From: Sorangium aterium
GTDB taxonomy: Bacteria; Myxococcota_A; Polyangia; Polyangiales; Polyangiaceae
Assembly: GCF_028368935.1 (NCBI RefSeq)
Contig: NZ_JAQNDK010000007.1
Location: forward strand, 248,001-312,000
Reading direction: 5' to 3'
DNA length: 64,000 nt
In this document: positions 1-64,000 of the stretch, in pieces
Numbering within the stretch: position 1 is the first letter of the stretch
Layout of the letters: each line of letters opens with the position of its first letter
Made by a program: the position numbers and the translations under genes
The notes under the pieces: generated by a model
Databases searched by the model: none
Told to the model about the DNA's origin: nothing
Seen by the model: only the letters and a program-made list of their open reading frames with translations

Positions 1-3000
1 CGGTCCTTCGCGCCGATCGACCCCGGCGCGCTCGTCACCTGGAACGACGCGCCGTCCCACACGATCGTCGTCACCACGAAGCGCACGTCCCTGCCCGGCG
101 GATCGCTGCGGAACCGGACGCGCCACTCGAGGCGCGCGAGCTCCGAGGCGGGCAGCTGCACCGCCGCGAGCCCGACCGCCGGCGCGAAGGTGCCGTCGCC
201 GAGCGCCGCGTCCACCTGGCCGTCCCGCGCCGCGAGGGCGAGCTCCGCGGCGTAGTCCTCCCAGAGCACGACGCGCAGCGCCCCGGGGCCGCTGAAGAGC
301 TGGAGCTCCTTCAGCTTGCGGGCGAGGCTCTCGGCCTCGGCGCCGGGGGCGGCGCCCCCGGCGAGCAGCCGGCCGATGCGCGCCGCCGACAGGAGCCGCG
401 CCCACGCGCGCGGATCGTCGGCCCCCGGCGTGCCCTCCGCGGCGGCGACCTTGCGCTGGATGCGGAGCGCCTCGTCGACGCGCCCGCTGCCCGCGGCCGC
501 CGCGGCGAGCCTCAGCCAGCCCTGGGGCTCGGCCGGCGCGAGGTCCGTGAGCGTCGTGTACTGGCGGTACGCCGCCGCGTACCAGCCGTGCCGGAGGTAG
601 ACGTCGCCGAGCATCGCGCGCGACGCGGGGCTCGCCGGATCGAACTCGACGACCTCCGAGTACGTGCGCAGCGCGTCCGCCTCGAAGCCGCTCGACGCGA
701 GCACGTCGCCGAGATCGAGCGCGAGCGCCGGGCTCATGAAGCCGCGGTCGCGCAGCCGCCGCCCGTAGGCGAGCGCCTCGTCCTTCCGGCCCGCCTCCGC
801 GAGCAGGCGCACCCGCCGGATCTCCCCCTCCGGATCGTCGGGCCGGTCGGTGAGCGCCTGCCGCACCAGCGCGAGCCGCTCGTCCACCGTCGGGAGCGCC
901 GCGAGCCGCTCGTCGAGGAGCGCCCAGCTCGCCCTCGGATCGACGCCCCCGAAGAGCGTGCGCCGCACCGCCGCGGAGATCGCGGGATCCACGCTCCGCC
1001 GGAGGAGCGCGTGCGCGATGAACCGCTGCGCCTCGGGCTCGCCGGCGAACCGGGCGAGCAGCGCCTCGGCGCCGCCCTCGGTGGACACCTTCGCCTGGAG
1101 GAGCGAGAGGAGCGCGGCCCTCGAACGCCAGTCCGGCAGCTCGCAGGTCGTGAGCGCGCCCTCGTAGCGCGCGATGAGCTCCTCCGCCGCCGTGGCGCGG
1201 GCGAGGCGCTTCGACCAGACGACGATGCGCTCGGCGAGCGGCCGCCGCGCGGTGTCGCTGCACGGCGCCATCGCGACCTGCGGGCGCCTCGGCGGCGGGG
1301 AGGTCCGGGGAGCGGGGCGCACCGCCGCGGGCGCTGTCTTGCGGGCCTTCTCCAGGCGCGTGATGGCGTCGGACGGCGTGATCGCACCGCCGCCGCCCAC
1401 CGCGCCTTTGAACCCGAGCGCGCCGGCCGCGCGCCGCGCGGGCGGCTCGCCGGCCGCCGGTGCGCTCATGGGCGCATCCAGCGGGCGGGGGGCGTCCGCC
1501 TGGTTCGCCGCGGCCTCCTGCTTCAGCCGCGCCGGCTCTTGCTTCACCTCCGCCTCCTCTGCCGGGGGCGCCGCCGTCGCGGTGGGCGCAGGGGGCGGGG
1601 CCGCCTGTGCGGCGCCGGGCGAGGCGACATCCCCCCGGGCGCTCTGGTCCCGCTCGTTGCCCTGCTCCGCGATCGCGGGCGCCATCGCCGGCGCTGGCGC
1701 CGCCGCCTGCGCCCTCGCGCCGTAGCCGCCTTCTTTCGCCGGGCTCTCCTCGTAGCTGGCGCTCGGCTCGCTCCTCCCGCACCCGGCGGCGACGGCCGTG
1801 GAGGGCGGCGCGAGCAGCGCCGCGAGCTCGCGCTCTCGCTGGGGCGTGAGCGACGTCAGCCGCTCGCCCCGGAGCGGCGAGCGCCGCCGCCGGATCCCCT
1901 GGTTCATGTAGGCCTGCTCGCTCTCGAGCGCCAGCGTGCTCGTGAACGGCGTGATCAGCCCGTAGTCGAGCCCGAGCTCCACCACCTTGCCCCGGTGCGC
2001 CTCGATGTCGTCGCCGTCCGCGAGCAGCCGCCGCATCTTCTCGGCGGCCCAGAAGCGCGGCACCAGCGCCGCGCCGACGCCCCGATCGAGCTCGATGGGG
2101 TGCTCGCGGGTGTACTCCTTCCCCGCGAGCCGCCCCTTCACGATCGCCTTCGTGGGCAGCGCGTGGTGCGTGCGCGCGAGCAGCACCACCTCCTCGCCGC
2201 GCGACACCTTGCCGCTCGCGGTGAGCATCGGCTCGTCGAGCCCTGCGCCGAGGTCGATCGCGAGATCGGTGATGGTCGGCGTCTTGATCGCGCCGGCGAG
2301 GCGCAGCACCTCGGACGTCGAGCCCTCGGCCTCGTCGATCCGGAACGCCTGTCCTCCCCCGGCGCGCGCGAGCTCGCGGAGCAGCGCGTGGTTCGAGTTC
2401 TCGCCGACGCCGACGGTGAAGAAGCGCGCGCGCGAGCCCGTGAGCGAGCGCCGGAGCCGCTCCGCGAGGCGCGCGCCCGTCACCTCGCCGCTCGTCGCGA
2501 GCCCGTCGCCGATGTAGATGACCGCCGGCTGCTCCTTGCCGTGCACCCGCCCGAGCGCCGACTCGAACAGCGCGCCGAGGTCGGTCGCGCCCCCCGTCGC
2601 GTGCTCGGCCAGCCGCGTGAGCGCGGCGGAGATCTCCTTGTCCGACGCCTCGGCCAGCCCGTCCTTCGGGTGCAGGACGGCCGGCGCCGAGTCGAGCGCG
2701 ATCAGCGCGAAGTGGTCCGACGGCGACATCGCCCGCAGGATCGCCTCGGCGGCCGCGGCCTTCTGCTGCCGCGCCGACTCGTCGGCCGACGCCGACGTGT
2801 CCACCACGACGACCAGGTCGGCGGGCAGCTCCTTGAGCTCGGCCCAGTCCACGTCGGGCACGTACCTGGCCATCACGTAGTCCGCGCGGTCCTCGCCCGC
2901 GGCGAAGCGCGACACCCGCAGCGGCGACGGCTTGGCCTTGACGGAGGCCTCGAGCTGGAAGTCCGCGCGCGGCTCGTAGCCGCTCCGCCGCATGCTCACC

Positions 3001-4283
3001 CGCCGCCCGCCGTCCTCGATCACCGCGTCGGCGAGCGTCGCGATCTGCAGCCCCTGGCCGGCCTGGCCGAGATCCACGGAGAGGGAGAACTCGCCGATCT
3101 GCACGGGCTCGCTCGCGCGCATCGGGTAAACGTAAGCAAGCTTACCTGATGGCGCGCTGAGCAACTCCACGTAGCGCAGCACGACGCGCCGGGAGCCGCT
3201 GGCGGGCACGGGGAAGATGCGGGCGCGGTAGCTGTGCCCGTCGACCCACTCGAGCAGCGCCGGCTCGTGCCCGGTCTGCACGGCGGTCTGGTACCGCTGC
3301 GCCGCTTCCTTCCGCTCGATGACCTCGCCCTCGACGAGCACGCCGTTGGTCTCGACGGCGAACGAGCTCACGATCGCCCGCTCGGGCACGGTGAACCAGT
3401 ACCAGCCCTCGACCTGGCGTCCGCCCGGGTTCGAGAAGGTCTGGTCCACCTCGGTCTCGGCGATGCCGTCGCGCAGGACGGCCCGCACGGATTGCCGGCT
3501 GATCTCGAGCGTGCGCGCCTGCGCCCCTGGGGCGCCCTGCAGGTCGACGCCGTAGATCCGGCCCGATCCGCTGCCTTCGCCTGCGAGCGGCCGGTGGTCG
3601 CCCATGCCTCCGGTCCAGTCCTCCCAGTAGGCGAGGGGCGCCACCTTGGGCGCGGCGCTGCCGGCGACCGTCGCCTGCTCCCCTGCGTGCACCTCGACGC
3701 GCCCGCCGGGGGCCGCGACGACGGCGAGCCCGCGCGCCACGTACACGCTCACGGCGTCGCCCGAGCGCCTCATCGACAGGCCGGCGTCGGCCGCCGAGAC
3801 GTTGACGTCCCCGAGCGCGTGCGAGAGCCCGCCGCGCCCTTCGGGCGGCGCGTCGAGCCAGACCTCGCCCTGGGCGATCGAGAGCCCCTCTGCGCGGAGC
3901 GCGATCTCCGAGTCTGCGCGGAGGAACACCGCCGAGCCGTCGGCGAGCCGGACGAGCGCCCGCGCGCCCTTTCCGGTCGCGAGCTTCGCCCCGACCGGGA
4001 CCGGTATACCGGACACCACGGTCGACTTCCTGTCGTCCTGCGCGCTCGCCGCCAGCGTGACCTCCCCCGACGACAGCTCGAGCCGCGCGCCGATCGCGCT
4101 GGTCTTCTCGGGCTTCGTCTCGTGGCTCAGGACGAGCGCGGTCACGCTGGCGGCGAGCGCGAGCGCCCCGAGCGCGAGCCGGAAGCGCAGGCCGCGCCTG
4201 CGGCGCGCGAGCTCGGCCCCCGCCCTCGCTGCGCCCTCTTCTGCCGGCGTGTCGGCCGGCTCTACCTGTTCATGCGACGACAT
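1..4283 (-). CDS. FecR-like/VIT/VWA/TPR surface protein, C-terminus cut by window edge
   Basis: The frame runs from an ATG at 4283 (GAGGAGG about 8 nt upstream) past base 1, so at least 1427 residues are visible. Domains in order: a hydrophobic segment near residues 30-48 (signal anchor); a FecR-like stretch (about 60-170); a VIT domain (about 258-370); and a von Willebrand A domain (about 485-680) with an intact MIDAS (DTSAS, then GATDL and IGDG). A long Ala/Pro/Glu-rich linker follows, then a C-terminal part that looks like TPR helices (about 1040-1290). VIT and VWA domains pair in secreted or membrane-anchored adhesion and matrix proteins; the partner is unknown. It is transcribed away from repeat copy 1. 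The domain calls are firm for VIT and VWA, moderate for FecR and TPR. Confidence 0.85.
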   Translation of the reverse strand, partial: MSSHEQVEPADTPAEEGAARAGAELARRRRGLRFRLALGALALAASVTALVLSHETKPEKTSAIGARLELSSGEVTLAASAQDDRKSTVVSGIPVPVGAKLATGKGARALVRLADGSAVFLRADSEIALRAEGLSIAQGEVWLDAPPEGRGGLSHALGDVNVSAADAGLSMRRSGDAVSVYVARGLAVVAAPGGRVEVHAGEQATVAGSAAPKVAPLAYWEDWTGGMGDHRPLAGEGSGSGRIYGVDLQGAPGAQARTLEISRQSVRAVLRDGIAETEVDQTFSNPGGRQVEGWYWFTVPERAIVSSFAVETNGVLVEGEVIERKEAAQRYQTAVQTGHEPALLEWVDGHSYRARIFPVPASGSRRVVLRYVELLSAPSGKLAYVYPMRASEPVQIGEFSLSVDLGQAGQGLQIATLADAVIEDGGRRVSMRRSGYEPRADFQLEASVKAKPSPLRVSRFAAGEDRADYVMARYVPDVDWAELKELPADLVVVVDTSASADESARQQKAAAAEAILRAMSPSDHFALIALDSAPAVLHPKDGLAEASDKEISAALTRLAEHATGGATDLGALFESALGRVHGKEQPAVIYIGDGLATSGEVTGARLAERLRRSLTGSRARFFTVGVGENSNHALLRELARAGGGQAFRIDEAEGSTSEVLRLAGAIKTPTITDLAIDLGAGLDEPMLTASGKVSRGEEVVLLARTHHALPTKAIVKGRLAGKEYTREHPIELDRGVGAALVPRFWAAEKMRRLLADGDDIEAHRGKVVELGLDYGLITPFTSTLALESEQAYMNQGIRRRRSPLRGERLTSLTPQRERELAALLAPPSTAVAAGCGRSEPSASYEESPAKEGGYGARAQAAAPAPAMAPAIAEQGNERDQSARGDVASPGAAQAAPPPAPTATAAPPAEEAEVKQEPARLKQEAAANQADAPRPLDAPMSAPAAGEPPARRAAGALGFKGAVGGGGAITPSDAITRLEKARKTAPAAVRPAPRTSPPPRRPQVAMAPCSDTARRPLAERIVVWSKRLARATAAEELIARYEGALTTCELPDWRSRAALLSLLQAKVSTEGGAEALLARFAGEPEAQRFIAHALLRRSVDPAISAAVRRTLFGGVDPRASWALLDERLAALPTVDERLALVRQALTDRPDDPEGEIRRVRLLAEAGRKDEALAYGRRLRDRGFMSPALALDLGDVLASSGFEADALRTYSEVVEFDPASPASRAMLGDVYLRHGWYAAAYRQYTTLTDLAPAEPQGWLRLAAAAAGSGRVDEALRIQRKVAAAEGTPGADDPRAWARLLSAARIGRLLAGGAAPGAEAESLARKLKELQLFSGPGALRVVLWEDYAAELALAARDGQVDAALGDGTFAPAVGLAAVQLPASELARLEWRVRFRSDPPGRDVRFVVTTIVWDGASFQVTSAPGSIGAKD

Positions 4284-4508
4284 CCAAGACCTCCTCGCCG
4301 CGGTGGCCCTCGCCCCCGGGAGCCCAGCGCGGGGCCGCATGCAGACGTCCCATGCCCCCCGGCGATCTACCGAAGCGATCGCGCTGGTCATCGTAACGGG
4401 AAAGCGCGGAGGAAGCGTAGCCCCAAGCCGGAGCGGGACGGCGAGCGGCGCTCCTCCGGCTGCCGCCTGGTGCTGGCACGAGCTGCGAGCCGCCCAGGCG
4501 TCAAGAGA

Positions 4509-4669
4509 AGAAGAATTGAACGCAAAGGCGCAAAGGCGCAAAGACGCCAAGAGAGGAGAGAGAAGCTCGTGAAGGCGCAGGAAGATCGCAACGCCAGCGC
4601 TCCAAGAGAGCGAGGGAGGCTAATGTTCTCTCTTGTCTTTTAGCGTCTTTGCGCCTTTGCGCCTTTGCG
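4509..4669. repeat. Dispersed palindromic repeat, copy 1
   Basis: Two perfectly complementary 27-nt arms (4521-4547 and 4643-4669) are built from the octamer CGCAAAGG/CGCAAAGA repeated in tandem. They flank a 95-nt centre containing AAGCTCGTGAAGGCGC. Copy 2 (about 9926-10080) shares the outer GAAGAATTGAACGC, the central AAGCTCGTGAAGGCGC and the TCTCTCTTGTCTTTT before the right arm. It lies between divergently transcribed genes, so it is unlikely to be only a terminator. The rest of 4284-4738 shows no convincing gene. Confidence 0.85.
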
Positions 4670-4762
4670 GGTCCGGGTCGCCCCAACCTGGGTTGGGGGG
4701 CAGGGCGACCCCGCGCGGCGGGTCGCGTTGTGCTCCGCATGGAAGCTCTCTATGCTCTGTCG

Positions 4763-5257
4763 ATGCAATGGACACATCGATTGCTTGTGATTTCCGTCGT
4801 GAGCTGTCTCGGCTGTGAAGCGAGCGAACCGGAGGCAGGCGTCAGCGCCGGCGGCACGGGTGTTCCGGACGTCTCGGGCGGCACTGGAGGCCAGGGCGGC
4901 GCCCCGGACCGGAGTTTCGGTGGGATCATCGATTCGGAGGGAGAGTTCGATCCCATCCCGCTCGAGGGCCTCACGCCCTGCGCAGAGCGCCCGGTGTTCT
5001 GCGAAGCTGGAGGCACCTCCGCCGACGTTGCGACGGAGCACCTGCTGGAGATCGGCGAGGATTGCGTCATCGCTATGAACTTTCCGTGCGGCGCTGGGAT
5101 CGCGGTCAAGTTCGATGAGAGGGGCTGCGCCGGCGGGACACAGGATCCTGACATCGACGCGAGAGCAATGTCCTGCTTCATCGAGGCCATCACGGCGGAG
5201 CGATGGGCTTGCGCCACGGGCATGATCGTGCGGGCGGGCGCCTGGACCTGTGAATAA
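4763..5257 (+). CDS. Cys-containing lipoprotein of unknown function
   Basis: A 164-residue product if started at the ATG at 4763; an ATG at 4739 is the alternative. The N-terminus is basic then hydrophobic, with candidate lipobox cysteines in VVSC or the following LGC, so export and lipidation are likely. A Gly/Thr-rich linker follows, then a domain with several spaced cysteines that may form disulphides. The family is not recognised. The next gene, an S37-type peptidase, lies in the same reading frame 57 nt downstream with only this TAA stop between them; see findings. Confidence 0.6.
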   Translation: MQWTHRLLVISVVSCLGCEASEPEAGVSAGGTGVPDVSGGTGGQGGAPDRSFGGIIDSEGEFDPIPLEGLTPCAERPVFCEAGGTSADVATEHLLEIGEDCVIAMNFPCGAGIAVKFDERGCAGGTQDPDIDARAMSCFIEAITAERWACATGMIVRAGAWTCE

Positions 5258-5314
5258 CCGGCGCTCGCCTCGACGCGCCGTGCAGGCCCACGCGTTGGCA
5301 ACTTCACCCTGGCA

Positions 5315-6802
5315 ATGAGCACGCCGGACCGAGGACGGTCCGCGAGCTCGAGCACAAGCGCGAGCGCCGGGACCGGCGGCGGCTCGACCGGCGAGGGCGG
5401 TACGAGCGGCGGCGCGACCGATGGCGGCGGTGGCAGCGGCGGCGCAACCGATGGCAGCGGCGGCGCTGGCGGCGTGGGCGGGTCGGCCGGCGGCGGCGGC
5501 GCGCCGGTGGATATCCTGGATCAGCTGCGCGCGCTCGACGTCGCCGAGGTCACGGAAGAGGCGTCCAAGATCCCCGGCTATCGGTTCTTCGTCATCGAGC
5601 TCGAACAACCTGTCGATCACGATGCCCCGGGTGGCGAGCGCTTCCGGCAGCGGCTCGCGCTGCACCACCGCGACTCGAGCGCGCCGCTCGTGCTCGCCGC
5701 GACCGGCTACTCGCTTTTTCTCTCCGAGCAGTACATCGAAGAGCCCACCGCGCTCTTGAACGCAAACCAGATCTACATCGAGCACCGGTTCTTCCAGCCG
5801 TCGCGCCCGGACCCGGCGGATTGGACCAAGATGACGATCGAAGCGGCGGCCGCCGATCACCACCGCGTCGTCGAAGCGTTCCGCGCGATCTACACCGGGA
5901 GATGGATCTTTACGGGAGCGAGCAAGGGGGGAATGTCCTCCGTCTACCATCGTCGTTTCTACCCCGATGACGTCGACGGCACGGTGGCCTACGTGACTCC
6001 GCTCAGCCACGGCGTGGAAGATCCACGCTACATCGATTTCCTGAACCAGGTCGGCGAGGCCGACTGCCGCGACCGCATCGCCGCGTTCCGGCGCGAGGTG
6101 CTGCTCCGGCGCCCGGCGATGCTCGAGCGCGCGGAGACGGAAGCGGACGCGCTGGGCTTGACCTACGATCTGTTCGGCGTCGAGGCGCAGCTCGAGAGCG
6201 CCGTGATATGGCTCCCGTTCTACTTCTGGCTCTACTCGCACGAGGTCAACTGCGGCCAGATCCCGGATGCGTCGGCGTCCGACGACGACCTGTGGCTGGC
6301 CCTCGGCCTGATCTCTCCCGTGAGCGCCGGCGCCGATGCTGCGTATCTCGCCTTCGAGCCGTACTACTGGCAATGCTACACAGAGCTCGGCGCCCCCATG
6401 CCCGACACCGCTGATGTCGCGGACCTGCTCACGTTCGACTGGAGGTCGGTCGATCGCCTGCCGAGCATCCCCGTCGAGCCGGAGTTCTTGCCTGCCGCGA
6501 TGGAGGACGTCGCGCGCTGGGTCGCTACCGAAGGCAGCGAGCTCCTGTTCATCTACGGCGAGAACGACCCCTGGTCTGCCGGGGCCTTCGATCTCGGCGC
6601 GGCGGTGGACTCGTATCGCTATTTCGCGCCGGGCGAGAACCACGGCGCGCACATCGGCGGCCTCGCCCCGGCCGACAGGGACGCCGCGGTGGCGACGCTC
6701 GCCCGGTGGGCGGGGGTGCCACGGTCGCTCGTGACGGCGCAGCCCTTGCGCGCTGCCCTCCCCCGCTCTCCGCGCATGCTGCGCCCGCGATTCGCTCTCT
6801 GA
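5315..6802 (+). CDS. S37-type (PS-10) tripeptidyl aminopeptidase-like serine peptidase
   Basis: A 495-residue protein with the family's nucleophile region GASKGGMSSVYHRRFYPDDV (Ser about 203), a late acid site in YGENDPWS and a histidine in GENHGAH, matching an alpha/beta-hydrolase triad. The length fits secreted S37 tripeptidyl aminopeptidases, which release tripeptides from extracellular proteins. Residues 10-62 are an almost pure Gly/Ser/Thr linker. No signal peptide exists at the only in-frame ATG, which is odd for this family. Upstream the frame stays open to the TAA of the lipoprotein ORF, so the export signal may be supplied by that ORF, or the 5' end may be decayed. Confidence 0.8.
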   Translation: MSTPDRGRSASSSTSASAGTGGGSTGEGGTSGGATDGGGGSGGATDGSGGAGGVGGSAGGGGAPVDILDQLRALDVAEVTEEASKIPGYRFFVIELEQPVDHDAPGGERFRQRLALHHRDSSAPLVLAATGYSLFLSEQYIEEPTALLNANQIYIEHRFFQPSRPDPADWTKMTIEAAAADHHRVVEAFRAIYTGRWIFTGASKGGMSSVYHRRFYPDDVDGTVAYVTPLSHGVEDPRYIDFLNQVGEADCRDRIAAFRREVLLRRPAMLERAETEADALGLTYDLFGVEAQLESAVIWLPFYFWLYSHEVNCGQIPDASASDDDLWLALGLISPVSAGADAAYLAFEPYYWQCYTELGAPMPDTADVADLLTFDWRSVDRLPSIPVEPEFLPAAMEDVARWVATEGSELLFIYGENDPWSAGAFDLGAAVDSYRYFAPGENHGAHIGGLAPADRDAAVATLARWAGVPRSLVTAQPLRAALPRSPRMLRPRFAL

Positions 6803-6870
6803 TCGCCTCGCTGTGCCATCGGTGGCCCGGATGCGGCCTGGGGTTCGAAAAGGACAGTGAGCCGCCCGTC

Positions 6871-8433
6871 TCAAGGAGCGAACGCGGCGATGAAGATGTC
6901 CTTCGCGCCGGCGGAGACGAGCGGACCAGCGCCGAGATCGGCCGTGCCGGTCAGCTGGCCTGTCACAGCGATCCGCCCCTCCCTGTCGATCGCCAGGTGG
7001 CTCGCGAGGGCGCCGGCGAAATCCTGGCTCCAGAGCTCCGCCGCATCTGGATCGAGCTTCGTGAGGCGAAAGCCACGGCCCGCTGCCCCCTCGGATATCT
7101 CGACGATGTTGCCACCCCGATCCAGGGCGAGGCGATCGCCGTGGGGGGCCTCCCTGCTCCACAGATGCTCGCCCGAGGGCGTCAGCTTGGCGACGAACGT
7201 CGACCCCGGGGCCAACGGGCCTCCTCCGAGGTCGATCGCCTCCGCGACATAGCCGGAGAAGAGGATGTTGTCCGACGCGTCGATCGCGACGCTGCTCGCA
7301 GAGGCGCCGCCCAGCACCGTTATGTCCTCGCCCTCGAAGATCTTGCTCCAGAGCAGGGCGCCGGCTCGGTCGTGCTTCTTCACCACGATGGCCTGGGAGC
7401 AGGGGCATCCGGAGCCGTAGCCCTCATGCTGCCAGGCGACCACGACGATGTTGCCGGCGCTGTCGAACTCGACGCTGCCCTCGATCCCGTCGCCCAGGTC
7501 GTTCTGCGCCTCCCAGAGCTGGTTGCCTGACGCGTCGAGCACCTTGACCGCGCTGTTCCCCTCGGGGGTCGGTTGCCCGCCATCGTACAGCGAGCCGTAC
7601 AGGACGGCGACGTTGCCTGCTGCGTCGACGGCGACATCGTACGTCTCGGGCTCCCATGCGAAGCCGACAGGCGGATACCCTCTGCTCCAGAGGTGATCGC
7701 CGTCTTCGTCGAACTTCGCGACGAACAGGGGCTCTGTGTTCCCGGAGAAGCTCAGAGCGGGGGCGTGAGGCAGCTGGCCACCGCCGAGGTCGACGGTCGC
7801 CGGAGGCGTGTCCGAGAAGCTGGGATCCCTCGCGACATAGGAGCCGGTCAAGAGGACATCGCCGGCGGCATCGACGGCGACGGCGCCTCCGCGCTCATCG
7901 GTGTCAGTCCCGAATCGATTGCTCCAGATCACGTTGCCGAGCGGATCGAGCTTGATGAGGAAGATGTCCTCGCCGCCCGCGCTCACGAGCGGACCCGCCC
8001 CGAAATCGACGGCCCCGGTGAACCACCCCGCGACGTACAGGTTGCCTGACGCGTCCGCGGCGACGCCGTAGCCCACGTCCTTCCCCGCGGCGCCGAACCG
8101 CGCAGACCAGCGCGGCGCGCCGGTCGCTTCACCGTGGCCACCTTCGCCGCCGCCATGGCCGCCTTCGCCGCTGCCGCCGTGGCCGCCCTCGCCATGGCCG
8201 CCTTCGCCGCTGCCGCCGTGGCCGCTTTCGCCGCGGCCCCCCTCGCCGCCGCCCCCGCCCGAGGACACGCTGCTCGCTGCATCGCTGCCGCCGGTCCCCG
8301 GCTCACCGCCGGAGCCGCCTGCACCCGCCGATGGGTCACATGCGGCAGCGAGGATCAGGACCGCTGAGACGGCGCCTCTCGTGCGACAGGTCAGGCCGTT
8401 GGATGACGTCCGCAGTGCATCTCGATTGCTCAT
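6871..8433 (-). CDS. SBBP-type beta-propeller lipoprotein
   Basis: A 520-residue protein with a type II signal peptide (lipobox LAAAC near residue 32). A low-complexity linker follows, in which GGHG/SGEGG units repeat in tandem (about 8140-8250). The rest consists of repeated units of the kind VAADASGNLYVAGWFTG followed by DIFLIKLDPLGNVIWS, the signature of SBBP beta-propeller repeats, common in myxobacterial exported proteins. The last unit repeats the first (LVSAGAKDIFIAAF against LVSAGGEDIFLIKL), as expected for a closed propeller. It is probably displayed on the outer membrane; the ligand is unknown. It converges with the S37 peptidase gene. Confidence 0.85.
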   Translation of the reverse strand: MSNRDALRTSSNGLTCRTRGAVSAVLILAAACDPSAGAGGSGGEPGTGGSDAASSVSSGGGGGEGGRGESGHGGSGEGGHGEGGHGGSGEGGHGGGEGGHGEATGAPRWSARFGAAGKDVGYGVAADASGNLYVAGWFTGAVDFGAGPLVSAGGEDIFLIKLDPLGNVIWSNRFGTDTDERGGAVAVDAAGDVLLTGSYVARDPSFSDTPPATVDLGGGQLPHAPALSFSGNTEPLFVAKFDEDGDHLWSRGYPPVGFAWEPETYDVAVDAAGNVAVLYGSLYDGGQPTPEGNSAVKVLDASGNQLWEAQNDLGDGIEGSVEFDSAGNIVVVAWQHEGYGSGCPCSQAIVVKKHDRAGALLWSKIFEGEDITVLGGASASSVAIDASDNILFSGYVAEAIDLGGGPLAPGSTFVAKLTPSGEHLWSREAPHGDRLALDRGGNIVEISEGAAGRGFRLTKLDPDAAELWSQDFAGALASHLAIDREGRIAVTGQLTGTADLGAGPLVSAGAKDIFIAAFAP

Positions 8434-8601
8434 GACCGTCTGTTGCCCGCCGTGGGGCAGAGATTCAGCCCGCCGGCCGCGGCCGGAACGGCCGGCGCCC
8501 CTCCGGCGGAATCGCCGCCCCGAGCCTCCGCTCCCGGGCTAACCTCGAGCGATGACCACCGCGGATCACGGCGAGCACATTCCGGCGATGCGGCCGCAGC
8601 G

Positions 8602-9909
8602 ATGAGCGAGGACGCTCCCGGCGCGGCTTCGCCCGAGCGATTCTGCAAGGTCGAGGTGCAGGATGTCCGCCGCGCCAAGCGCCTCCTCGGGTCCCTGGTC
8701 GTCGCATCGCTCGTCGGCACGTTCGCCGCTCCGTGGGGGCTGGCCGTGCTCGGGACGGAGGAGGCCTCGCTCTTCGCTGCGCTGATCGGCCTTGGCAGCT
8801 ACTTCGTCAGCGCTCTGTCGTTCGCCGGCGCGGACCGCGGACCGGGCGAGCGCCGCCTCCGTGACGGCAGCGTGAAGATCGAGGGCGAGCGGCTGCTGAT
8901 CGCGGAGGGAGCGAAGGAGAGCAGTCTGCCTCTCGCGCGCCTCACCGGCGGCTGGACGGAGCGGACGCCGAACGGCCACGCCGCGGTGCTGTCGTTCTCG
9001 GATGGGCGCGTCGCCGCCGTCGAGCAGGCCTCGGAGGAGGAGGCGATCGATCTCTTGTCGCGGGCCGGGGCGGGCACGCAGGCGCGCGCGGTGCGGATGC
9101 GCACGTACCGCGAGGACTCCAGCGGTCGCAAGATCGCGGGCTGTCTCCTGGCCATCTTCGTCCTGATCCTCGCCCCGTGTGTGCTGGCGGTGCTGATCCT
9201 GCTGTTCATGGCCATCGCGGAGTGGTCAATCGCGCCCCTCGCTCCGATGACGGCAACGGGCGGGCTCGTGCCGCTCCTGGGCGTCGCGGCCTGGCTCTGG
9301 GCCAAGGTGACGCCGAACTGGGTGCATATCGGCACAGACGGAGTGATGGTCAAGAGCGCGTTCCGGCGGCGGTTCTTCCCGCACAGGGCCATCGTCCAGA
9401 TCACTCTCACCCACGGGGGAGTTGGCGGCGTCTATCATTTCGTGAAGATCGGCCTGCGGGACGGCAAGTCGATCACCGTCCCGGCGGCCAGCCGCGCCGA
9501 GGCGACGGCGCTGATCGAGCGTATTCAGGCCGCTCGGGCCGTCGTCGCGACGCAGGATCGGGCGCGGCTGCTGGAGGTCATCGCGCGCAATGGCCGGCCG
9601 CTGGCCGAGTGGAAGAAATCGCTGGAGTCGCTGGTGGCCAGGACCGGATACCGGACGGCGGGGAACGACCTCGAAGAGGTGCTGCGCATCGTCGAGGACG
9701 GTTCTGCGCCGCCGGAGCAGCGCGTCGCTGCGGCGCTCGCGGCGCGCCCGCACGGGGGCGAAGCGGTGGAGAGACGGATCCGCGTCGCCGCCGAGGCGAG
9801 CGCCGAGCCGAAGCTGAGGCTGGCGCTGGAGAAGGTGTCCGCGGGGGAGGACGAGGACGATTTGCTGGAGGAGATCGGCGCCGGCGAGGCCCGGAAGGCG
9901 GTGGGATGA
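8602..9909 (+). CDS. Multi-pass membrane protein with PH-like segment, unknown function
   Basis: Starting at the ATG at 8602 gives 435 residues; the frame is open further upstream but that sequence is low-complexity. About four hydrophobic spans occur in two pairs: near residues 28-75, and a long one (LLAIFVLILAPCVLAVLILL) plus a fourth around 180-245. The segment after the last span (VHIGTDGVMVKSAFRRRF onward) resembles a bacterial PH-like beta-domain, and the C-terminal third is charged and helical. No family function is recognised. Repeat copy 2 begins just after the stop. Confidence 0.65.
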   Translation: MSEDAPGAASPERFCKVEVQDVRRAKRLLGSLVVASLVGTFAAPWGLAVLGTEEASLFAALIGLGSYFVSALSFAGADRGPGERRLRDGSVKIEGERLLIAEGAKESSLPLARLTGGWTERTPNGHAAVLSFSDGRVAAVEQASEEEAIDLLSRAGAGTQARAVRMRTYREDSSGRKIAGCLLAIFVLILAPCVLAVLILLFMAIAEWSIAPLAPMTATGGLVPLLGVAAWLWAKVTPNWVHIGTDGVMVKSAFRRRFFPHRAIVQITLTHGGVGGVYHFVKIGLRDGKSITVPAASRAEATALIERIQAARAVVATQDRARLLEVIARNGRPLAEWKKSLESLVARTGYRTAGNDLEEVLRIVEDGSAPPEQRVAAALAARPHGGEAVERRIRVAAEASAEPKLRLALEKVSAGEDEDDLLEEIGAGEARKAVG

Positions 9910-9925
9910 ACGGTGCTATAGGAGA

Positions 9926-10080
9926 GGAAGAATTGAACGCCAAAAGACGCTAAAAGACGCCAAAACAAGAGAAAAAAGCTCGTGAAGGCGCCAGAAGAAG
10001 ATTGCAACGGCAGCGCGCCAAGGGGCGAAGGACGAAAATAGCTCTCTCTTGTCTTTTGGCGCCTTTGCGCCTTGGCGTTC
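9926..10080. repeat. Dispersed palindromic repeat, copy 2
   Basis: The left arm contains AACGCCAAAAGACGC and related decamers. The right arm reads, on the other strand, GAACGCCAAGGCGCAAAGGC. The arms pair imperfectly. The centre (about 9977-10016) matches copy 1 closely over AAGCTCGTGAAGGCGC and the following AGAAG...CAACG.CAGCGC. It separates two co-directional genes. The remainder of 9910-10267 has no gene. Confidence 0.8.
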
Positions 10081-10267
10081 CAATCTCCCTCTCCATCCCA
10101 CCGGCGCTTCAGGCCACCTCAGGCCCCGCGGGTCAGGCGCGGCGAGCGCTTTCCTAGGGCCAGGGCCCTCTCTATATCTTCATGGAACAGGCCGCCTGGA
10201 CAGGGCGAAAGTCCGCGCGATGCGCGGACGGCGGTTTCTGTGGGGCTATCCATCATAGGAGGGGGCG

Positions 10268-10969
10268 ATGGCAGGATTGCTTCCGGAGTTCCGGAGGTTC
10301 ATCGACTACGTGTCTCTTGTCTCCCGGAGGCGGGGGCTGCGCCGGGAGCTGCCGGGCGACAGCTTCGTCGCCGAGGTGGTGAGGACGGTCGACGGCGACA
10401 CGCTCCGCGTGCGCGACGAGCGCGGCGTGACCCATCCTGTCCGGATGCTCTCGATCGATACGCCGGAGACGCACTTCCTCGGCGCCTCGCAAGGTCACTG
10501 GGCCGAGGTGGCCGCAGAGCGGCTCTCCGAGCTGCTCCCTGACGGCGCCGAGGTCGAGATCCAGACGGACGAACAGCCGTTCGACGCCTACGGCCGCGTG
10601 CTCGGATACGTCCTTTCGCGAGGTCGGCTCATCAATCGGCAGATGCTCGAGGAGGGCCTGGCGACGACCTACATCGTCGCCCCGAACCTCCGTCATGCCC
10701 GGGAGCTCTCCGAGGCCGCGCGGCGGAGCTTCGCCGAGCGCCGCGGCATGTTCAGCGACCCCAGCGTCCTGCTCCCGTACGAGTTCCGGTGGAGGATGCG
10801 AGGCCATTCGAGCGCGAAGCTCGTCGGCAGCCTGTCCCGAGGCGAGGTGTACGATCTGGCGGAGCGGGAGCGGGTCCCCGTCTGGGATCGGGTATTCTTC
10901 TTCAACGCGAAGGACGTCAAGGCGCCGTTCTTCCGCGTCACGCCGGAGCGGCACCGGCGGGACGGCTGA
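10268..10969 (+). CDS. Staphylococcal nuclease-like (thermonuclease family) protein
   Basis: A 233-residue protein with a clear AGGAGGGG Shine-Dalgarno just before the ATG. An SNase fold occupies about residues 30-160. It has VVRTVDGDTLRV; VRMLSIDTPETH, carrying the equivalents of catalytic Arg35 and the calcium-site Asp40; and DAYGRVLGYV, carrying the second catalytic Arg. The family hydrolyses phosphodiesters of DNA and RNA with Ca2+. No signal peptide is apparent, unlike the secreted staphylococcal enzyme, so a cytoplasmic or nucleic-acid-binding role is possible. The last 70 residues are an extra basic tail of unknown role. Confidence 0.85.
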   Translation: MAGLLPEFRRFIDYVSLVSRRRGLRRELPGDSFVAEVVRTVDGDTLRVRDERGVTHPVRMLSIDTPETHFLGASQGHWAEVAAERLSELLPDGAEVEIQTDEQPFDAYGRVLGYVLSRGRLINRQMLEEGLATTYIVAPNLRHARELSEAARRSFAERRGMFSDPSVLLPYEFRWRMRGHSSAKLVGSLSRGEVYDLAERERVPVWDRVFFFNAKDVKAPFFRVTPERHRRDG

Positions 10970-11395
10970 ACCGACCGCCGTGGGGGGCGCGCTCGCCGCG
11001 GCGCCCCGGTCGCGCACGCGGAGCGGGCCATGATGCCACGCATCGTGGCAGTTTGCCTCGCGCCACCCCGCTCCTCGGCTGGACGGAGCGCGCTCGTGAG
11101 GTCCGTGGGCAGGGCGACCCGCGATGGCGCGAGGCGTGCTCGTTTGCCGATCCGAGCGAGGAGGCACGATCTCCCGCGCAATTTGCCCCGCTCCGCGCCT
11201 GATCAGGGACGGAGCGCACGGCGGGCGCGCCCCTGGCACAGGAGTCGCCTGCGGGCGGAACTGCTCATGGCGCCTCGGCAGTTGTGCCCGGCGAGCCGCC
11301 ATTCGTGTGCACCGGGCGGGAGCTCCGCGCGCCGAGAGGCGGGGCGCTCGGCCGGCCATTTCTGACGACGTACCCCTCGTGAAGGAGCCTCTCTT
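10970..11395. other. Intergenic region with one short perfect hairpin
   Basis: No convincing coding sequence. The only structure noticed is a 7-bp perfect inverted repeat with a 3-nt loop, TGCCACG-CAT-CGTGGCA, at 11034-11050, about 65 nt after the nuclease stop. No T-run follows, so it is at best a weak terminator or processing hairpin. The 3' end carries the Shine-Dalgarno GAAGGAG of the next gene. Confidence 0.5.
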
Positions 11396-12910
11396 ATGCC
11401 TGTGAAGAGAATGGATGTCACGTGCATGGTCGCGTGCACTGCGGCGCTCTCCCTCGGCCTCGTGCACTGCGCCTCGACGCCGGGGGCGGGACCTCTGGAG
11501 CCCGTCAGCACGCGCGACGCGCCGCCGGGGACGCCCGAGGCGGTCGCGCCGACGGGCCCGAGGGCGCCCATGAACGCGAATCCGCCGCCCGGCCCCGCCA
11601 CGCCGCGCACGAGCTACCTGCCGGTCGTCGACAAGGAGCCGTTCGCCGAGCTGGTCGCCCGGATGAAGGCCGACAAGCCCGCGGTGATGAAGCGCCACCA
11701 GACGCTGCTCGAAGCGCGGTACGACCTCGCCAACCGCCCTGCGCCGGGGGTCACCATGTCGCGCGGCAAGCCCGTCCAGGGCGGCGTCCGGGTGAAGCTC
11801 GAGAAGGGGACGACGTGGGAGTCGCTGGCGGCGCTCACGCCCGACGCCATCCGGGACCAGGGGCTCTGGCCGCAGGGCTTCCTGCCGCTGCCCCACCCGA
11901 ACCAGCCGGAAGGCGGGATGGTCTTCCCGAAGCTCCAGATCGACGAGCTGAAGCGCCAGACCGGGCGCGATCTCACGCGCTTCGATCTCGACTTCGATCT
12001 TCCGGATCACCTCATCTCCGAGTTCCCGGCGCCGATCTACCTCACGACGCGGCCTGATCTCGGCGACGTCTCCAAGGGGCAGCTCGTCACCATCGACAAC
12101 TTCTACGAGCTCTTCAACGGCATCCTGAACCCGAAGCAGCTCGAGGGGCTCCGCCTGCTCGTCACGCCGTTCCCGCAGATGCAGTTCAACGCGACCTCGG
12201 ACCGGCGCTCGGAGAAGGCGAGCCTCGGCGTCGCCTGCTTCGATTGCCACGCGAACGGGCACACGAACAACGCGACCCACCTCGTGGGCGACATCCGGCC
12301 GCAGGAGTTCCGTCACCGCGTCGACACCCCCACGCTGCGCGGCGTGAACATCCAGCGCCTCTTCGGCTCGCAGCGCGCGCTCAAGACCGTCGAGGACTTC
12401 ACCGAGTTCGAGCAGCGAGCGGCGTACTTCGACGGCGACATCGTCATCGCCGTGAAGAAGGGCATCAACATCCTGGACCGAGGCCACCAGGTGCACGCGA
12501 TGTCCGAGTTCCAGGAGATCCTCGACTTCCCCCCGGCGCCGAAGCTCGCGTTGAACGGGCGCCTCGACCCCGCGAAGGCCACGCCGGAGGAGCTCCGCGG
12601 AGAGGCCGTCTTCAACGGCAAGGGCCAGTGCGCGACGTGCCATGTCGCGCCGTACTACACGGACAACCTGATGCACAACCTGCGGGCGGAGCGCTTCTTC
12701 AAGCCCGTGCTCATCAACGGGCGGATGGCGACCGCGGACGGCCCCATCAAGACGTTCCCGCTGCGCGGCATCAAGGACAGCCCTCCCTACCTGCACGATG
12801 GGCGCCTGCTCACGCTGGAGGACACGGTGGAGTTCTTCAACCTCGTGCTCGGCACGAAGCTGACGGCGCAGGAGAAGGCCGACCTCACGGCGTTCCTCCG
12901 AGTGCTCTAG
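11396..12910 (+). CDS. Exported two-haem cytochrome c (cytochrome c peroxidase/MauG-like)
   Basis: A 504-residue lipoprotein candidate (LGLVHC near residue 25, then a Pro/Ala/Gly linker). There are two CxxCH haem-attachment motifs: CFDCH at 281-285 and CATCH at 412-416. The second is followed by the GPIKTFPLRGIKDSPPYLHD segment typical of the C-terminal domain of dihaem peroxidase/MauG-type proteins. The N-terminal 200 residues are not recognisable. It acts outside the inner membrane, probably in electron transfer or peroxide/substrate oxidation; the partner is unknown. A clear paralog with the same order of motifs lies at 53843-55429. Confidence 0.85.
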   Translation: MPVKRMDVTCMVACTAALSLGLVHCASTPGAGPLEPVSTRDAPPGTPEAVAPTGPRAPMNANPPPGPATPRTSYLPVVDKEPFAELVARMKADKPAVMKRHQTLLEARYDLANRPAPGVTMSRGKPVQGGVRVKLEKGTTWESLAALTPDAIRDQGLWPQGFLPLPHPNQPEGGMVFPKLQIDELKRQTGRDLTRFDLDFDLPDHLISEFPAPIYLTTRPDLGDVSKGQLVTIDNFYELFNGILNPKQLEGLRLLVTPFPQMQFNATSDRRSEKASLGVACFDCHANGHTNNATHLVGDIRPQEFRHRVDTPTLRGVNIQRLFGSQRALKTVEDFTEFEQRAAYFDGDIVIAVKKGINILDRGHQVHAMSEFQEILDFPPAPKLALNGRLDPAKATPEELRGEAVFNGKGQCATCHVAPYYTDNLMHNLRAERFFKPVLINGRMATADGPIKTFPLRGIKDSPPYLHDGRLLTLEDTVEFFNLVLGTKLTAQEKADLTAFLRVL

Positions 12911-12922
12911 GAAGGCCGCGGC

Positions 12923-13699
12923 TTACCGCCGCTCGCGGAGGCCTCTTCCCGCTGCCGCTCCGCAGGAGAGGCGCGCCGCGATGCCGTCGAGCACGCAGTC
13001 GAGACCCCTGTCGAACGCGGCGTCGGCGGGCGGGTGGGTGGCGTCCTCGACCACCTTGGCGAGCGTCGGGAAGCGGCCGGTGGCGATCATCCGGCGGATG
13101 TACGCCTCCGACGCCCGCTGCCATTCGGTCTGATCCATGCCGCTCGCGACCTCCGCGCGCAGCTCGTTGGCCTCGGCGCGGATGGCGCCCATCACATAGG
13201 CGTTGACGGTCCCGACCGCCATCATGACGGCGTCGATGTCCTCGAAGCCCGGAGCGCCGCTCAGCGCGGCGAGCGAGGCCTCGAGGTGCGCGAGGGCGTT
13301 CGGGCCCAGGTGGGGGCGGCCGCCCAGCAGATCGATGAACCACCCGTGCTCCCTGGCGGCCCGACGGGTGCGGTGGGCGATCGTCCGGAGGGCCTCGCGC
13401 CAGTCGCCGGGGATCGGCCCTGCGGACGCCATCTCCCCGTACACCGCGTCCACCATGAGCTCGAGCAGCTCCTCCTTGGTGTCCAGGTAGCCGTAGAGGC
13501 GCATCGGGCCCGCGTCGAGCGACGCCCCGATCTTGCGCAGGGACACCGCGGCGAGGCCTTCCGCGTCGGCGAGCGCGATCGCGGCGCGCACGATCCGGTC
13601 TCTGCTCAGCGGCCCGGGAGCGGGACGGAGCGCCGGCTCCGGGCGCTCCCAGATGAGGGAGGCGCCGGTCGCGTGCGGTGTCTTCTGCCGTGCGGTCAT
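12923..13699 (-). CDS. TetR/AcrR-family transcriptional regulator
   Basis: A 258-residue protein whose N-terminal helix-turn-helix (about 30-80) reads LSRDRIVRAAIALADAEGLA, then VSLRKIGASLDAGPMRLYGY, classic TetR. The C-terminal half is all-helical, as in the TetR C-terminal ligand/dimerisation domain. It is divergent from an FAD monooxygenase, and the 97-bp space between the starts contains two identical 13-bp palindromes. It probably represses the monooxygenase and itself until an aromatic or lipophilic ligand binds; that pairing is common in the family but inferred here. Confidence 0.9.
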   Translation of the reverse strand: MTARQKTPHATGASLIWERPEPALRPAPGPLSRDRIVRAAIALADAEGLAAVSLRKIGASLDAGPMRLYGYLDTKEELLELMVDAVYGEMASAGPIPGDWREALRTIAHRTRRAAREHGWFIDLLGGRPHLGPNALAHLEASLAALSGAPGFEDIDAVMMAVGTVNAYVMGAIRAEANELRAEVASGMDQTEWQRASEAYIRRMIATGRFPTLAKVVEDATHPPADAAFDRGLDCVLDGIAARLSCGAAAGRGLRERR

Positions 13700-13732
13700 C
13701 GCTCGCCTCGTCTTGTCCGCATCGGCACCCGG

Positions 13733-13738
13733 TTGACA
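13733..13738 (+). promoter_or_regulatory. Putative -35 element of the FAD monooxygenase promoter
   Basis: A perfect TTGACA hexamer in the divergent TetR/monooxygenase gap. The best nearby -10 candidate, TACACT at 13754-13759, has a short 15-bp spacer and falls inside the first operator copy, so regulator binding would cover the promoter. Confidence 0.45.
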
Positions 13739-13751
13739 ACAAATCCGGATC

Positions 13752-13782
13752 GATACACTGTATCGTAGTGATACACTGTATC
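13752..13782. promoter_or_regulatory. Tandem palindromic operator for the divergent TetR regulator
   Basis: The perfect palindrome GATACACTGTATC (centre C) occurs twice, at 13752-13764 and 13770-13782, with a 5-bp spacer. The centres are 18 bp apart, just under two helical turns. It sits just upstream of the monooxygenase ATG (13797) and next to TTGACA, the expected position for a TetR-family operator. Confidence 0.8.
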
Positions 13783-13796
13783 AAAGGACGGTTTTC

Positions 13797-15389
13797 ATGC
13801 ACATAGAATCGACGTCGGTGCTCGTGGTCGGGGGCAGCCTGGTCGGCCTGTCGGCCGCGGTGTTCCTGGCCTGGCGAGGGGTGCGCACGGTGCTGGTCGA
13901 GCGGCACGCTGGCAGCTCGCCGCATCCACGCGCGATCGGCTACACGCCGAGGACGCTGGAGCTCTATCGCGCGGTCGGGCTTGGACCGCACATCCCGCAG
14001 GTGCCGCCCGGCTTCCGGCTGCGCCGGGCTCGGGTCGAGAGCCTCGCGGGGAAGTGGTTCGAGGAGGTCCCGTGGACGCCCGGTGAGCAGGCGGCGCCCG
14101 CGATCGAGCGCTCGCCGTGCGCTGGCGCCGCGATCGCCCAGGATCGCCTCGAGCCCAGGCTTCGAGACAGGGCGATCGAGCTCGGCGCCGACGTGAGGCT
14201 CGGGACCGAGCTCACCCGCTTCGAGCAGGACCCGGGCGGCGTGACCGCCTGGCTGCGCGGGCGCGACGGGCGAGAGGTCGCGCTGCGCGCTTCCTACCTG
14301 GTGGCGGCGGACGGCCACCGCAGCGCGATCCGCGAGGCGCTCGGGATCGGCCGCGCCGGGCGAGGGCACATCAGGACGGCGCGCAGCGTCCTCTTCCGGG
14401 CTCCGCTCGAGGAGTACCTTCGAACGGGGGTCACGCAGTTCGCGATCGAGCAGCCGGGCTTCAGCGCGTTCCTCACCACGTACGGCGATGGCCGCTGGGT
14501 GCTGATCTTCTGGGATGACGAGGAGCGCGACGCGGCGACGTTGAGGGCGCTGATATCCAGGGCGATCGGCAGGCCGGACCTGGAAGTCGAGATCGTCACC
14601 ACCGGGCGCTGGGAGATCAGCGCCCTCGTCGCGGATCGATTCACGTCCGGCAGGGTGTTCCTCGCCGGGGATGCCGCGCACACGCTGCCGCCCAACCGGG
14701 GTGGTTACGGCGCGAACACGGGCATCGAGGACGCCCACAACCTCGCGTGGAAGCTGTCAGCGGTCCTGTCGGGCGCGTCGACGCCGGAGCTGCTCGACAC
14801 GTATGACGCCGAGCGGCGCCCGATCGCGTGGCTCCGGCACGATCAGATCTTCGCCCGGGAGGACTACAAGGCGCACGCGGGCGGGACCGCCGGAGGCGCG
14901 CCGATCATCGACGACGACGCCATGGAGCTCGGACAGCTGGTCCGATCGACGGCGGTGCTCGGCGCCGGCGACGGGCTCCCGCCGGCGTTGCGGCCCGAGC
15001 AATGGGCGGGTCAGCCCGGCACGCGCGCGCCGCACGCGTGGGTGGTGAGGGGTGGCGAGCGGCTGTCGACGCTCGATCTGCTCCAGCGACGCTGGGTGCT
15101 GCTCACCGAGGACGCGCGGTGGTGCCCCGCCGCAGCGCAGGTCGGCGAGCAGCTGGGCATCGAGCTCGAATGCGTCCGCATCGGCGCGGACGTGCTGCCA
15201 TCCGATGAAGGGGCTTTCAGCAGGGCGTTTGGCCTCGGGGCCGGGGGAGCATCGCTGGTCCGCCCGGACGGCTACGTGGCGTGGCGCTCGGTCGACCTGC
15301 CCGAGGATCCGCGCGGCGCGCTCGCCGATGCCCTCGGGCGGGTATCGTCCGCCGCGCGCCGCGCCGGCGAGCTCGCCGCCCTCAAGTAG
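13797..15389 (+). CDS. FAD-dependent aromatic-type monooxygenase
   Basis: A 530-residue class A flavoprotein hydroxylase. It has the N-terminal dinucleotide fold (VLVVGGSLVGLSAAVFLA, with a GGS start in place of GxG), the DG motif (ADGHRSAIRE, about 180) and the GD motif (LAGDAAHTLPPNRGGYGANT, about 290). A C-terminal thioredoxin-like extension is as in PheA/TfdB-type enzymes. Such enzymes use NAD(P)H and O2 to hydroxylate phenolic or polyketide-like substrates, and some inactivate antibiotics. The substrate cannot be read from sequence. Control by the divergent TetR protein suggests induction by a small aromatic compound. Confidence 0.9.
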   Translation: MHIESTSVLVVGGSLVGLSAAVFLAWRGVRTVLVERHAGSSPHPRAIGYTPRTLELYRAVGLGPHIPQVPPGFRLRRARVESLAGKWFEEVPWTPGEQAAPAIERSPCAGAAIAQDRLEPRLRDRAIELGADVRLGTELTRFEQDPGGVTAWLRGRDGREVALRASYLVAADGHRSAIREALGIGRAGRGHIRTARSVLFRAPLEEYLRTGVTQFAIEQPGFSAFLTTYGDGRWVLIFWDDEERDAATLRALISRAIGRPDLEVEIVTTGRWEISALVADRFTSGRVFLAGDAAHTLPPNRGGYGANTGIEDAHNLAWKLSAVLSGASTPELLDTYDAERRPIAWLRHDQIFAREDYKAHAGGTAGGAPIIDDDAMELGQLVRSTAVLGAGDGLPPALRPEQWAGQPGTRAPHAWVVRGGERLSTLDLLQRRWVLLTEDARWCPAAAQVGEQLGIELECVRIGADVLPSDEGAFSRAFGLGAGGASLVRPDGYVAWRSVDLPEDPRGALADALGRVSSAARRAGELAALK

Positions 15390-15472
15390 GTGTTCGTCGC
15401 CAGCGGGGTCGACCGACGAGGATGGTCACGATCGATTGGCCCGGAGCACCGGGCACGTAGACGGTGAACCGG

Positions 15473-16846
15473 TCACTTGACGTAGAAGGCTCGCACCGGC
15501 GCGGCCACGCCCTTCAGCCGGAGCTCGCCGGCGGCTTCCAGCGGTACGGCGCCGTCCAGCAGCTTCGCCGTGCTCTCGCCGATGAGGATACGGCCAGGCT
15601 CACTCGCCGTCTCGAGCCGCGCGGCGATGTTCACGGCAGGCCCGATGACGGTATAGTCCGAGTGCGCCAGCGACCCGAAATTGCCCACGACGGCGTCACC
15701 CGTGTTGATGCCAGCGCGGGCGACGAGGCGAACACCATCACCCAGGCTCGGCAGCGTGGCCTGAAGGTCGCGCGCGAGCGCGACGCAGCGACGCGCCTGC
15801 TCGGGCGGGTCGAGAAGATCGGGGGCTCCAAACACCATCATGACGGCATCCCCGACGAACTTGTCGACCGTGGCGCCGTGCGCGTGCGCCACGTCAGCCA
15901 CCGTCGACAGGTACTGGTTGAGCAGCCGCCCGACGGCCTCGGCGCCGAGCCGCTCCGACAGCGATGTGAACCCCACGAGGTCGGTGAACATCACGGTCAC
16001 CACCCGCCGCTCGGGCTCGGCGTCCATCCGCAGCTCTCCGTGCGCAGCGCGCTCGACGAGCGACGGCGGCAGGTAGCGTCGGAGGACGGACTCCGTGAGG
16101 TAGCGATGGAGCTTGGCGGTTTGATTCACCGCGTAGTTCGACGCGAAGAAAACCAGGAAGATGCCGGCGGACATGTCGGCCATCACGGCCGCCGCGGCCG
16201 CGGGCTCAGCATAGAAGAGGTGTGGAAAAGGCGGGCTGAACGATGGAGGCGACGGGATCACGCCGGTGAGCTCGAGGGTGCCCACGCCACAGTACAGACA
16301 GGAGCCGAGGACCGCAGTGAAGAGGCCGAACCGAAAGCCGAGGAAGATCCGGTACAGCGCGACGAACATCACGATGTACAGGGCCGCCGGCGACACCAGC
16401 GTTCCGGTGGCATGCATGACGAGCTGGTTCGACGCGAGCTCGGCGGTCAGCGTGGCATACGTCAGCGCGCGAGCGATGAACGAGGCGTCCCGCCCCGAGG
16501 CCCGCGTGACCGCCAACAAGGCCCCGTTCGCGACGATGAAGACCGCCAGCATGGCGAACCAGGCGGCCACGATGAAGCGCGCGTGCGCCGGGTGAGGAGC
16601 GCGCTCCGCAAATGTCGATAATGCCAATCCCGACGGCACCAGGATGGGTGCAGCGACAAGGAGCCTCACGCGAGCGGCGGTCCGGATCCGCTGGCGCGCT
16701 GTGCGCTGCGCGCCCGTGTCCGTCAGGAATTCGCGAAAGAACACGCGCACAGACGCGCCGAGATGGCCGGCCCCGCCGTGCTCCTGCATCTCACCGACCG
16801 AGGCGCGCACCGGACGAGCGTACACATCGCGCGCCGGCGCACGCAA
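15473..16846 (-). CDS. Membrane-anchored class III adenylate/guanylate cyclase
   Basis: Up to 457 residues from a TTG at 16846; an ATG at 16789 (20th codon) may be the true start. About six hydrophobic spans fill residues 60-240. The class III cyclase domain (about 280-455) has both metal aspartates (VTVMFTDLVGFTSLSERL and DKFVGDAVMMVFGAP) and the catalytic Asn/Arg region (GPAVNIAARLE). It should make cAMP (or cGMP) at the inner face of the membrane; the signal sensed by the membrane part is unknown. It follows the esterase gene in the same direction with a 128-nt gap. Confidence 0.9.
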   Translation of the reverse strand: MRAPARDVYARPVRASVGEMQEHGGAGHLGASVRVFFREFLTDTGAQRTARQRIRTAARVRLLVAAPILVPSGLALSTFAERAPHPAHARFIVAAWFAMLAVFIVANGALLAVTRASGRDASFIARALTYATLTAELASNQLVMHATGTLVSPAALYIVMFVALYRIFLGFRFGLFTAVLGSCLYCGVGTLELTGVIPSPPSFSPPFPHLFYAEPAAAAAVMADMSAGIFLVFFASNYAVNQTAKLHRYLTESVLRRYLPPSLVERAAHGELRMDAEPERRVVTVMFTDLVGFTSLSERLGAEAVGRLLNQYLSTVADVAHAHGATVDKFVGDAVMMVFGAPDLLDPPEQARRCVALARDLQATLPSLGDGVRLVARAGINTGDAVVGNFGSLAHSDYTVIGPAVNIAARLETASEPGRILIGESTAKLLDGAVPLEAAGELRLKGVAAPVRAFYVK

Positions 16847-16974
16847 GCGTGGTCGTCAATCGGCCGCTGTTGCGCCGTGCTCAGCGCGCGGGGACGGAAT
16901 GCTCGTGGTGTCGGGCAATCGCGCCGCCGCGCTCCGAGCGGGGCGGCGGTCTCTCGATCGGGCCGGCGCCCAGC

Positions 16975-17982
16975 TCACCTCAGGTAGTCGGAGATCGCGT
17001 CGTACCAGACGCCCGCCATGCGGGCGTAGCCGGCCTTGTTGGGATGGACCCCGTCGCCGAGCTCGGACGTGGGGAAATCCTTGAACTGATCGACGAAGAT
17101 GACGTGCGCGCCCTTGTTGGCGCGCTCCTGGACCACCCCGGGGACCTTGGCGTTGTACGTGCTGACCGCGTTTGCGCCGCTCGGGAAAGGAATGATGTTG
17201 CTCACGACGATCAGCGCGTCGGGCGCGCCGGCGATCAGCTCGTCGATGAGGGCGCCCAGGCGGGTGTCGGCGCCGTTCGGGCTTTGATACATGTCATTGG
17301 TGCCGGCATGGAGCAGCACGATGTGCGGCACGTCGCGGAGCGCCGGGGTCGGCACACGGTTGGCGATCTGCTGGATGGTCTCTCCGCTGATGCCCTCGTG
17401 ATTGCGGGGGAACGGCTTGCCGTCGACCATCGCGGGGCCGTTCATCTGCTGCGTGCCCGTGAACGTGACCTCGTGGCCGTCTTGCGTGGCAAGGTGGAAG
17501 AGCTCGACCCGGTACCCGCCGTCGAAGCCGAGACCGAAGGTGATCGAGTCCCCGAGGGGCAGGATCTTGCAAGGGCCCGTCGCAGGGCAAGGCTGGAACC
17601 CTGTTTCGGGCGAGCCCCCGCTGCCGCTCGAGGTTTCCGCAGCGCTGCTGCTGCTGCTCGCGCCCCCAGCCCCTTCGGCGCTGCTCGAGCTGCTGGAAGA
17701 TGCCTCGCCGCCCGAGCCGCTGGTCGCCGCCGTCGTCGTGCTGCCAGCTCCGCTCGTGGTCGAGGAGACGCCCGAGCCCTCGCCCGTGCTCGTCGTCTGG
17801 GGGCCGCCGGAGGAAGAAGAAGAAGCACCTCCTCCGGAGCCAGTCGAGTCATCGGACGACCCATCCGAAGCGCTGGAGCAGGCCATAGAGCCGACCAGGA
17901 GAAGGCCCACGAGCGGAATCCCGCGGGCAAAGGTGCCGAATGCGCCACGGCGGACGAGCAGCGGAGAGGTCGAGGTAGACAT
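16975..17982 (-). CDS. SGNH/GDSL hydrolase lipoprotein, CE3-like acetyl(xylan) esterase
   Basis: A 335-residue product from the ATG at 17982 (the open frame continues upstream but lacks a signal there). The signal peptide ends in SMAC (lipobox). A roughly 95-residue Ser/Gly/Thr linker follows, then the SGNH domain: block I LPLGDSITFG, NHEGISGETI, block III HAGTND, block V DGVHPNKAGY. The blocks and the HEG-SG spacing resemble carbohydrate esterase family 3, which removes acetyl groups from xylan. A cell-surface role in plant-polymer use fits the PL9 proteins in this window; the substrate is inferred. Confidence 0.8.
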   Translation of the reverse strand: MSTSTSPLLVRRGAFGTFARGIPLVGLLLVGSMACSSASDGSSDDSTGSGGGASSSSSGGPQTTSTGEGSGVSSTTSGAGSTTTAATSGSGGEASSSSSSSAEGAGGASSSSSAAETSSGSGGSPETGFQPCPATGPCKILPLGDSITFGLGFDGGYRVELFHLATQDGHEVTFTGTQQMNGPAMVDGKPFPRNHEGISGETIQQIANRVPTPALRDVPHIVLLHAGTNDMYQSPNGADTRLGALIDELIAGAPDALIVVSNIIPFPSGANAVSTYNAKVPGVVQERANKGAHVIFVDQFKDFPTSELGDGVHPNKAGYARMAGVWYDAISDYLR

Positions 17983-18292
17983 GTGAGCAGCGCTCCCGGT
18001 CAACGACCGAAGAAAATTGTGTTGTTGGCAGAGGGGACGGGGGCTCGGCGCAGCGCCGCACCACCCGCTCGGGCTCTGCGAGGAAGTGAAGGGAACGGTA
18101 CGTGGCGCTCGCATCGACGTCGTTCAAATTCCCGGCGAACGTTTTCAGGATCCCGACGCGCGGGACCCGATCGGCCCAGCGCCAGCGCCAGCACCAGCGT
18201 GCAGCGGTGCGTGTGCGTTCACACGCCCAGCGCACGAGGGGCTTGACCCCCGTCTTCCTCGACGCCGACGATGCTCCTGGGCGACCCCACGC
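17983..18292. other. Divergent intergenic region, esterase and AraC regulator
   Basis: No gene seen. It holds a perfect 7-bp inverted repeat, GCGTGTG-CGTT-CACACGC, at 18209-18226, about 65 nt before the AraC-family start; it could be an operator or a hairpin. The AT-richer patch near 18010-18025 is a candidate promoter for the esterase gene, with no clear consensus. Confidence 0.4.
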
Positions 18293-19168
18293 ATGACCGC
18301 GGAGTTTTCAACGAAGTACGGGGCGGCTCTCACCGGATCGGACTGGGTGGGGCTGCCCCTCCGGATCGGGCACGTGCCCGAGAGCGGCCGGCTCGAGGGA
18401 CTCTCGGCGGAGAGCGATGCGGTCCTGGTCTGGACGGGAGGCCCCTCGCAGGTCGACATCCGCTTCGCGGAGCCGAGCTCGGGCGAGGTCCGGGAGCATT
18501 CCTTCGAGCGGCTCTCGGGAATGATGGATCTCTTGCCGCGGAGGACCAGGCTGTACAGCGTCGCGTGGCGGGGGCGGCCCTCCGTGTGCACGTCGGTGAA
18601 CTTCCCCGAAGCATCCATGTTGGCGCTCTGCGCGTCTCCGTCCGGCGTGCTGGTCCCGGAGCGGGAGCCGCGGTTCGGTCTGGTGGACGCCCATGTCGTC
18701 GACCTGGTCCATCGCCTGCAGGCGCAGGCCGCGGGCCAGGAGTACTTCGGGGCCGTCTACGTGCAGTCGCTCTGCCTGGCGCTGGCTTCCTACCTATCCG
18801 CGCGGTACGGAGCGGGATCAGGGGCGGAGATCTCGCTGCGCAACGCGAGCCTCTCGAGGAGCCAGCGCACCCAGATCGAAAAATTCGTGGACAGCGAGCT
18901 CTCCTCGAACTTCGGGCTGGTCGACCTGGCGGGGCTGGTGGGCTACTCGCCGGACCATTTCTCGCGCTTGTTCAAGAACGCCTTTCACCAGACTCCGCAC
19001 CAGTACGTCATTTCACGCCGCATCGAGAGGGCGATGACCATGCTCCAGGACGAGCGGCTGTCCATCGCGGAGATCGCCCTGGAGTGCGGCTTCTCCAATC
19101 AGGGGCACCTCACGACGGCGTTCAAGCGCCGCACGGGAACGACGCCCGGCGCGTATCGTAAGAAGTGA
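18293..19168 (+). CDS. AraC-family transcriptional regulator
   Basis: The open frame begins at 18017, but the ATG at 18293 gives a natural N-terminus and 291 residues. The C-terminal 100 residues carry two helix-turn-helices: SNFGLVDLAGLVGYSPDHFS and LSIAEIALECGFSNQGHLTT, ending in the FKRRTGTTPGAYR signature. The N-terminal 180 residues are a cupin-like sensory domain without recognised ligand residues. It is divergent from the CE3-like esterase, so it may control that gene. Confidence 0.9.
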   Translation: MTAEFSTKYGAALTGSDWVGLPLRIGHVPESGRLEGLSAESDAVLVWTGGPSQVDIRFAEPSSGEVREHSFERLSGMMDLLPRRTRLYSVAWRGRPSVCTSVNFPEASMLALCASPSGVLVPEREPRFGLVDAHVVDLVHRLQAQAAGQEYFGAVYVQSLCLALASYLSARYGAGSGAEISLRNASLSRSQRTQIEKFVDSELSSNFGLVDLAGLVGYSPDHFSRLFKNAFHQTPHQYVISRRIERAMTMLQDERLSIAEIALECGFSNQGHLTTAFKRRTGTTPGAYRKK

Positions 19169-19293
19169 GCGCCCGGCCGGGCTCCTCGGGCGCACGCGAT
19201 CCACTCGCGGTGAGCAGCGCGTGGCGCTCCGGCGCACGCCGGCGGGGCTGCGCCGTCCGCGACCGCATGAGCGGCCGCGCGCGAGCTCCACGA

Positions 19294-20424
19294 TCACTCG
19301 ACCGGCGAGGCCGACGGGCGCTGGGCTTCGTCCTGAGATCCATCGAGCGTCGGGCCCGGATCGACCGGCGCCGCCGCGCCTCGCAGGGCGAGCTGCCGCT
19401 GCAGCACGTGCTTGGTCCGCAGGACGCCCGACACCGAGCGGATGAAGCTCCGGTGATCCGCGCCGAAGTCGATCCGGGGTACCGAGAACGGCGCGTCCGC
19501 AGAGCTACGGAATCCGTCGACGGTCGCATAGTCGCCAGGCCAGTTGGTCACGGCTCCCAGGAAGCCGAGCCGGCGAAGCGTCGCGCACTCGCGAGGACCG
19601 AAGTCCGTCCCCACATGCCCGTTCGGATAACAGAAGACGGGGACCGGGCGCCTGGCCTCGGCGCGCAGGCGCGCCCAGGACACGTGGATCTCGTGCTTCG
19701 ATTGCGCGTCGCTCGTCCTGGAGAGCACCGGATGGGTGACGGTGTGCGGACCGAACGTGATGCCGCGCGCCTCGCACGCGCGGACGTCATCCCACGACAT
19801 GGGCGCGTAACGCGCGGGAGGGCGCGCCGGGAGATCGACCTCGGCCGCGGCGGCGAGCCGCTCGATGGCGCGGAGCTTCTCGGTCTCGGGTACGCGCTTG
19901 CACCGCTCCATGAAGCGCCGCGCGAGCAGCGCCCGCGGGACGCCGTCGTCCAGGCGGATGACGTGGCGGAGGCCGTCCATCGTCACGCTGAGCTCGCGGC
20001 GCCGCGTCGTCTCGAACACGTGCTCCACGCGGTGCCACCAGCACCACAGATCGCCGTCCAGATAGCCGCTCACCACGAAGATGGTGGCCGGGCAATCGAA
20101 CTCCGCGAAGATCGGCGCGGCGACCGTCGCCTGGTCGATCGTGCCGTCATCCATCGTGAAGGCGACGCCCCGGTCGATGGGCGGCTCCTCGCCCGCGAGG
20201 CTCCGGAACACCCGCTCGAGCGGCACGATCGGATACCGCTCGCGCCTCAGGAACTGCAGCGCGCGCCGGAGGGCCCGTGGATCGAGGCCCTCGATCCCGC
20301 GATCCGGGTCCGCGAGCCGATGCATCACGATGATGGTCGAATGTCCGTGCATCATCGGCGTGAATGGTCTCGTCGCCCACGGCGCGGCGAGGAGATCGGA
20401 GAGCCATCGCATTGCGTTCGACAT
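19294..20424 (-). CDS. Polysaccharide deacetylase (NodB-like)
   Basis: A 376-residue protein with the NodB domain metal aspartates in VAFTMDDGTID (about 88-98) and the His-x3-His ligands in GPHTVTHPVLS (about 230). The enzyme family removes N-acetyl or O-acetyl groups from polysaccharides using a divalent metal. No clear signal peptide. It follows a GT4 glycosyltransferase gene with a 67-nt gap, so the pair probably builds and modifies an exopolysaccharide or cell-surface glycan. Confidence 0.85.
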   Translation of the reverse strand: MSNAMRWLSDLLAAPWATRPFTPMMHGHSTIIVMHRLADPDRGIEGLDPRALRRALQFLRRERYPIVPLERVFRSLAGEEPPIDRGVAFTMDDGTIDQATVAAPIFAEFDCPATIFVVSGYLDGDLWCWWHRVEHVFETTRRRELSVTMDGLRHVIRLDDGVPRALLARRFMERCKRVPETEKLRAIERLAAAAEVDLPARPPARYAPMSWDDVRACEARGITFGPHTVTHPVLSRTSDAQSKHEIHVSWARLRAEARRPVPVFCYPNGHVGTDFGPRECATLRRLGFLGAVTNWPGDYATVDGFRSSADAPFSVPRIDFGADHRSFIRSVSGVLRTKHVLQRQLALRGAAAPVDPGPTLDGSQDEAQRPSASPVE

Positions 20425-20491
20425 GAGTCATCCCCCCTCGAGAGCGTTTGAAAGCAGCAGCGTCCGGTGACGGCGGCGCTCCGCCGCCTGA

Positions 20492-21817
20492 TCAGCTCGC
20501 GGGCGGCGCCGGCGAGCGCGACGTCGGGTGCTCGTCGAGAGCTCGCCTGTCGTCGCGGCGCGGGGCGGCGGTGGTCGCGCGCGGCGCCTGGTTCGCGCCC
20601 CAGATCCGGGCGAGCACGGCGCTCGGGCGGACAGCGGCGACACGCTGCGAGCGCCGCAGGAGAAGCAGCGCGTACAGATCCATGTAGCGCTCGGCCATCC
20701 GGATGGCGGAGTGGCGCCGGAGCGCGAGCCTCCGGCCGCACCGGCCCATCTGCGCGGCGCGGGCCGGATTGGCGTGGAGCTCCGAGAGCCTTGCAGCGAG
20801 CGGCGCTACCTCGTCGGACGGCACGAGGTAGCCCGTCTCCCCGTGGACGAGCACGGTCGATACGCCGCCCACGTCGGTCGCAACGGCCGGAAGCCCAGCG
20901 GCCATCGCCTCGAGGAGCGCGAGCGGCAGGCCCTCCGACAGGGACGGCAGCGCGAACACGTCGAGCGCGGCGAGGAGCGCCGGCACGTCGTGGCGCTCCC
21001 CTGCGAACAGCACGCGCTCGGACACCCCGAGCTCGCGCGCGAGGGCGTCGAGCCGCCCGCGCTCGGCGCCCTCGCCGACGAGGAGCACCCGTCCGTTCCG
21101 GGGCAGCGACGTCGCGGCGGCGCGCACGAGCAAAGCGTGGTTCTTCACGGGAGAGAGGCGCCCCACGCTCCCGACGACCCAGGCGTCTCGCGGAATCGCG
21201 AGCTCGGCCCGCACCCGCGCCCTGGCCGCAGGATCCGGCGCGAACCGCGATAGATCGACGCCGTTCACCACGACATGCAGCTTCGGCGGGTCGACCTCGC
21301 GCCGGCCGAGGACGACCGCGGCGGTCGGCTGCGACACCGCGACATGGGCATCGACGAACGCAGACGCGGCGCGGCGCAGCCAGCGCCGTCCATGCATGTC
21401 CTGGGACACGCCGTGCTTCGTGTGGATGACCGGGACCCGGTGCAGCCATCCGGCGGGCGCCGCGTAGATGAGCGAAAGGTGGTTGTGCGCGTGGACGAGC
21501 ATGACGCCCTTCGTCGCGAACAGCGCGGCGAGGCGGGCGGTGAGCGTCGCGTCGAACCCCGGGCATTTCGGCACGAGGCGCACCTCGACCCCGCGCCGCC
21601 GGAGCTGCTCCGCGCGCGGGCCGTCTGGATCCTCCGCGATCGCGACCGCCAGCACGTCATGGCCCGCGGCGCGCTGGGACGCGGCGAGATCGACGACCAC
21701 CTGCTCGGCGCCGCCGGTCTGGAAGCTGCTCACCACGTGCGCGATGGCGAGCCGCCGCGAGGTCCGTGGATCCTTGAGAACACGAGCCTCGATACCGCGA
21801 TAGGTCCGTACCTCCAT
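20492..21817 (-). CDS. GT4-family glycosyltransferase
   Basis: A 441-residue product from the ATG at 21817 (GGGGGGAG just upstream; the frame is open further but atypical). GT-B fold: an N-terminal acceptor domain with SSFQTGGAEQVVVDLA and a C-terminal donor domain with VGSVGRLSPVKNH and the EX7E-like motif SLSEGLPLALLEAMAAGLP. It transfers a sugar from a nucleotide donor, probably in exopolysaccharide assembly with the deacetylase downstream. The C-terminal 40 residues are low-complexity. Confidence 0.9.
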   Translation of the reverse strand: MEVRTYRGIEARVLKDPRTSRRLAIAHVVSSFQTGGAEQVVVDLAASQRAAGHDVLAVAIAEDPDGPRAEQLRRRGVEVRLVPKCPGFDATLTARLAALFATKGVMLVHAHNHLSLIYAAPAGWLHRVPVIHTKHGVSQDMHGRRWLRRAASAFVDAHVAVSQPTAAVVLGRREVDPPKLHVVVNGVDLSRFAPDPAARARVRAELAIPRDAWVVGSVGRLSPVKNHALLVRAAATSLPRNGRVLLVGEGAERGRLDALARELGVSERVLFAGERHDVPALLAALDVFALPSLSEGLPLALLEAMAAGLPAVATDVGGVSTVLVHGETGYLVPSDEVAPLAARLSELHANPARAAQMGRCGRRLALRRHSAIRMAERYMDLYALLLLRRSQRVAAVRPSAVLARIWGANQAPRATTAAPRRDDRRALDEHPTSRSPAPPAS

Positions 21818-22568
21818 ACCCCGCTCCCCCCATCGAGTAGACTGCCAATCTTCAACTCGGCCGCTCATCGAGCGCCAGGCATGCCCCGCTGTCCTCCCGT
21901 CGCGCCGTGTTTCTCCGGTACGGAACACACCGTCCAAAACATCGCCGGAGCGAACCTGGGACGGATGGAGCCTCGACCTGGCGGAGCGACACGAGCGCTG
22001 CAACACGCCGCATGACTGCATTGCGGACGGCAGGGGCGCGACTCGAATCTACTATACGGCCAATTCGCGAACTGACAAGCACATCCCACAGCAAACGAGA
22101 AAACCGAAGTACAGGGGCTGTACAACCTCGAGAAGGACATGGCTCGCGGCGTCCAGGAGAGGTGATCCGTCCCTGTCTTCGACTGGCCACGTCCCTCGAG
22201 TGCGATACCTCACCGGCCCAGGAGGTCGCCGGGAGCCCGCGTGGGGGGCGCGGTCGCTGGCCCACAAAGTCGTTCGTTTTCGATGAGTTACAAAAATCGT
22301 CGCCGGCTGGTCACGAAAGGTGAGCCGCGTCTGGCTCGCCTGAGCACTGTAGAGGGCGTGCCGTGGCCCGCGCCGGGGGGCGACCTGGGATGGAGCATGG
22401 TTGGCAGCGGTGCGCCCTGCGGCGGCGCCGCGGGTGACTTCGGATCATCGTCTCCTCACGGATCATGCGACACCGCGATGGATATTGCCGGACGGAGGAC
22501 ACTTCGATGCAGATCGCAGACGGCGCAGCTGCGCGCCTCCTGGGGGGCTGCGCCGATCGCGACCCGCA
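21818..22568. other. Long intergenic region, relatively AT-rich
   Basis: No gene could be supported. Parts (about 22030-22130 and 22265-22310) are visibly AT-richer than the surroundings. One short palindrome, GTACAG-GGG-CTGTAC (22109-22123), is a possible regulator site. It holds the upstream region of the glycosyltransferase gene and the 3' flank of the STAS-like gene. Confidence 0.4.
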
Positions 22569-22976
22569 TCAACGGACGCGCGCCGGTGCTTCGCGGAGAT
22601 AGTCGAGCAGCCGGGCTTCGTCGCTGCCGATCATCCGCTCGATGCCGTCCTCGCGGACATGGCGCTGGATCTGCAGCGCCCCCGCGGTCGTGCGCACGAG
22701 GATGGCGATGCGCCGGAAGCCGCCCATCACGACCGGCCGAATCCGCTGCATCGCCGCCTCGAACTGGGGATCATTCCGCCCCGCCGCCGCGCGCAGATCG
22801 ATGAGCAGACACAGCCGATGGCGGTCGACCCGGTCGAGCGCGCGCCCCACCTCCATCCACAGCGCCTCGAACTGCGCGGCAGACTCGGTCGGCAGCGGGC
22901 TCCGCGTGACCCGCGCGATCTGCAAGACCGGGTCGATCGTCACCGTGTGGTGCGCGTTGCGGAGGAGCTCGAGCAT
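22569..22976 (-). CDS. Small STAS-like (SpoIIAA-like) protein
   Basis: A 135-residue product from the ATG at 22976; upstream codons in this frame are low-complexity. The pattern, an N-terminal strand pair, then LCLLIDLRAAAGRNDPQFEA, an alternating helix/strand segment FRRIAILVRT and a C-terminal helix, resembles the STAS/SpoIIAA-like fold of short single-domain proteins seen in myxobacteria. No partner gene adjoins it. The family call is tentative. Confidence 0.55.
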   Translation of the reverse strand: MLELLRNAHHTVTIDPVLQIARVTRSPLPTESAAQFEALWMEVGRALDRVDRHRLCLLIDLRAAAGRNDPQFEAAMQRIRPVVMGGFRRIAILVRTTAGALQIQRHVREDGIERMIGSDEARLLDYLREAPARVR

Positions 22977-23679
22977 GGCCAACGACCATTCTATCAGACC
23001 GGGAGCAGCGGAGCGAGCGAGCGGGCCGAGCACCCCGGGTGGAGCTGTCGAGTTCGCCGGCGTGGCCTGGTTGTTCCCTCGACGCCGCCGGAAGAGACGC
23101 CTTGGACACGTCCTGGAAACCTGCGGGGCGAGCCCAATCGCGTGAATCGCTCTGACGCGCAGTGGCAAATCCCGGACAGGAGCGGCAAGGGATGCGCTCG
23201 GCCGGCGCAGTCAGCTGTACGACGCTCGCTCGTGCCGTCCCTGCCGACGGATTGAACCGGGACCTGGGTCCACCTCGGCGTGGAACGCGACCCACAATGT
23301 GCGACGTGAGACCAGGGCGCGACGCGCTGCCAGGCGGACGAGGCGAAGGCCCTCTCCAGCCGCTCAGCGTCTGTTCCATGCGCTCTGACGCCGCATTGAA
23401 CGCGATGCCACATGGGGCCATGGCGTGATGAATGCGGGTGAGCCTTGGCTTTGCGTGGAATGGTTCGGATCGAGGGGCTCGATGAGCTGTTTGCTTCTCC
23501 GCAGCGCCGGAGGCGCGAGGCGGTGGGGGAGCGCTTGAACGGATCTATCTCTCTCTCCCCTTCTCGCGTCGATGGACGGCCGCTGACTGCCTCGTCCATG
23601 CTTGCCACCCGCAACGGACCGCGCGGGAGGGCGCTCATGTACGTGAAAACCCAGCGATCTGCCTCCTGCTGCTCGCCTC
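22977..23679. other. Intergenic stretch without supported genes
   Basis: Several overlapping open frames exist on both strands, but none shows a recognisable domain, a good ribosome site or a consistent composition. It may be decayed sequence, as it abuts the TPR relic at 23680. Confidence 0.4.
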
Positions 23680-23980
23680 GTGGCTGCTGTGGGTCACGGG
23701 TTGTGCTGTGTCGCGTGGGCGCTCGTCACCACGGAGCACCCGCAGGAGGCGCTTCCGCTGGCCACGAAGGCCGCGATGCTCGCCCCCTGGGACGCCTCGA
23801 CCCTCGACACGTACGCCGCGAGCCTGTTCGCGCTCGGGCGCTGCCCCGACGCGCTCCGGGTACAGGCGCGCCGTCGACCTCATTCCCCGTCACGCGCATG
23901 GCTCCGGGCGCGCGCGCTGGCTCACCGACAAGCTGGGCGAATACCGAAGCTCCTGCGGGCAGGTCGCGAAGTCACCATGA
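23680..23980 (+). pseudogene. Frameshifted TPR-protein C-terminal fragment
   Basis: One frame reads HPQEALPLATKAAMLAPWDA and continues through TYAASLFALGRCPDALRVQ. The TPR pattern then continues in another frame as RRAVDLIPRHA and TDKLGEYRSSCG, with the shift near 23860. Together they resemble the last TPR unit and terminal helix of a TPR-containing membrane protein, without the rest of the gene. There is no credible start or signal. This looks like a relic. Confidence 0.6.
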
Positions 23981-24030
23981 AAGGGAGCCAAATCTGGCGT
24001 GCGGCGAGCGCGCTGAAGCGTTGGAGCCGC

Positions 24031-26268
24031 TCAGGGACTCGCCCTCCCGATGCGCAACTCCATCAACGTCGTGTCGTTCCACCGCGCCATCACCGGTGTG
24101 CTGCCCTCAACCCATGTTGAGACCGAGTGCGTCTTCGAGGAGGCCGCACGGGCGCGCAACGTCGCCTCGGGGCGACCCGTGGCCTGCGCGAGCAGCCGGC
24201 GGAGCCCCTCTTCGTTGCCGTAGAGGGACCGCACCCCCGGCGTTGCCCCGACCACGAAAAGGCCGGAGCAGACGCTTCCGACCTTCGCCGCGTACACCGA
24301 CACGCCCTTCAGCTCGGGCCACCCGGAGCTTGCGGAGCCCGCATCCCGCTCGAGGAGCTCGTCCACCACGGGCACCGGTGCACCGATCAGGACCACCTTG
24401 CCGAGCTCGGCGCGCGCCCAGGCCGACGCTGCGTTTGCCTTTTCCTGAACCTCACTGTCGCCTCGAGCGGCCTTTTGCGCCGTCACAGCGAGCTTCGACA
24501 ACGATCGAAGCCAGCGTACTCGGGCGAGGAGATCGCTCGCGGGGACCGTTCGGGTGTCGAGCTCTTCCGTCACCTTCCGCCGCGCGCTGTCGAGCATGGC
24601 CTCGCGCTCCGGAGAGCTGCGGGCCGCCTTGGCCCCCCTCGCTGCGGCGAACCGGCATATATCGTCGGAACAGGCGACTCCCTGCGCTTCGAACGCGCGC
24701 GCCTCGAGCTCGCCGCGCTCCGGGGCATCGGAGAGCTGCAACGACCAGCGTTTGAGCAGGTCGACGGCATCCGCAACGCGGTTCGCCGCGAGCGCTGCCT
24801 CGATTGCCTCGATGCGTGCATGCTGCGCGTTTGTCTTGGCCCGGCCTGCATGGCTGCCGTCCCGCGACGCGACCGCGTCCAGTTGGTCGAGACGCGCATC
24901 TCCAGAGAGCCGCTCCGCCTCTGCGAGACGGAGCTCGTCGATGGCGTCCGCTAACTTCTCGGAAGGCGCCGTAGCTTCGAGAGCCTCCGCGACGACCCGC
25001 GCACGGTCGAGATCTCCCGCGGTGACTGCATGCTGAAGCTCCTCCGTGCTTGGCCTACCAAAATAAGCGACCACGGGACAGAGCAGAAACGCCGCAGCGC
25101 TGATCACCGTCGTGACCTGCGCGATGATGCCAAGCGGCCAGAAGCGGACGCCGGGGCGAAGCGCGCGAAGCAGCCCTCCGACTCCTACGATCGCCGTGGC
25201 CATGCCGGTCAACGAGGAAAACGCGATGGCTCGGTTGACCGAGCGAAAATAACTGGTCGGGCCGAGAAGGGCCGACATGTAGCAGGCACCGCCGATGAGC
25301 AGCACCAACGAGGCGAGCCCCCAAAGCACCAGACGGCGACGGATAGGGCCCACGGCTGCTGGCGTCGAGGCCCCGGCGAGGCTCGCGCCGGACAGCACGA
25401 CGGTCCCCTCGGCACCACACATCTCGTAGTGCACGTCGCGCCGGAGGACGCCAAGGCGGAGAAGTTGCTGCGCCCGGATCCGCTCGATCCGACGATCGAG
25501 CGCGGGCGTCTGTCTTCGCGCCGCAATGTCGTCCTCCGGCGAGAGTGTTCCTCGGGCGATGCTCCCCTCGGCCTCCACCGAGGCGAGCCGCACGAACGCC
25601 TCCAGGTCGGATGGCCCGAGGAACCGGTCCTCCAGCAGCTGAGGGTGTGCGTGCACGATGGGGCTGTCGGTGGAGAGCTGTACGACAACCCGCGCACTTT
25701 CTCGGTATGTCCACCAGACGAGCTGCCGGCCGCTCCCCGAGCAACCCACGCATGTGATCGTCCCCTTGGACAAGCATTCGCCGCACCCTACGGCGCCGCC
25801 GCCGCGACATACCGAGCAGTTGATGTACTTGCTTGACTTCTTGTAATGCTTCAGGACCTTCCCGCTGCCGGAGCAGTTCCCGCAGGGTTGCCTGCCGCTG
25901 CCCCTGCACGCTGGGCACGGGCCGATGCCGCTGCCGCTGCACGACGCGCAGCGATCGACATGTTCCGTACGCGTGCGCAGCTCCTCCATCGTGCCGCTGA
26001 AAGGATCGAGCGACGCAGGATCCTCAGGGCTCGCGCTGCGGCTCCTACGGTCGTGGGTGGGGATGCGCTGCGGGACGAGGTCGCGGCGGATCACCGTCGT
26101 CGCGACGCGCGTGATCACCTCGTCGCGCTCGCTCACGGAGGTGATCAATTCTTCGATCCGTCGGGGTGCACCAAACTCGGTGCGTGCCCATGCTCGCAGC
26201 GCAGCCGGCAGGTCGACGCTCGCGGTCGGGCTGCCGTTCTCCTCGTCTCGGTACGGCGTTGGAGCCAT
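24031..26268 (-). CDS. Membrane protein with six DnaJ-type CxxCxGxG zinc motifs
   Basis: A 745-residue protein. Residues 107-176 hold six CxxC pairs, mostly as CxxCxGxG (CASCSGSG, CPACRGSG, CGNCSGSG, CSVCRGGG, CGEC, CVGCSGSG), the zinc-binding cysteine-rich module of DnaJ, but there is no J domain. Two to three membrane spans follow (about 315-335, 350-370, 380-405), then a 340-residue helical region rich in Ala/Glu and a short C-terminal globular part. The function is unknown. It is divergent from hxsA with 152 bp between the starts, so co-regulation with the His-Xaa-Ser genes is possible. It is not a known core member of that system. Confidence 0.75.
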   Translation of the reverse strand: MAPTPYRDEENGSPTASVDLPAALRAWARTEFGAPRRIEELITSVSERDEVITRVATTVIRRDLVPQRIPTHDRRSRSASPEDPASLDPFSGTMEELRTRTEHVDRCASCSGSGIGPCPACRGSGRQPCGNCSGSGKVLKHYKKSSKYINCSVCRGGGAVGCGECLSKGTITCVGCSGSGRQLVWWTYRESARVVVQLSTDSPIVHAHPQLLEDRFLGPSDLEAFVRLASVEAEGSIARGTLSPEDDIAARRQTPALDRRIERIRAQQLLRLGVLRRDVHYEMCGAEGTVVLSGASLAGASTPAAVGPIRRRLVLWGLASLVLLIGGACYMSALLGPTSYFRSVNRAIAFSSLTGMATAIVGVGGLLRALRPGVRFWPLGIIAQVTTVISAAAFLLCPVVAYFGRPSTEELQHAVTAGDLDRARVVAEALEATAPSEKLADAIDELRLAEAERLSGDARLDQLDAVASRDGSHAGRAKTNAQHARIEAIEAALAANRVADAVDLLKRWSLQLSDAPERGELEARAFEAQGVACSDDICRFAAARGAKAARSSPEREAMLDSARRKVTEELDTRTVPASDLLARVRWLRSLSKLAVTAQKAARGDSEVQEKANAASAWARAELGKVVLIGAPVPVVDELLERDAGSASSGWPELKGVSVYAAKVGSVCSGLFVVGATPGVRSLYGNEEGLRRLLAQATGRPEATLRARAASSKTHSVSTWVEGSTPVMARWNDTTLMELRIGRASP

Positions 26269-26420
26269 CCCGTGGAAGCGTACCTTATATCCAGGCGATC
26301 CGTGTAGAGCCCACGAGCCCCCTTACGACTTGCCGCCGCACCGGCCTCATCGGAGCACGCTCGCGCCACCAGCTACGTGGCCGTCTTGACTCCGCGGCCT
26401 TACCCCGAGGATACTGCGGT

Positions 26421-26933
26421 GTGCCTCCGCGGTCCCCCCTCGTCGCCCTCGGAACGGCCGTCATGGCGATCATCCAGGGAGCGACATCGTCGAACACGCT
26501 CGTCCCGAGTGCGCTCGCGCAGGCGCCTCGAAGGCCCGACGACGACGGCGACGACGACCCGCTGCTGCTCACCGCGCCCGGCATCCAGCAGCCGATGTAC
26601 CTCGCCCATCGCTCCCATCGCTCCCATCAGTCGCATCGATCTCACAGCAGCCACTACTCCGGCGGTCACGGGTCGGGCTGGAGGGGGTCGTACGAGGAGC
26701 CTGCACCTGAGCCTCCGCCCCCACCGCCGAAGCCGGCCGTCGTGTCGCTCGTGGCCTATCCTGGTGGGAGGATCTTCGTGGATGGAAAGCTCGTGGGCAC
26801 GGACTCTACGGCGACGCTCGTCCTGGCGTCGGGCACACACGAGGTCCGCGTGGTGAACCAATTCGTTGGCGACACGAACACCCGCATTTTTCTGTCCGAG
26901 GGGCAGACAGGCATGATCGTGATCCAGTGGTAG
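26421..26933 (+). CDS. hxsA: His-Xaa-Ser repeat protein HxsA, predicted modified precursor
   Basis: A 170-residue product from the GTG at 26421 (GAGG about 10 nt upstream). An ATG at 26463 is the alternative but would shorten the signal peptide. The N-terminus is a hydrophobic signal ending at SALAQA. An Asp-rich stretch follows (38-47), then six tandem His-x-Ser triplets at 63-80 (HRS HRS HQS HRS HSS HYS), a Pro-rich hinge (94-103) and a C-terminal PEGA-like beta-domain (PGGRIFVDGKLVGTDST, 114-170). HxS tracts of this form define HxsA, the presumed substrate of the two radical SAM proteins encoded downstream. The chemistry is not established. Confidence 0.9.
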   Translation: MPPRSPLVALGTAVMAIIQGATSSNTLVPSALAQAPRRPDDDGDDDPLLLTAPGIQQPMYLAHRSHRSHQSHRSHSSHYSGGHGSGWRGSYEEPAPEPPPPPPKPAVVSLVAYPGGRIFVDGKLVGTDSTATLVLASGTHEVRVVNQFVGDTNTRIFLSEGQTGMIVIQW

Positions 26934-26937
26934 TCGC

Positions 26938-27288
26938 ATGAAGACCACGAGGGCCGATACAGGTGCGCCGTTCGCCTTCCGAGATGGACGTATCGCGTTC
27001 ACCGTCGATCTCCGTGCTTACCGCCTTGCGGCCGTGCAGAAAGCCGCCTACCGGATGGCCGCGAAGTGCACCGCCGTGATTGGCCAGATCGATGATCACT
27101 CGCTCGACGTTACGCTCGCCTTTCCGCCTGCGACCGGCGAGCAGGCAGCGCTCGAAGTAGCGAGGGTCTTCTTTCAGGAGCTGCTGGATCAAGAGCTTCG
27201 GGAGAAGGTCGGGGAAGAGACAGTATCGCTTCGGACGCTCATCCTCGCGCATGCCTTCTCTCGCGCGCGCATTCCTCCTCGAGGATGA
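26938..27288 (+). CDS. hxsD: His-Xaa-Ser system protein HxsD
   Basis: A 116-residue protein starting 4 nt after the hxsA stop. It carries the features of HxsD: a strand-rich N-terminal part, QKAAYRMAAKCTAVI in the middle, LLDQELRE at 82-89 (matching the family's LLNDYxLRE pattern) and the C-terminal helix TLILAHAFSRARI. HxsD occurs only with the hxs radical SAM genes. It may act as a precursor-binding or scaffold protein, which is inference. No catalytic motif is visible. Confidence 0.9.
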   Translation: MKTTRADTGAPFAFRDGRIAFTVDLRAYRLAAVQKAAYRMAAKCTAVIGQIDDHSLDVTLAFPPATGEQAALEVARVFFQELLDQELREKVGEETVSLRTLILAHAFSRARIPPRG

Positions 27289-27292
27289 CATC

Positions 27293-28741
27293 GTGCATCC
27301 AGTCTTTCAGCCGAGGAGCGCTTACGCACCACGCGCGGGATATTGCCTCCTGCCTCTCAGACTCGGCCATCTTGACGGAAATACCTACATCGTAACGAAC
27401 GACGTCGGAGAGTACGTTCGCCTTGAGCGCGACGAGCTCGTCGCGTTCGTCGAGCGGAGGCTCGCGAAGGACACGAACGCGTATAGAACGCTGAAATCCC
27501 GCCACTTTCTCTATGAAGATGACTCTTCTGTTGCCTTTGATCTGCTGGCGTTGAAGTACAGGAGCCGCGTGGATCGTATCGCGGAGTTCACGGGGCTCCA
27601 CATCTTCGTCGTCACGCTGCGGTGCGATCACTCATGCCAGTATTGCCAGGTTTCCAGGCAATCAGAGGACGTCACCCAGTACGACATGACGGAGGCGCAC
27701 GCCGACAAGGCGCTGGACCTCGTCTTTCGGAGCCCGAGCGAGCGCATCAAGATCGAGTTTCAGGGGGGCGAGCCGCTCCTTAATTTCCCCTTGGTCTGTC
27801 GCATCGTGGAGCGCGCGCAGGAGCTTAATCAGCGCCATCGACGCGATCTCCAGTTCGTGATCACCTCCAACCTGTCGCGCCTGTCAGACGACGTCTTGTC
27901 CTTTTGCCACGAGCACGGCGTGTACTTGTCAACCTCGCTGGACGGGCCGGCCGACTTGCACGATTCCCAGCGGCCAACGCGCGGGGGCGGCAGCTACCAG
28001 AAGACGATTGATGGGATTCACAGGGCGCGTGAGGTCCTCGGACCGGACCGGGTCTCGGCGCTCATGACGACAACGCCGAGGAGTTTGCATCGCGTTCACG
28101 AGATTATTGACGAGTACGTGCGTCTCGGATTCCACGGCATTTTTCTTCGAAGCCTGAGCCCGTACGGATTCGCAACGCGGAGCCTCGTCAAGCGATATGG
28201 TGTTGAAGACTGGCTCGATTTCTACAAGCGTGGCCTTTCGCACATCCTGCGAATCAATGCTGGAGGCTACCTTTTGCGGGAGGACTACACGACCATCCTG
28301 CTTCAGAAGATATTTTCTCCCCTGGGCTCTGCATACGTCGATCTACAGTCCCCAGCGGGCATCGGGATTGGGGCGCTCGTGTACAACTACGACGGGGCGG
28401 TGTACGCCTCGGACGAGGGGCGCATGCTGGCCGAGATGGGCGACCAGACCTTCCGCTTGGGACACGTCGATCAGGAGGACTACGAGGCCCTGATGACATC
28501 TGAAGCACTCCTCTCGTCGCTGAGCGACACCATGCTCGAGGGTAGCCCCATGTGCGCCGATTGTCCTTTCCTTCCCTATTGCGGCGCGGACCCTGTATTC
28601 CACCGGGCAACGCAGGGCGATGCCGTTGGGCACAAGGCATTCAGCTCGTTCTGTGCGAAACAGATGGGCGTATTGCGGCACCTCATCGGGCTCCTCGAGA
28701 CCGACGCTGAAGCGCGGGACATCCTGCTGCGCTGGGTGTGA
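27293..28741 (+). CDS. hxsB: His-Xaa-Ser system radical SAM/SPASM maturase HxsB
   Basis: A 482-residue protein if started at the GTG at 27293, which has GAGGA 7 nt upstream and leaves the same 4-nt spacing as the other junctions. The ATG at 27251 would add 14 residues and overlap hxsD. The radical SAM cluster ligands are C111, C115 and C118 in RCDHSCQYC, with the SAM-binding GGEP (FQGGEPLLNF) following. The C-terminal SPASM-type cysteines (CADCPFLPYCGAD) bind auxiliary iron-sulphur clusters. SPASM enzymes modify peptides; this one is predicted to act on HxsA. Confidence 0.93.
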   Translation: MHPVFQPRSAYAPRAGYCLLPLRLGHLDGNTYIVTNDVGEYVRLERDELVAFVERRLAKDTNAYRTLKSRHFLYEDDSSVAFDLLALKYRSRVDRIAEFTGLHIFVVTLRCDHSCQYCQVSRQSEDVTQYDMTEAHADKALDLVFRSPSERIKIEFQGGEPLLNFPLVCRIVERAQELNQRHRRDLQFVITSNLSRLSDDVLSFCHEHGVYLSTSLDGPADLHDSQRPTRGGGSYQKTIDGIHRAREVLGPDRVSALMTTTPRSLHRVHEIIDEYVRLGFHGIFLRSLSPYGFATRSLVKRYGVEDWLDFYKRGLSHILRINAGGYLLREDYTTILLQKIFSPLGSAYVDLQSPAGIGIGALVYNYDGAVYASDEGRMLAEMGDQTFRLGHVDQEDYEALMTSEALLSSLSDTMLEGSPMCADCPFLPYCGADPVFHRATQGDAVGHKAFSSFCAKQMGVLRHLIGLLETDAEARDILLRWV

Positions 28742-28745
28742 ACTC

Positions 28746-29900
28746 ATGTTGGTGAAGCTATCGGCGCGAGGCTTGCGAGCATTGTCTTCGACGTCGCACA
28801 CGCCGTTTATCGCGCGGGTCTCGGAAGATCTTGCGCTTTCCGAGCCGGAGCGAGCGAACAACCTGCTTCTACTGTCTGCTGACGCGCCTGAGTTGCCGCT
28901 GGGCTTTCGAGGATACCTCCTGCGCCGAGGGATGGGAATTGCGGATCGGAAGGACGTTTATCTCCTCGGTTCGGAGCACCATTACCTGCGGAATGGGGAC
29001 GTGGTGCGGATTGACCCCGCGCGGGGCTCGGTCTCGGCGCTTTACAGAGCGGCCTCCCGGTCGAACACGTTCCTCGTTACCGAGCGTTGTGATAACTTTT
29101 GCCTGATGTGCTCTCAGCCGCCCAAAGATCACGACGACAGCTGGCTCGTGGACGATCTCGAGCAGGCTATCCCGTTGATTTCCTCGGAGGCCACAGAGAT
29201 CGGGATCACTGGCGGTGAACCAGCTCTTCTCGGTGAGCGGCTCGTCCAGCTTCTCGTGCTTCTCCGCCGATGCCTGCCTCGCACGAGCGTGCATGTGCTC
29301 TCCAACGGTCGGAGGTTCGCCGACGGCGGCTTTGCGCGTTGCATAGGTGACGTGAAGCATCCGGACCTGATGTTCGGCATCCCGCTCTACTCGGATCTAC
29401 CGGAGGAGCACGATTATGTCGTGCAGGCCAGGGGAGCCTTCGACGAGACGGTGCGGGGGATCTTGAACCTGAAGCGGCGACGTGTTCGCGTGGAGCTGCG
29501 GTTTGTGATCCATCGCGAGACTGTCGTGCGGATGCCCGAGTTCGCACGGTTCGTTGCGAGGAACCTGACCTTCGTGGATCACGTTGCGTTCATGGGCCTC
29601 GAGCCCGTGGGGTTCGCAAAGGCCAATCTCGAGGCGCTGTGGATTGATCCGGTTGACTACCAGAGCGCCCTTGGCGAGGCCGTCATGACGCTGGAACGGG
29701 CCGGATTGATGACGTCGATCTACAATCATCAGCTATGTGCTCTGGACCCGAGGCTACATCGGTTTGCGCGAAAGAGCATTTCGGACTGGAAGAACGTCTA
29801 CCTCGAAGCGTGCGAAGGATGCCGTCGGAAGGACGACTGCGGTGGCTTCTTTGCGTCTGCCACGGTGAAGCGCAGCAGGGGCATCGTTGCCTACACTTGA
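28746..29900 (+). CDS. hxsC: His-Xaa-Ser system radical SAM maturase HxsC
   Basis: A 384-residue protein starting 4 nt after the hxsB stop. The radical SAM cysteines are C115, C119 and C122 in ERCDNFCLMCSQPPKDHDD, the family signature, with GITGGEPALLG as the SAM-binding strand. The C-terminus has a further cysteine group (ACEGCRRKDDCGGFF) that may bind another cluster. An N-terminal domain of about 105 residues precedes the barrel. It is the second of two paired maturases predicted to modify the His-Xaa-Ser repeats of HxsA. Confidence 0.93.
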   Translation: MLVKLSARGLRALSSTSHTPFIARVSEDLALSEPERANNLLLLSADAPELPLGFRGYLLRRGMGIADRKDVYLLGSEHHYLRNGDVVRIDPARGSVSALYRAASRSNTFLVTERCDNFCLMCSQPPKDHDDSWLVDDLEQAIPLISSEATEIGITGGEPALLGERLVQLLVLLRRCLPRTSVHVLSNGRRFADGGFARCIGDVKHPDLMFGIPLYSDLPEEHDYVVQARGAFDETVRGILNLKRRRVRVELRFVIHRETVVRMPEFARFVARNLTFVDHVAFMGLEPVGFAKANLEALWIDPVDYQSALGEAVMTLERAGLMTSIYNHQLCALDPRLHRFARKSISDWKNVYLEACEGCRRKDDCGGFFASATVKRSRGIVAYT

Positions 29901-29974
29901 TGCGCGGGCGGACTTCCTCGAGCGCCGGGTCATGGTCCGCTCATCGGCCGGGCAGGCGAAAGTAGGATCTACCG

Positions 29975-30454
29975 ATGACCGACTTGCTCGTCGCCCTGCG
30001 GCCGCTCGATGCCACCGAGCTCGATGCGTTCGTCGAGCTCGTGATCTCTTCGTACGCGGGCGAGCGCGCGAGCGCCGTGGACGCCCGACCTCCGGACGCG
30101 CAGCGCAACGCGCGCTCCCAGGTGGAGGCGCTCCTGCCGCAAGGGCTCGGCACCCCCGACCACCACCTCTATTCGGTGCTGGAAGGGAATGCCGTGGTCG
30201 GGCACCTCTGGATCGGGATCACCAGCGTGGACGGGTTTCGAAGCGCGTTCATCTACGATATTCATCTGCGTGAGGACGCCCGCGGCCGAGGCCTCGGGCG
30301 CCGGGTCATGGTCCTCGCCGAGGAGGCCGCCTGCGGGCTGGGCGCGCGGGATATCGAGCTCCACGTCTTCGCGCAGAACACGCGGGCGCGGCGGCTCTAT
30401 GAGTCGCTCGGCTACCGGATCACGAGCCTGAGCATGAGAAAGCGCCTCGGTTGA
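29975..30454 (+). CDS. GNAT-family N-acetyltransferase
   Basis: A 159-residue protein covering one GNAT domain. The acetyl-CoA binding motif A is REDARGRGLGRRVM, followed by the beta5 region ELHVFAQNTRARRLYESLGY. It transfers an acetyl group from acetyl-CoA to an amine; the substrate is unknown. It starts 74 nt after hxsC in the same direction, so it may share the transcript. There is no evidence that it belongs to the His-Xaa-Ser system. Confidence 0.85.
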   Translation: MTDLLVALRPLDATELDAFVELVISSYAGERASAVDARPPDAQRNARSQVEALLPQGLGTPDHHLYSVLEGNAVVGHLWIGITSVDGFRSAFIYDIHLREDARGRGLGRRVMVLAEEAACGLGARDIELHVFAQNTRARRLYESLGYRITSLSMRKRLG

Positions 30455-30571
30455 CGTCTGCGCGGCGTGGCTGAGGGCGCTTCTGGCCCCCTGAAGAGAG
30501 AGCTCGAACGACAGAGGCCCAGAGGAGACTGGCGACACTGGGGCGCGCGCGGCCCCGGCGCGCCGATCCGC

Positions 30572-31645
30572 TCACCGGATCGCGAGCGGGATCCCCGGTG
30601 AGCCGGACGCGCCCCGGAGGGGCAGCGGGCTGTAGACGTAGAAGAACTCGTAGGGGCTCTTGTGGCCGTGGGGATGCTGCTGGAGCTCCGCGGCCAGATC
30701 CGCGGCCAGCTCCGAGAGCACCATCACCTCGTGCATGAAGATTCCGCTCTTCACCAGCAGGTGATGGTGCACCGGGAAGACCACCCCCGGCGCCACCGGA
30801 GGCTTCGGCGGGGTGACCTCGATGCCGAAATTGTCCGACCCGACGCAGGCGATGCCCTTCGATGAGAGCCACTTCGCGACCTCGAGCCCGATCCCCGGCT
30901 GGGCCAACCCCACGCCCGGCTGCGTGTAATACCCCTCGGTGCCGAGCTCCCAGTTCTCCTCCCAGCCCGTGAAGATCAGCACGACGTCGCCGACGCCGAT
31001 GTCGCGCGCGTCCATTTTCTGCGCGCGCAGCGTCTGCATCACCATGGGCAGCGTGATCTCCTGGCCGAACGCGAGCGTCTGCCCGCCGTTCGCGTAGCGC
31101 TTGACGTCGAGGAGCACGCCGCGCGTGACGAGCGGTTTCACATGCTCGACGCCGAGGTGCGCGAGCCCGTCTTCCGTGAGGATCTCGGCGCCAGTGAACT
31201 GGTTGTAGAAGAGCGCGTCGGCCGGGTCCGTGCTCCCGGGCGGGATGTAGCCGAAATGGCCCAGCGCGTCGAACTCCGTCCCCATCTGGCCGAACTCCCC
31301 GTGCATCACCTCGGAGTTCGTGACCTGCTGCTGGATCACCGCGGTCGGCCCGGCCTCCATCGAGAGCCCCTGGTTGCCCGGGAACGTCGGCATCCCCGGC
31401 TCGTAGACGTGACCCAGGCGGTAGACCTTGCCCTCCTTGATCAGGCGCTTGCCCTCCAGGACCTTGTCCGGCGTCTGCGTGTTGGAGGCGCCCGCCTCGT
31501 CGTCAGGGCCCCAGGGCGAGGGACCGGGCATCGGATCGTAACTCTGCAGCATCGGCACGCCGCGGGCCAGCGCCGCCCCCGCGACCAGGCTGACGGCCAT
31601 GGTCACCACGATCGCGCCACGTAACGGCATCACTCCAGGCTTCAT
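30572..31645 (-). CDS. Exported cyclase-family (kynurenine formamidase-like) hydrolase
   Basis: A 357-residue product from the ATG at 31645, chosen because AGGAGG sits 7 nt upstream. A signal peptide (AIVVTMAVSLVAGAALA) is followed by the cyclase fold of kynurenine formamidase and isatin-hydrolase-like proteins. The metal site reads MGTEFDALGHFG, so Asp and the second His of the usual HxGTHxDxxxH are kept, while the His of GTH is Glu. A late EVTPPKP and HHHLLVKSGI region supplies the remaining active-site residues. It probably hydrolyses a cyclic or formyl amide in the periplasm; the substrate is unknown. Confidence 0.8.
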   Translation of the reverse strand: MKPGVMPLRGAIVVTMAVSLVAGAALARGVPMLQSYDPMPGPSPWGPDDEAGASNTQTPDKVLEGKRLIKEGKVYRLGHVYEPGMPTFPGNQGLSMEAGPTAVIQQQVTNSEVMHGEFGQMGTEFDALGHFGYIPPGSTDPADALFYNQFTGAEILTEDGLAHLGVEHVKPLVTRGVLLDVKRYANGGQTLAFGQEITLPMVMQTLRAQKMDARDIGVGDVVLIFTGWEENWELGTEGYYTQPGVGLAQPGIGLEVAKWLSSKGIACVGSDNFGIEVTPPKPPVAPGVVFPVHHHLLVKSGIFMHEVMVLSELAADLAAELQQHPHGHKSPYEFFYVYSPLPLRGASGSPGIPLAIR

Positions 31646-31750
31646 AGGCAACCTCCTGGGTCACATCGCACGTTGTACCGACAGCGCCCCGCGTTCCGTT
31701 ATGGGCGCGGGCGCATGTCATCACCAGAGCGACGGTCACCCGCTTCGGAT

Positions 31751-31827
31751 ACGGGCCCACCTCGACGTTTTCGGTGCTCAGCGCACCGGAGTGCGCTTGC
31801 GCGCCGAAAACGCCGATCTGGGCCCGT
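31751..31827. repeat. Long nested inverted repeat (hairpin-forming element)
   Basis: Two 27-nt arms, 31751-31777 and 31801-31827, pair at 23 of 27 positions (beginning ACGGGCCCA and containing CGTTTTCGG). The 23-nt centre itself contains a perfect hairpin, GCGCAC-CGGA-GTGCGC, at 31781-31796. As RNA this would form one long stem. It lies between two minus-strand genes, downstream of the PAS-STAS gene and about 105 nt upstream of the hydrolase start, with no T-run. The rest of 31646-31971 holds no gene. Confidence 0.75.
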
Positions 31828-31971
31828 CTCCTGTGCGGGAGACCGCCGCTCTAGGATACACCGTCAGGGGCGTAAGAATACTGCTCTTCCGATCCTCGCG
31901 GGCTCCGCCAATGCTGTGAAGGCCTTGTGCGTAGCGGCGTACACCCGGCCTCTCGGTGGGAGCGCGCTCGG

Positions 31972-33255
31972 TTACCGGCGGAGCCGGCGTCCGAGCGCGT
32001 AGGCAATGCCGCTCTCCAGGGTCCCTGTGGTCACGATGCCGCTCAGATCGGCGCCCATCGTCGTGAGCGTCTGCGCGATCTGCGGCTTGATCCCGGTGAG
32101 CACGACCCGGGTGCCGAGCAGCCCCGCGGCCCGGGCCGCGTCGACCAAGGATTGCGCCACCCGCTCGTCGACGATCTTCACCCCGGTGATGTCGAGGATG
32201 GCGATCTTGGCCTGCCGGTCGGCGATCCCTTCAAGCAACGTCGTCAGGATCTGCTCGGCGCGCGCGGGGTCGACGCTCCCGACGATCGGCATCGCGACGA
32301 CGCCGCGCGCCAGCGGCAGGAGCGGCGTGATGAGCTCCTGGATCGTCGCCTGCTGTATCTCGATGAGCTGACGCTGCATCTCCGCGCGCTCGGCCTCGGC
32401 CTGCTTCGTTCGGCTGATGTCCACCGAGACCGTCCCGACCGCGTAGATCTTCCCCTCGGCGTCGCGGATGGGGAACTTGGTCGACAGGTAGGTGCGCGGA
32501 CCGCTCGGGAAGACGAGCACGTGCTCGGATGCGCCCGGGCGTCCGGCGGCCGCTACCTCTTCATTGGCTTTTCGTATCGAGGCGGCCGCCGGCGCCGGGA
32601 GAATGTCGTAGACGACCCGCCCGAGCAATTCCTCGCGGCTCATCCTGTAAAAGGACTCGATCTCGCGGTTCACGAGGAGGAGGCGGCCCGCGGCGTCCAC
32701 CGCGACCATCATCGACGGCGTGTATTCGAGGAACGCATGGAGCAGGCTCTCACTCCGCTCGAGCATCTGCTCCGTATGCTTGTGCGCGGTGATATCGTGC
32801 GCCGATCCCAGCATCCGGCGCCCCGGTCCCTCGGGATCGCGGCCGAGCGCGACGCCTCGCTCGAGGAACCATCGCCAGCCGCCGTCACGACCACGCACAC
32901 GGTACTCCACCGTCGCCTGCTCTCCGCTCTCCGAGGCGGCCACGCGAGCCCTGTACTCCTCGATGCGACCGATATCGTCCGGATGGACTGTCGGGGACAG
33001 GCCGTCACCGCGGGGCGGGCCTTCGGCCGCTCCGCAGCCCCCTCCGACGAGGTCCGCGAGCTCCCGGTTACGATAGATGTACCGCCCCTCATCGAGATCG
33101 AGCACGTAAACGAGGCTGGGCAGCGCGTCGAGCAAGCGCTCCGGGAAGCTGCGGTCGGCCCCCTCCAGCTCGGCGACCCGGGAGCGCAGGCGCTGCACTT
33201 CCTTCTGCAATGCGTCCAGGTCCGCCTCGAGCGCCACGGTCTTCTGCGCGTCCAT
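31972..33255 (-). CDS. PAS-PAS-STAS signalling protein (RsbR-like)
   Basis: A 427-residue product from the ATG at 33255. An N-terminal coiled coil (about 5-30) precedes a first PAS domain with PAC tail (RDGGWRWFLERGVALG), a second PAS (SESLLHAFLEYTPSMMVAVDAAG) and a C-terminal STAS domain. The STAS domain has IQELITPLLPLARGVVAMPI, AKIAILDITGVKIVDERVAQ and a late TGIKPQIAQTL. This layout is like RsbR-type stressosome sensors, where the STAS domain is phosphorylated by a partner kinase; no kinase gene adjoins. Signals are likely small molecules or redox state. Confidence 0.9.
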   Translation of the reverse strand: MDAQKTVALEADLDALQKEVQRLRSRVAELEGADRSFPERLLDALPSLVYVLDLDEGRYIYRNRELADLVGGGCGAAEGPPRGDGLSPTVHPDDIGRIEEYRARVAASESGEQATVEYRVRGRDGGWRWFLERGVALGRDPEGPGRRMLGSAHDITAHKHTEQMLERSESLLHAFLEYTPSMMVAVDAAGRLLLVNREIESFYRMSREELLGRVVYDILPAPAAASIRKANEEVAAAGRPGASEHVLVFPSGPRTYLSTKFPIRDAEGKIYAVGTVSVDISRTKQAEAERAEMQRQLIEIQQATIQELITPLLPLARGVVAMPIVGSVDPARAEQILTTLLEGIADRQAKIAILDITGVKIVDERVAQSLVDAARAAGLLGTRVVLTGIKPQIAQTLTTMGADLSGIVTTGTLESGIAYALGRRLRR

Positions 33256-33405
33256 CGGTGTCCCAGGGGATGTTATCCCAGCCGCAGGCTGAGGTGGGTC
33301 ACAATTTTCCTGTGTATCCAATGTCTGCCCGTCAGCGCCCCTGGCGCGCAGGGCGCACGGCCCCCTGAGCTTCTCTCCGGGCCGGCGCTGCGCTAGTGGG
33401 ACAGC

Positions 33406-33807
33406 ATGCACAGCGTCTTGGAGGCGTTCAAGGCCTGCGGGTGGGCAGCGTGGCTCGCCCTCCTTGCCGGGACGGCCGGCATCGCGACCGGCCTTGTGGG
33501 GGCGGCGATGCTGGCGACGAAGGCGCGCGGCTTTGCCTGGATCCCGGGCGCTGTCGCCGTGCTGCTGGGGCTCAGCGCCGTGTCGGTCGGGCTGCTCGGC
33601 CGCTCCATGGGGCTCGCCCGCGTGGACGAGGCGCTCGGCTATCCCGGCGTCGAGATCGACGCCACGCAGCGCGAGATGATCCGGCGCGTCGGCACGGAGG
33701 AGGCCAATCAGTGCGTGACGATCGGCGCCTCGATGGGCGCCCTGCCGTTCGTGATCGGCGCGGCCGCGGTCGGGATCGGGCTCGCGCTCGGCAAGAAGCC
33801 GGCTTGA
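33406..33807 (+). CDS. Small three-span membrane protein
   Basis: A 133-residue protein with hydrophobic spans near residues 10-36, 43-65 and 108-128 and a charged loop (RVDEALGYPGVEIDATQREM) between spans 2 and 3. The arrangement recalls MotA/TolQ-like helices, but it is too short for that call. Divergent from the PAS-STAS gene (150 bp). Function unknown. Confidence 0.65.
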   Translation: MHSVLEAFKACGWAAWLALLAGTAGIATGLVGAAMLATKARGFAWIPGAVAVLLGLSAVSVGLLGRSMGLARVDEALGYPGVEIDATQREMIRRVGTEEANQCVTIGASMGALPFVIGAAAVGIGLALGKKPA

Positions 33808-33856
33808 TGGATTCAGGGCGCCAAGCAGATTGGCTCACGCGCCTGTGCTGGTGGGA

Positions 33857-35362
33857 CTACTCTTCGCTCTCGAAGGGGCCGAGATCCGGCGCGGATCCGC
33901 TGTACTCCACGCCTACGTCGATGCCCGCATCGCGGAGATCGCTGCCAGGCACCAGCTTCAGGTAGTCGATGTCCGGCAAGCTGCCATCGGCCTTGCGGGG
34001 GCCCTTGAGCAGGCTCGTGTCGACGCTCACGAAGTCGCCGCTCGTGGCGGACAGTCCGCCTTGCCAGCTGTTGTTGGTGATGTTCGTGGTCGTCGCCGAC
34101 AGTGACCCGTTCGTCCCCAGAGAGATCGTGTTTCTGATGGTCAACGAGGCCGCGATGTTGGAGGTGCTGAAGTTGATGTTGCTGCCATTGGCGTGCGCCG
34201 CGCTGTTCAGGATCGTGACGCTGCCGCGATTGCTGTTGTGGTCGAAGCCGTCGTTGACGTTCCCCGCGGCGATGCACCGCGTGTAGACGGCGTTGTGGTG
34301 CAGATCTTTGCCGTCGCTGCCGCCGGACTTGAAGCCGTTGCCGTCGCCCGCGCCGACCGAGCCATTCTTGAGCTTCCCGTTGTCGATGGCCCAGCAGCCG
34401 TCGTAGGTCGTCGTGACGTTGTCTGCAGGGCGCAGGTAGCCGTCCCAGCCGTCATCGAGGTTGTTCCAGGCGCGGCAGCCCACGAACTTGTTGCCCGTGC
34501 CGACGTCGAGCTTGGCGGCGAAGCCGTCGGCGTTCTCCAGGCTGGAATCGGCGTTGAAATACGAGTCGCAGTTGAGCACCAGGTTGTCGGCCGCCCCTCC
34601 GCCCAGCTGGAGTCCGGTGTCGGCGCATTCGACGAACGTGGAGTATTCGATCACGTTGTGCGAACCGCTGACGAACATGCCGTTGTCGCCGGCTCGGAGA
34701 ACATCGATGCCGTAGATGTGCCAGTAGTCGCCGGACAAGACGAGCCCGCGATTGCTGGAGCTCTCCGCCATGGCGGAAAAGTCGAGCAAGGGGCGTTCGC
34801 TGTCCAGGGGATAGGCGCGCAGCTCGATGGTTGCGCCGCTCATGCCGTCCTTGGTCAGGCTGAGGGTCGCCTTGAGCGCGTAGGTGCCCCCGCGCAGGTA
34901 AATGGTGTCGCCCGCATCCGCCTGAAGGAGGGCGGCGGCCAAGGTCATGGGATCGCTCACCGTTCCCGACGCGTCCGCCGAGCCATCCGGAGCCGCGAAG
35001 ATCGCATCGGGGTCGATCGTGGGCCCTCCGCCGCTTCCCGATCCGCCGCCCGTCCCCGTGGTGGCGCCCCCAGCTCCGTCGCTGCCCGTCCCCGTGGTGG
35101 CGCCCCCGCTGGCGCTCCCAGCACCGTCGCCGCCCGAGCCCGTGGCGCCGCCGCCGGACGCCGTCGTGCCACCCGTCGTGACGGTGCCGCCTGCGCCCGA
35201 ACTGCCGGCGCTCGTCTGAGCCCCGCCGCTCCCTGGAGTGTCTGTGTCAGCCGCGCCGCCGTCAGAACAGGCCGCACTCGCCAACAACACGCTCGGGGCC
35301 AACAGGAGCGGCCACAGATGGCCGCGTCGGATCTGGAGCGGGGGCTTGGAGCTCGGGGTCAT
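33857..35362 (-). CDS. PL9-like pectate lyase family lipoprotein (right-handed beta-helix)
   Basis: A 501-residue protein with a type II signal peptide (SVLLASAAC near residue 32) and a Gly/Thr/Ala linker with repeated TTGTG units. A parallel beta-helix domain follows. It has the polysaccharide lyase 9 active-site region: ENADGFAAKLDVGTGN, in which the Lys is the PL9 catalytic base, and AWNNLDDGWDGY, with acidic calcium ligands. It should cleave pectate by beta-elimination at the cell surface. A second family member lies just downstream, separated by repeat copy 3. Confidence 0.85.
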   Translation of the reverse strand: MTPSSKPPLQIRRGHLWPLLLAPSVLLASAACSDGGAADTDTPGSGGAQTSAGSSGAGGTVTTGGTTASGGGATGSGGDGAGSASGGATTGTGSDGAGGATTGTGGGSGSGGGPTIDPDAIFAAPDGSADASGTVSDPMTLAAALLQADAGDTIYLRGGTYALKATLSLTKDGMSGATIELRAYPLDSERPLLDFSAMAESSSNRGLVLSGDYWHIYGIDVLRAGDNGMFVSGSHNVIEYSTFVECADTGLQLGGGAADNLVLNCDSYFNADSSLENADGFAAKLDVGTGNKFVGCRAWNNLDDGWDGYLRPADNVTTTYDGCWAIDNGKLKNGSVGAGDGNGFKSGGSDGKDLHHNAVYTRCIAAGNVNDGFDHNSNRGSVTILNSAAHANGSNINFSTSNIAASLTIRNTISLGTNGSLSATTTNITNNSWQGGLSATSGDFVSVDTSLLKGPRKADGSLPDIDYLKLVPGSDLRDAGIDVGVEYSGSAPDLGPFESEE

Positions 35363-35443
35363 GCGATGGACGCATTACCACGCCGGCAATAGGCCGTCTA
35401 GCGCGACAAACGGGTTGAAACTGCCCGAAATGCGCAGAATTTC

Positions 35444-35523
35444 GAACCGCCAAGACGCCATAAGACGCCAAGATATTGTTTTATTTTATGACGTCTTGGC
35501 GTCTCATGGCGTCTTGGCGGTTC
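35444..35523. repeat. Dispersed palindromic repeat, copy 3
   Basis: Two 30-nt arms (35444-35473 and 35494-35523), complementary at 29 of 30 positions, are built from CGCCAAGA octamers. They flank a 20-nt AT-rich loop. The unit matches the arms of copies 1 and 2, but the long internal core is absent. It lies upstream of one PL9-like gene and downstream of the other, between 35363 and 35619. Confidence 0.85.
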
Positions 35524-35619
35524 ATTTCTCGCTAGAACAACGTGATGGTTGTTCCAACGCGCTTCGTACGAAATTCAAGAGAGCGGCGAAGGGCTGCGGC
35601 ACGCGGGCCGCGGCAGCGC

Positions 35620-37290
35620 TCATGCGCTGGCTGAGGCTCGGCGCTTCCGGCGCATTCTCAAGGTCCACAGCACGAGGTTGAGGAGCGCGAGGCTCGCTGC
35701 GCCTGGCCGGTGGCCGCCAGGCATACTGCACGCGCAGCCGGCTGAATCGTCGGCGCTGCTCGGACTGGTGCCACCGCCGCCCGTGCCCGAGGTTCCGCCG
35801 CCACCGACGCTCGTCGTGCCGCCGCTGGTTGCGTCGCCGCTCGTCGCTCCTCCGCTCGTGGCTCCTTCGCTAGCGCTTGCGCCGCCCGACCCCGTATCCG
35901 CGGTACCGCCGCTGCCCGCGCCGGCGCCCCCCGCTCCGCCAGCGCCGGAGGCCCCCGCGGTCTCGACCAGCCCCGCCTCGAAGCAGCCAAGATCCGGAGC
36001 GGAGCCTGCGTAGGGCAGCCCGACGTCGACGCCCTTGTCGATGGCGTCGCTGTCCGGCGCGAGGCGGAAATTCGTGAGGACGGGCAAGCTTCCGTCGGCC
36101 TGTCGCGGAGCTTCCAGCCCCATCTCGGACGGGTTTTGGAAGTCCGCGTTCGAGACCGTGACACCCCCCGCCGTCCAGGAGTTGTTCGCGTCGTCGGCGT
36201 CGTTGCGGTTCGAAAACAGCGTCCCGCCGAACGCCAGGTTGTTCCGGTAAACCCCGACGGTGATGTCCTTCCCGTTCGAATCCATCCCGAGCATGTTGAA
36301 GTCGGGGCGATTGCCGTACGAAGTGTTGTTGTAGAAGTAGAGCGTGCTCGGGTGGTGGTTCGCGTAAAACCCTGCCGCCCTGTTGAAGGCGGCGAGGCAG
36401 TTTTGCACCGTGTGCGCCGCGGGCTCGGCCGGAAATTTCGCCGGATCGGCGCCGTAGCCGCCGCCCTTGAAGCCGTTGCCGTTGCCGATGCCGGTCTGCG
36501 TCCCCGGCTTGTAGCCGTTGTACCAGGCCCACGAGTTCTCGACGAGGCAGGCTGCGCCGGAGTTGATGAAATCGTAGCCGTCGTCCGCGTTCCACCAGGC
36601 GCGGCAGCCTCGAAATACGTTGCCCGTCTCCCGGGCGCCGACGTGACAGCCGAAGCCGTCCGCGCTCTCGCCCGCGCCGTTCGACGTGAGCTCGTCGAAG
36701 TTGTCGTGCGAGTCGCAGTTGAGCACGAGGTTGTTGCTGCCGCGCTGGATGAAGATGCCGGCGCCCATGATGTGGTGGACGTCGAGCGCCTCGAAGATGT
36801 TGTTGCTCCCCTGGTTCCACACTCCCCAGGACTCGTGGTTCAGGTTGTTGTTCTGGCGAACGCCTTTGATCTCGAGCCCCTTGAGGTGAATGTAATTGCC
36901 GGACACGAGGATGCCCTTGATACGGCAGGAATCCCTGATGCCGTCGAAATCGAAGACGGGCTTCTCGCCGGGCGCGGCCCAGTACCTGATGGGATTGCCG
37001 GCGCTCCCGCTCTTGTTCAGCACCACACCGCTGATGGTCGCCGTCCCGCTCGAGCAGGTGGTGGTGCCCTCCGTGTACGCGTACGTGCCGCCCTTGAAGT
37101 AGAAGACGTCGCCGGCCATGGCCACGCTCTGCGCTTTGGCCATCGACGCGAACGGCGCGTCTTCGCTGCCGGCGTTCGCGTCGTTGCCGGCGGGCGCCGG
37201 GGCCACGTAGTAGTCCTTTGCCCAGCCGCTCGTCGCAACGAGCAGCGGAGCGCCCAGCGCAGACAGCGAGAGGAGGAGCCGCACGTTCAT
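35620..37290 (-). CDS. PL9-like beta-helix protein with MYXO-CTERM tail
   Basis: A 556-residue product from the ATG at 37290. A Sec signal (LLLSLSALGAPLLVATSGWA) precedes a PL9-type right-handed beta-helix. The expected active-site segment reads ESADGFGCHVGARETGN, so the catalytic Lys of PL9 is His here; the acidic segment WWNADDGYDF is kept. The C-terminus has a Gly/Ser/Thr linker, then a Gly-Cys-Ala-Cys motif, a hydrophobic helix and a final Arg/Lys cluster, which is a MYXO-CTERM sorting signal. It is surface-anchored; activity is uncertain given the substitution. Confidence 0.85.
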   Translation of the reverse strand: MNVRLLLSLSALGAPLLVATSGWAKDYYVAPAPAGNDANAGSEDAPFASMAKAQSVAMAGDVFYFKGGTYAYTEGTTTCSSGTATISGVVLNKSGSAGNPIRYWAAPGEKPVFDFDGIRDSCRIKGILVSGNYIHLKGLEIKGVRQNNNLNHESWGVWNQGSNNIFEALDVHHIMGAGIFIQRGSNNLVLNCDSHDNFDELTSNGAGESADGFGCHVGARETGNVFRGCRAWWNADDGYDFINSGAACLVENSWAWYNGYKPGTQTGIGNGNGFKGGGYGADPAKFPAEPAAHTVQNCLAAFNRAAGFYANHHPSTLYFYNNTSYGNRPDFNMLGMDSNGKDITVGVYRNNLAFGGTLFSNRNDADDANNSWTAGGVTVSNADFQNPSEMGLEAPRQADGSLPVLTNFRLAPDSDAIDKGVDVGLPYAGSAPDLGCFEAGLVETAGASGAGGAGGAGAGSGGTADTGSGGASASEGATSGGATSGDATSGGTTSVGGGGTSGTGGGGTSPSSADDSAGCACSMPGGHRPGAASLALLNLVLWTLRMRRKRRASASA

Positions 37291-37462
37291 CCTTGCACCA
37301 GCCCGAGGTCGTCGAGGTTGAAGCCCGCCGAAACCGTGGGAAAGCACACCGAAACGTTCTGGAGACGTCAAGCCCAAACTGCGGGACCTCCGGGTTGACA
37401 GGACCAACGTCTGTGCGATATCGGCTGCAGGTGCGCCGCTCGCGCACATGGGGAGTGGATCC

Positions 37463-37891
37463 ATGCGACGATTCGCGATCTCTCGTTGGCTGATAGCGTG
37501 CTTGGCGAGCTGTACGTCCGCGCCGCCGTCCATGCCGGGGGACGGGGTCGTCGAGGGGCCTCCGCCCCCTGCGCCGTCGTGCCCGACCCAGAAGCTCGCG
37601 TTCACCAGGGACACGGGGTGCGTGAACGATGGATCCCTGGAGTTCTGCCTGCCGTCGGGCGACGCGGCGCTCCTCGCGCGCGTGCGGGGCATCGCGCCCA
37701 CGATCCGGGCCGGCTCGTCGGGCGGGCGCGCCAGGTGCGATGTGTCGAAAGAGACCCTGTACTTCTTCCCCACGGGAGACGCCGAGTGCACCGCGCGCCA
37801 TGGCGCGCTCGAGGACGCGGCATGGGACCAGGTCTGTCGTATCGCCGCGCTGCCCGAGGTGCGGGAGATCGTGCCGACGTGGTACGAGTGA
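37463..37891 (+). CDS. Small lipoprotein of unknown function
   Basis: A 142-residue product from the ATG at 37463; an ATG at 37448 is also possible. The signal peptide ends in LASC (lipobox), followed by a Pro-rich linker and a compact domain with four spaced cysteines. The family is not recognised. It is divergent from the second PL9-like gene (172 bp between starts). Confidence 0.6.
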   Translation: MRRFAISRWLIACLASCTSAPPSMPGDGVVEGPPPPAPSCPTQKLAFTRDTGCVNDGSLEFCLPSGDAALLARVRGIAPTIRAGSSGGRARCDVSKETLYFFPTGDAECTARHGALEDAAWDQVCRIAALPEVREIVPTWYE

Positions 37892-38244
37892 GCGCGGGCG
37901 GGCGCTCCTGCGTTGGCTCGCCGGCCGAGCGGCCCGGCCGCGCCGATTCTTGGTAGAACCACGCCGCGGAGAGGGCCGTCCGCCATCGCCTGGGCGTGCG
38001 GGGGGTGAGCAACCCGATCACGGGAGCGCGAGACCGGCCGCTCTGGGGTCACTTGACACCGCTCGGGGACGGCACCTTGTTCGCCGTGGTCCGACCCCTG
38101 CCGTGCCCCCCCCCGGCTCATGCGCTCTCGGCGGAGCGCGTGGCGCTCGCTGCGGCGGGCAGGCGCGCCGGTGAGGCGCTGGGCTTCCATTCACGGTTCA
38201 CGATGACGGCGAAACTCCAGCTCCGGGAAGAGGAGGGTACACAC
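37892..38244. other. Intergenic region upstream of the HdeD-like gene
   Basis: No gene supported. The frame upstream of the HdeD-like start is open from 37996 but low-complexity. The strong GAGGAGGG at about 38230-38237 belongs to the ATG at 38245. An isolated TTGACA at 38053-38058 has no clear -10 partner. Confidence 0.4.
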
Positions 38245-38844
38245 ATGGCTGATCGCTGGGAGGACCCTGTTCACACGACGAGCTTCGGGTTGCAACTGGT
38301 CGAGCCCCATACCTTGCGGGAGAACCGCGGCTCGTTCATCGGGCTCGGCATTGCCCTTCTGGTGCTTGGTGCTCTCGCGATCCTCATGCCCGTGATCGCC
38401 TCGCTGGTCACGGCGGTCGCCATCGGGGGCGTGCTCGTGGCGAGCGGCCTCTTTCAGGGCGTCCACGCCGTCCAGCACCGGCGATGGGCCAACTCCGCCT
38501 GGTCGCTCGCGGGCGCCCTGATCCAGCTCGCCGCGGGCGTCCTGATCGTGGCCTTCCCGGTGACGGGCACGGTCACGCTGACCTTGATCCTCGCGGCGTT
38601 CTTCTTCGCGGAAGGCTTCCTCAAGATCGTCCGCGCGCTCCAGCACCGCGAGATGCCCAGCTGGGGTTGGCTCCTGTTCGACGGGCTGCTCGCGCTGGCG
38701 CTCGGGGTCCTGATCTGGTGGCGCTGGCCGAGCACCGCGGCGTGGGCGATCGGGCTGCTCGTCGGCGTCAACGTCCTCGTCAGCGGCATGTCGATGCTGC
38801 TGATCGGGTCCAGCGCGCGACAGCGGCCGGTGGCCAGCATGTGA
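38245..38844 (+). CDS. HdeD family (DUF308) membrane protein
   Basis: A 199-residue protein; the ATG at 38245 is fixed by GAGGAGGG 8 nt upstream. Six hydrophobic helices in three repeated pairs, each with the Gly-rich, small-residue pattern of the DUF308/HdeD family (SFIGLGIALLVLGALAILMP; AGALIQLAAGVLIVAF; FDGLLALALGVLIWW). HdeD is linked to acid resistance in enterobacteria; the biochemical role is unknown, and acid resistance should not be assumed here. Confidence 0.85.
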   Translation: MADRWEDPVHTTSFGLQLVEPHTLRENRGSFIGLGIALLVLGALAILMPVIASLVTAVAIGGVLVASGLFQGVHAVQHRRWANSAWSLAGALIQLAAGVLIVAFPVTGTVTLTLILAAFFFAEGFLKIVRALQHREMPSWGWLLFDGLLALALGVLIWWRWPSTAAWAIGLLVGVNVLVSGMSMLLIGSSARQRPVASM

Positions 38845-38884
38845 CAGGCGCCCCGGGCCGGAGACCGCGCGTGACGCTCGTCCC

Positions 38885-39700
38885 TCACTGGCCACCACCG
38901 CTCGTGGCGAGCAGCCAGGTCTCGACGGCGTGCGCGAAGCCCTCGTCGGCGTTCGACAGCGTGATGAAGTCGGCTTGTCGCTGCACGACGGCGCGCGCCT
39001 GCCCCATGGCGATGCTGAGCCCGCACTCCCGGAACATGAGCACATGGTCGGGCAGCTCGCCGATCGTGGCCATGGCTGCGCCGGGGACGCCGAGGCGCGC
39101 CGAGAGGGCCCTCGCGACCTCTCCGGAGTTGGCCCGAGGGTGCATCACCTCGATGCAATGAGGCACGGGGCGTGATGCCGAGAAGAACGCGCAGGCCCCC
39201 CGGAGGTCCGACTCGCCGCGCTCCAGCACCTCGGCGTCGTCGCTGACGCCGACGATCTTGACCGCGCTGTCCACGACGCCTTCCCAGCGCTCGACGACCC
39301 TGGGGAAACACTGCACGACCGCCTGCTCGCGCGCGACGTGCGGCGCGTCGGCGCGGCGCACCAGCCAGTCGTCACCCTGGTAGACCCAGACCGCGGCGCC
39401 GTGTCGCTCCAGGGTCGCGATGACGACCGCGGCCGCGCCGTTGTCCATCGGGTGCTGCTCGATCAGGGAGAGATCCGGCCGCACCAGCATGGCGCCGCCG
39501 AACGCGGCGACGGGGGTCGCGATCCCCAGCCGCCCGAGCAGGCCGCGCAGGCCGCGCGGCGAGCGCCTGCTCATCAGCGCGAGGTCGACGCCGGCGTCGC
39601 GGAGCCGACTCACCGCCTGCTCCGCCCTGGGGGTGAGCGCGCCCTCGGGCGTGAGGAGCGCGCCGTCCACGTCGGCGAGCAGCACGCGAATCCCGGTCAT
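38885..39700 (-). CDS. HAD-superfamily (Cof-type) phosphatase-like protein
   Basis: A 271-residue product from the ATG at 39700, which overlaps the zwf stop by 4 nt (ATGA). Motif I is intact ([11 protein letters not shown], DxD), but motif IV reads [12 protein letters not shown] where active Cof-type phosphatases have GDxxND, so a metal ligand is altered. Co-translation with glucose-6-phosphate dehydrogenase suggests a sugar-phosphate substrate or a regulatory role. Confidence 0.8.
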
Positions 39701-41091
39701 GCGGCTCTCCTCGCCAGCGGGGTGGCCACGGTCGGTGTACGCCACCCGCCGAGGTCGGCGACGAGGCGGTCGGCCTCGGCTGGGCCCCAGCTGCCCGGCT
39801 CATAGGGCGAGAGCGGAGTCGCCTGGTCCAGGACCGGATCGACAACGGCCCATTGCGCCTCCACTTCGGCCTGGCTCGCGAACAGGGTCGGATCGCCTGC
39901 GAGCGCATCGCCGAGGAGCCGCTCGTAGGGCGCCAGCGCCTCGGACAGGTCGCTTGTCACGAGCAGCTCGGTCGCCTGTCCGGCCATCAGCTCGCCGGGC
40001 GCCTTGATCCGCACGCCGACAGCGAGCTCCGGCGCCGGAGCGAGCCGGATGCGCACGTAGTCTGGAGCCCCGCGCCCGACGTCCTCGAACACGGCGTGCG
40101 GAGGCCGTCGCAGCAGGACGAGCACCTCGGTCGCCGTGACGGCGAGGCGCTTGCCAGCGCGGATGCAGAACGGCACGCCCGCCCAGCGCCATGTGTGGAT
40201 GCGGAGCCGCGCGGCGCAGAACGTCTCGACCTGCGACCCCGGCGCGACGCCCGGCTCGCCGCGGTACCCGTTGTATTGACCGCGGACGACGTGCGCCGGA
40301 TCGAGCGGCGTGATGGCCCGCAGCAGCCGGACGCGCTCCGCACGCACGGCGTCGGCGTCGCCGGACGGGGGTGGATCCATGGCGAGGCACGCGAGCACCT
40401 GCAGGAGATGGTTTTGCAGGACGTCACGGATGCACCCGGTCGCGTCGTAGAACCGGCCGCGGCCCTCGATGCCGAACCTCTCGGCCATGGTGATCTGGAC
40501 GCTCTCGACATGGTGGGAGTTCCAGACCGGCTCGAGCAGCGCGTTCGCGAAGCGAAAATAAACGATGTTCTGGACCGGCTCTTTGCCGAGGAAGTGGTCG
40601 ATCCGGTAGATCTCCTCTTCCGGAAAGACGCTCGCGAGCGTGCGGTAGAGCGCGCGAGCGGACTCCAGATCCTGGCCGAACGGCTTCTCGACGACGAGCC
40701 GCCCTCGCCGCACGCACCCGGAGCGATCGAGCGCCTTGACGACCTCTTCGAACAGGGCGGGCGGCACGGCCATGTAGTGGAGCGGCCGCTGGGCGGTGCC
40801 GAGCCGCTCGCGGAGGCGGTGGAACGTCGCCGGATCGGCGTAATCCCCGCTCACGTACGAGAGCCGCGCGCACAGCTCGCGATGGACGCCGGCCTCGAAC
40901 ACGCCCGCCCGCTCGAGGCTCTCGCGGACGCGGGCGTAGAGCTGCTCGATGCTCCACGGGCTCTTGGCCACGCCGATGATGGGCACGTCCAGCTTGTGGC
41001 GGCGGATCAGCCCGGCCAGCGCCGGGAAGATCTTCTTGAAGGCCAGGTCGCCCGTCGCTCCGAAGAGAACGAGCGCGTCGGCGGCCTTCAT
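39697..41091 (-). CDS. zwf: Glucose-6-phosphate 1-dehydrogenase
   Basis: A 464-residue protein matching the family throughout: the N-terminal NADP-binding fold [19 protein letters not shown], the active-site [13 protein letters not shown] near residue 170, and the C-terminal beta-sandwich ([10 protein letters not shown]). It oxidises glucose-6-phosphate to 6-phosphogluconolactone, the first step of the oxidative pentose phosphate pathway, and supplies NADPH. Translationally coupled to the HAD-like gene through a 4-nt overlap. Confidence 0.95.
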
Positions 41092-41368
41092 GCCGTCTGC
41101 TCGGCGGCGCCGAACCTCGCGCGCCGCATGCCCGAACTCCCCTGGCCTTTACCTTCCATCCATCCAGTGCGCATGCGCTCGGCTCCTCTCGTCATGGCCC
41201 TGGAGGCCCCGGTCCCGCTCCGGCATCGCGTGTGCCACGCTCGATCGGTACGAGCGCGCCTTGCCGAACGCGGTAGCGGGAGGCTCGCCGGGGCTCCTGC
41301 CGCCGCGGTCCTGAGCGCAGCTCCGCACCACGCCTGTGCAGCCTGCGCATGCGGCGGGTCCGAGCGGC

Positions 41369-43024
41369 TCACCGAGCGCGGGCGCGCTTTTGCGCCATGC
41401 CTTGGAGCCTCTTCACGAGCTCGACAGCCTCGTCCTCGCGGCCGAGATCGTGCAATGCCCTGGCTCGAATGAGGAGCGACTCGGGGAGCGCGTCCTTGCG
41501 GCTGGTCTCGGGCTCGAGCAGGCGGGCCGCTTCTGCCGGGTCACCGCTGCGAAGCGCGACGGTCGCTAGGTTGTGGGTGATCTGGCGCTTCTCCCGATCG
41601 TCGCCGGAGCGATCGAGCGCGGACGTCCACGCAGCGCGAGCGTCGGCCCACCGCTCTTGAGCGAAGCGCACAGCGCCGAGGTTCTGGAGCGCCGCGAGCT
41701 CATCGGCGTACGAGAGATGGTCGGCGTCGGGCGCCGCGGCTCGCTCGTACCGCGACGCGGCCGCCTCCCAGTCGCGGGCGTCCCGAGCCACCTCGCCGAG
41801 GAAGAACTGCCCCTCGCGGCACGCGGGCTCGCGGCTCACCTCCGGCGCCCAGAGGCGCTCATCGCTCGCATACCTTCGTCCTTCGCGCAGCGAGAGCGCC
41901 GTGAACGGCACGCCGAGGACAAGGACCAGCGCCCACAGGCGCCGGCCGTGGCGGTCGGCTGCGTGGGCGAGGAGCATCGCGCCGAACGCAAGCGGCACAT
42001 AGAGGTAATGGGGCGACCACCAGCGCATGATCGGCACGAGCTGCAGCGACGGCAGGAGAGAGAGCGCGAAGAGCCATGCAACGCCCCGCCGTCGTGACGC
42101 GAGCAGGGTGACGCCACCGAGCACGGCGGCGCCGAAGAGGGCCGAAAGGCTCGCCGTGCGGGTGATCCGGAACGCATCGCAGATGCTCTGGTCGAGCGGC
42201 ACGACCAGCGCCAGGGCGCTCTTCCCGAGCGCAGCGAGCCTCGTGCCGACGCTCTCGTCGAGCGGCAGCGCGGGATGCTGGGCCCGGAAGCGGGGCGCGT
42301 ACAGCAGGCGGAGGCCGGTCGCGGCCGCGAACGCGGCGCCTTCCGCTGCGAGCAGGCGCAGGCGCGTCGCGCCGTCAGCGGAGGATGCCTGTGGGCGCGG
42401 CCCGGCGTGCAGGGCGGCTCCCCCATGCGCCGGGGAGCCGCCCTCCCGACGTCGTTCAGCGGAGAGCGCCAGGACGAACAGCGGACCAAGCAGCCACGCC
42501 GTCTCCTTCGTGAGCGCGCCGGCGAAGAGCGCCGCGGCTGCGAGAGCGGGCTTTTGCGCCTGGTGCGCGGCGACGAGCGCAAGGAGGAAGACCGCTATCA
42601 TCGCCTCCGAGCGGAACGCGATCGCGGAAGCGACCAGGGATGTCGTCGGATGCACCGCGAAGAGCAGCCCGGCCGCCAGCGCCGCGCGGGGCGAGAGGCC
42701 GAGGGCCCGCGCCGCCACGGTGGTCATGACCGACGCGAGCGCGTGCCAGCCGAGCGTGACCGCGTGGAAGAAGCCGGGCGTCTTCGACACGGCCGCGTCG
42801 ATGGAGAGCGACAGCGCCATGAGCGGCCGGTAGAAGCTGGTATCCGCGAAGCCCCGGGTGAACAGCCCGAGCCAGCCGGAGGGCGCCGCGAGCGCGCGCC
42901 CCTCCCGGAGGTGCGCGTGATCGAGCCAGACGTAGCCGCCGCCGAGGGCCGTCGCGTGGGAAGCGGCGGCCAGCGCGGCGACGGCCATGAGCCCGCGGCG
43001 GCCGGGGGAGAGCTCGCGCAACAT
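41369..43024 (-). CDS. Polytopic membrane protein with C-terminal TPRs (protein O-mannosyltransferase-like)
   Basis: A 551-residue protein with about nine to ten transmembrane helices in the first 390 residues. A loop (LDHAHLREGRALAAPSGW) and the FADTSFYRPLMALSLSID segment resemble the PMT/DUF1736 glycosyltransferase group. Three TPR-like repeats make up the C-terminal 150 residues. This layout is common in myxobacteria and planctomycetes. A role in transferring sugars to exported proteins is possible but not shown. Confidence 0.75.
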   Translation of the reverse strand: MLRELSPGRRGLMAVAALAAASHATALGGGYVWLDHAHLREGRALAAPSGWLGLFTRGFADTSFYRPLMALSLSIDAAVSKTPGFFHAVTLGWHALASVMTTVAARALGLSPRAALAAGLLFAVHPTTSLVASAIAFRSEAMIAVFLLALVAAHQAQKPALAAAALFAGALTKETAWLLGPLFVLALSAERRREGGSPAHGGAALHAGPRPQASSADGATRLRLLAAEGAAFAAATGLRLLYAPRFRAQHPALPLDESVGTRLAALGKSALALVVPLDQSICDAFRITRTASLSALFGAAVLGGVTLLASRRRGVAWLFALSLLPSLQLVPIMRWWSPHYLYVPLAFGAMLLAHAADRHGRRLWALVLVLGVPFTALSLREGRRYASDERLWAPEVSREPACREGQFFLGEVARDARDWEAAASRYERAAAPDADHLSYADELAALQNLGAVRFAQERWADARAAWTSALDRSGDDREKRQITHNLATVALRSGDPAEAARLLEPETSRKDALPESLLIRARALHDLGREDEAVELVKRLQGMAQKRARAR

Positions 43025-43061
43025 GCACCCCTGCTACGATCGCGAGAGTCGCCTGGAACGC

Positions 43062-44186
43062 TCAGTCATGGGTGATCGAGAACGTCTCGGCGGTCGTCCC
43101 GCTGATCGTCTTGAAGTAACCCGTGGCCGCCTTGGGGTTGCCGCCGACGTTGAAGGTGATGAACTGAGCACCGTAGTTCGCGCTCTGGTTCGAGGTGTAG
43201 ATGAACCCCCACGTGTTGCTGCACCCGTACGGAAACGTCGTCGGTGTGCAGCGCGTCTGGGTGCGGATGCTGTTCCCGCCGAGGCCGGCGACCGTCACGA
43301 ACGTCCGCCCGTTCGTTCCATCTCCTCCGACGCAGAGGACCCCTGCGCCGTTGCACGTGGGGTCGACTGTCTGCGAGGTCATGTTGGTGAGCGTCCTCGT
43401 CCGCTCGTAGCTGTGCTCGTGTCCCGTCTGGATGATCGCGCCCTGCTTCCGGCACGTCTCGTAGACGTCCCAGCCCATCTCGTCGCCCTTCCCGCCCACC
43501 TGCATGGCCGCCTGATTCTGGTGCCACTGGCAGATCTTCCAGATGTGCGTGTCCGTGTCGAGGAACGGCGTGATGTGCGTCGCCCCGTTATCGCCCTTCT
43601 TGGCGGTCACGAGCACGAGGCCGCGGAAGGTGGTCTTGTAGTTGGCGTCGTGCGCGCCGGCGACCCGGGTCGCGCCGCCGAGGTGATTCGCCGCCTTGGG
43701 CAGATAGCCGCTCCAGGAGGAGTCATCGTGGTTGCCGCGGGAGATGAACACGGGGAACGTCGTGCCGAGGACCGACTCGACCTGGTTCCACCACGTGGTC
43801 GGGTTGGCGGAGTACGACATGTCGCCGTTGACGACGACCGCCGCCGCGCCCTCGCTGAGCACGAGGTTCAGCACGCTCGTGAAGCTGCTCCCCGTGCCCG
43901 TGTCCCCGATGAAGGCGATCTTGAGGTTCGGATCCGTCGAGACCGTTCCGTTGAGCGCGGCCGAGGTCGTCTCGCTCGGCTCGAGGGCGCCTTCCTCCTC
44001 CTGCCCGTCGTAAACCCCCTGCGGATCGTCGTTCGCGCGCTCGTCGCCGCCCGCGCCGGCGCACGCCGAAACCCCGGTCCCCATGGACAGCGCCAGCACG
44101 ATGACGCTGACCGCGAGGCCGAACATCCGCGCGAGGGGAGCCTTACGAGGCTCCTTCTGCTGATCCCTATCTCCTTGTGTCTCCAT
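43062..44186 (-). CDS. Exported calcineurin-like metallophosphoesterase
   Basis: A 374-residue product from the ATG at 44186 (GGAAGGA upstream). A lipoprotein-type signal ends in GVSAC. The five metal-binding blocks are present: IAFIGDTGTG, VVNGDMSY, SRGNHDD, a mid-domain histidine and TGHEHSYERT. The family hydrolyses phosphomonoesters or diesters with two metal ions. The GHEHSYER block resembles purple-acid-phosphatase-like enzymes. The natural substrate is unknown; it acts outside the cytoplasm. Confidence 0.88.
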   Translation of the reverse strand: METQGDRDQQKEPRKAPLARMFGLAVSVIVLALSMGTGVSACAGAGGDERANDDPQGVYDGQEEEGALEPSETTSAALNGTVSTDPNLKIAFIGDTGTGSSFTSVLNLVLSEGAAAVVVNGDMSYSANPTTWWNQVESVLGTTFPVFISRGNHDDSSWSGYLPKAANHLGGATRVAGAHDANYKTTFRGLVLVTAKKGDNGATHITPFLDTDTHIWKICQWHQNQAAMQVGGKGDEMGWDVYETCRKQGAIIQTGHEHSYERTRTLTNMTSQTVDPTCNGAGVLCVGGDGTNGRTFVTVAGLGGNSIRTQTRCTPTTFPYGCSNTWGFIYTSNQSANYGAQFITFNVGGNPKAATGYFKTISGTTAETFSITHD

Positions 44187-44524
44187 GGAATACGTTCCTT
44201 CCCCACCAGGCGCACGGCGCTCCGCGCTCACGGCGTTCCCGTCAAGATCGAGAGATCTATCCCCTGGATGGAAAATCTACCCTATTGCAAGGGCTCTTGT
44301 TTTTGTGATGGAGATTTTGTTGCGCTATCGTTGCATAGGAATTCAAATTGGTCGACGAGCACGACGTCGGGGCCAGATCATCGCCGAAGTACAGCAGCTC
44401 AGCTCGTCACTCAATCTCCACACCGCTGCCCTCGTCGCTGCCGGTAGAAGAGCCTGTCGACTCGAACCTCTCCTCGTTGACAGGCTCGACGCGGTAGATC
44501 TGCGGGCGGACAGGAGAACCTGAT
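44187..44524. other. AT-rich divergent intergenic region
   Basis: No gene. About 44275-44360 is clearly AT-richer than the rest of the window and probably carries promoters for the flanking divergent genes. A perfect 9-bp inverted repeat, GAGCCTGTC (44450-44458) with GACAGGCTC (44479-44487), lies 37 nt before the next start and could be an operator or an mRNA leader hairpin. Confidence 0.5.
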
Positions 44525-45133
44525 ATGAATCTGTCCATGTGCATGGATGTGGCCCGAGGGCTCCTGTGGTTGAGCTCTGCGCTGGCGCTCGCCGGATGTG
44601 GAGCCGATGACGCCGGAGGCGGACCGAGCCCCGCAGAGGCGGCGCTGTGCAGCGGGACGATCTGCGCCGAAGACGAGTTCTGTTACTATCCGCCGGGGGC
44701 ATGTGGAGGGAAGGACGGAGCATGCCTGTTGCGACCGACGACGTGTCAGAGCGACACGCAGGTCTGCGCCTGCGACGGTCGCGCCTACGCGAGCGCCTGC
44801 GAGGCGGAGCGGGCAGGGCAGAGCATCGGCGCGGCCGAGACGTGCGCCCCTGCGGCCGCGCCTCCAGGGACCTTCGCCTGCGGCAGCTACTTCTGCAGAT
44901 CGGCCGATCAGTACTGCGAGATCCTCGACGAGCCCCACGAAGAGCCGTTCAAGCCGCCGCCGCAGCTCTTCTGTCACACGATCCCTGTCCCCTGCATGCC
45001 GGAGCCCTCGTGCGACTGCGTCGGCGATGCCGCCGAATCCATGAGCGTGGGAAACTGCTACAGCCCGCCGGTCTGCACGCAGGACGCGGGGAAGCTCACC
45101 ATCGAGTGCAACGCCGAGGTGTATGACCCGTGA
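44525..45133 (+). CDS. Cysteine-rich lipoprotein with Kazal-like domain
   Basis: A 202-residue protein with AGGAGA upstream and a lipobox (LALAGC near residue 25). The segment QVCACDGRAYASACEAERAG (about 79-98) matches the core of a Kazal-type module (VCGxDGxTYxNxC). Many other cysteines suggest disulphides. Kazal domains often inhibit serine proteases; that role here is inference. The next gene overlaps its end by 11 nt, so the two are probably co-translated. Confidence 0.75.
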   Translation: MNLSMCMDVARGLLWLSSALALAGCGADDAGGGPSPAEAALCSGTICAEDEFCYYPPGACGGKDGACLLRPTTCQSDTQVCACDGRAYASACEAERAGQSIGAAETCAPAAAPPGTFACGSYFCRSADQYCEILDEPHEEPFKPPPQLFCHTIPVPCMPEPSCDCVGDAAESMSVGNCYSPPVCTQDAGKLTIECNAEVYDP

Positions 45134-46532
45134 GGACCCGGTGAGCGCGCGACGAGGCGCCCTCCTGCGGATGATCCTGACCGCCGCTCCGCTCGCGGGC
45201 TGCGCCGGCGGCTCCGACGCGCCCGGCGGGACGCCGACGTTCCACGCCGATATCGAGCCGCTCCTTCAGCGTAGCTGCGTGAGCTGCCACTCCACGGGTG
45301 GGATCGCCCCGTTCGGTCTGGGCAGCTACGAGGACGCCAAGAGCGTCGCCGAGCTGATCGCCGAGGTCACGAGGGAGCGCACGATGCCCCCCTGGGGCGC
45401 GTTCGAGACGGACGAGTGCAGGCCTCGTCATGGCTGGAAGGCCGATCTCCGGCTCAGCGGCGAGGAGATCGCGAGGTTCGAGGCGTGGAGCGCAGGAGGG
45501 GCGCCGGAAGGGGAGCGCGCCCTCACGCCGGCTCCCCTCGCGTCGGGTGCGGACGAGCTTCACGGCGCGGAGCAGGAGCTGGCGCCGATGGCGCCGTTCG
45601 TCGCGAGCGGCGAGTCGGATCAGTTTCGCTGCTTCGTCCTGGATCCGAAGCTCTCCGACACCAGGTACCTGAACGGGTGGAGCTTCCTGGTCGGAAACTC
45701 GAAGATCGTGCACCACGCGTTGATGTTCCTCGACGAGCGCGGCGAGAGCGAGGCGCTCGCCGGCCCTGACGGCAGCTACGAGTGCTTCGGCGGCCCACGG
45801 GTCGAGGGCGGCGTCGTCGCGGCCTGGGCGCCCGGCGGCCGACCTTTCGACGCTGGACCGAACGTGGGCGCCCCGATACCGGCGGGCTCACGGCTCGTGA
45901 TGCAGATCCATTACCACCCGGCCGGGGCGACGGCGGCCCCGGACAGCACACGCTTTCAGATGCGCTTCACGCCGTCGCCCCCCGAGTACGAGCTGATCTT
46001 CGCGCTCGTCGGCAACTACGCTCGCCAGTTCGCGAACGGCGACGGCTTGCAGCCCGGTCCGGACGACGAGCGAGGCGCCTCCTTCCGCATCCCGGCAGGC
46101 GCTCACGACCACGTCGAGCGCATGCGCTTCACGCTGCCTGCCACGATGAACGGTCACCCGACGCCGGACCTCCACGTCTACGGCGTCGGCCCGCACATGC
46201 ACTACATCGGCAACGACGTGAAGATCGACATCGAGCACGCGGGCGGGGCCTCCGGCCAGGAGACGGAGGAGTGCTTGCTGCAGGACCCGTCCTGGGACCT
46301 CACGTGGCAGCGCCTCTACCAGGTCGACGCCGCGATTGCAGATCTGCCGCGTCTCGCGCCGGGCGACGCGCTGAAGATCAGGTGCACGTACGACAATTCT
46401 CTGGAAAACCCCCATCTGCGGGCGGCGCTGAGCGAGCGACACACGACGAGCCCGGTCGACGTGTCCCTCGGGGATACGGCGTTCGACGAGATGTGCCTCG
46501 CGAGGATGGCGTTCATTTACAAGGCTCGTTGA
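45123..46532 (+). CDS. Cytochrome c-copper type II monooxygenase fusion, exported
   Basis: A 469-residue protein; a GTG at 45141 with GAGGA upstream is an alternative start. A short signal with lipobox (LAGC) precedes a c-type haem motif (CVSCH, 52-56). A domain resembling the copper type II ascorbate-dependent monooxygenases (PHM/DBH-like) follows. It has a His-His pair in IVHHALMF (197-198), His-x-His in QIHYHPAG (263-265) and a later GPHMHYIG (358-360) where the methionine ligand would lie. It may hydroxylate a substrate using electrons from its own haem domain; the substrate is unknown. It precedes an imelysin gene. Confidence 0.8.
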   Translation: MTREDPVSARRGALLRMILTAAPLAGCAGGSDAPGGTPTFHADIEPLLQRSCVSCHSTGGIAPFGLGSYEDAKSVAELIAEVTRERTMPPWGAFETDECRPRHGWKADLRLSGEEIARFEAWSAGGAPEGERALTPAPLASGADELHGAEQELAPMAPFVASGESDQFRCFVLDPKLSDTRYLNGWSFLVGNSKIVHHALMFLDERGESEALAGPDGSYECFGGPRVEGGVVAAWAPGGRPFDAGPNVGAPIPAGSRLVMQIHYHPAGATAAPDSTRFQMRFTPSPPEYELIFALVGNYARQFANGDGLQPGPDDERGASFRIPAGAHDHVERMRFTLPATMNGHPTPDLHVYGVGPHMHYIGNDVKIDIEHAGGASGQETEECLLQDPSWDLTWQRLYQVDAAIADLPRLAPGDALKIRCTYDNSLENPHLRAALSERHTTSPVDVSLGDTAFDEMCLARMAFIYKAR

Positions 46533-46592
46533 GGAGGCGCTGTTCGACTCTGTGCGCTCCTCCCCAGCGCCCCAAGACAGGAGCTCTTCCCC

Positions 46593-47654
46593 ATGGTCAT
46601 CCATCGCGCGCGTCTTCCCTTCTGCCTTGCCGTCGCCGCCTCGTCCGCGCTCGCCGCGTGCGGGAGCGAAGGCGAGGAGCCGCTCGCCGCCCCTGGCTAC
46701 GAGGAGCAGGCCGTGCTCGACGTGAAGGCGATCATCCAGACGAACCTCGACGGCCTCGCCGCCGCGGCGGCGGCGCTGCAGGCCGCTGCGCCCGAGCCGG
46801 ACGAGGACGGGTGGAGCGCGGCGGCCGACAAGGACGCCGTCGACGCGATGAAGGCCGAGTGGAAGAAGGCGCGGTGGGCCTATGAGCACGTCGAGGGCGC
46901 GATCGCGGTCCTCTTCCGGGATCTCGATGTGTCCACCGACGCCCGGTATGACGCGTTCATCGAGGCGGCCGCCGACGCCGATCCGTTCGACGGCGAAGGG
47001 GTGACCGGCGTCCACGCCATCGAGCGGATCCTCTGGTCCGACGCCATTCCGCCTGCGGTCGTCGAGTTCGAGTCGGGCCTCGGGGCCAGGTACCGCGCCG
47101 CGGCGTTCCCCGCGACCGAGGCGGAGGCCAAGGCGTTCAAGCGCGGCCTCTGCGCCCGCCTGGTGGCGGACACGAGGAAGATGCAATCCGACTTTCGCGG
47201 GCTGGCGCTCGACGCGCCGTCGGCGTTCCGGGGGGTCATCGGCTCGCTCGGCGAGCAGGTCGAGAAGGTGGCGAAGGCCGCCACGGGCGAGGAGGAGTCC
47301 CGCTATGCGCAGTACACCCTCGCCGACATGCGCGCGAACGTGGCGGCAGGGAGGCTGACCTACGCTGCGTTCCAGCGCTGGCTCCTCTCGAAGGAGGGCG
47401 ACGCCGCCGCCGTCGATCAGGCGGTCCTCGATGGCTTCGAGCGGCTCGAGGATGCCTACGCCGCGCTCCCCGGCGACGCGCTGCCGCCGGTGCCCGACCT
47501 GTGGAGCTCCGAGGATCCGACGTCGGCGCAGCTCGAGACCCCGTTCGGCCAGCTCTTCTCGCTCGTTCAGCGCGAGAGCGATGACGCGGTGGAGGGCTCC
47601 CTGGTCCGCAGCATGGGCGAGGCCGCCGATCTGCTCGGCATCCCGGAGCTATGA
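46593..47654 (+). CDS. Imelysin-family (EfeO/M75-like) lipoprotein
   Basis: A 353-residue protein with a lipobox (SALAAC near residue 23) and an all-helical body. The family GxHxxE metal motif appears as GVHAIERILW. Imelysins and EfeO-type proteins bind iron or copper in the periplasm and help uptake; they are no longer thought to be true peptidases. It follows the cytochrome/copper-monooxygenase gene with a 60-nt gap in the same direction, consistent with a metal-related operon. Confidence 0.85.
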   Translation: MVIHRARLPFCLAVAASSALAACGSEGEEPLAAPGYEEQAVLDVKAIIQTNLDGLAAAAAALQAAAPEPDEDGWSAAADKDAVDAMKAEWKKARWAYEHVEGAIAVLFRDLDVSTDARYDAFIEAAADADPFDGEGVTGVHAIERILWSDAIPPAVVEFESGLGARYRAAAFPATEAEAKAFKRGLCARLVADTRKMQSDFRGLALDAPSAFRGVIGSLGEQVEKVAKAATGEEESRYAQYTLADMRANVAAGRLTYAAFQRWLLSKEGDAAAVDQAVLDGFERLEDAYAALPGDALPPVPDLWSSEDPTSAQLETPFGQLFSLVQRESDDAVEGSLVRSMGEAADLLGIPEL

Positions 47655-47690
47655 TCCACGAACGGCGACACCCACCTCAGGGGGCCTCTG

Positions 47691-48095
47691 TCAGGCGCGC
47701 TGTGACGCCGGGCGCCTGAGCTTGCCTGCCCTGACGACCCGCCTCTTGAGTCTCTTGAAGAGGTCGAGAGGGAAGCTCTCGATCACGTCGACCCGATCCG
47801 CGATGAACAGCGCGACCCAGTGGGAGAGCCGGTGATCCGGGACCTTGTAGGCGGCGCGGCGCAGCGCCCCGCTCGCTCCTCTCGGCGGCAAGGCCGTGCT
47901 GAACACCGGCGTCGGACGGGCGCGCCCTGGGTGCCTGAGCACCAGCCCCTCGATCGGCTGCTGCTCGGGCTCGAGCCAGTGCGCGCTCTCCAGGAGGCGC
48001 GGCGGTACCTCCCTCGGGACGCCGGGCCTGTCCTCGGGGCAAAGATCGACTCCCCAGTACGGCAGCTCCCTCGGCACTACGATCTCGGCTTCCAT
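47691..48095 (-). CDS. Conserved-looking hypothetical protein
   Basis: A 134-residue protein from the ATG at 48095 with GGGGAG upstream. No family recognised. Basic C-terminus (RLKRRVVRAGKLRR) and a Trp/Pro-rich N-terminus. It follows the zinc alcohol dehydrogenase gene with a 26-nt gap, so the two are probably one transcript. Confidence 0.6.
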   Translation of the reverse strand: MEAEIVVPRELPYWGVDLCPEDRPGVPREVPPRLLESAHWLEPEQQPIEGLVLRHPGRARPTPVFSTALPPRGASGALRRAAYKVPDHRLSHWVALFIADRVDVIESFPLDLFKRLKRRVVRAGKLRRPASQRA

Positions 48096-48121
48096 GATCG
48101 TCTCCCCCTCGATGACCGAGC

Positions 48122-49273
48122 TCACTTGGCCCCCCGCGGAACGAGCACGCATTTGAGGATCCCGTCGGTCCTCGCCGCGAACACCCGGTACATCTCCGCG
48201 GCCGCATCGAGCGGAGCTCGGTGGGTGATGAGCGCCCTCGGGTCGATGTTCCCGTTGCGGATGTGCTCGAGCAGGCGGGGCATGTACCGCTTCACGTCGC
48301 ACTGCCCGGCCTTGATCGTCAGGCCCTTGTTCATGGCCGCGCCCACGTCGACCAGGTTCCACGGCGGCCCGTAGACGCCGATGATCGAGACCCTCCCGCC
48401 GCGGCGGACCGACTGGATCGCCCAGTTGAGGGCGACGGGCGATCCGGCCTCGAGCTTGAGCGCCTTGCCCAGCACGTCGTGCAGCGCCGAGCCGTTCGCC
48501 TCGAGGCCGACCGCCTCGACGCAGACGTCCGGCCCGCGGCCGTCGGTCATGTCCCGGAGCGTGGACACGACGTCAGGGGTCTTGCTGAAATCGAGCGTCT
48601 CTGCCTTGTTGTGCCGGCGCGCGAAATCGAGGCGGTAACCGACCGAATCGACGGCGATGACCCGGCGCGCGCCGAGGAGCCATGCGCACCGCTGGGCCAC
48701 GAGGCCGACGGGCCCGCAGCCGAAGACGGCCACGGTGTCCGCGGGGCCGATGTCCCCCATCTCCGCGGCCTGGTACCCCGTGGGGAGGATATCCGAGAGA
48801 AAGAGAGCGTCCTCGTCCGAGAGGTCGTCGGGGATCTTCATGGGGCCGACGTCGGCGAAGGGGACGCGGACGCGCTCGGCCTGGCCGCCCTGGTAGCCGC
48901 CGGTGGTGTGCGAATAGCCGAAGATCCCGCTGGCGAGCGTGGTGAGCGGGTTCGTGTTCTCGCAGGCGGAGGTGCGCTCTCGCTGGCAGAAGAAGCACGT
49001 CCCGCAGGCGATGTTGAAGGGCACGACGACGCGGTCGCCGCGCTTCAGGGTCTGCACCGAGGCCCCGAGCTCCTCCACGACGCCGGTGAACTCATGGCCG
49101 AAGATGGTCCCCACGCGCGTGTCAGGCACGTAGCCATGATAGAGGTGCAGATCAGAGCCGCAGATCGTGGCGCGACTCACGCGCAGGACCACGTCGTTCG
49201 GATGTTGAACCCGGGGCTCCGGGTTTTCCTCGACGCGGACGTTCCTCGGCCCATGGTATGTGAGCGCCAGCAT
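48122..49273 (-). CDS. Zinc-dependent alcohol dehydrogenase, formaldehyde dehydrogenase-like
   Basis: A 383-residue product from the ATG at 49273. MDR superfamily: catalytic zinc region ICGSDLHLYHG and GTIFGHEFTGVV; structural zinc cysteines in CGTCFFCQRERTSAC; NAD(P)-binding AVFGCGPVGLVAQ. The overall pattern matches the glutathione-independent formaldehyde dehydrogenase-like group. It oxidises alcohols or aldehydes with NAD+; the substrate is not certain. Confidence 0.9.
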   Translation of the reverse strand: MLALTYHGPRNVRVEENPEPRVQHPNDVVLRVSRATICGSDLHLYHGYVPDTRVGTIFGHEFTGVVEELGASVQTLKRGDRVVVPFNIACGTCFFCQRERTSACENTNPLTTLASGIFGYSHTTGGYQGGQAERVRVPFADVGPMKIPDDLSDEDALFLSDILPTGYQAAEMGDIGPADTVAVFGCGPVGLVAQRCAWLLGARRVIAVDSVGYRLDFARRHNKAETLDFSKTPDVVSTLRDMTDGRGPDVCVEAVGLEANGSALHDVLGKALKLEAGSPVALNWAIQSVRRGGRVSIIGVYGPPWNLVDVGAAMNKGLTIKAGQCDVKRYMPRLLEHIRNGNIDPRALITHRAPLDAAAEMYRVFAARTDGILKCVLVPRGAK

Positions 49274-49441
49274 TCGCACGACCTCCCAGCTTGCTCGATG
49301 GAGCAATGCAAGCGGTGAACCAGGCGCGCGCGCTCGTGGGTGCACCTGGCGTAGGCATCGCCCTCCGGCCTTCGGGCGCACGGCCTCAGGACATCGAGGA
49401 CATTGCTGCTGACGCCGACGGCGCGGGCGCCGTTCGCCCTT

Positions 49442-51076
49442 TCATCGGTTGTTCGTCGTCTTCTTCTCTTTGTTCGGTAACGGTGGCGGCTTCAGCTTCT
49501 TCGGATCCTCGCCCCTCACGGCGTCGCGCGGCGCGCCGCCTTTGCGGAGGTGATACGCCGCCATCTTTCGCTTGAGGGTGTTCCTGTCGATGCCGAGCGC
49601 GCGCGCCGCGCGGGAGAGGTTGCCCTGATGCACCTCGAGCGCGCGCCCGATCGCGGCGCGCTCGGCCGACGCCACGGCCTCCGCGAGCGGCGCGACCTCC
49701 TGGCCGCCTGCCTCCGACGCCGTCGCTCGCGCGATCCCGCCGGCGCCGCCGCTCGCCGGCCGCGCCGCCGGCGACGCGATCTCCGGCGCGAGGTCGCCCA
49801 CGTCGACCGTGTGTTCGCAGAACACGCCCCACCGCTGCACCTCCGCGCGCAGCTCGCGCACGTTGCCCGGCCAGGGGTGCTGGTAAAGGCTCCTCAACGC
49901 CTCGCGCGTCACCTTGAGCCCGCGCCCCTTGCGCCGCGACTGCACCTCGTCGAGGAACGCGTCGACGAGCACCTCGATGTCTCCACCCCGCGCGCGGAGC
50001 GGGGGAACCTCGATGATCGCGCCGCGGAGCCGGTAATACAGATCCTCGCGGAACGTCCCCTGCTCGACCATCGCCCCGAGGTCGCGGTGGGTGGCCGCGA
50101 GGACGCGGACGTCCAGCTCGATCCTCGCCTCGCCGCCCACCCGCCGCAGCGTCCCGTCCTGGAGCACGCGCAGCAGAGACGCCTGCACCCGCGGGGACAG
50201 CTCGCCGATCTCGTCGAGGAACAGCGTCCCGCCGTGCGCCTGCTCGAAGACGCCGCGCCGCCGCCCCGCGGCCCCGGTGAAGGCCCCCGCCTCGTGTCCG
50301 AACAGCTCGCTCGCGAGCACGCCCTCGGCGAAGACGCTGCAGTTCTCCGCGATGAACGGCCCTCTCGCCCGCGGGCTGTGCTCGTGGATCGCCCTGGCCG
50401 CGAGCTCCTTTCCGGTCCCGGTCTCGCCGACGATCAGCACAGGCACATCGGTCGCGGCGACCCGGGCGATGCGGGCGCGGAGGAAGCGCATCGGCTCGCT
50501 CTCGCCGACGAGCACCGTGTCGCGCACGCGCGCCTCGGCCCGCAGGCGCACGACCTCCTCGCGCAGCGCGCGGATCTCGGGGAAGCCCTCGATGTCGAGC
50601 CGGACCTCGCGCACCGGCTGCGGGTGCGGGTGCGGCACGAACGCCGCCGGGATCACCTGGAGCATGCGCGCCGGCAGGATCCCCGCCTGCACCAGGATGA
50701 CCCAGAGCGTCTGCGCCTGCGGCGTGCCGGCCGAGAGCAGGACGTCCGTCGCCCACGCCGCCGGCGGGAAGGCGCGCTTGAGCTGCGCCGAGAGCTTCCC
50801 GAGCGCCCGGAAGAGCTTCGCGTGGTCCGACGGATCGTCGACGTCCACGACCCGGAGCTCGATCCGCGGCGCGCGCGCCCGCGCCCGCTCGACGAGCGCC
50901 CGCGACGGCGCCTCGCCCGCCGGGATAGTGAGGACCACGATGGCGTCGTAGCGGCTCTCTTCCTGGTCGAGGAGCCGCAGCACCGGCCCGCGATCGCCCT
51001 CGGGCCGGCGGCCGTGATGCGCCGGCGCCGGGCCGAGCGTGCCCGCGTCCGACCAGGTGAGGAGGAGGCGATTCAC
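49442..51076 (-). CDS. rtcR: RtcR-type sigma-54 activator with N-terminal CARF-like domain
   Basis: A 544-residue product from the GTG at 51076; an in-frame GTG at 51139 would add 21 residues made from operator sequence, so the shorter form is preferred. The N-terminal 180 residues match the sensory domain of RtcR (CARF-like fold). The AAA+ domain has Walker A GETGTGKE, the sigma-54-contacting GAFTGA and Walker B GTLFLDEIGE. A Fis-type helix-turn-helix (NLSRAARALGIDRNTLKRK) ends it. In E. coli, RtcR activates RNA-repair genes when RNA ends are damaged. Here it is divergent from rtcB-prfH. Confidence 0.88.
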   Translation of the reverse strand: MNRLLLTWSDAGTLGPAPAHHGRRPEGDRGPVLRLLDQEESRYDAIVVLTIPAGEAPSRALVERARARAPRIELRVVDVDDPSDHAKLFRALGKLSAQLKRAFPPAAWATDVLLSAGTPQAQTLWVILVQAGILPARMLQVIPAAFVPHPHPQPVREVRLDIEGFPEIRALREEVVRLRAEARVRDTVLVGESEPMRFLRARIARVAATDVPVLIVGETGTGKELAARAIHEHSPRARGPFIAENCSVFAEGVLASELFGHEAGAFTGAAGRRRGVFEQAHGGTLFLDEIGELSPRVQASLLRVLQDGTLRRVGGEARIELDVRVLAATHRDLGAMVEQGTFREDLYYRLRGAIIEVPPLRARGGDIEVLVDAFLDEVQSRRKGRGLKVTREALRSLYQHPWPGNVRELRAEVQRWGVFCEHTVDVGDLAPEIASPAARPASGGAGGIARATASEAGGQEVAPLAEAVASAERAAIGRALEVHQGNLSRAARALGIDRNTLKRKMAAYHLRKGGAPRDAVRGEDPKKLKPPPLPNKEKKTTNNR

Positions 51077-51138
51077 TGGTGCACCGTACACCAGATGTGG
51101 TGCATGATGAATCACTTTACATGGTGCGCAGTGCACCA
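51077..51138. promoter_or_regulatory. Putative RtcR enhancer sites (TGGTG-N7-CACCA)
   Basis: Two perfect copies of the palindrome TGGTG-N7-CACCA (51077-51093 and 51122-51138) flank a weaker copy (51098-51114, right half AATCA). The starts are 21 and 24 bp apart, about two helical turns. They lie 66-127 bp upstream of the predicted rtcB transcription start, the usual place for activator sites of sigma-54 promoters, and abut the rtcR start codon. Confidence 0.7.
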
Positions 51139-51177
51139 CGTAGAAGCGTTTTGCCGGCGTCGGGGCGGGCCGCGCGC

Positions 51178-51193
51178 TGGCACGGAAGCCGCA
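51178..51193 (+). promoter_or_regulatory. Sigma-54 (-24/-12) promoter for rtcB-prfH
   Basis: TGGCACGGAAGCCGCA: the -24 element TGGCACG is perfect, and the invariant GG and GC are separated by exactly 10 bp. The -12 reads CCGCA in place of TTGCA. Transcription would begin near 51204, about 73 nt before the rtcB ATG. Confidence 0.75.
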
Positions 51194-51276
51194 AGTCTCC
51201 TCCGCATTCCCATGGGCATTCCCATCCTCGTTTGCGCCTGCGTTTGCCGTATTGGCCGCTTGCCCCGGAGATCTCG

Positions 51277-52512
51277 ATGAAAGCCCCCGCCGACAGCGCA
51301 GCCCTTCCTGCTCACGCCCGCCTCGTCGCCCGCGACGACGTCTGGCTCGAGGGCAACGCCGTCCAGCAGCTCGCGCGCGTCGCCGCGCTGCCCGGCTGCG
51401 TCCGCGCCGTGGGCATGCCGGACCTTCACGCAGGGCGGGGCATCCCCATCGGCGCGGCGTTCGCCTTCGCGGACCGGGTCGTCCCGGAGCTCATCGGCGG
51501 CGACGCCGGCTGCGGCGTGCGGCTCGTCGCGACGTCGATCGGCCGCATGGCGCCGGACGCCCTCGAGCGGCGCGCCCGGCAGGCCATGGACGACGATCCG
51601 CTCGCCGAGTGCGACCCGCGGGCGGTGTTCGAGCGGGTCTGGGAGCGCGGGGCGCGCGGCCTCGCCGAGCTCGACGGCGTGCCCGAGGCGCTCGCGCGGC
51701 TCGCGGCGGCGGAGCTTGAGGACAGCCTTCGCCCGAGCGGGGACGCCTCGCCGTACCGCGCGGGCTACGAGGGCGCGCTCGGCTCGGTCGGCGGCGGGAA
51801 CCACTTCCTCGAGGTCGCCCGGGTCGGCGCGCTGCGGGACCCTGCGTCGGCGAAGGCCCTCGGCCTCTCCGCGGGGGAGCTCGTCGTCGTGGCGCACTCC
51901 GGCTCGCGCGGGCTCGGCGGCGCGCTCGGGCAGCGCTGGGGCGGCGCGGTGCTCGAGGGGGACGCGGCCGAGCCCTACCTCGGCGAGCTCGCCGGCGCGT
52001 GCCGCTTCGCGCGGGCGAACCGGCTCCTGCTCGCCTACCGGATGCTGCGCGCGCTCGGCGCCTCGCGGGCGTCGACGATCACGGGCGGGCTCGATCTCAC
52101 CCACAACGACGTCGCGCGCGAGGCCGTGGGCGGCGAGCTGGCCTGGGTGCACCGCAAGGGCGCGGCGCCCGCCCGGGGCAGCGACTTCACCGTGGTGCTC
52201 GGGTCGCGAGGAGCGCCGTCGTGGGTGATGCGCTCGTGCGACGCGGAGGCTGGGCTGCGCTCCGTCGCGCACGGCGCGGGCCGCAAGATGGGGCGCAGCG
52301 AGGCGCGCGAGAAGATCGCGGCCAGGTACCGGCGGCGCGAGCTCGTCCGCACGGAGCTCGGCGGCCGCGTCGTGTGCGACGATCCGGCGCTGCTGCTCGA
52401 GGAGCACCCCGACGCGTACAAGCCGATCGAGCCGGTGATCGAGAGCCTTGTCGAGGCCGGCCTGGCGACCCCGGTCGCGCCGCTCGTGCCGGTGCTCACG
52501 GTGAAGCGATGA
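51277..52512 (+). CDS. rtcB: RtcB-family RNA ligase/repair enzyme
   Basis: A 411-residue protein from the ATG at 51277 (GGAG 6 nt upstream). Metal and catalytic residues are recognisable: [42 protein letters not shown] and [15 protein letters not shown] (with the guanylylated His). RtcB joins 2',3'-cyclic-phosphate or 3'-phosphate RNA ends to 5'-OH ends using GTP and Mn2+. The coupled prfH and divergent rtcR indicate the RtcB2-PrfH subtype, which repairs ribosomes cut in the 16S decoding centre. Confidence 0.92.
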
Positions 52513-53171
52513 GCCGGTCGTGGGTGCAGATCAGCGCGGGGCGGGGGCCGATCGAGGTGAGGCGCTTCGTGGCGCGGCTCGCCGAGCGCATGGAGGCGCT
52601 CTGCCAGGAGCGCGGGCTCGTGGTGGTCGACGTCACGGTGCACGGCGACGAGGACGCGCCGGCCTCGGTCGAGATCCTGGTGGAGGGCGACGCGCGGCGC
52701 TGCCTGGAGGGCGAGCTCGGGACGCACGCGCTGGTCGAACGGAGCGCGGCGCGGGGGAAGGCGGCGCGCAAGCGGTGGTTCGCGGGGGTGGCGATCCACG
52801 CTGCGGCGGCGGACGCCGGGGCGGGCGCGGGCGAGGGCGTCGACCTGGGTGAGCTCGAGATCTCGGCCTGCCGGGCGAGCGGGCCAGGAGGGCAGCACGT
52901 GAACAAGACCCTGTCGGCGGTCCGGATCCACCACCGGCCGAGCGGGATCACGGTGCGCGTCGCCGATGAGCGCTCGCAGCGCGCGAACGTCCGCCGCGGC
53001 GTGGAGCGCATCGCCGAGCGGCTCGCGGAGCGCGCCGCCCGGCGCGTCGCAGAAGGGGAGGCCGCGCGCTGGAGCGAACACGACCGGATCGTCCGGGGAG
53101 AGCCGGTGAGGACGTACCGGGTGGGGCGGAAGAGCGCGCTCGTGGTGGAGGAGGCCCGGGAGGGGCGGTAA
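52509..53171 (+). CDS. prfH: Peptide chain release factor homolog PrfH
   Basis: A 220-residue protein starting in the rtcB stop (ATGA overlap). It has the class I release factor catalytic domain with [20 protein letters not shown] (the GGQ loop) but lacks the codon-recognition domain of RF1/RF2. PrfH is known to release peptides from ribosomes whose 16S decoding centre has been cut, after which RtcB reseals the RNA. Translational coupling keeps the two products balanced. Confidence 0.92.
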
Positions 53172-53219
53172 GGGGAGCGGCCTCGCGTCTTGTTGGACAG
53201 GCGTGGTCTCTCTCGCTCG

Positions 53220-53519
53220 CTATTTAAGTCGGCTCCGCCAATAGCCAGGCATTCGACTCGTGTGGCCAAACGCCAGCACGAGGACATGCTCGTCCCGGAT
53301 GACGAAGTAGGCGATATACGGGAACCGTGTGAACAGGAACCGGCGGACGACCTTGCTGCCCGCAACGAGGGGCCATGTGGTTGGGCTCGCCGCGATTGCA
53401 CTCAGTACACGATCGGCCTCGGCCAGCAGATCCTCACCGAGGCCCTCTCGCTCCTGCTCATACCAGTCCGCGGCGGCGGTAAGCTCGGCGTCTGCCTCGT
53501 CGAGAACGACGATCTTCAT
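53220..53519 (-). CDS. ParE/RelE-superfamily toxin
   Basis: A 99-residue product from the ATG at 53519, overlapping the antitoxin stop by 4 nt. The sequence fits ParE/RelE toxins: VLDEADAELTAAADWYEQE at the start, WPLVAGSKVVRRFLFTRFPY in the middle, and a C-terminal VLAFGHTSRMPGYWRSR. Members either poison gyrase or cleave mRNA; which applies here cannot be told. Confidence 0.85.
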   Translation of the reverse strand: MKIVVLDEADAELTAAADWYEQEREGLGEDLLAEADRVLSAIAASPTTWPLVAGSKVVRRFLFTRFPYIAYFVIRDEHVLVLAFGHTSRMPGYWRSRLK

Positions 53520-53755
53520 TTGCGGTTCGTGCGGAGACGTGTAGCGAGCCGTTCCCGAACAGCGTCCCAAGGCTCGGCGCTCGCCGTGCCACGGTCGACG
53601 TCCTGCAGACGTCGCTCAACCTCGGCGAGCCAGGCAGCCTCAACGTCCTCGTCCTCTGGTCCGTCGAGGCTCGCGATCAAGCGCTTCGCGACGTCTGCTC
53701 GCTCCTCCGGCGGAAGTTGCAGAGCCTCGGCAAGCACGGCATTCCTGGACGACAT
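53516..53755 (-). CDS. Antitoxin of the addiction-module (PF09720-like) type
   Basis: A 79-residue acidic protein: AVLAEALQLPPEERADVAKR and LIASLDGPEDEDVEAAWLAE match the small helical antitoxins that pair with ParE/RelE-like toxins. It is encoded first in the pair and its stop overlaps the toxin start (ATGA). Type II module, probably autoregulated. Confidence 0.85.
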   Translation of the reverse strand: MSSRNAVLAEALQLPPEERADVAKRLIASLDGPEDEDVEAAWLAEVERRLQDVDRGTASAEPWDAVRERLATRLRTNRK

Positions 53756-53842
53756 CTCGGGATTGTAGCAGGATTTCGACCCATCGGCATCGCCGACGAC
53801 CGGATGGTCGGCGCCACTTCCTCCGGCCGCAGCAGCTGACGG

Positions 53843-55429
53843 CTACAGCTGCCGCATGAAGGCGGTGAGATCACTCTTCTCGTCGCGCGAGAGGTTCAAG
53901 CCGAGCACGATGTTGAAGAACTCCACCGTGTCCTCGAGCGTCAGGCAACGCCCGTCGTGCAGGTACGGCGGGCTGTCCTTGATGCCGCGCAGGGTGAAGG
54001 TCTTGATCGGGCCGTCCCCCGGCTCGTCCTTGAGGAAGCGCTCGAGATGCAAGTCGTGCTGCTGGTTGTCCAGGTAGAAGGGCGCCGCGTGGCAGCTCCC
54101 GCATTGACCCTTGCCGAAGAAGATCTGCTCGCCTCGCAGCTCGCTCGGGGTCGCCTTCGCGCGGTCGAGGCGGCCGGTCGCCGGGTCGAGCTTGGGCGTC
54201 GGCGGGAAATCGAGCATGTTCTGCAGCTGCGCCATGTGGCTGACCTGGATGCGGTCGAGGATGTTCATGCCCTTCTTCATGGCGTGGATGGCATCGCCGT
54301 TGAAGTAGGCCGTGCGCTGCTCGAACTCCGTGAAGTCTTCGACGGATCGCAGGCTCCGCTTCGATCCGTGGATCTGCTGGTTGAACACCCCTCGCAAGCT
54401 CACCGTGTCGAGGCGGAGGCGCCGCTCCTGCGGGCGCATGTCCGGGTTCAGGTGGAACTGCCCCGTCGTGTGGCCGTTGATGTGGCAGTCGAGGCACGTC
54501 ACGCCGAGGCTCGGATCACGCGACTTGCGATCGTCGGTCGGGTTGAACTCCTCCTGCGGGAACGAGGTCAGGAGGAGCCGGAGCCCGTCGAGCTGCACCG
54601 GCGTGAGGAGGTCCTTGAAGAGCCGGTAGTAGTTGTTGATCGACACCACCTCACCGCGCGATACGTCGCCGAGCTCCGGCCGGTTGCTCAGGAACATCGC
54701 GGGCGGGAACTCGGGCAGGAACGCCTCCGGCAGATCGAAGTCCACGTCGAAGCGCTCGAGCCGCGGGAACATCGCGATCTGCATCTTCGGGAAGACCTGG
54801 CCGCCGTTCGCCTGCAGGGGATGGGGCAGCGACGGATACGGGAAGACACCCTGCCGCTTGATCTCCAGGGGAGGCATGGCGGCCAGCTTCTCCCAGGTCA
54901 ACCCGCTCTGGAGCCGCGCCGTCGGGCCAACGCAGAGCGGCTTGCCGCGCGACATCTTGGCGACGGGGTCGAACCTGGGCGTGAGATCGTAGCGCTGCTC
55001 GAGGAGCTTCTGCTGAGCGCGCATGACGTTGGGTTTGTTCGCGATCTCCTGCTTCATGATGGCGGTGGGATCCTCGTTCGGCTTGTCCGAGTTCAGCGGA
55101 TCCCGGTAGAAGTCGAACCCCGAGACCCTCCCCTGCTTCGGTTGGCTCAGGAACACGGGAGAGGACGGCTCGGCGTTCCGCGCGCTGAAGATGTCGGAGA
55201 GGTCGTGGGACGTCTTCCTCTGCTCCGGCCGTTGCACCGCGACCCGGCAAGCCTCCTGTGCGCGGGCGATCGCGTCGGGAGGCGGGGTCGGACAGCTCGT
55301 CTGCGCCCACACGCTGGCGATGCCGCAGCCGACCAGCGATGTCGCGACGAGCGCGACGACGCCGCGGCAAATCGGCCTCTCGGCGAGCGCGACGGTCGTC
55401 CGTGACGAGGCTGGTCGGTTCTTGCTCAT
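53843..55429 (-). CDS. Exported two-haem cytochrome c, paralog of the gene at 11.4 kb
   Basis: A 528-residue product from the ATG at 55429 (the frame is open to 55504). Signal peptide with a possible lipobox (ATSLVGC). Two CxxCH motifs (CLDCH, CGSCH) are each followed by segments almost identical in pattern to the protein at 11396-12910, for example MSRGKP, SVEDFTEFEQRTAYF and GPIKTFTLRGIKDSPPYLHD. It has an additional N-terminal stretch of about 80 residues. Probably a periplasmic electron carrier or MauG/peroxidase-like enzyme; the partner is unknown. Confidence 0.85.
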   Translation of the reverse strand: MSKNRPASSRTTVALAERPICRGVVALVATSLVGCGIASVWAQTSCPTPPPDAIARAQEACRVAVQRPEQRKTSHDLSDIFSARNAEPSSPVFLSQPKQGRVSGFDFYRDPLNSDKPNEDPTAIMKQEIANKPNVMRAQQKLLEQRYDLTPRFDPVAKMSRGKPLCVGPTARLQSGLTWEKLAAMPPLEIKRQGVFPYPSLPHPLQANGGQVFPKMQIAMFPRLERFDVDFDLPEAFLPEFPPAMFLSNRPELGDVSRGEVVSINNYYRLFKDLLTPVQLDGLRLLLTSFPQEEFNPTDDRKSRDPSLGVTCLDCHINGHTTGQFHLNPDMRPQERRLRLDTVSLRGVFNQQIHGSKRSLRSVEDFTEFEQRTAYFNGDAIHAMKKGMNILDRIQVSHMAQLQNMLDFPPTPKLDPATGRLDRAKATPSELRGEQIFFGKGQCGSCHAAPFYLDNQQHDLHLERFLKDEPGDGPIKTFTLRGIKDSPPYLHDGRCLTLEDTVEFFNIVLGLNLSRDEKSDLTAFMRQL

Positions 55430-55791
55430 GCTCGTCCGTTTGCAAGCGCCAGACCGATCCTCGAGCGATCCTCGGACAGCGAGATACCTCGCGGGCAGAA
55501 TCAAATGCTGCAGGACCCGACAAACCGCGGGAATTTGAACAGCCCGGCCGAGCCTCCGGCGGGCCGCTCCCAGATCGGCGCGAAGGACTTCACCACCATG
55601 GGCGAGGACTACCAGGCGGTGCTCGACGCGGTGGGCTCTGGCCGCCTGGCGCGCGGGCTCGCCGCCCGTGGGGCCGGGAGGCGCATTGGACCGCTCGCGC
55701 CATCACCTCCCGCGCTGCGGCAACCTGTCGCAGAGTTCCGCGACGAGAACCTGATAAGGTCCCGGGGCTCCACCCATTCAGAGGAGCAGGT
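55430..55791. other. Intergenic region, no supported gene
   Basis: An open frame from 55505 has no recognisable domain and no good ribosome site. The 3' end contains GAGGAG for the small lipoprotein at 55792. Nothing else noted. Confidence 0.4.
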
Positions 55792-55920
55792 ATGGCGAGC
55801 TTCGAGCGAGGCTGCGTCGTCATTTTGTTGTTTGGTGCGGTGCTTTCAGGTTGCGGCGGCGAGGACGACCCCGCGCTCGCGGAGGTGAGCGAAGCGCTGT
55901 TCGCTTCGCCTTTCGGGTGA
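55792..55920 (+). CDS. Very small lipoprotein (42 aa)
   Basis: A 42-residue product with GAGGAG 5 nt before the ATG and a complete lipoprotein signal (GCVVILLFGAVLSGC). Only about 23 residues remain after the lipidated Cys, so it is either a genuine short lipoprotein (as some toxin-release or envelope-stress peptides are) or the 5' end of a truncated gene. The family is not recognised. Confidence 0.55.
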   Translation: MASFERGCVVILLFGAVLSGCGGEDDPALAEVSEALFASPFG

Positions 55921-56129
55921 GGCTCCGACGCGCGCCGGCCGAGGGACGGGAGCTGAATCGGCCTGAGCGCATCGAGGACCGCGAGGAGGCGGTCGCCCTG
56001 CAGGACGCCTCGGCCCTGTCGAGGTCGCCGCCCTCGCGGGGCGAGGCTGGCGAGGGGGCGGCGCGGGGACACGCCGGCGCGACGAAACGCCGCGGTGACT
56101 TGCTCCACTTCCTGCGGTACGAACACCCC

Positions 56130-57524
56130 ATGAGCGTCGTCATGCGGGTCGACCGCTTGGATACGGCCGCTCCCACGACAGCGGGTGCAGCGGCTCCCAT
56201 CCTGGCACGGCGCAGGAAAGCCGAACCTCTCGAAGAAGAAACGGAGCTTCAGCTCGGGCTGTCCTGGTTGCTCAAGCTGCGCTGGGGCGCGGTCGCCGGA
56301 CAGCTCATGGCCCTGGTCTTGGTCCGGGTGATCCTCGCGCTCGACTTGCCGTATGTGCCGCTCCTCGGCCTGGTGACGTTCACTGCCGCGACGAACGCTG
56401 GCCTCCTGCTATGGGGCCAGCCGTCCACCAGCACCTGGAGACTCCCCGCGGTCCTCGCGCTTGATGTTGTCGTCCTCACGATGATGCTGGCAGCCTCTGG
56501 AGGGGCGAGCAATCCCTTCACCGTCTTCTTTCTTGTGCATGTGGCGCTCGCGGCGCTGTTGCTCGAGGCCCGGCTGGCCTGGACGGTTGTCGTCCTCACC
56601 GTCGCGGCCTTCGCCGCACTCTTCTTCATCCCGTCACAACACCTGGCGTTCCATGATCACGGGCGTTGGTCGACGCACCTCGTCGGGATGTGGATCGCCT
56701 ATGTCCTCGCAGCAGGGTTCGTGGCGCACTTCGTCGGGCGTGTGTCGCGAGCGATCCGGGGGCGGGAACAGCGCTTGGCAGAGATCGCCAGCCTCGCGGC
56801 GCAGAACGAGCGTCTCGCCACGCTCTCGAGCTTCTCCGCGAACGCGGCGCACGAGCTCGGCTCACCGCTCGCCACCATCGGCCTCGCCGCGAAGGAGCTG
56901 GCGATCGGGCTGCGACGCGAGCCTCCGAGCTGCGGGCTAGCCGCGGACGCCGACCTGGTGTGTCGCGAGGTGGCGCGTTGCCGCGAGATCCTCGCCGACA
57001 TCTCCGCACGCGCGGGCGAGTCCGTCGGCGAGATGCCGGTTCGGGTGACGCTTGAACGGGTGGTCGCGGAGCTCCATCGTCTCATGTCCCCGGTGCTCAT
57101 CCCGCATCTTCGCCTCACGTACGACGACGACGCCAGCAGCCTTGCCGCCCTCGTGGCCCCGGTCAAGACCCTCGCGCAGATGCTCCACAACCTGATCCGC
57201 AACGCGTTCGACGCCCAGGAGGACGCCGATGTCGAAGAGCCTGTCGAGCTGCGCATCGTCGCGGCCGAGCGCCTCTGCTTCCATGTGCTGGACCGGGGGA
57301 AGGGGATTCCGGCGGACATCCAGGCGAAGCTAGGTGAGCCCTTCGTGACGACGAAGGCGGACCGCGGCGGCTTGGGGCTCGGCGTCTATCTCGCGCGGGC
57401 CTACGCGGAGCGTACCGGCGGATACCTGCTCTTCCAGGCTCGGCCAGAAGGGGGCTCCGCCGTGGAGCTCTGCCTCGCTCGCGATGCGCTGCGGGGGGAG
57501 CATGAGCCAGGCCGTGCATCGTGA
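56130..57524 (+). CDS. regB: RegB/PrrB-type redox-sensing histidine kinase
   Basis: A 464-residue product from the ATG at 56130 (another ATG at 56142). Six membrane spans (about 45-230) include the quinone-binding motif GGASNPF, matching RegB GGxxNPF. The H-box reads NAAHELGSPLATIGLAAKEL. The redox-active cysteine is kept in EVARCREILADIS. An ATPase domain ends it (NLIRNAFDAQ, DRGKGIP, GGLGLGVYLA). RegB senses the quinone pool or oxygen and phosphorylates RegA. The response-regulator gene overlaps its 3' end by 23 nt. Confidence 0.88.
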   Translation: MSVVMRVDRLDTAAPTTAGAAAPILARRRKAEPLEEETELQLGLSWLLKLRWGAVAGQLMALVLVRVILALDLPYVPLLGLVTFTAATNAGLLLWGQPSTSTWRLPAVLALDVVVLTMMLAASGGASNPFTVFFLVHVALAALLLEARLAWTVVVLTVAAFAALFFIPSQHLAFHDHGRWSTHLVGMWIAYVLAAGFVAHFVGRVSRAIRGREQRLAEIASLAAQNERLATLSSFSANAAHELGSPLATIGLAAKELAIGLRREPPSCGLAADADLVCREVARCREILADISARAGESVGEMPVRVTLERVVAELHRLMSPVLIPHLRLTYDDDASSLAALVAPVKTLAQMLHNLIRNAFDAQEDADVEEPVELRIVAAERLCFHVLDRGKGIPADIQAKLGEPFVTTKADRGGLGLGVYLARAYAERTGGYLLFQARPEGGSAVELCLARDALRGEHEPGRAS

Positions 57525-58071
57525 GCACGGCCATGAGGACGAGGGCCGCTCTGTCCTCGTGGTCGATGATGAGGATGCCTTTCGTGACCGTCTCGTGCGT
57601 GCGCTCGCAGAACGAGGCTTCGAGGCGGTCGGAGTGCCATCCGCCGAGGAGGCGATTCGCCACGCTCAGCTCGAAACTCCTGAGTGCGCAGTCGTCGATC
57701 TCCGCATGCCGCGCACGTCGGGCCTCCATGCCGTGCGGAAGCTCCACGAGCTCGACCCCACCACCCGCATCGTGGTCTTGACCGGTTACGGCAGCATCGC
57801 GACGGCCCTGGATGCAGTTCGGTCGGGGGCCGTCCACTATCTGACGAAGCCCGCCGACATCGACGAGATCGTCGCGGCGTTCGACCACGACGGGTCGCCC
57901 GCCGACGAGCCGCCGCCGACCTCCGTGCCGTCGCTCGAACGTGTCGAGTGGGAACACATCGACCGCGTGCTCGTGAGCTGCGGCGGCAACATCACCCGTG
58001 CAGCGGCGCTTCTCGGGCTGCATCGTCGCTCCCTGCAGCGCAAGATCGGTAAGCGCCCGGGCCCGCGGTGA
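57502..58071 (+). CDS. regA: RegA/PrrA/ActR-type response regulator
   Basis: A 189-residue product from the ATG at 57502. The receiver domain has acidic pair VVDDED, phosphoacceptor Asp in VVDLRMPRTSG and TGYGSIATAL. The Fis-type helix-turn-helix GGNITRAAALLGLHRRSLQRK is the RegA signature. RegA homologs regulate respiratory, photosynthetic and other redox genes. Overlap with the kinase gene gives coupled synthesis; the next genes encode membrane-bound haem proteins. Confidence 0.9.
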   Translation: MSQAVHREHGHEDEGRSVLVVDDEDAFRDRLVRALAERGFEAVGVPSAEEAIRHAQLETPECAVVDLRMPRTSGLHAVRKLHELDPTTRIVVLTGYGSIATALDAVRSGAVHYLTKPADIDEIVAAFDHDGSPADEPPPTSVPSLERVEWEHIDRVLVSCGGNITRAAALLGLHRRSLQRKIGKRPGPR

Positions 58072-58303
58072 TCGGGCGCCAATCCGTGACGGCTGCGCGC
58101 TCGAGGCCAGGGCCCGCGTCGAGAGGAGGTGCGGGAGTGCCTTCGGGGTGAGCCTGCCGCGATGACGCATGGCGCGCTCGACGGCGCGGCGCCGCCGAGG
58201 CCGCGACGTGGGGGAGTCGTTGCGGCTGGAGCCACGCGGCATTTCGTCGCGCGACCCTTGGCCACGCTGAAAAATGGCCCGAGTTCATGCACATAGGCGA
58301 GGC

Positions 58304-59746
58304 ATGGACCTGCCTGTATTCCACCTCGACTTCCTCAACAACCGCATGCTCATCGCGATCATCGCGGTGCTGCACGTGGTCATCAACCATGGGATGGCAG
58401 TCGGTGGCATTCCGCTGGTGGCTTACCTCGAACGACGGGGCGTCCAGACCGGCGATGAGTCCTGGGACGCTCTGGCGCACCGCCTCCTCTCCTTCTTCTT
58501 CATCGTCACGACGACCGTCGGCGCGCTCACCGGCGTGGGCATCTGGCTCTCCGCGTCGCTCGTGAACCCGTACGCCATCGGGAGCCTGATCCGGGTCTTC
58601 TTCTGGACGTGGTTCACCGAATGGCTCGTGTTCGTGACCGAGGTCGTTCTCATCTTGGCCTACTACCTGAGCTGGAAGAGGTGGACCGGGCCGCGCAAGC
58701 GGGCGCACGTCAAGCTGGGCGCTGCGCTCTCCATCGCCTCATGGATCACGATGGCGCTGATCGTGTCCATCCTCGGATTCATGATGGACCCCGGCTCGTG
58801 GCGCACCGACCGAACGCTCTTTAGCGGGATGTTCAACCCGATCTACCTGCCGCAGCTCGCGTTCCGCACCCCCCTCGCCATGGTCATGGCAGGCGCGTTC
58901 GGCCTCGCCGCGTTGCTGTGGGTCACCAAGCGCGGATCGGCGCTTCGCGCGCGAGCGGTGAGGTCGATCGCCCACTGGTCCCTGCTCTGGACGCTCCCGT
59001 GCGTCGCGGGCGGCTGGTGGTATGCGCGCGTCGTCCCCGCGGCGATGCAGGCGAACATCCCCGTCGCGCTCCTCACGCAGCTGCTCGAGGGATGGGCGCG
59101 CACTGCGCTGTGGGTGCTAGGTGGCGCCTGCATCGCTATCGCGCTCGTGATGGCCTGGGGGGCCGCTCGTCCGGCTAGCCTCCGTCGCTGGGCGTTCGTC
59201 GTGCCCGCGGTGCTAACCGTCCTGCTCCTCGGCACGTTCGAGCGCGTGCGCGAGTTCGTTCGAAAGCCGTACGCGATCGCCGGGTATCTGTACGCGAACG
59301 GGCTCCGTGAGGAAGACTATCCGCTGCTGCAGCGCGACGGGCTCCTCGCGCACGCGACGTACACGGCGGTCCGCCGGATCACGCCGGAGAATGAGCTCGA
59401 GGCCGGGCGCGAGATCTTCAACCTCGCATGCACGAGATGTCACACGGTCGACGGTGTGAACGGCATCCGCGGGCTCCTCGAAGGCATGTACAGCAACCGA
59501 GATTCGTGGGACTACGCGGAGCCCTGGCGGCGTGATGCCATCGCCAGCTACATCGGGGCGATGCACAACGCGCGGCCCTTTATGCCGCCATTCCCCGGGA
59601 ACGAACAGGAGAAGCAGGCTCTCGCAGCGTGGCTCGAGAGCCTTCAGACCCAGCGCGACGTTATCGAAGGAGCGCAGGTCACGGGGGTCGCGGCACCACC
59701 GCGGCCGAAGCGACGAAGCGACGGAACGCTCGCCGTCGACCCGTGA
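58304..59746 (+). CDS. Multi-span membrane protein with C-terminal c-type haem domain (distantly CydA-like)
   Basis: A 480-residue product from the ATG at 58304. About eight to nine transmembrane helices occupy residues 10-330. The helix pattern and conserved His/Glu (NNRMLIAIIAVLHVVINHG; TVGALTGVGIWLS; FTEWLVFVTEVVL) faintly recall subunit I of cytochrome bd quinol oxidases. A single-haem cytochrome c domain (LACTRCHTVDGV) ends the protein. It may oxidise quinol and pass electrons out through its haem c. The RegBA-like pair sits upstream and a partner with the same layout follows 34 nt downstream. Confidence 0.75.
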   Translation: MDLPVFHLDFLNNRMLIAIIAVLHVVINHGMAVGGIPLVAYLERRGVQTGDESWDALAHRLLSFFFIVTTTVGALTGVGIWLSASLVNPYAIGSLIRVFFWTWFTEWLVFVTEVVLILAYYLSWKRWTGPRKRAHVKLGAALSIASWITMALIVSILGFMMDPGSWRTDRTLFSGMFNPIYLPQLAFRTPLAMVMAGAFGLAALLWVTKRGSALRARAVRSIAHWSLLWTLPCVAGGWWYARVVPAAMQANIPVALLTQLLEGWARTALWVLGGACIAIALVMAWGAARPASLRRWAFVVPAVLTVLLLGTFERVREFVRKPYAIAGYLYANGLREEDYPLLQRDGLLAHATYTAVRRITPENELEAGREIFNLACTRCHTVDGVNGIRGLLEGMYSNRDSWDYAEPWRRDAIASYIGAMHNARPFMPPFPGNEQEKQALAAWLESLQTQRDVIEGAQVTGVAAPPRPKRRSDGTLAVDP

Positions 59747-59780
59747 CCGCTCCCGTCAAGAATTCAAGGATTCGCAGGAC

Positions 59781-61097
59781 ATGAACCCGACACCGATCCC
59801 GAGAGACATTCCCCTCCCGCTCCCAGCAAGTCAGGGACTGCTGGAGGGGCTGCTCGTCATTGCCTTCATCGCCCACATTCTCTTCGTCAACCTGATGGTG
59901 GGCGGCTCGCTTCTCGTGCTCGGCTTCGAGATCCGCGGCCTTCGTGACCGCGACTTCGACAAGCTCGCACGCGCGCTCGCGGCGACCGTCACGGTCAACA
60001 AGAGCCTCGCCGTGGTGCTCGGCGTCGCGCCGCTCCTCCTCATCAACGTTCTGTACACGATCCACTTCTACACCGCGAACGCGCTCACGGGTACGGCGTG
60101 GATCCTGTTGATCCCGGCGATCGCGACGACGTTCCTTCTCCTCTACCTCCACAAGTACACGTGGGATCGGCTCGAGACACAGAAGGGGCTTCATATCGCG
60201 ATCCTCGGACTCGCGGTAGCGCTTTTTCTCGTCATCCCGCTCGTGTTCTTGGCGAATGTGAACCTGATGATGTTCCCGGAGCGCTGGACTGGGGTTCGAG
60301 GTTTTTTCAGCTCGCTTCTGCTACCGAACGTCTTCCCTCGATACTTTCACTTCCTCTGCGCGTCACTCATCCTGACGAGCCTCTTCGGAGTCTGGTACTT
60401 CGGCCGGAGCAAGTTTCCAGCCGAGGAGACCTTCGAGCGGCTCACGCGACCGCGGCTTCGGCGCATCTTCTACTCCGTCGCGTTCGCCGTCTCGCTGGCG
60501 CAGTTCATCGTCGGGCCGCTCGTGCTATTCACGCTCCCTTCGAAGGGCTTCCACGTGTCGGTCGTAACCCCCATCCTGATCGGCGCTGGCGTTGCGGTCC
60601 CCGCGGTCTGGATGATGTGGAAAGAGCTGTCGGTCTCCGAGCCGCACGGCAAACGTCTGCCGCTCATCGTCGGGTACATCTCGCTCACCGTGTTTTGCAT
60701 GGCCTTCGGTCGACACATGTACCGGGGCGTCGCTCTCGCCGAGCATCGAGCTGAAATGCAGGAGGTGACTCGCCGGTGGGTCGATGACTCGGCCCAAGCG
60801 GCGTACGATCTTCGCGTGGGACGTGAGCGCGCCGCCGCGGGCGTCAGCGATGGGCAACATCTCTTCCACAACACCTGCGGCGCCTGTCACGGCGTCGACC
60901 GTCGGATCGTCGGGCCGCCGCTCACCGAGATCGCTCAGATCTACGCAGGCAACCCGAACGGCATCGTGACGTGGGCCCGGGCACCCGGGAAGAAGCGCGC
61001 TGATGCGCCTCAGATGCCACCGTTCGCCTCGCTCGGAGACGAGCGCCTCCGGCAGATCGCCGAGTACATGCTGGAGACCGGGGCAGCGGCGCGTTGA
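59781..61097 (+). CDS. Multi-span membrane protein with C-terminal c-type haem domain (partner)
   Basis: A 438-residue product from the ATG at 59781. About eight helices with conserved histidines (FIAHILFVNLMVGGSLL; IHFYTANALTGTAW; FPRYFHFLCASLILTSLFGV) precede a cytochrome c domain (NTCGACHGVDRRIVGPPL). It is not a simple paralog of the preceding protein but has the same domain order, and the 34-nt gap implies an operon. Together they may form a quinol-oxidising respiratory complex. Not matched to a named complex. Confidence 0.72.
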   Translation: MNPTPIPRDIPLPLPASQGLLEGLLVIAFIAHILFVNLMVGGSLLVLGFEIRGLRDRDFDKLARALAATVTVNKSLAVVLGVAPLLLINVLYTIHFYTANALTGTAWILLIPAIATTFLLLYLHKYTWDRLETQKGLHIAILGLAVALFLVIPLVFLANVNLMMFPERWTGVRGFFSSLLLPNVFPRYFHFLCASLILTSLFGVWYFGRSKFPAEETFERLTRPRLRRIFYSVAFAVSLAQFIVGPLVLFTLPSKGFHVSVVTPILIGAGVAVPAVWMMWKELSVSEPHGKRLPLIVGYISLTVFCMAFGRHMYRGVALAEHRAEMQEVTRRWVDDSAQAAYDLRVGRERAAAGVSDGQHLFHNTCGACHGVDRRIVGPPLTEIAQIYAGNPNGIVTWARAPGKKRADAPQMPPFASLGDERLRQIAEYMLETGAAAR

Positions 61098-61159
61098 GCG
61101 CTACCGCGCTGAAGAACTTGCGCCGTGCGGGGCTGAGGCGGCGCGCGGTCTGCGCCGCT

Positions 61160-61639
61160 TCAGCGCCTTGCGGAGCTGCCGCTGAGGAGCTGCTCGACCT
61201 CTGCCTCGTGGTCGGGGCATCCGCGAGCGAGGAGCACGAGCAACGAGGAGCCGTCGTCCCGCGCCTCACGCGCGAGCACGAACTGGGCGGAGGTCTCGAG
61301 CCGCGCGCCGCGCGCGCTCGGGTCCTCGGGCGTCACGCGCATCCGCGCGGCCATGAGCAACCCCTCATGAAACTCGAAGCGCGCAGAGAGGGGCGCCCTG
61401 GCGGCCGCCGCATCGCCCCGCGACCACTCCATCGAAGGCCCGGCGCAGCCCGTGGCCTCGCTCCAGCGTCCGGTCGGCCCAGCGTCGAAGCGCCGGACGA
61501 CCTCGCTCGCCGTCATCCCGAGCTCGATCCCGTGAATGGCGAAGGCGCCGTTCGCCGACGGAGCGAAGGAGAGCGCCGTGAACGTGACGATTCCCAGCCC
61601 CGCGGCGACGAACGCGGCGCCGATCGCGCGGCCCCCCAT
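61160..61639 (-). CDS. Membrane-anchored hypothetical protein
   Basis: A 159-residue product from the ATG at 61639; a GTG at 61696 would overlap the CusF-like gene by 32 nt. One N-terminal transmembrane segment (AIGAAFVAAGLGIVTFTAL) and a periplasmic domain with GIELGMTASEVVRRFDAGP, a SmpA/OmlA-like start. The last gene of the Sco1-CusF-like operon. Function unknown. Confidence 0.55.
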   Translation of the reverse strand: MGGRAIGAAFVAAGLGIVTFTALSFAPSANGAFAIHGIELGMTASEVVRRFDAGPTGRWSEATGCAGPSMEWSRGDAAAARAPLSARFEFHEGLLMAARMRVTPEDPSARGARLETSAQFVLAREARDDGSSLLVLLARGCPDHEAEVEQLLSGSSARR

Positions 61640-61664
61640 CCACGCTCGCCGCCCGGCAGTCGGC

Positions 61665-62012
61665 TCACCTGCGCTTTTCGACCCGCGTAAGGACACGGCG
61701 GGCGTCCTCCGTCTCGTAGAAATCGAACGCGATACGGTCGCCGACCTCGATACCGTCGAGCTGCGACGGGCCCTGGGGCTCGAACGACATCGTCATCGCG
61801 CTCATGTAGCCCGGGATGTCGTCGTGCGCGATGTTGACATAGGCCCGCCCAGGGCCGAGCGAGCGGACGGCGCCCGTCGCGTGGTGGACACGCGGAGCGG
61901 CGGTGGACGCTTTCGAGCACGCGACCGTGAGGCTCGTTGCGATCGCCGCCCCGAGCAGCAGGGACCGCGCGAGATGAACGGCGCCGAGGCGAGAGCACAT
62001 CGATCGGCTCAT
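61665..62012 (-). CDS. CusF-like periplasmic copper-binding lipoprotein
   Basis: A 115-residue protein with a lipoprotein signal (ATSLTVAC) and the CusF/copper-binding fold: VHHATGAVRSLG, then AHDDIPGYMSAMTMSFE, which supplies the His and Met copper ligands. It binds Cu(I)/Cu(II) in the periplasm. Its start overlaps the Sco1 stop by 4 nt, so the two are translationally coupled; this pairing is common near copper-oxidase assembly genes. Confidence 0.88.
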   Translation of the reverse strand: MSRSMCSRLGAVHLARSLLLGAAIATSLTVACSKASTAAPRVHHATGAVRSLGPGRAYVNIAHDDIPGYMSAMTMSFEPQGPSQLDGIEVGDRIAFDFYETEDARRVLTRVEKRR

Positions 62013-62728
62013 GTCAGCTCCTTCGAGGCCAATCGCTCCGCGTCGCGGACGAGCTCGTTCATTCGTTCTTCATCGCCGATTTGATAGTAGCCACGAATGC
62101 GACCGAGCCCATCGACCAGGACGAACCATTCGCCGTGCATGATCGCGCCGAGCCCGGCCGACGGGTCGGCTCGCTCGAAGCGGATCTTGAACCCCTTCAC
62201 CACCACGCGATTCAGCTCCTCGCTCCGACCGGAGAGGAACGACCAGGCACCACGGCCGCTGCTGTAGCGCGCCGCGTACGAGCGCAGCACGTCGGGTGTG
62301 TCGTTCTCCGGGTCCAGCGTGATCGAGATGAGGTGGATGGGGAGCGCCTGTCCGCGCGCCGCGCTGCGCTGGGCGATCCGCTCCTGGAACGCCGCCATCT
62401 GCGCCGACAGCCTCGGGCAGGACACGGGACAGCTCGCATAGAAGAAGTCGACGATCAGCGTCTGCTCGCGGAGCGACTCCCGCGTGACGGGACGAGCGTC
62501 CTGATCCGTCATCGAGAACGCCGGCATCTCGCCGAGCACGGGCGGCGAGGCGGGCGCCTCGCGCACGCGCGACCGCACGCCGAGGAGCGCGATCCCCGCG
62601 AGCGCAGAGACGCAGAGCCCGATCTGCACCGGGCGCAGGCGGCCGCGCCGGCGAACCGGCGCTCCGACACCTGCCAGCGATGGCCGCGAAGATGAAGATG
62701 TGGAGGGGGAGAGAACCTCGTGCGGCAT
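62009..62728 (-). CDS. SCO1/SenC-family copper chaperone/thioredoxin-like protein
   Basis: A 239-residue product from the ATG at 62728. One N-terminal membrane anchor (about 35-55) and a thioredoxin fold with the CxxxC copper site VDFFYASCPVSCPRLS, plus the conserved distal histidine in IMHGEWFVLVD. Sco1 proteins deliver copper to the CuA site of haem-copper oxidases or act as thiol oxidoreductases. Coupled to the CusF-like gene. Confidence 0.9.
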   Translation of the reverse strand: MPHEVLSPSTSSSSRPSLAGVGAPVRRRGRLRPVQIGLCVSALAGIALLGVRSRVREAPASPPVLGEMPAFSMTDQDARPVTRESLREQTLIVDFFYASCPVSCPRLSAQMAAFQERIAQRSAARGQALPIHLISITLDPENDTPDVLRSYAARYSSGRGAWSFLSGRSEELNRVVVKGFKIRFERADPSAGLGAIMHGEWFVLVDGLGRIRGYYQIGDEERMNELVRDAERLASKELT

Positions 62729-62897
62729 GCGCGCGACATTAGGTCGCGCCGTGCAGGTCGAGCAATGCGTCACGGTGTCGCATCCCGTCGAACGATGCTG
62801 CCCTATCGCGGCCTCCGGCGCGCATCTGGCCGCGTGGTGACCAGCGCGACATCGTGTCGCAGGGCCGTGGAGGCCGGCAGCGGTAGTCTGTTTCGCC

Positions 62898-63506
62898 ATG
62901 AGCCAGCGAGAGCACCGCGGCGCTGCGAATGACTCGGTCCGTTCCCCTCACGGCGCGCGCGACGTGAGTTCGCCTCTGCGTGTCCGATCGCCGCGGAGTT
63001 GGCGCTGGCGCCGCGCGGTGGCGCTGGCCGCCGCCGTCGCGGGCGTGGCGCTCAGCGCTAGGGCCGAGCCCGCGCCGCCCAGCCAGGCCGCCTCCGAGCT
63101 CGTCGACTCGACCCCGGCGCCTGGCGAGAGGGCGCTTGCAGCGCGTCTGCTCGCGCCTTGTTGCTGGGATCAGACGCTCGATGTCCACGAATCGGAGGTG
63201 GCACGCGATCTTCGTCGCGAGATCCACGCGCGCCTCCGTCGGGGCGAGGCGGCCGACGCCATCGAGCAGGACCTCGTTGTGCGTTACGGCGAACGCCTCC
63301 GCGCGGCGCCCTCGTCGGGCACGCTCGGCCAGGTCGCGCTGGGATTGATGCTGGGCATCGCGGTGACCTTCCTCGGGCTCTTTGCCCTGCTGCGATCGTG
63401 GCGGAGCAACGCAGCGCAGGCCGCTCCGTCCGGAGGCACCCTTGCGGCTGCGCGCGACGAGTACGACGAGCGCCTCGACGACGAGCTCCGGGAGCGCGAC
63501 GCGTGA
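62898..63506 (+). CDS. CcmH-like cytochrome c biogenesis protein with CC motif
   Basis: A 202-residue protein: N-terminal anchor (VALAAAVAGVALSA), then the CcmH-type region LLAPCCWDQTLDVHESEVAR followed by DLRREIHARLRRGEAADAIE and VVRYGERL, and a second transmembrane helix near 150-168. In CcmH the thiols form LRCxxC; here the two cysteines are adjacent (PCCWDQ), an altered form. It would help reduce apocytochrome c for haem attachment, which suits the many c-type cytochromes nearby. Divergent from the Sco1 gene. Confidence 0.75.
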   Translation: MSQREHRGAANDSVRSPHGARDVSSPLRVRSPRSWRWRRAVALAAAVAGVALSARAEPAPPSQAASELVDSTPAPGERALAARLLAPCCWDQTLDVHESEVARDLRREIHARLRRGEAADAIEQDLVVRYGERLRAAPSSGTLGQVALGLMLGIAVTFLGLFALLRSWRSNAAQAAPSGGTLAAARDEYDERLDDELRERDA

Positions 63507-63738
63507 GTGCACCTGCCATCCCGGTTGATTGGAGAGGAGGCTCAGCAGGGACATCTCGTTATGACCGCGGCGCAGTGGCCGCGTCGGAAAACTCTTCTCC
63601 CCGATTCGGCCGGTTCCCCTTGAAGGACGGCCACGAGCTGCGACAAATTGCTGCACCCAGGAGCGACGAATTTCGAGTAGGCTCCGCTCCGGTGCGGTGG
63701 TGACGCCGTTGTGGCTTCGTAGCTTGAAAGGTTGCCCG

Positions 63739-64000
63739 ATGGTTTGTTCAATGGCTCGTGTCACGCTCCTCGTCGTGGCCTGTCTCGCGGCTCTGAGCGG
63801 GTGCGGCGGGAGCGATGAGGACGTCGTCTCGAAGACGTTCGCGCTGCGCTTCGCCGCCAAGGTCGGCGACAGGCCGTTCTCCTGCACCGACACCTTCGAT
63901 GGAGTCGGCACGACCGGATCGTCGGTGAATGCGCTCGATTTTCGCATGTACGTCTACGACGTGCGGCTCGTTCACGGGGACGGGTCCGAGGAGCCCCTCT
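63739..64000 (+). CDS. MbnP-like copper-binding lipoprotein, N-terminal part
   Basis: The frame starts at the ATG at 63739 and runs off the window. A lipobox (AALSGC) is followed by FALRFAAKVGDRPFSC, then DTFDGVGTT and LDFRMYVYDVRLVHGDG, which match the MbnP-type proteins that pair with an MbnH dihaem cytochrome in copper handling. The C-terminal part is outside the window. Confidence 0.7.
   Translation, partial: MVCSMARVTLLVVACLAALSGCGGSDEDVVSKTFALRFAAKVGDRPFSCTDTFDGVGTTGSSVNALDFRMYVYDVRLVHGDGSEEPL

Follow-up and report, generated by a model that had tools for sequence, protein, structure and literature searches.

The Hxs system (NCBIfam families TIGR03976-TIGR03979) was described by Haft and Basu, as related in PMC9062424, where maturation is said to depend "putatively" on HxsB and HxsC. 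The system is widespread, yet no product or biological role for it was found in the searchable literature, in agreement with the original prediction for the locus considered here, namely that the chemical product has not been established. A second point of comparison is provided by the triceptides, three-residue cyclophanes made by SPASM radical SAM enzymes that link residues i and i+2; examples in PMC11002830 include Phe-to-Ser (MscB) and His-to-Ala (HaaB) linkages, with Phe-C4 bonded to Ser and His-C2 to Ala. In this report, we describe a locus within a 64,000-nucleotide stretch of DNA from the soil myxobacterium Sorangium aterium (hereafter, the window) in which a PEGA-bearing HxsA is paired with a predicted membrane protein, the product of gene X. 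This pairing is a new form of the already known Hxs system, and the swap of a PEGA domain into HxsA offers a concrete lead on the role and place of the system.

Four intact genes, all on the + strand, fill positions 26421-29900 in the order hxsA (26421..26933), hxsD (26938..27288), hxsB (27293..28741) and hxsC (28746..29900). HxsB and HxsC are radical SAM proteins that score 599.7 bits against TIGR03978 (cut-off 370) and 394.3 bits against TIGR03977 (cut-off 267.9), respectively, and the small conserved protein HxsD scores 67.4 bits against TIGR03976 (cut-off 50); no other match to that model turned up genome-wide at E <= 0.001. The four adjacent genes and their A-D-B-C order are therefore as originally predicted. 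The order itself is nothing special, since, in one sampled set, each of the 11 non-polyangial loci with an identified hxsA has it. Gaps of 4 nt separate the genes at hxsA/hxsD, hxsD/hxsB and hxsB/hxsC, also as proposed, the second of these with the GTG at 27293 as the start of hxsB. This start is supported because HxsB of the Sorangium and Polyangium relatives begins with an ATG at the codon preceding this GTG, a position occupied by ATC in the window; the alternative frame from ATG 27251 is longer and overlaps hxsD. The GTG start of hxsA at 26421 has a GTG within one codon of it in Sorangium and two Polyangium relatives. Comparison of the window with two relatives gave dN/dS values of 0.09-0.29 for the four hxs genes.

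The cluster cysteines had been described as complete in both radical SAM proteins, and the alignments bear this out. The CX3CX2C motifs, C111-x3-C115-x2-C118 in HxsB (27623..27646, + strand) and C115-x3-C119-x2-C122 in HxsC (29088..29111, + strand), are invariant in 16 of 16 aligned sequences for each protein, as are the cysteines of a probable auxiliary cluster in HxsB (C421, C424, C430 and C454; 28553..28654, + strand) and in HxsC (C331, C356, C359 and C365; 29736..29840, + strand). The modeled N-terminus of HxsB, of modest confidence, comprises three strands followed by helices and has no match among PDB sequences. HxsD has a predicted beta-alpha-beta-beta-alpha fold (model pLDDT 84.8). A Foldseek search with this model returned no match at E <= 0.001, and a second look gave a best Z of 7.5 (1yz7, rmsd 2.6, 73 aligned), which is in the range of common arrangements. 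The HxsB N-terminus and HxsD were both considered as sites of a winged-helix RiPP recognition element (RRE); no RRE structure was recognized for HxsD among the best 50 matches of each structural list, and a search with an HxsD profile yielded one weak match (E 0.15).

HxsA, a protein of 170 aa, is made up of a signal-like N-terminus, an HxS core, a proline-rich linker (residues 94-105; 26700..26735, + strand) and a PEGA-like domain (residues 114-163; 26760..26909, + strand). The core (residues 63-80; 26607..26660, + strand) reads HRS HRS HQS HRS HSS HYS, six triads in a row with one more apart, and none of 100,000 residue shuffles of the protein reached even three in a row. Among the nine PEGA-type HxsA proteins, every His and Ser of the six aligned triads is invariant, and the middle residue varies. 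The description of HxsA as a short exported HxS-repeat protein thus holds for the repeat; putative export is supported by a short N-terminus that is hydrophobic by hydropathy (26421..26519, + strand) and ends in A-L-A before Q34, where cleavage may occur, and by the occurrence of A-x-A-Q in eight of the nine PEGA-type proteins. The PEGA-like domain scores 19.0 bits against PF08308 (gathering score 20.8). Slightly trimmed sequences from Sorangium (L034) and Polyangium (L035) reach 23.9 and 21.2 bits, both above that score, and all nine proteins match PF08308 at E <= 1. For all counts, L034 lies within L113 and L035 within L115 (identity checked, for L035 over 8,000 bases), and each was counted once.

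The remaining Hxs proteins pass their family models, but HxsA does not: it scores 44.7 bits against TIGR03979 (cut-off 121.65; model positions 13-98 of 190), 29.4 against the A3 model (cut-off 65), 24.4 against A2 (48) and 21.9 against A4 (55). Judged by sequence, it is recognizable as an HxsA but falls outside the four named HxsA families, because it lies below all of their cut-offs and carries a PEGA-like C-terminus. The locus consequently resembles the Hxs system of NCBIfam in its HxsB, HxsC and HxsD, its tandem HxS protein and its gene order, and differs from it in the scores and C-terminus of HxsA and in the pairing with gene X. In 11 other HxsA relatives the protein ends where that of the window has its linker and PEGA-like domain. 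HxsA2 (NF038296; Paraburkholderia L090 and Nostoc L089) likewise has a tandem HxS core encoded upstream of D-B-C, but at 95-96 aa it stops just past the core, whereas the window protein continues. A parallel in layout is the HxsA of an Aeromonas plasmid (L091; 230.6 bits against TIGR03979), in which an N-terminal part and HxS core are followed by a C-terminal envelope-type domain; there, however, the domain is PF01471 and the order D-B-C-A. PF01471, a peptidoglycan-binding domain, stands at the C-terminus of the HxS-repeat proteins of one Aeromonas and one Hymenobacter and had no match in the window HxsA, which has the PEGA-like domain at that place. PF01471 is another envelope tether, which speaks for an envelope location of HxsA.

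Gene X (24031..26268, - strand) encodes a predicted membrane protein of 745 aa and is transcribed divergently from hxsA. It contains six CxxC motifs (residues 107-176; 25741..25950, - strand), most of which we take to be of the DnaJ type CxxCxGxG, and three membrane helices predicted by hydropathy (residues 313-331, 348-366 and 379-397; 25078..25332, - strand), after which comes a large C-terminal region (residues 398-745). The predicted topology is compatible with a C-terminus outside: Arg-rich stretches ahead of helix 1 and in the loop joining helix 2 to helix 3 would place it there, although loop 1 has two Arg as well. A Pfam search assigned X to no family. X adjoins hxsA-PEGA in all nine loci, whether hxsA stands before hxsD or after hxsC: it is divergent and upstream of hxsA in five (G000, G407, G391, G394 and G066); in the other four (G365, G388, G387 and G344), hxsA follows hxsC and X lies downstream of hxsA in the same orientation. 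The block common to the window, Sorangium and Polyangium starts at 24027, reaches about 29909 and takes in the divergent gene X, so the conserved unit has five genes. The cassette that had been called complete is accordingly present in its A-D-B-C part and is one gene short of the conserved unit. A GNAT gene (29975-30454) was considered as a further member and rejected, since the shared block stops before it. In an alignment of four sequences across the gap between hxsA and X, a CTTGAC is conserved, but a promoter could not be clearly made out.

In three genomes, a PEGA-like stretch is associated with X itself. G254 and G396 encode an X whose own C-terminus carries a proline-containing linker and a PEGA-like stretch, and a second contig of G397 opens with the end of an X-like protein that has a PEGA-like stretch. 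These X-PEGA proteins resemble the paired arrangement in that a homologue of X, at about 26-35% identity, is followed by PEGA, but differ in that PEGA belongs to X and in that the genomes have no HxsB over the cut-off, a result that is provisional for G396 (81% complete) and G397 (88% complete). The G254 fusion scores 14.2 bits against PF08308, below the gathering score, and that of G396 rests on a tblastn match (48% over 52 residues, E 1.7e-9). The nine genomes with the hxsA-PEGA/X pair and the three with the fusion provide a ready comparison set.

The reading we favor, at somewhat better than an even chance, is that of a five-gene envelope system in which HxsB and HxsC modify the core, exported HxsA docks with X via PEGA, and the product is held in the envelope. 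The genes, the domain layout of HxsA, the invariance of its His and Ser, the pairing of hxsA-PEGA with X and the X-PEGA fusions are observed; the sequence of modification, export and docking is our inference. The position of all PEGA-type HxsB on a single side of one tree branch (support 100/100) also favors this reading. HxsA would be made with an N-terminal export signal, its six His-x-Ser triads would be modified in the cytoplasm by HxsB and HxsC with the aid of HxsD, and export would follow. The PEGA-like domain would then dock onto the portion of X that lies outside the cytoplasm, or onto a surface common to both, such that the modified core is tethered in the envelope rather than set free as a peptide. 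Matured HxsA is probably an envelope-held protein, with X as its named partner. Points that weigh against the five-gene reading are that the HxsA of G066 is without A-x-A-Q, that the PEGA matches of the window and G254 lie under the Pfam gathering score, that the G396 fusion has its tblastn match as support, and that the lack of HxsB in G396 and G397 is provisional.

We also considered an ordinary Hxs cassette in which HxsA acquired PEGA by chance, X is an unrelated neighbor, and the modified peptide is released to act outside the cell. PEGA-like stretches are indeed common: 32 of the 183 genomes examined from the order match a query spanning the HxsA core to its end at E <= 1e-4, and in the 23 of these other than the nine HxsA-PEGA carriers no HxS run beyond one triad was found near the match. 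Moreover, short HxsA forms with a C-terminal core are known elsewhere, and all PEGA-type HxsB fall on one side of one branch of the HxsB tree (support 100/100), so a single event could account for them. Chance acquisition nevertheless sits poorly with the retention of the X-hxsA pair in nine of nine loci with hxsA at either end of the cassette, with the X-PEGA fusions, with the conservation of residues in the PEGA part, and with an HxsA dN/dS of 0.14-0.18. Also against this alternative is the content of the conserved block, which holds X and hxsA-D-B-C only, with no protease or exporter gene. We regard this alternative as doubtful, if deserving of some weight.

As for the chemistry, the likeliest single guess, and a tentative one held at well under even chance, is a cross-link in which a C-C bond ties the His ring to the beta carbon of the Ser two residues on, with a loss of 2 Da per triad. 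It is favored because the enzymes that make triceptides link residue i to residue i+2 (PMC11002830). The likeness is one of pattern, an aromatic residue at i and a partner at i+2 throughout the HxS core. The differences are that the locus described here uses two radical SAM enzymes together with HxsD, that the cross-link is hypothetical, and that HxsB lies under every cyclophane-enzyme cut-off: among the best 25 of 63 families it scored 38-71 bits against cut-offs of 310-450 (YhhB 70.9/445, GrrM/OscB 49.2/310, FxsB 48.3/370, AmcB 44.2/425 and XyeB 38.4/450), its best non-Hxs score being for the ranthipeptide maturase PapB (107.4 against 340).

The scores against the cyclophane models and the structural comparison of HxsB both count against the cross-link. 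Ranked by Z, structures of anaerobic sulfatase maturases match the HxsB model best (Z 30.3-30.8, rmsd 3.1-3.3, 351-353 aligned residues), the top one at Z 30.8 with rmsd 3.1 and 352 aligned. Oxidation of Ser, which would bring an equal loss of mass, is for this reason equally easy to imagine; HxsB might oxidize Ser in a formylglycine-like manner, or epimerize residues, and form no His-Ser bond. Enzymes of the sulfatase maturase class are known to act on Ser. A common fold is no proof of function, however, and the thioether-forming sactipeptide maturase 5wgg follows closely by Z (29.4, rmsd 3.3, 343 aligned) and is the top Foldseek match (E 1.8e-15). That His is invariant along with Ser also suggests that the two residues both belong to the unit, and we consider oxidation or epimerization doubtful. 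The same invariance bears on a third proposal, in which the core would bind a metal, such as copper or zinc in the envelope, and HxsB and HxsC would only tune it. The tandem His-rich sequence and the six CxxC motifs of X, which probably bind metal, would suit this role, but Ser is conserved as strictly as His, and we judge the proposal quite unlikely. Returning to the cross-linked form, HxsA-PEGA could be a permanently anchored envelope protein whose stapled core forms a short rigid rod plugged into the outer part of X, with the DnaJ-like fingers of X inside. This elaboration is unlikely; were it true, Hxs would build part of a transmembrane machine and not a peptide natural product, and the X-PEGA fusion genomes would retain the machine without the rod.

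The HxsA-PEGA form occurs in nine of the 183 genomes from the order. A search for carriers outside the order gave six hits in 377 sampled genomes of the phylum, and none was accepted as such: the four true hits are G000, G391, G394 and G066, and G254 and G057 match in the PEGA part only. No tblastn match to HxsA-PEGA was obtained in 72,556 plasmid records at E <= 0.01, and no relative of HxsB was confirmed in viral contigs. The Hxs system is dispensable, because it is absent from four of the six genomes examined from the genus of the window, a further point against the favored reading. In a sample of 282 genomes from the phylum, HxsB itself exceeds its cut-off in 97, and 392 plasmid records match most of its length by tblastn.

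Four adjacent genes on the forward strand of the window (26421-29900), in a genome of 13.47 Mb, form an Hxs cassette in the order A-D-B-C, as the original prediction held, with HxsB (599.7 bits), HxsC (394.3 bits) and HxsD (67.4 bits) each scoring over the curated cut-off. The spacing of 4 nt claimed for the junctions was confirmed at every one: hxsA ends at 26933 with TAG, hxsD occupies 26938-27288, hxsB runs from a GTG at 27293 to 28741, and hxsC starts at 28746. Where the window has ATC, Sorangium and Polyangium hxsB have an ATG start, one codon upstream of the position equal to GTG 27293, and this proximity supports the GTG as the start. The predicted cluster cysteines of both radical SAM proteins also hold, as CX3CX2C is kept in all 16 aligned sequences; so are four C-terminal cysteines in each of HxsB and HxsC. 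Across three pairwise comparisons, dN/dS was 0.14-0.18 for hxsA, 0.18-0.29 for hxsD, 0.09-0.13 for hxsB and 0.13-0.16 for hxsC, demonstrating that purifying selection acts on all four genes.

Set against the HxsA-D models, HxsA stands apart: it stays below each of the four cut-offs for HxsA, and its match to TIGR03979 covers only model positions 13-98 of 190. It nonetheless carries six consecutive HxS triads, whereas at least three in a row occurred in none of 100,000 shuffles. An Aeromonas HxsA, which passes TIGR03979 (230.6 bits), ends in a peptidoglycan-binding domain; the window's HxsA has there a linker rich in proline and then a PEGA-like domain (19.0 bits, against a gathering score of 20.8; for PEGA, see PMC2447325). 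A Hymenobacter HxS protein, below the TIGR03979 cut-off at 72.5 bits, has a peptidoglycan-binding domain too. In 11 non-polyangial loci with an identified hxsA (L037-L042, L044-L048), the HxS core is the extreme C-terminus of HxsA, and it likewise lies at the protein end in two plasmid-borne HxsA2 proteins. The original interpretation was thus right about the Hxs system, but it missed the PEGA tail of the substrate and a partner, the product of gene X; the PEGA-tailed HxsA together with X is the new part. About 30 bases 5' of the hxsA start, a CTTGAC (26385-26390) conserved in three relatives could be a candidate -35 element, in which case the -10 element would lie very near the GTG and the hxsA message might be nearly leaderless.

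A query spanning the HxsA core to its end matched 32 of 183 genomes of the order (E <= 1e-4). Assignment by core, PEGA part and position beside hxs genes identified HxsA-PEGA in nine: the window's own (G000), Sorangium cellulosum So0008-312 (G407), G391, G394, G365, G388, G344, G387 and G066. Regions around the matches in the other 23 held no two HxS triads in a row; these were rejected and, for that reason, regarded as PEGA-like proteins of different kinds. A profile built from the nine found no additional true case among 377 sampled phylum genomes. Scanned singly, all nine match PF08308 (E <= 1) and TIGR03979 (best E 8.5e-16), and judged by E-values the other eight should likewise fall well under the HxsA cut-offs. 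All His and all Ser are invariant across six aligned triads; the uninterrupted run is six triads long in seven of the nine, seven in G365 and five in G066, where one more triad stands apart. HxsD and HxsA-PEGA are absent from four other genomes of the window's genus (six in all).

Gene X (24031-26268, reverse strand) lies divergently beside hxsA, within a DNA block (~24030 to 29909) that recurs in Sorangium (81%) and in two genomes of Polyangium (77%); the dN/dS of X is 0.23-0.26. It encodes 745 residues, for which a Pfam search returned no family, with six CxxC motifs at residues 107-176 and three hydrophobic helices within residues 313-397. Three Arg precede helix 1, two lie in the loop joining helices 1 and 2, and three fall between helices 2 and 3, a distribution that weakly favours an outside C-terminus. 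X neighbours hxsA-PEGA in nine of nine loci: in five, ordered A-D-B-C, it is divergent and upstream of hxsA, and in four hxsC is followed by hxsA and then X on the same strand (the G344 contig stops within hxsC, so that neither hxsD nor hxsB is visible there). X therefore accompanies hxsA, whichever end of the cassette hxsA occupies. A single locus of G365 (noted at L116:2525-2836) encodes two HxS proteins: a short HxsA ahead of hxsD, and the PEGA-tailed form behind hxsC.

X as query matched 18 of the 183 genomes (E <= 1e-12), ten of them strongly (E below 1e-100): the nine HxsA-PEGA genomes plus G254, where the reading frame of X continues through a proline linker into a stretch resembling PEGA (Pfam score 14.2 bits, below gathering). 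G396 has the same arrangement with weaker similarity; in G397, X runs to a contig end and a second contig opens with what resembles the end of X and, after it, a PEGA-like stretch. HxsB over its cut-off was found in none of these three, an absence firmest in G254, the most complete (95%, against 81% for G396 and 88% for G397). Fusion of the PEGA-like domain to X in one set of genomes, and its presence on the protein encoded next to X in another, is a classic pattern suggesting that X and HxsA-PEGA probably work together. The other weaker matches (G339, G340, G249, G283, G284, G286 and a further position in G066) fall within the first 572 residues of X; inspection of G339, G340, G249 and the further G066 position gave no convincing PEGA match. 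The X relatives at L151-L154 (G339, G066 C9, G249 and G340) may represent a broader group of membrane proteins that carry DnaJ-like fingers.

The HxS core would very likely be the target of HxsB and HxsC ahead of export, and the PEGA domain would then probably hold exported HxsA at X. Three-residue cyclophane enzymes link residue i with i+2, with known cases joining Phe to Ser, His to Ala and His to Arg (part of PMC11002830), so that a His-to-Ser link within each triad is, by analogy, a fair first guess. By score, HxsB is not a member of the cyclophane enzyme families. Its structure model (mean pLDDT 75) aligns with anaerobic sulfatase maturase structures (Z 30.8, rmsd 3.1, 352 residues) and with a sactipeptide maturase (Z 29.4, rmsd 3.3, 343 residues), the latter its top Foldseek match. 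The closest structures by Z are Ser/Cys-oxidising enzymes and, together with the family scores, make Ser oxidation by HxsB a serious rival to the His-Ser cross-link. HxsD is modelled (pLDDT 84.8) as a beta-alpha-beta-beta-alpha fold whose final helix is long; the model had no confident match among known structures. No Hxs product was reported in the literature searched on His-Xaa-Ser and the four protein names, which includes portions of PMC9062424 and PMC8446631, nor were the Hxs model accessions mentioned in the literature searched.

A tree built from 29 HxsB sequences places the eight of PEGA type, together with a Byssovorax locus whose hxsA is off the contig, on one side of a single branch (support 100/100). 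Within this group D-B-C-A and A-D-B-C loci are sister sets, suggesting that hxsA probably changed position in the cassette with X staying beside it. The HxsB proteins of another type of Hxs locus, a myxococcal one, have their own side of the tree. This type occurs in Myxococcota genomes (L049, L051-L057, L061 and others) with HxsB, often two tandem HxsD-like frames and several HxsC-like radical SAM proteins. Of 30 small loci (L004-L033, L005 being the window's own), nine encode a peptide with ~8 to 17 HxS triads, mostly HGS, and a Trp at the end. In a tblastn search HxsB also matched 511 plasmid records, with 80% or more of HxsB covered in 392; of the 511, 325 are from Klebsiella and 346 are typed conjugative; Hxs seems to travel on plasmids.
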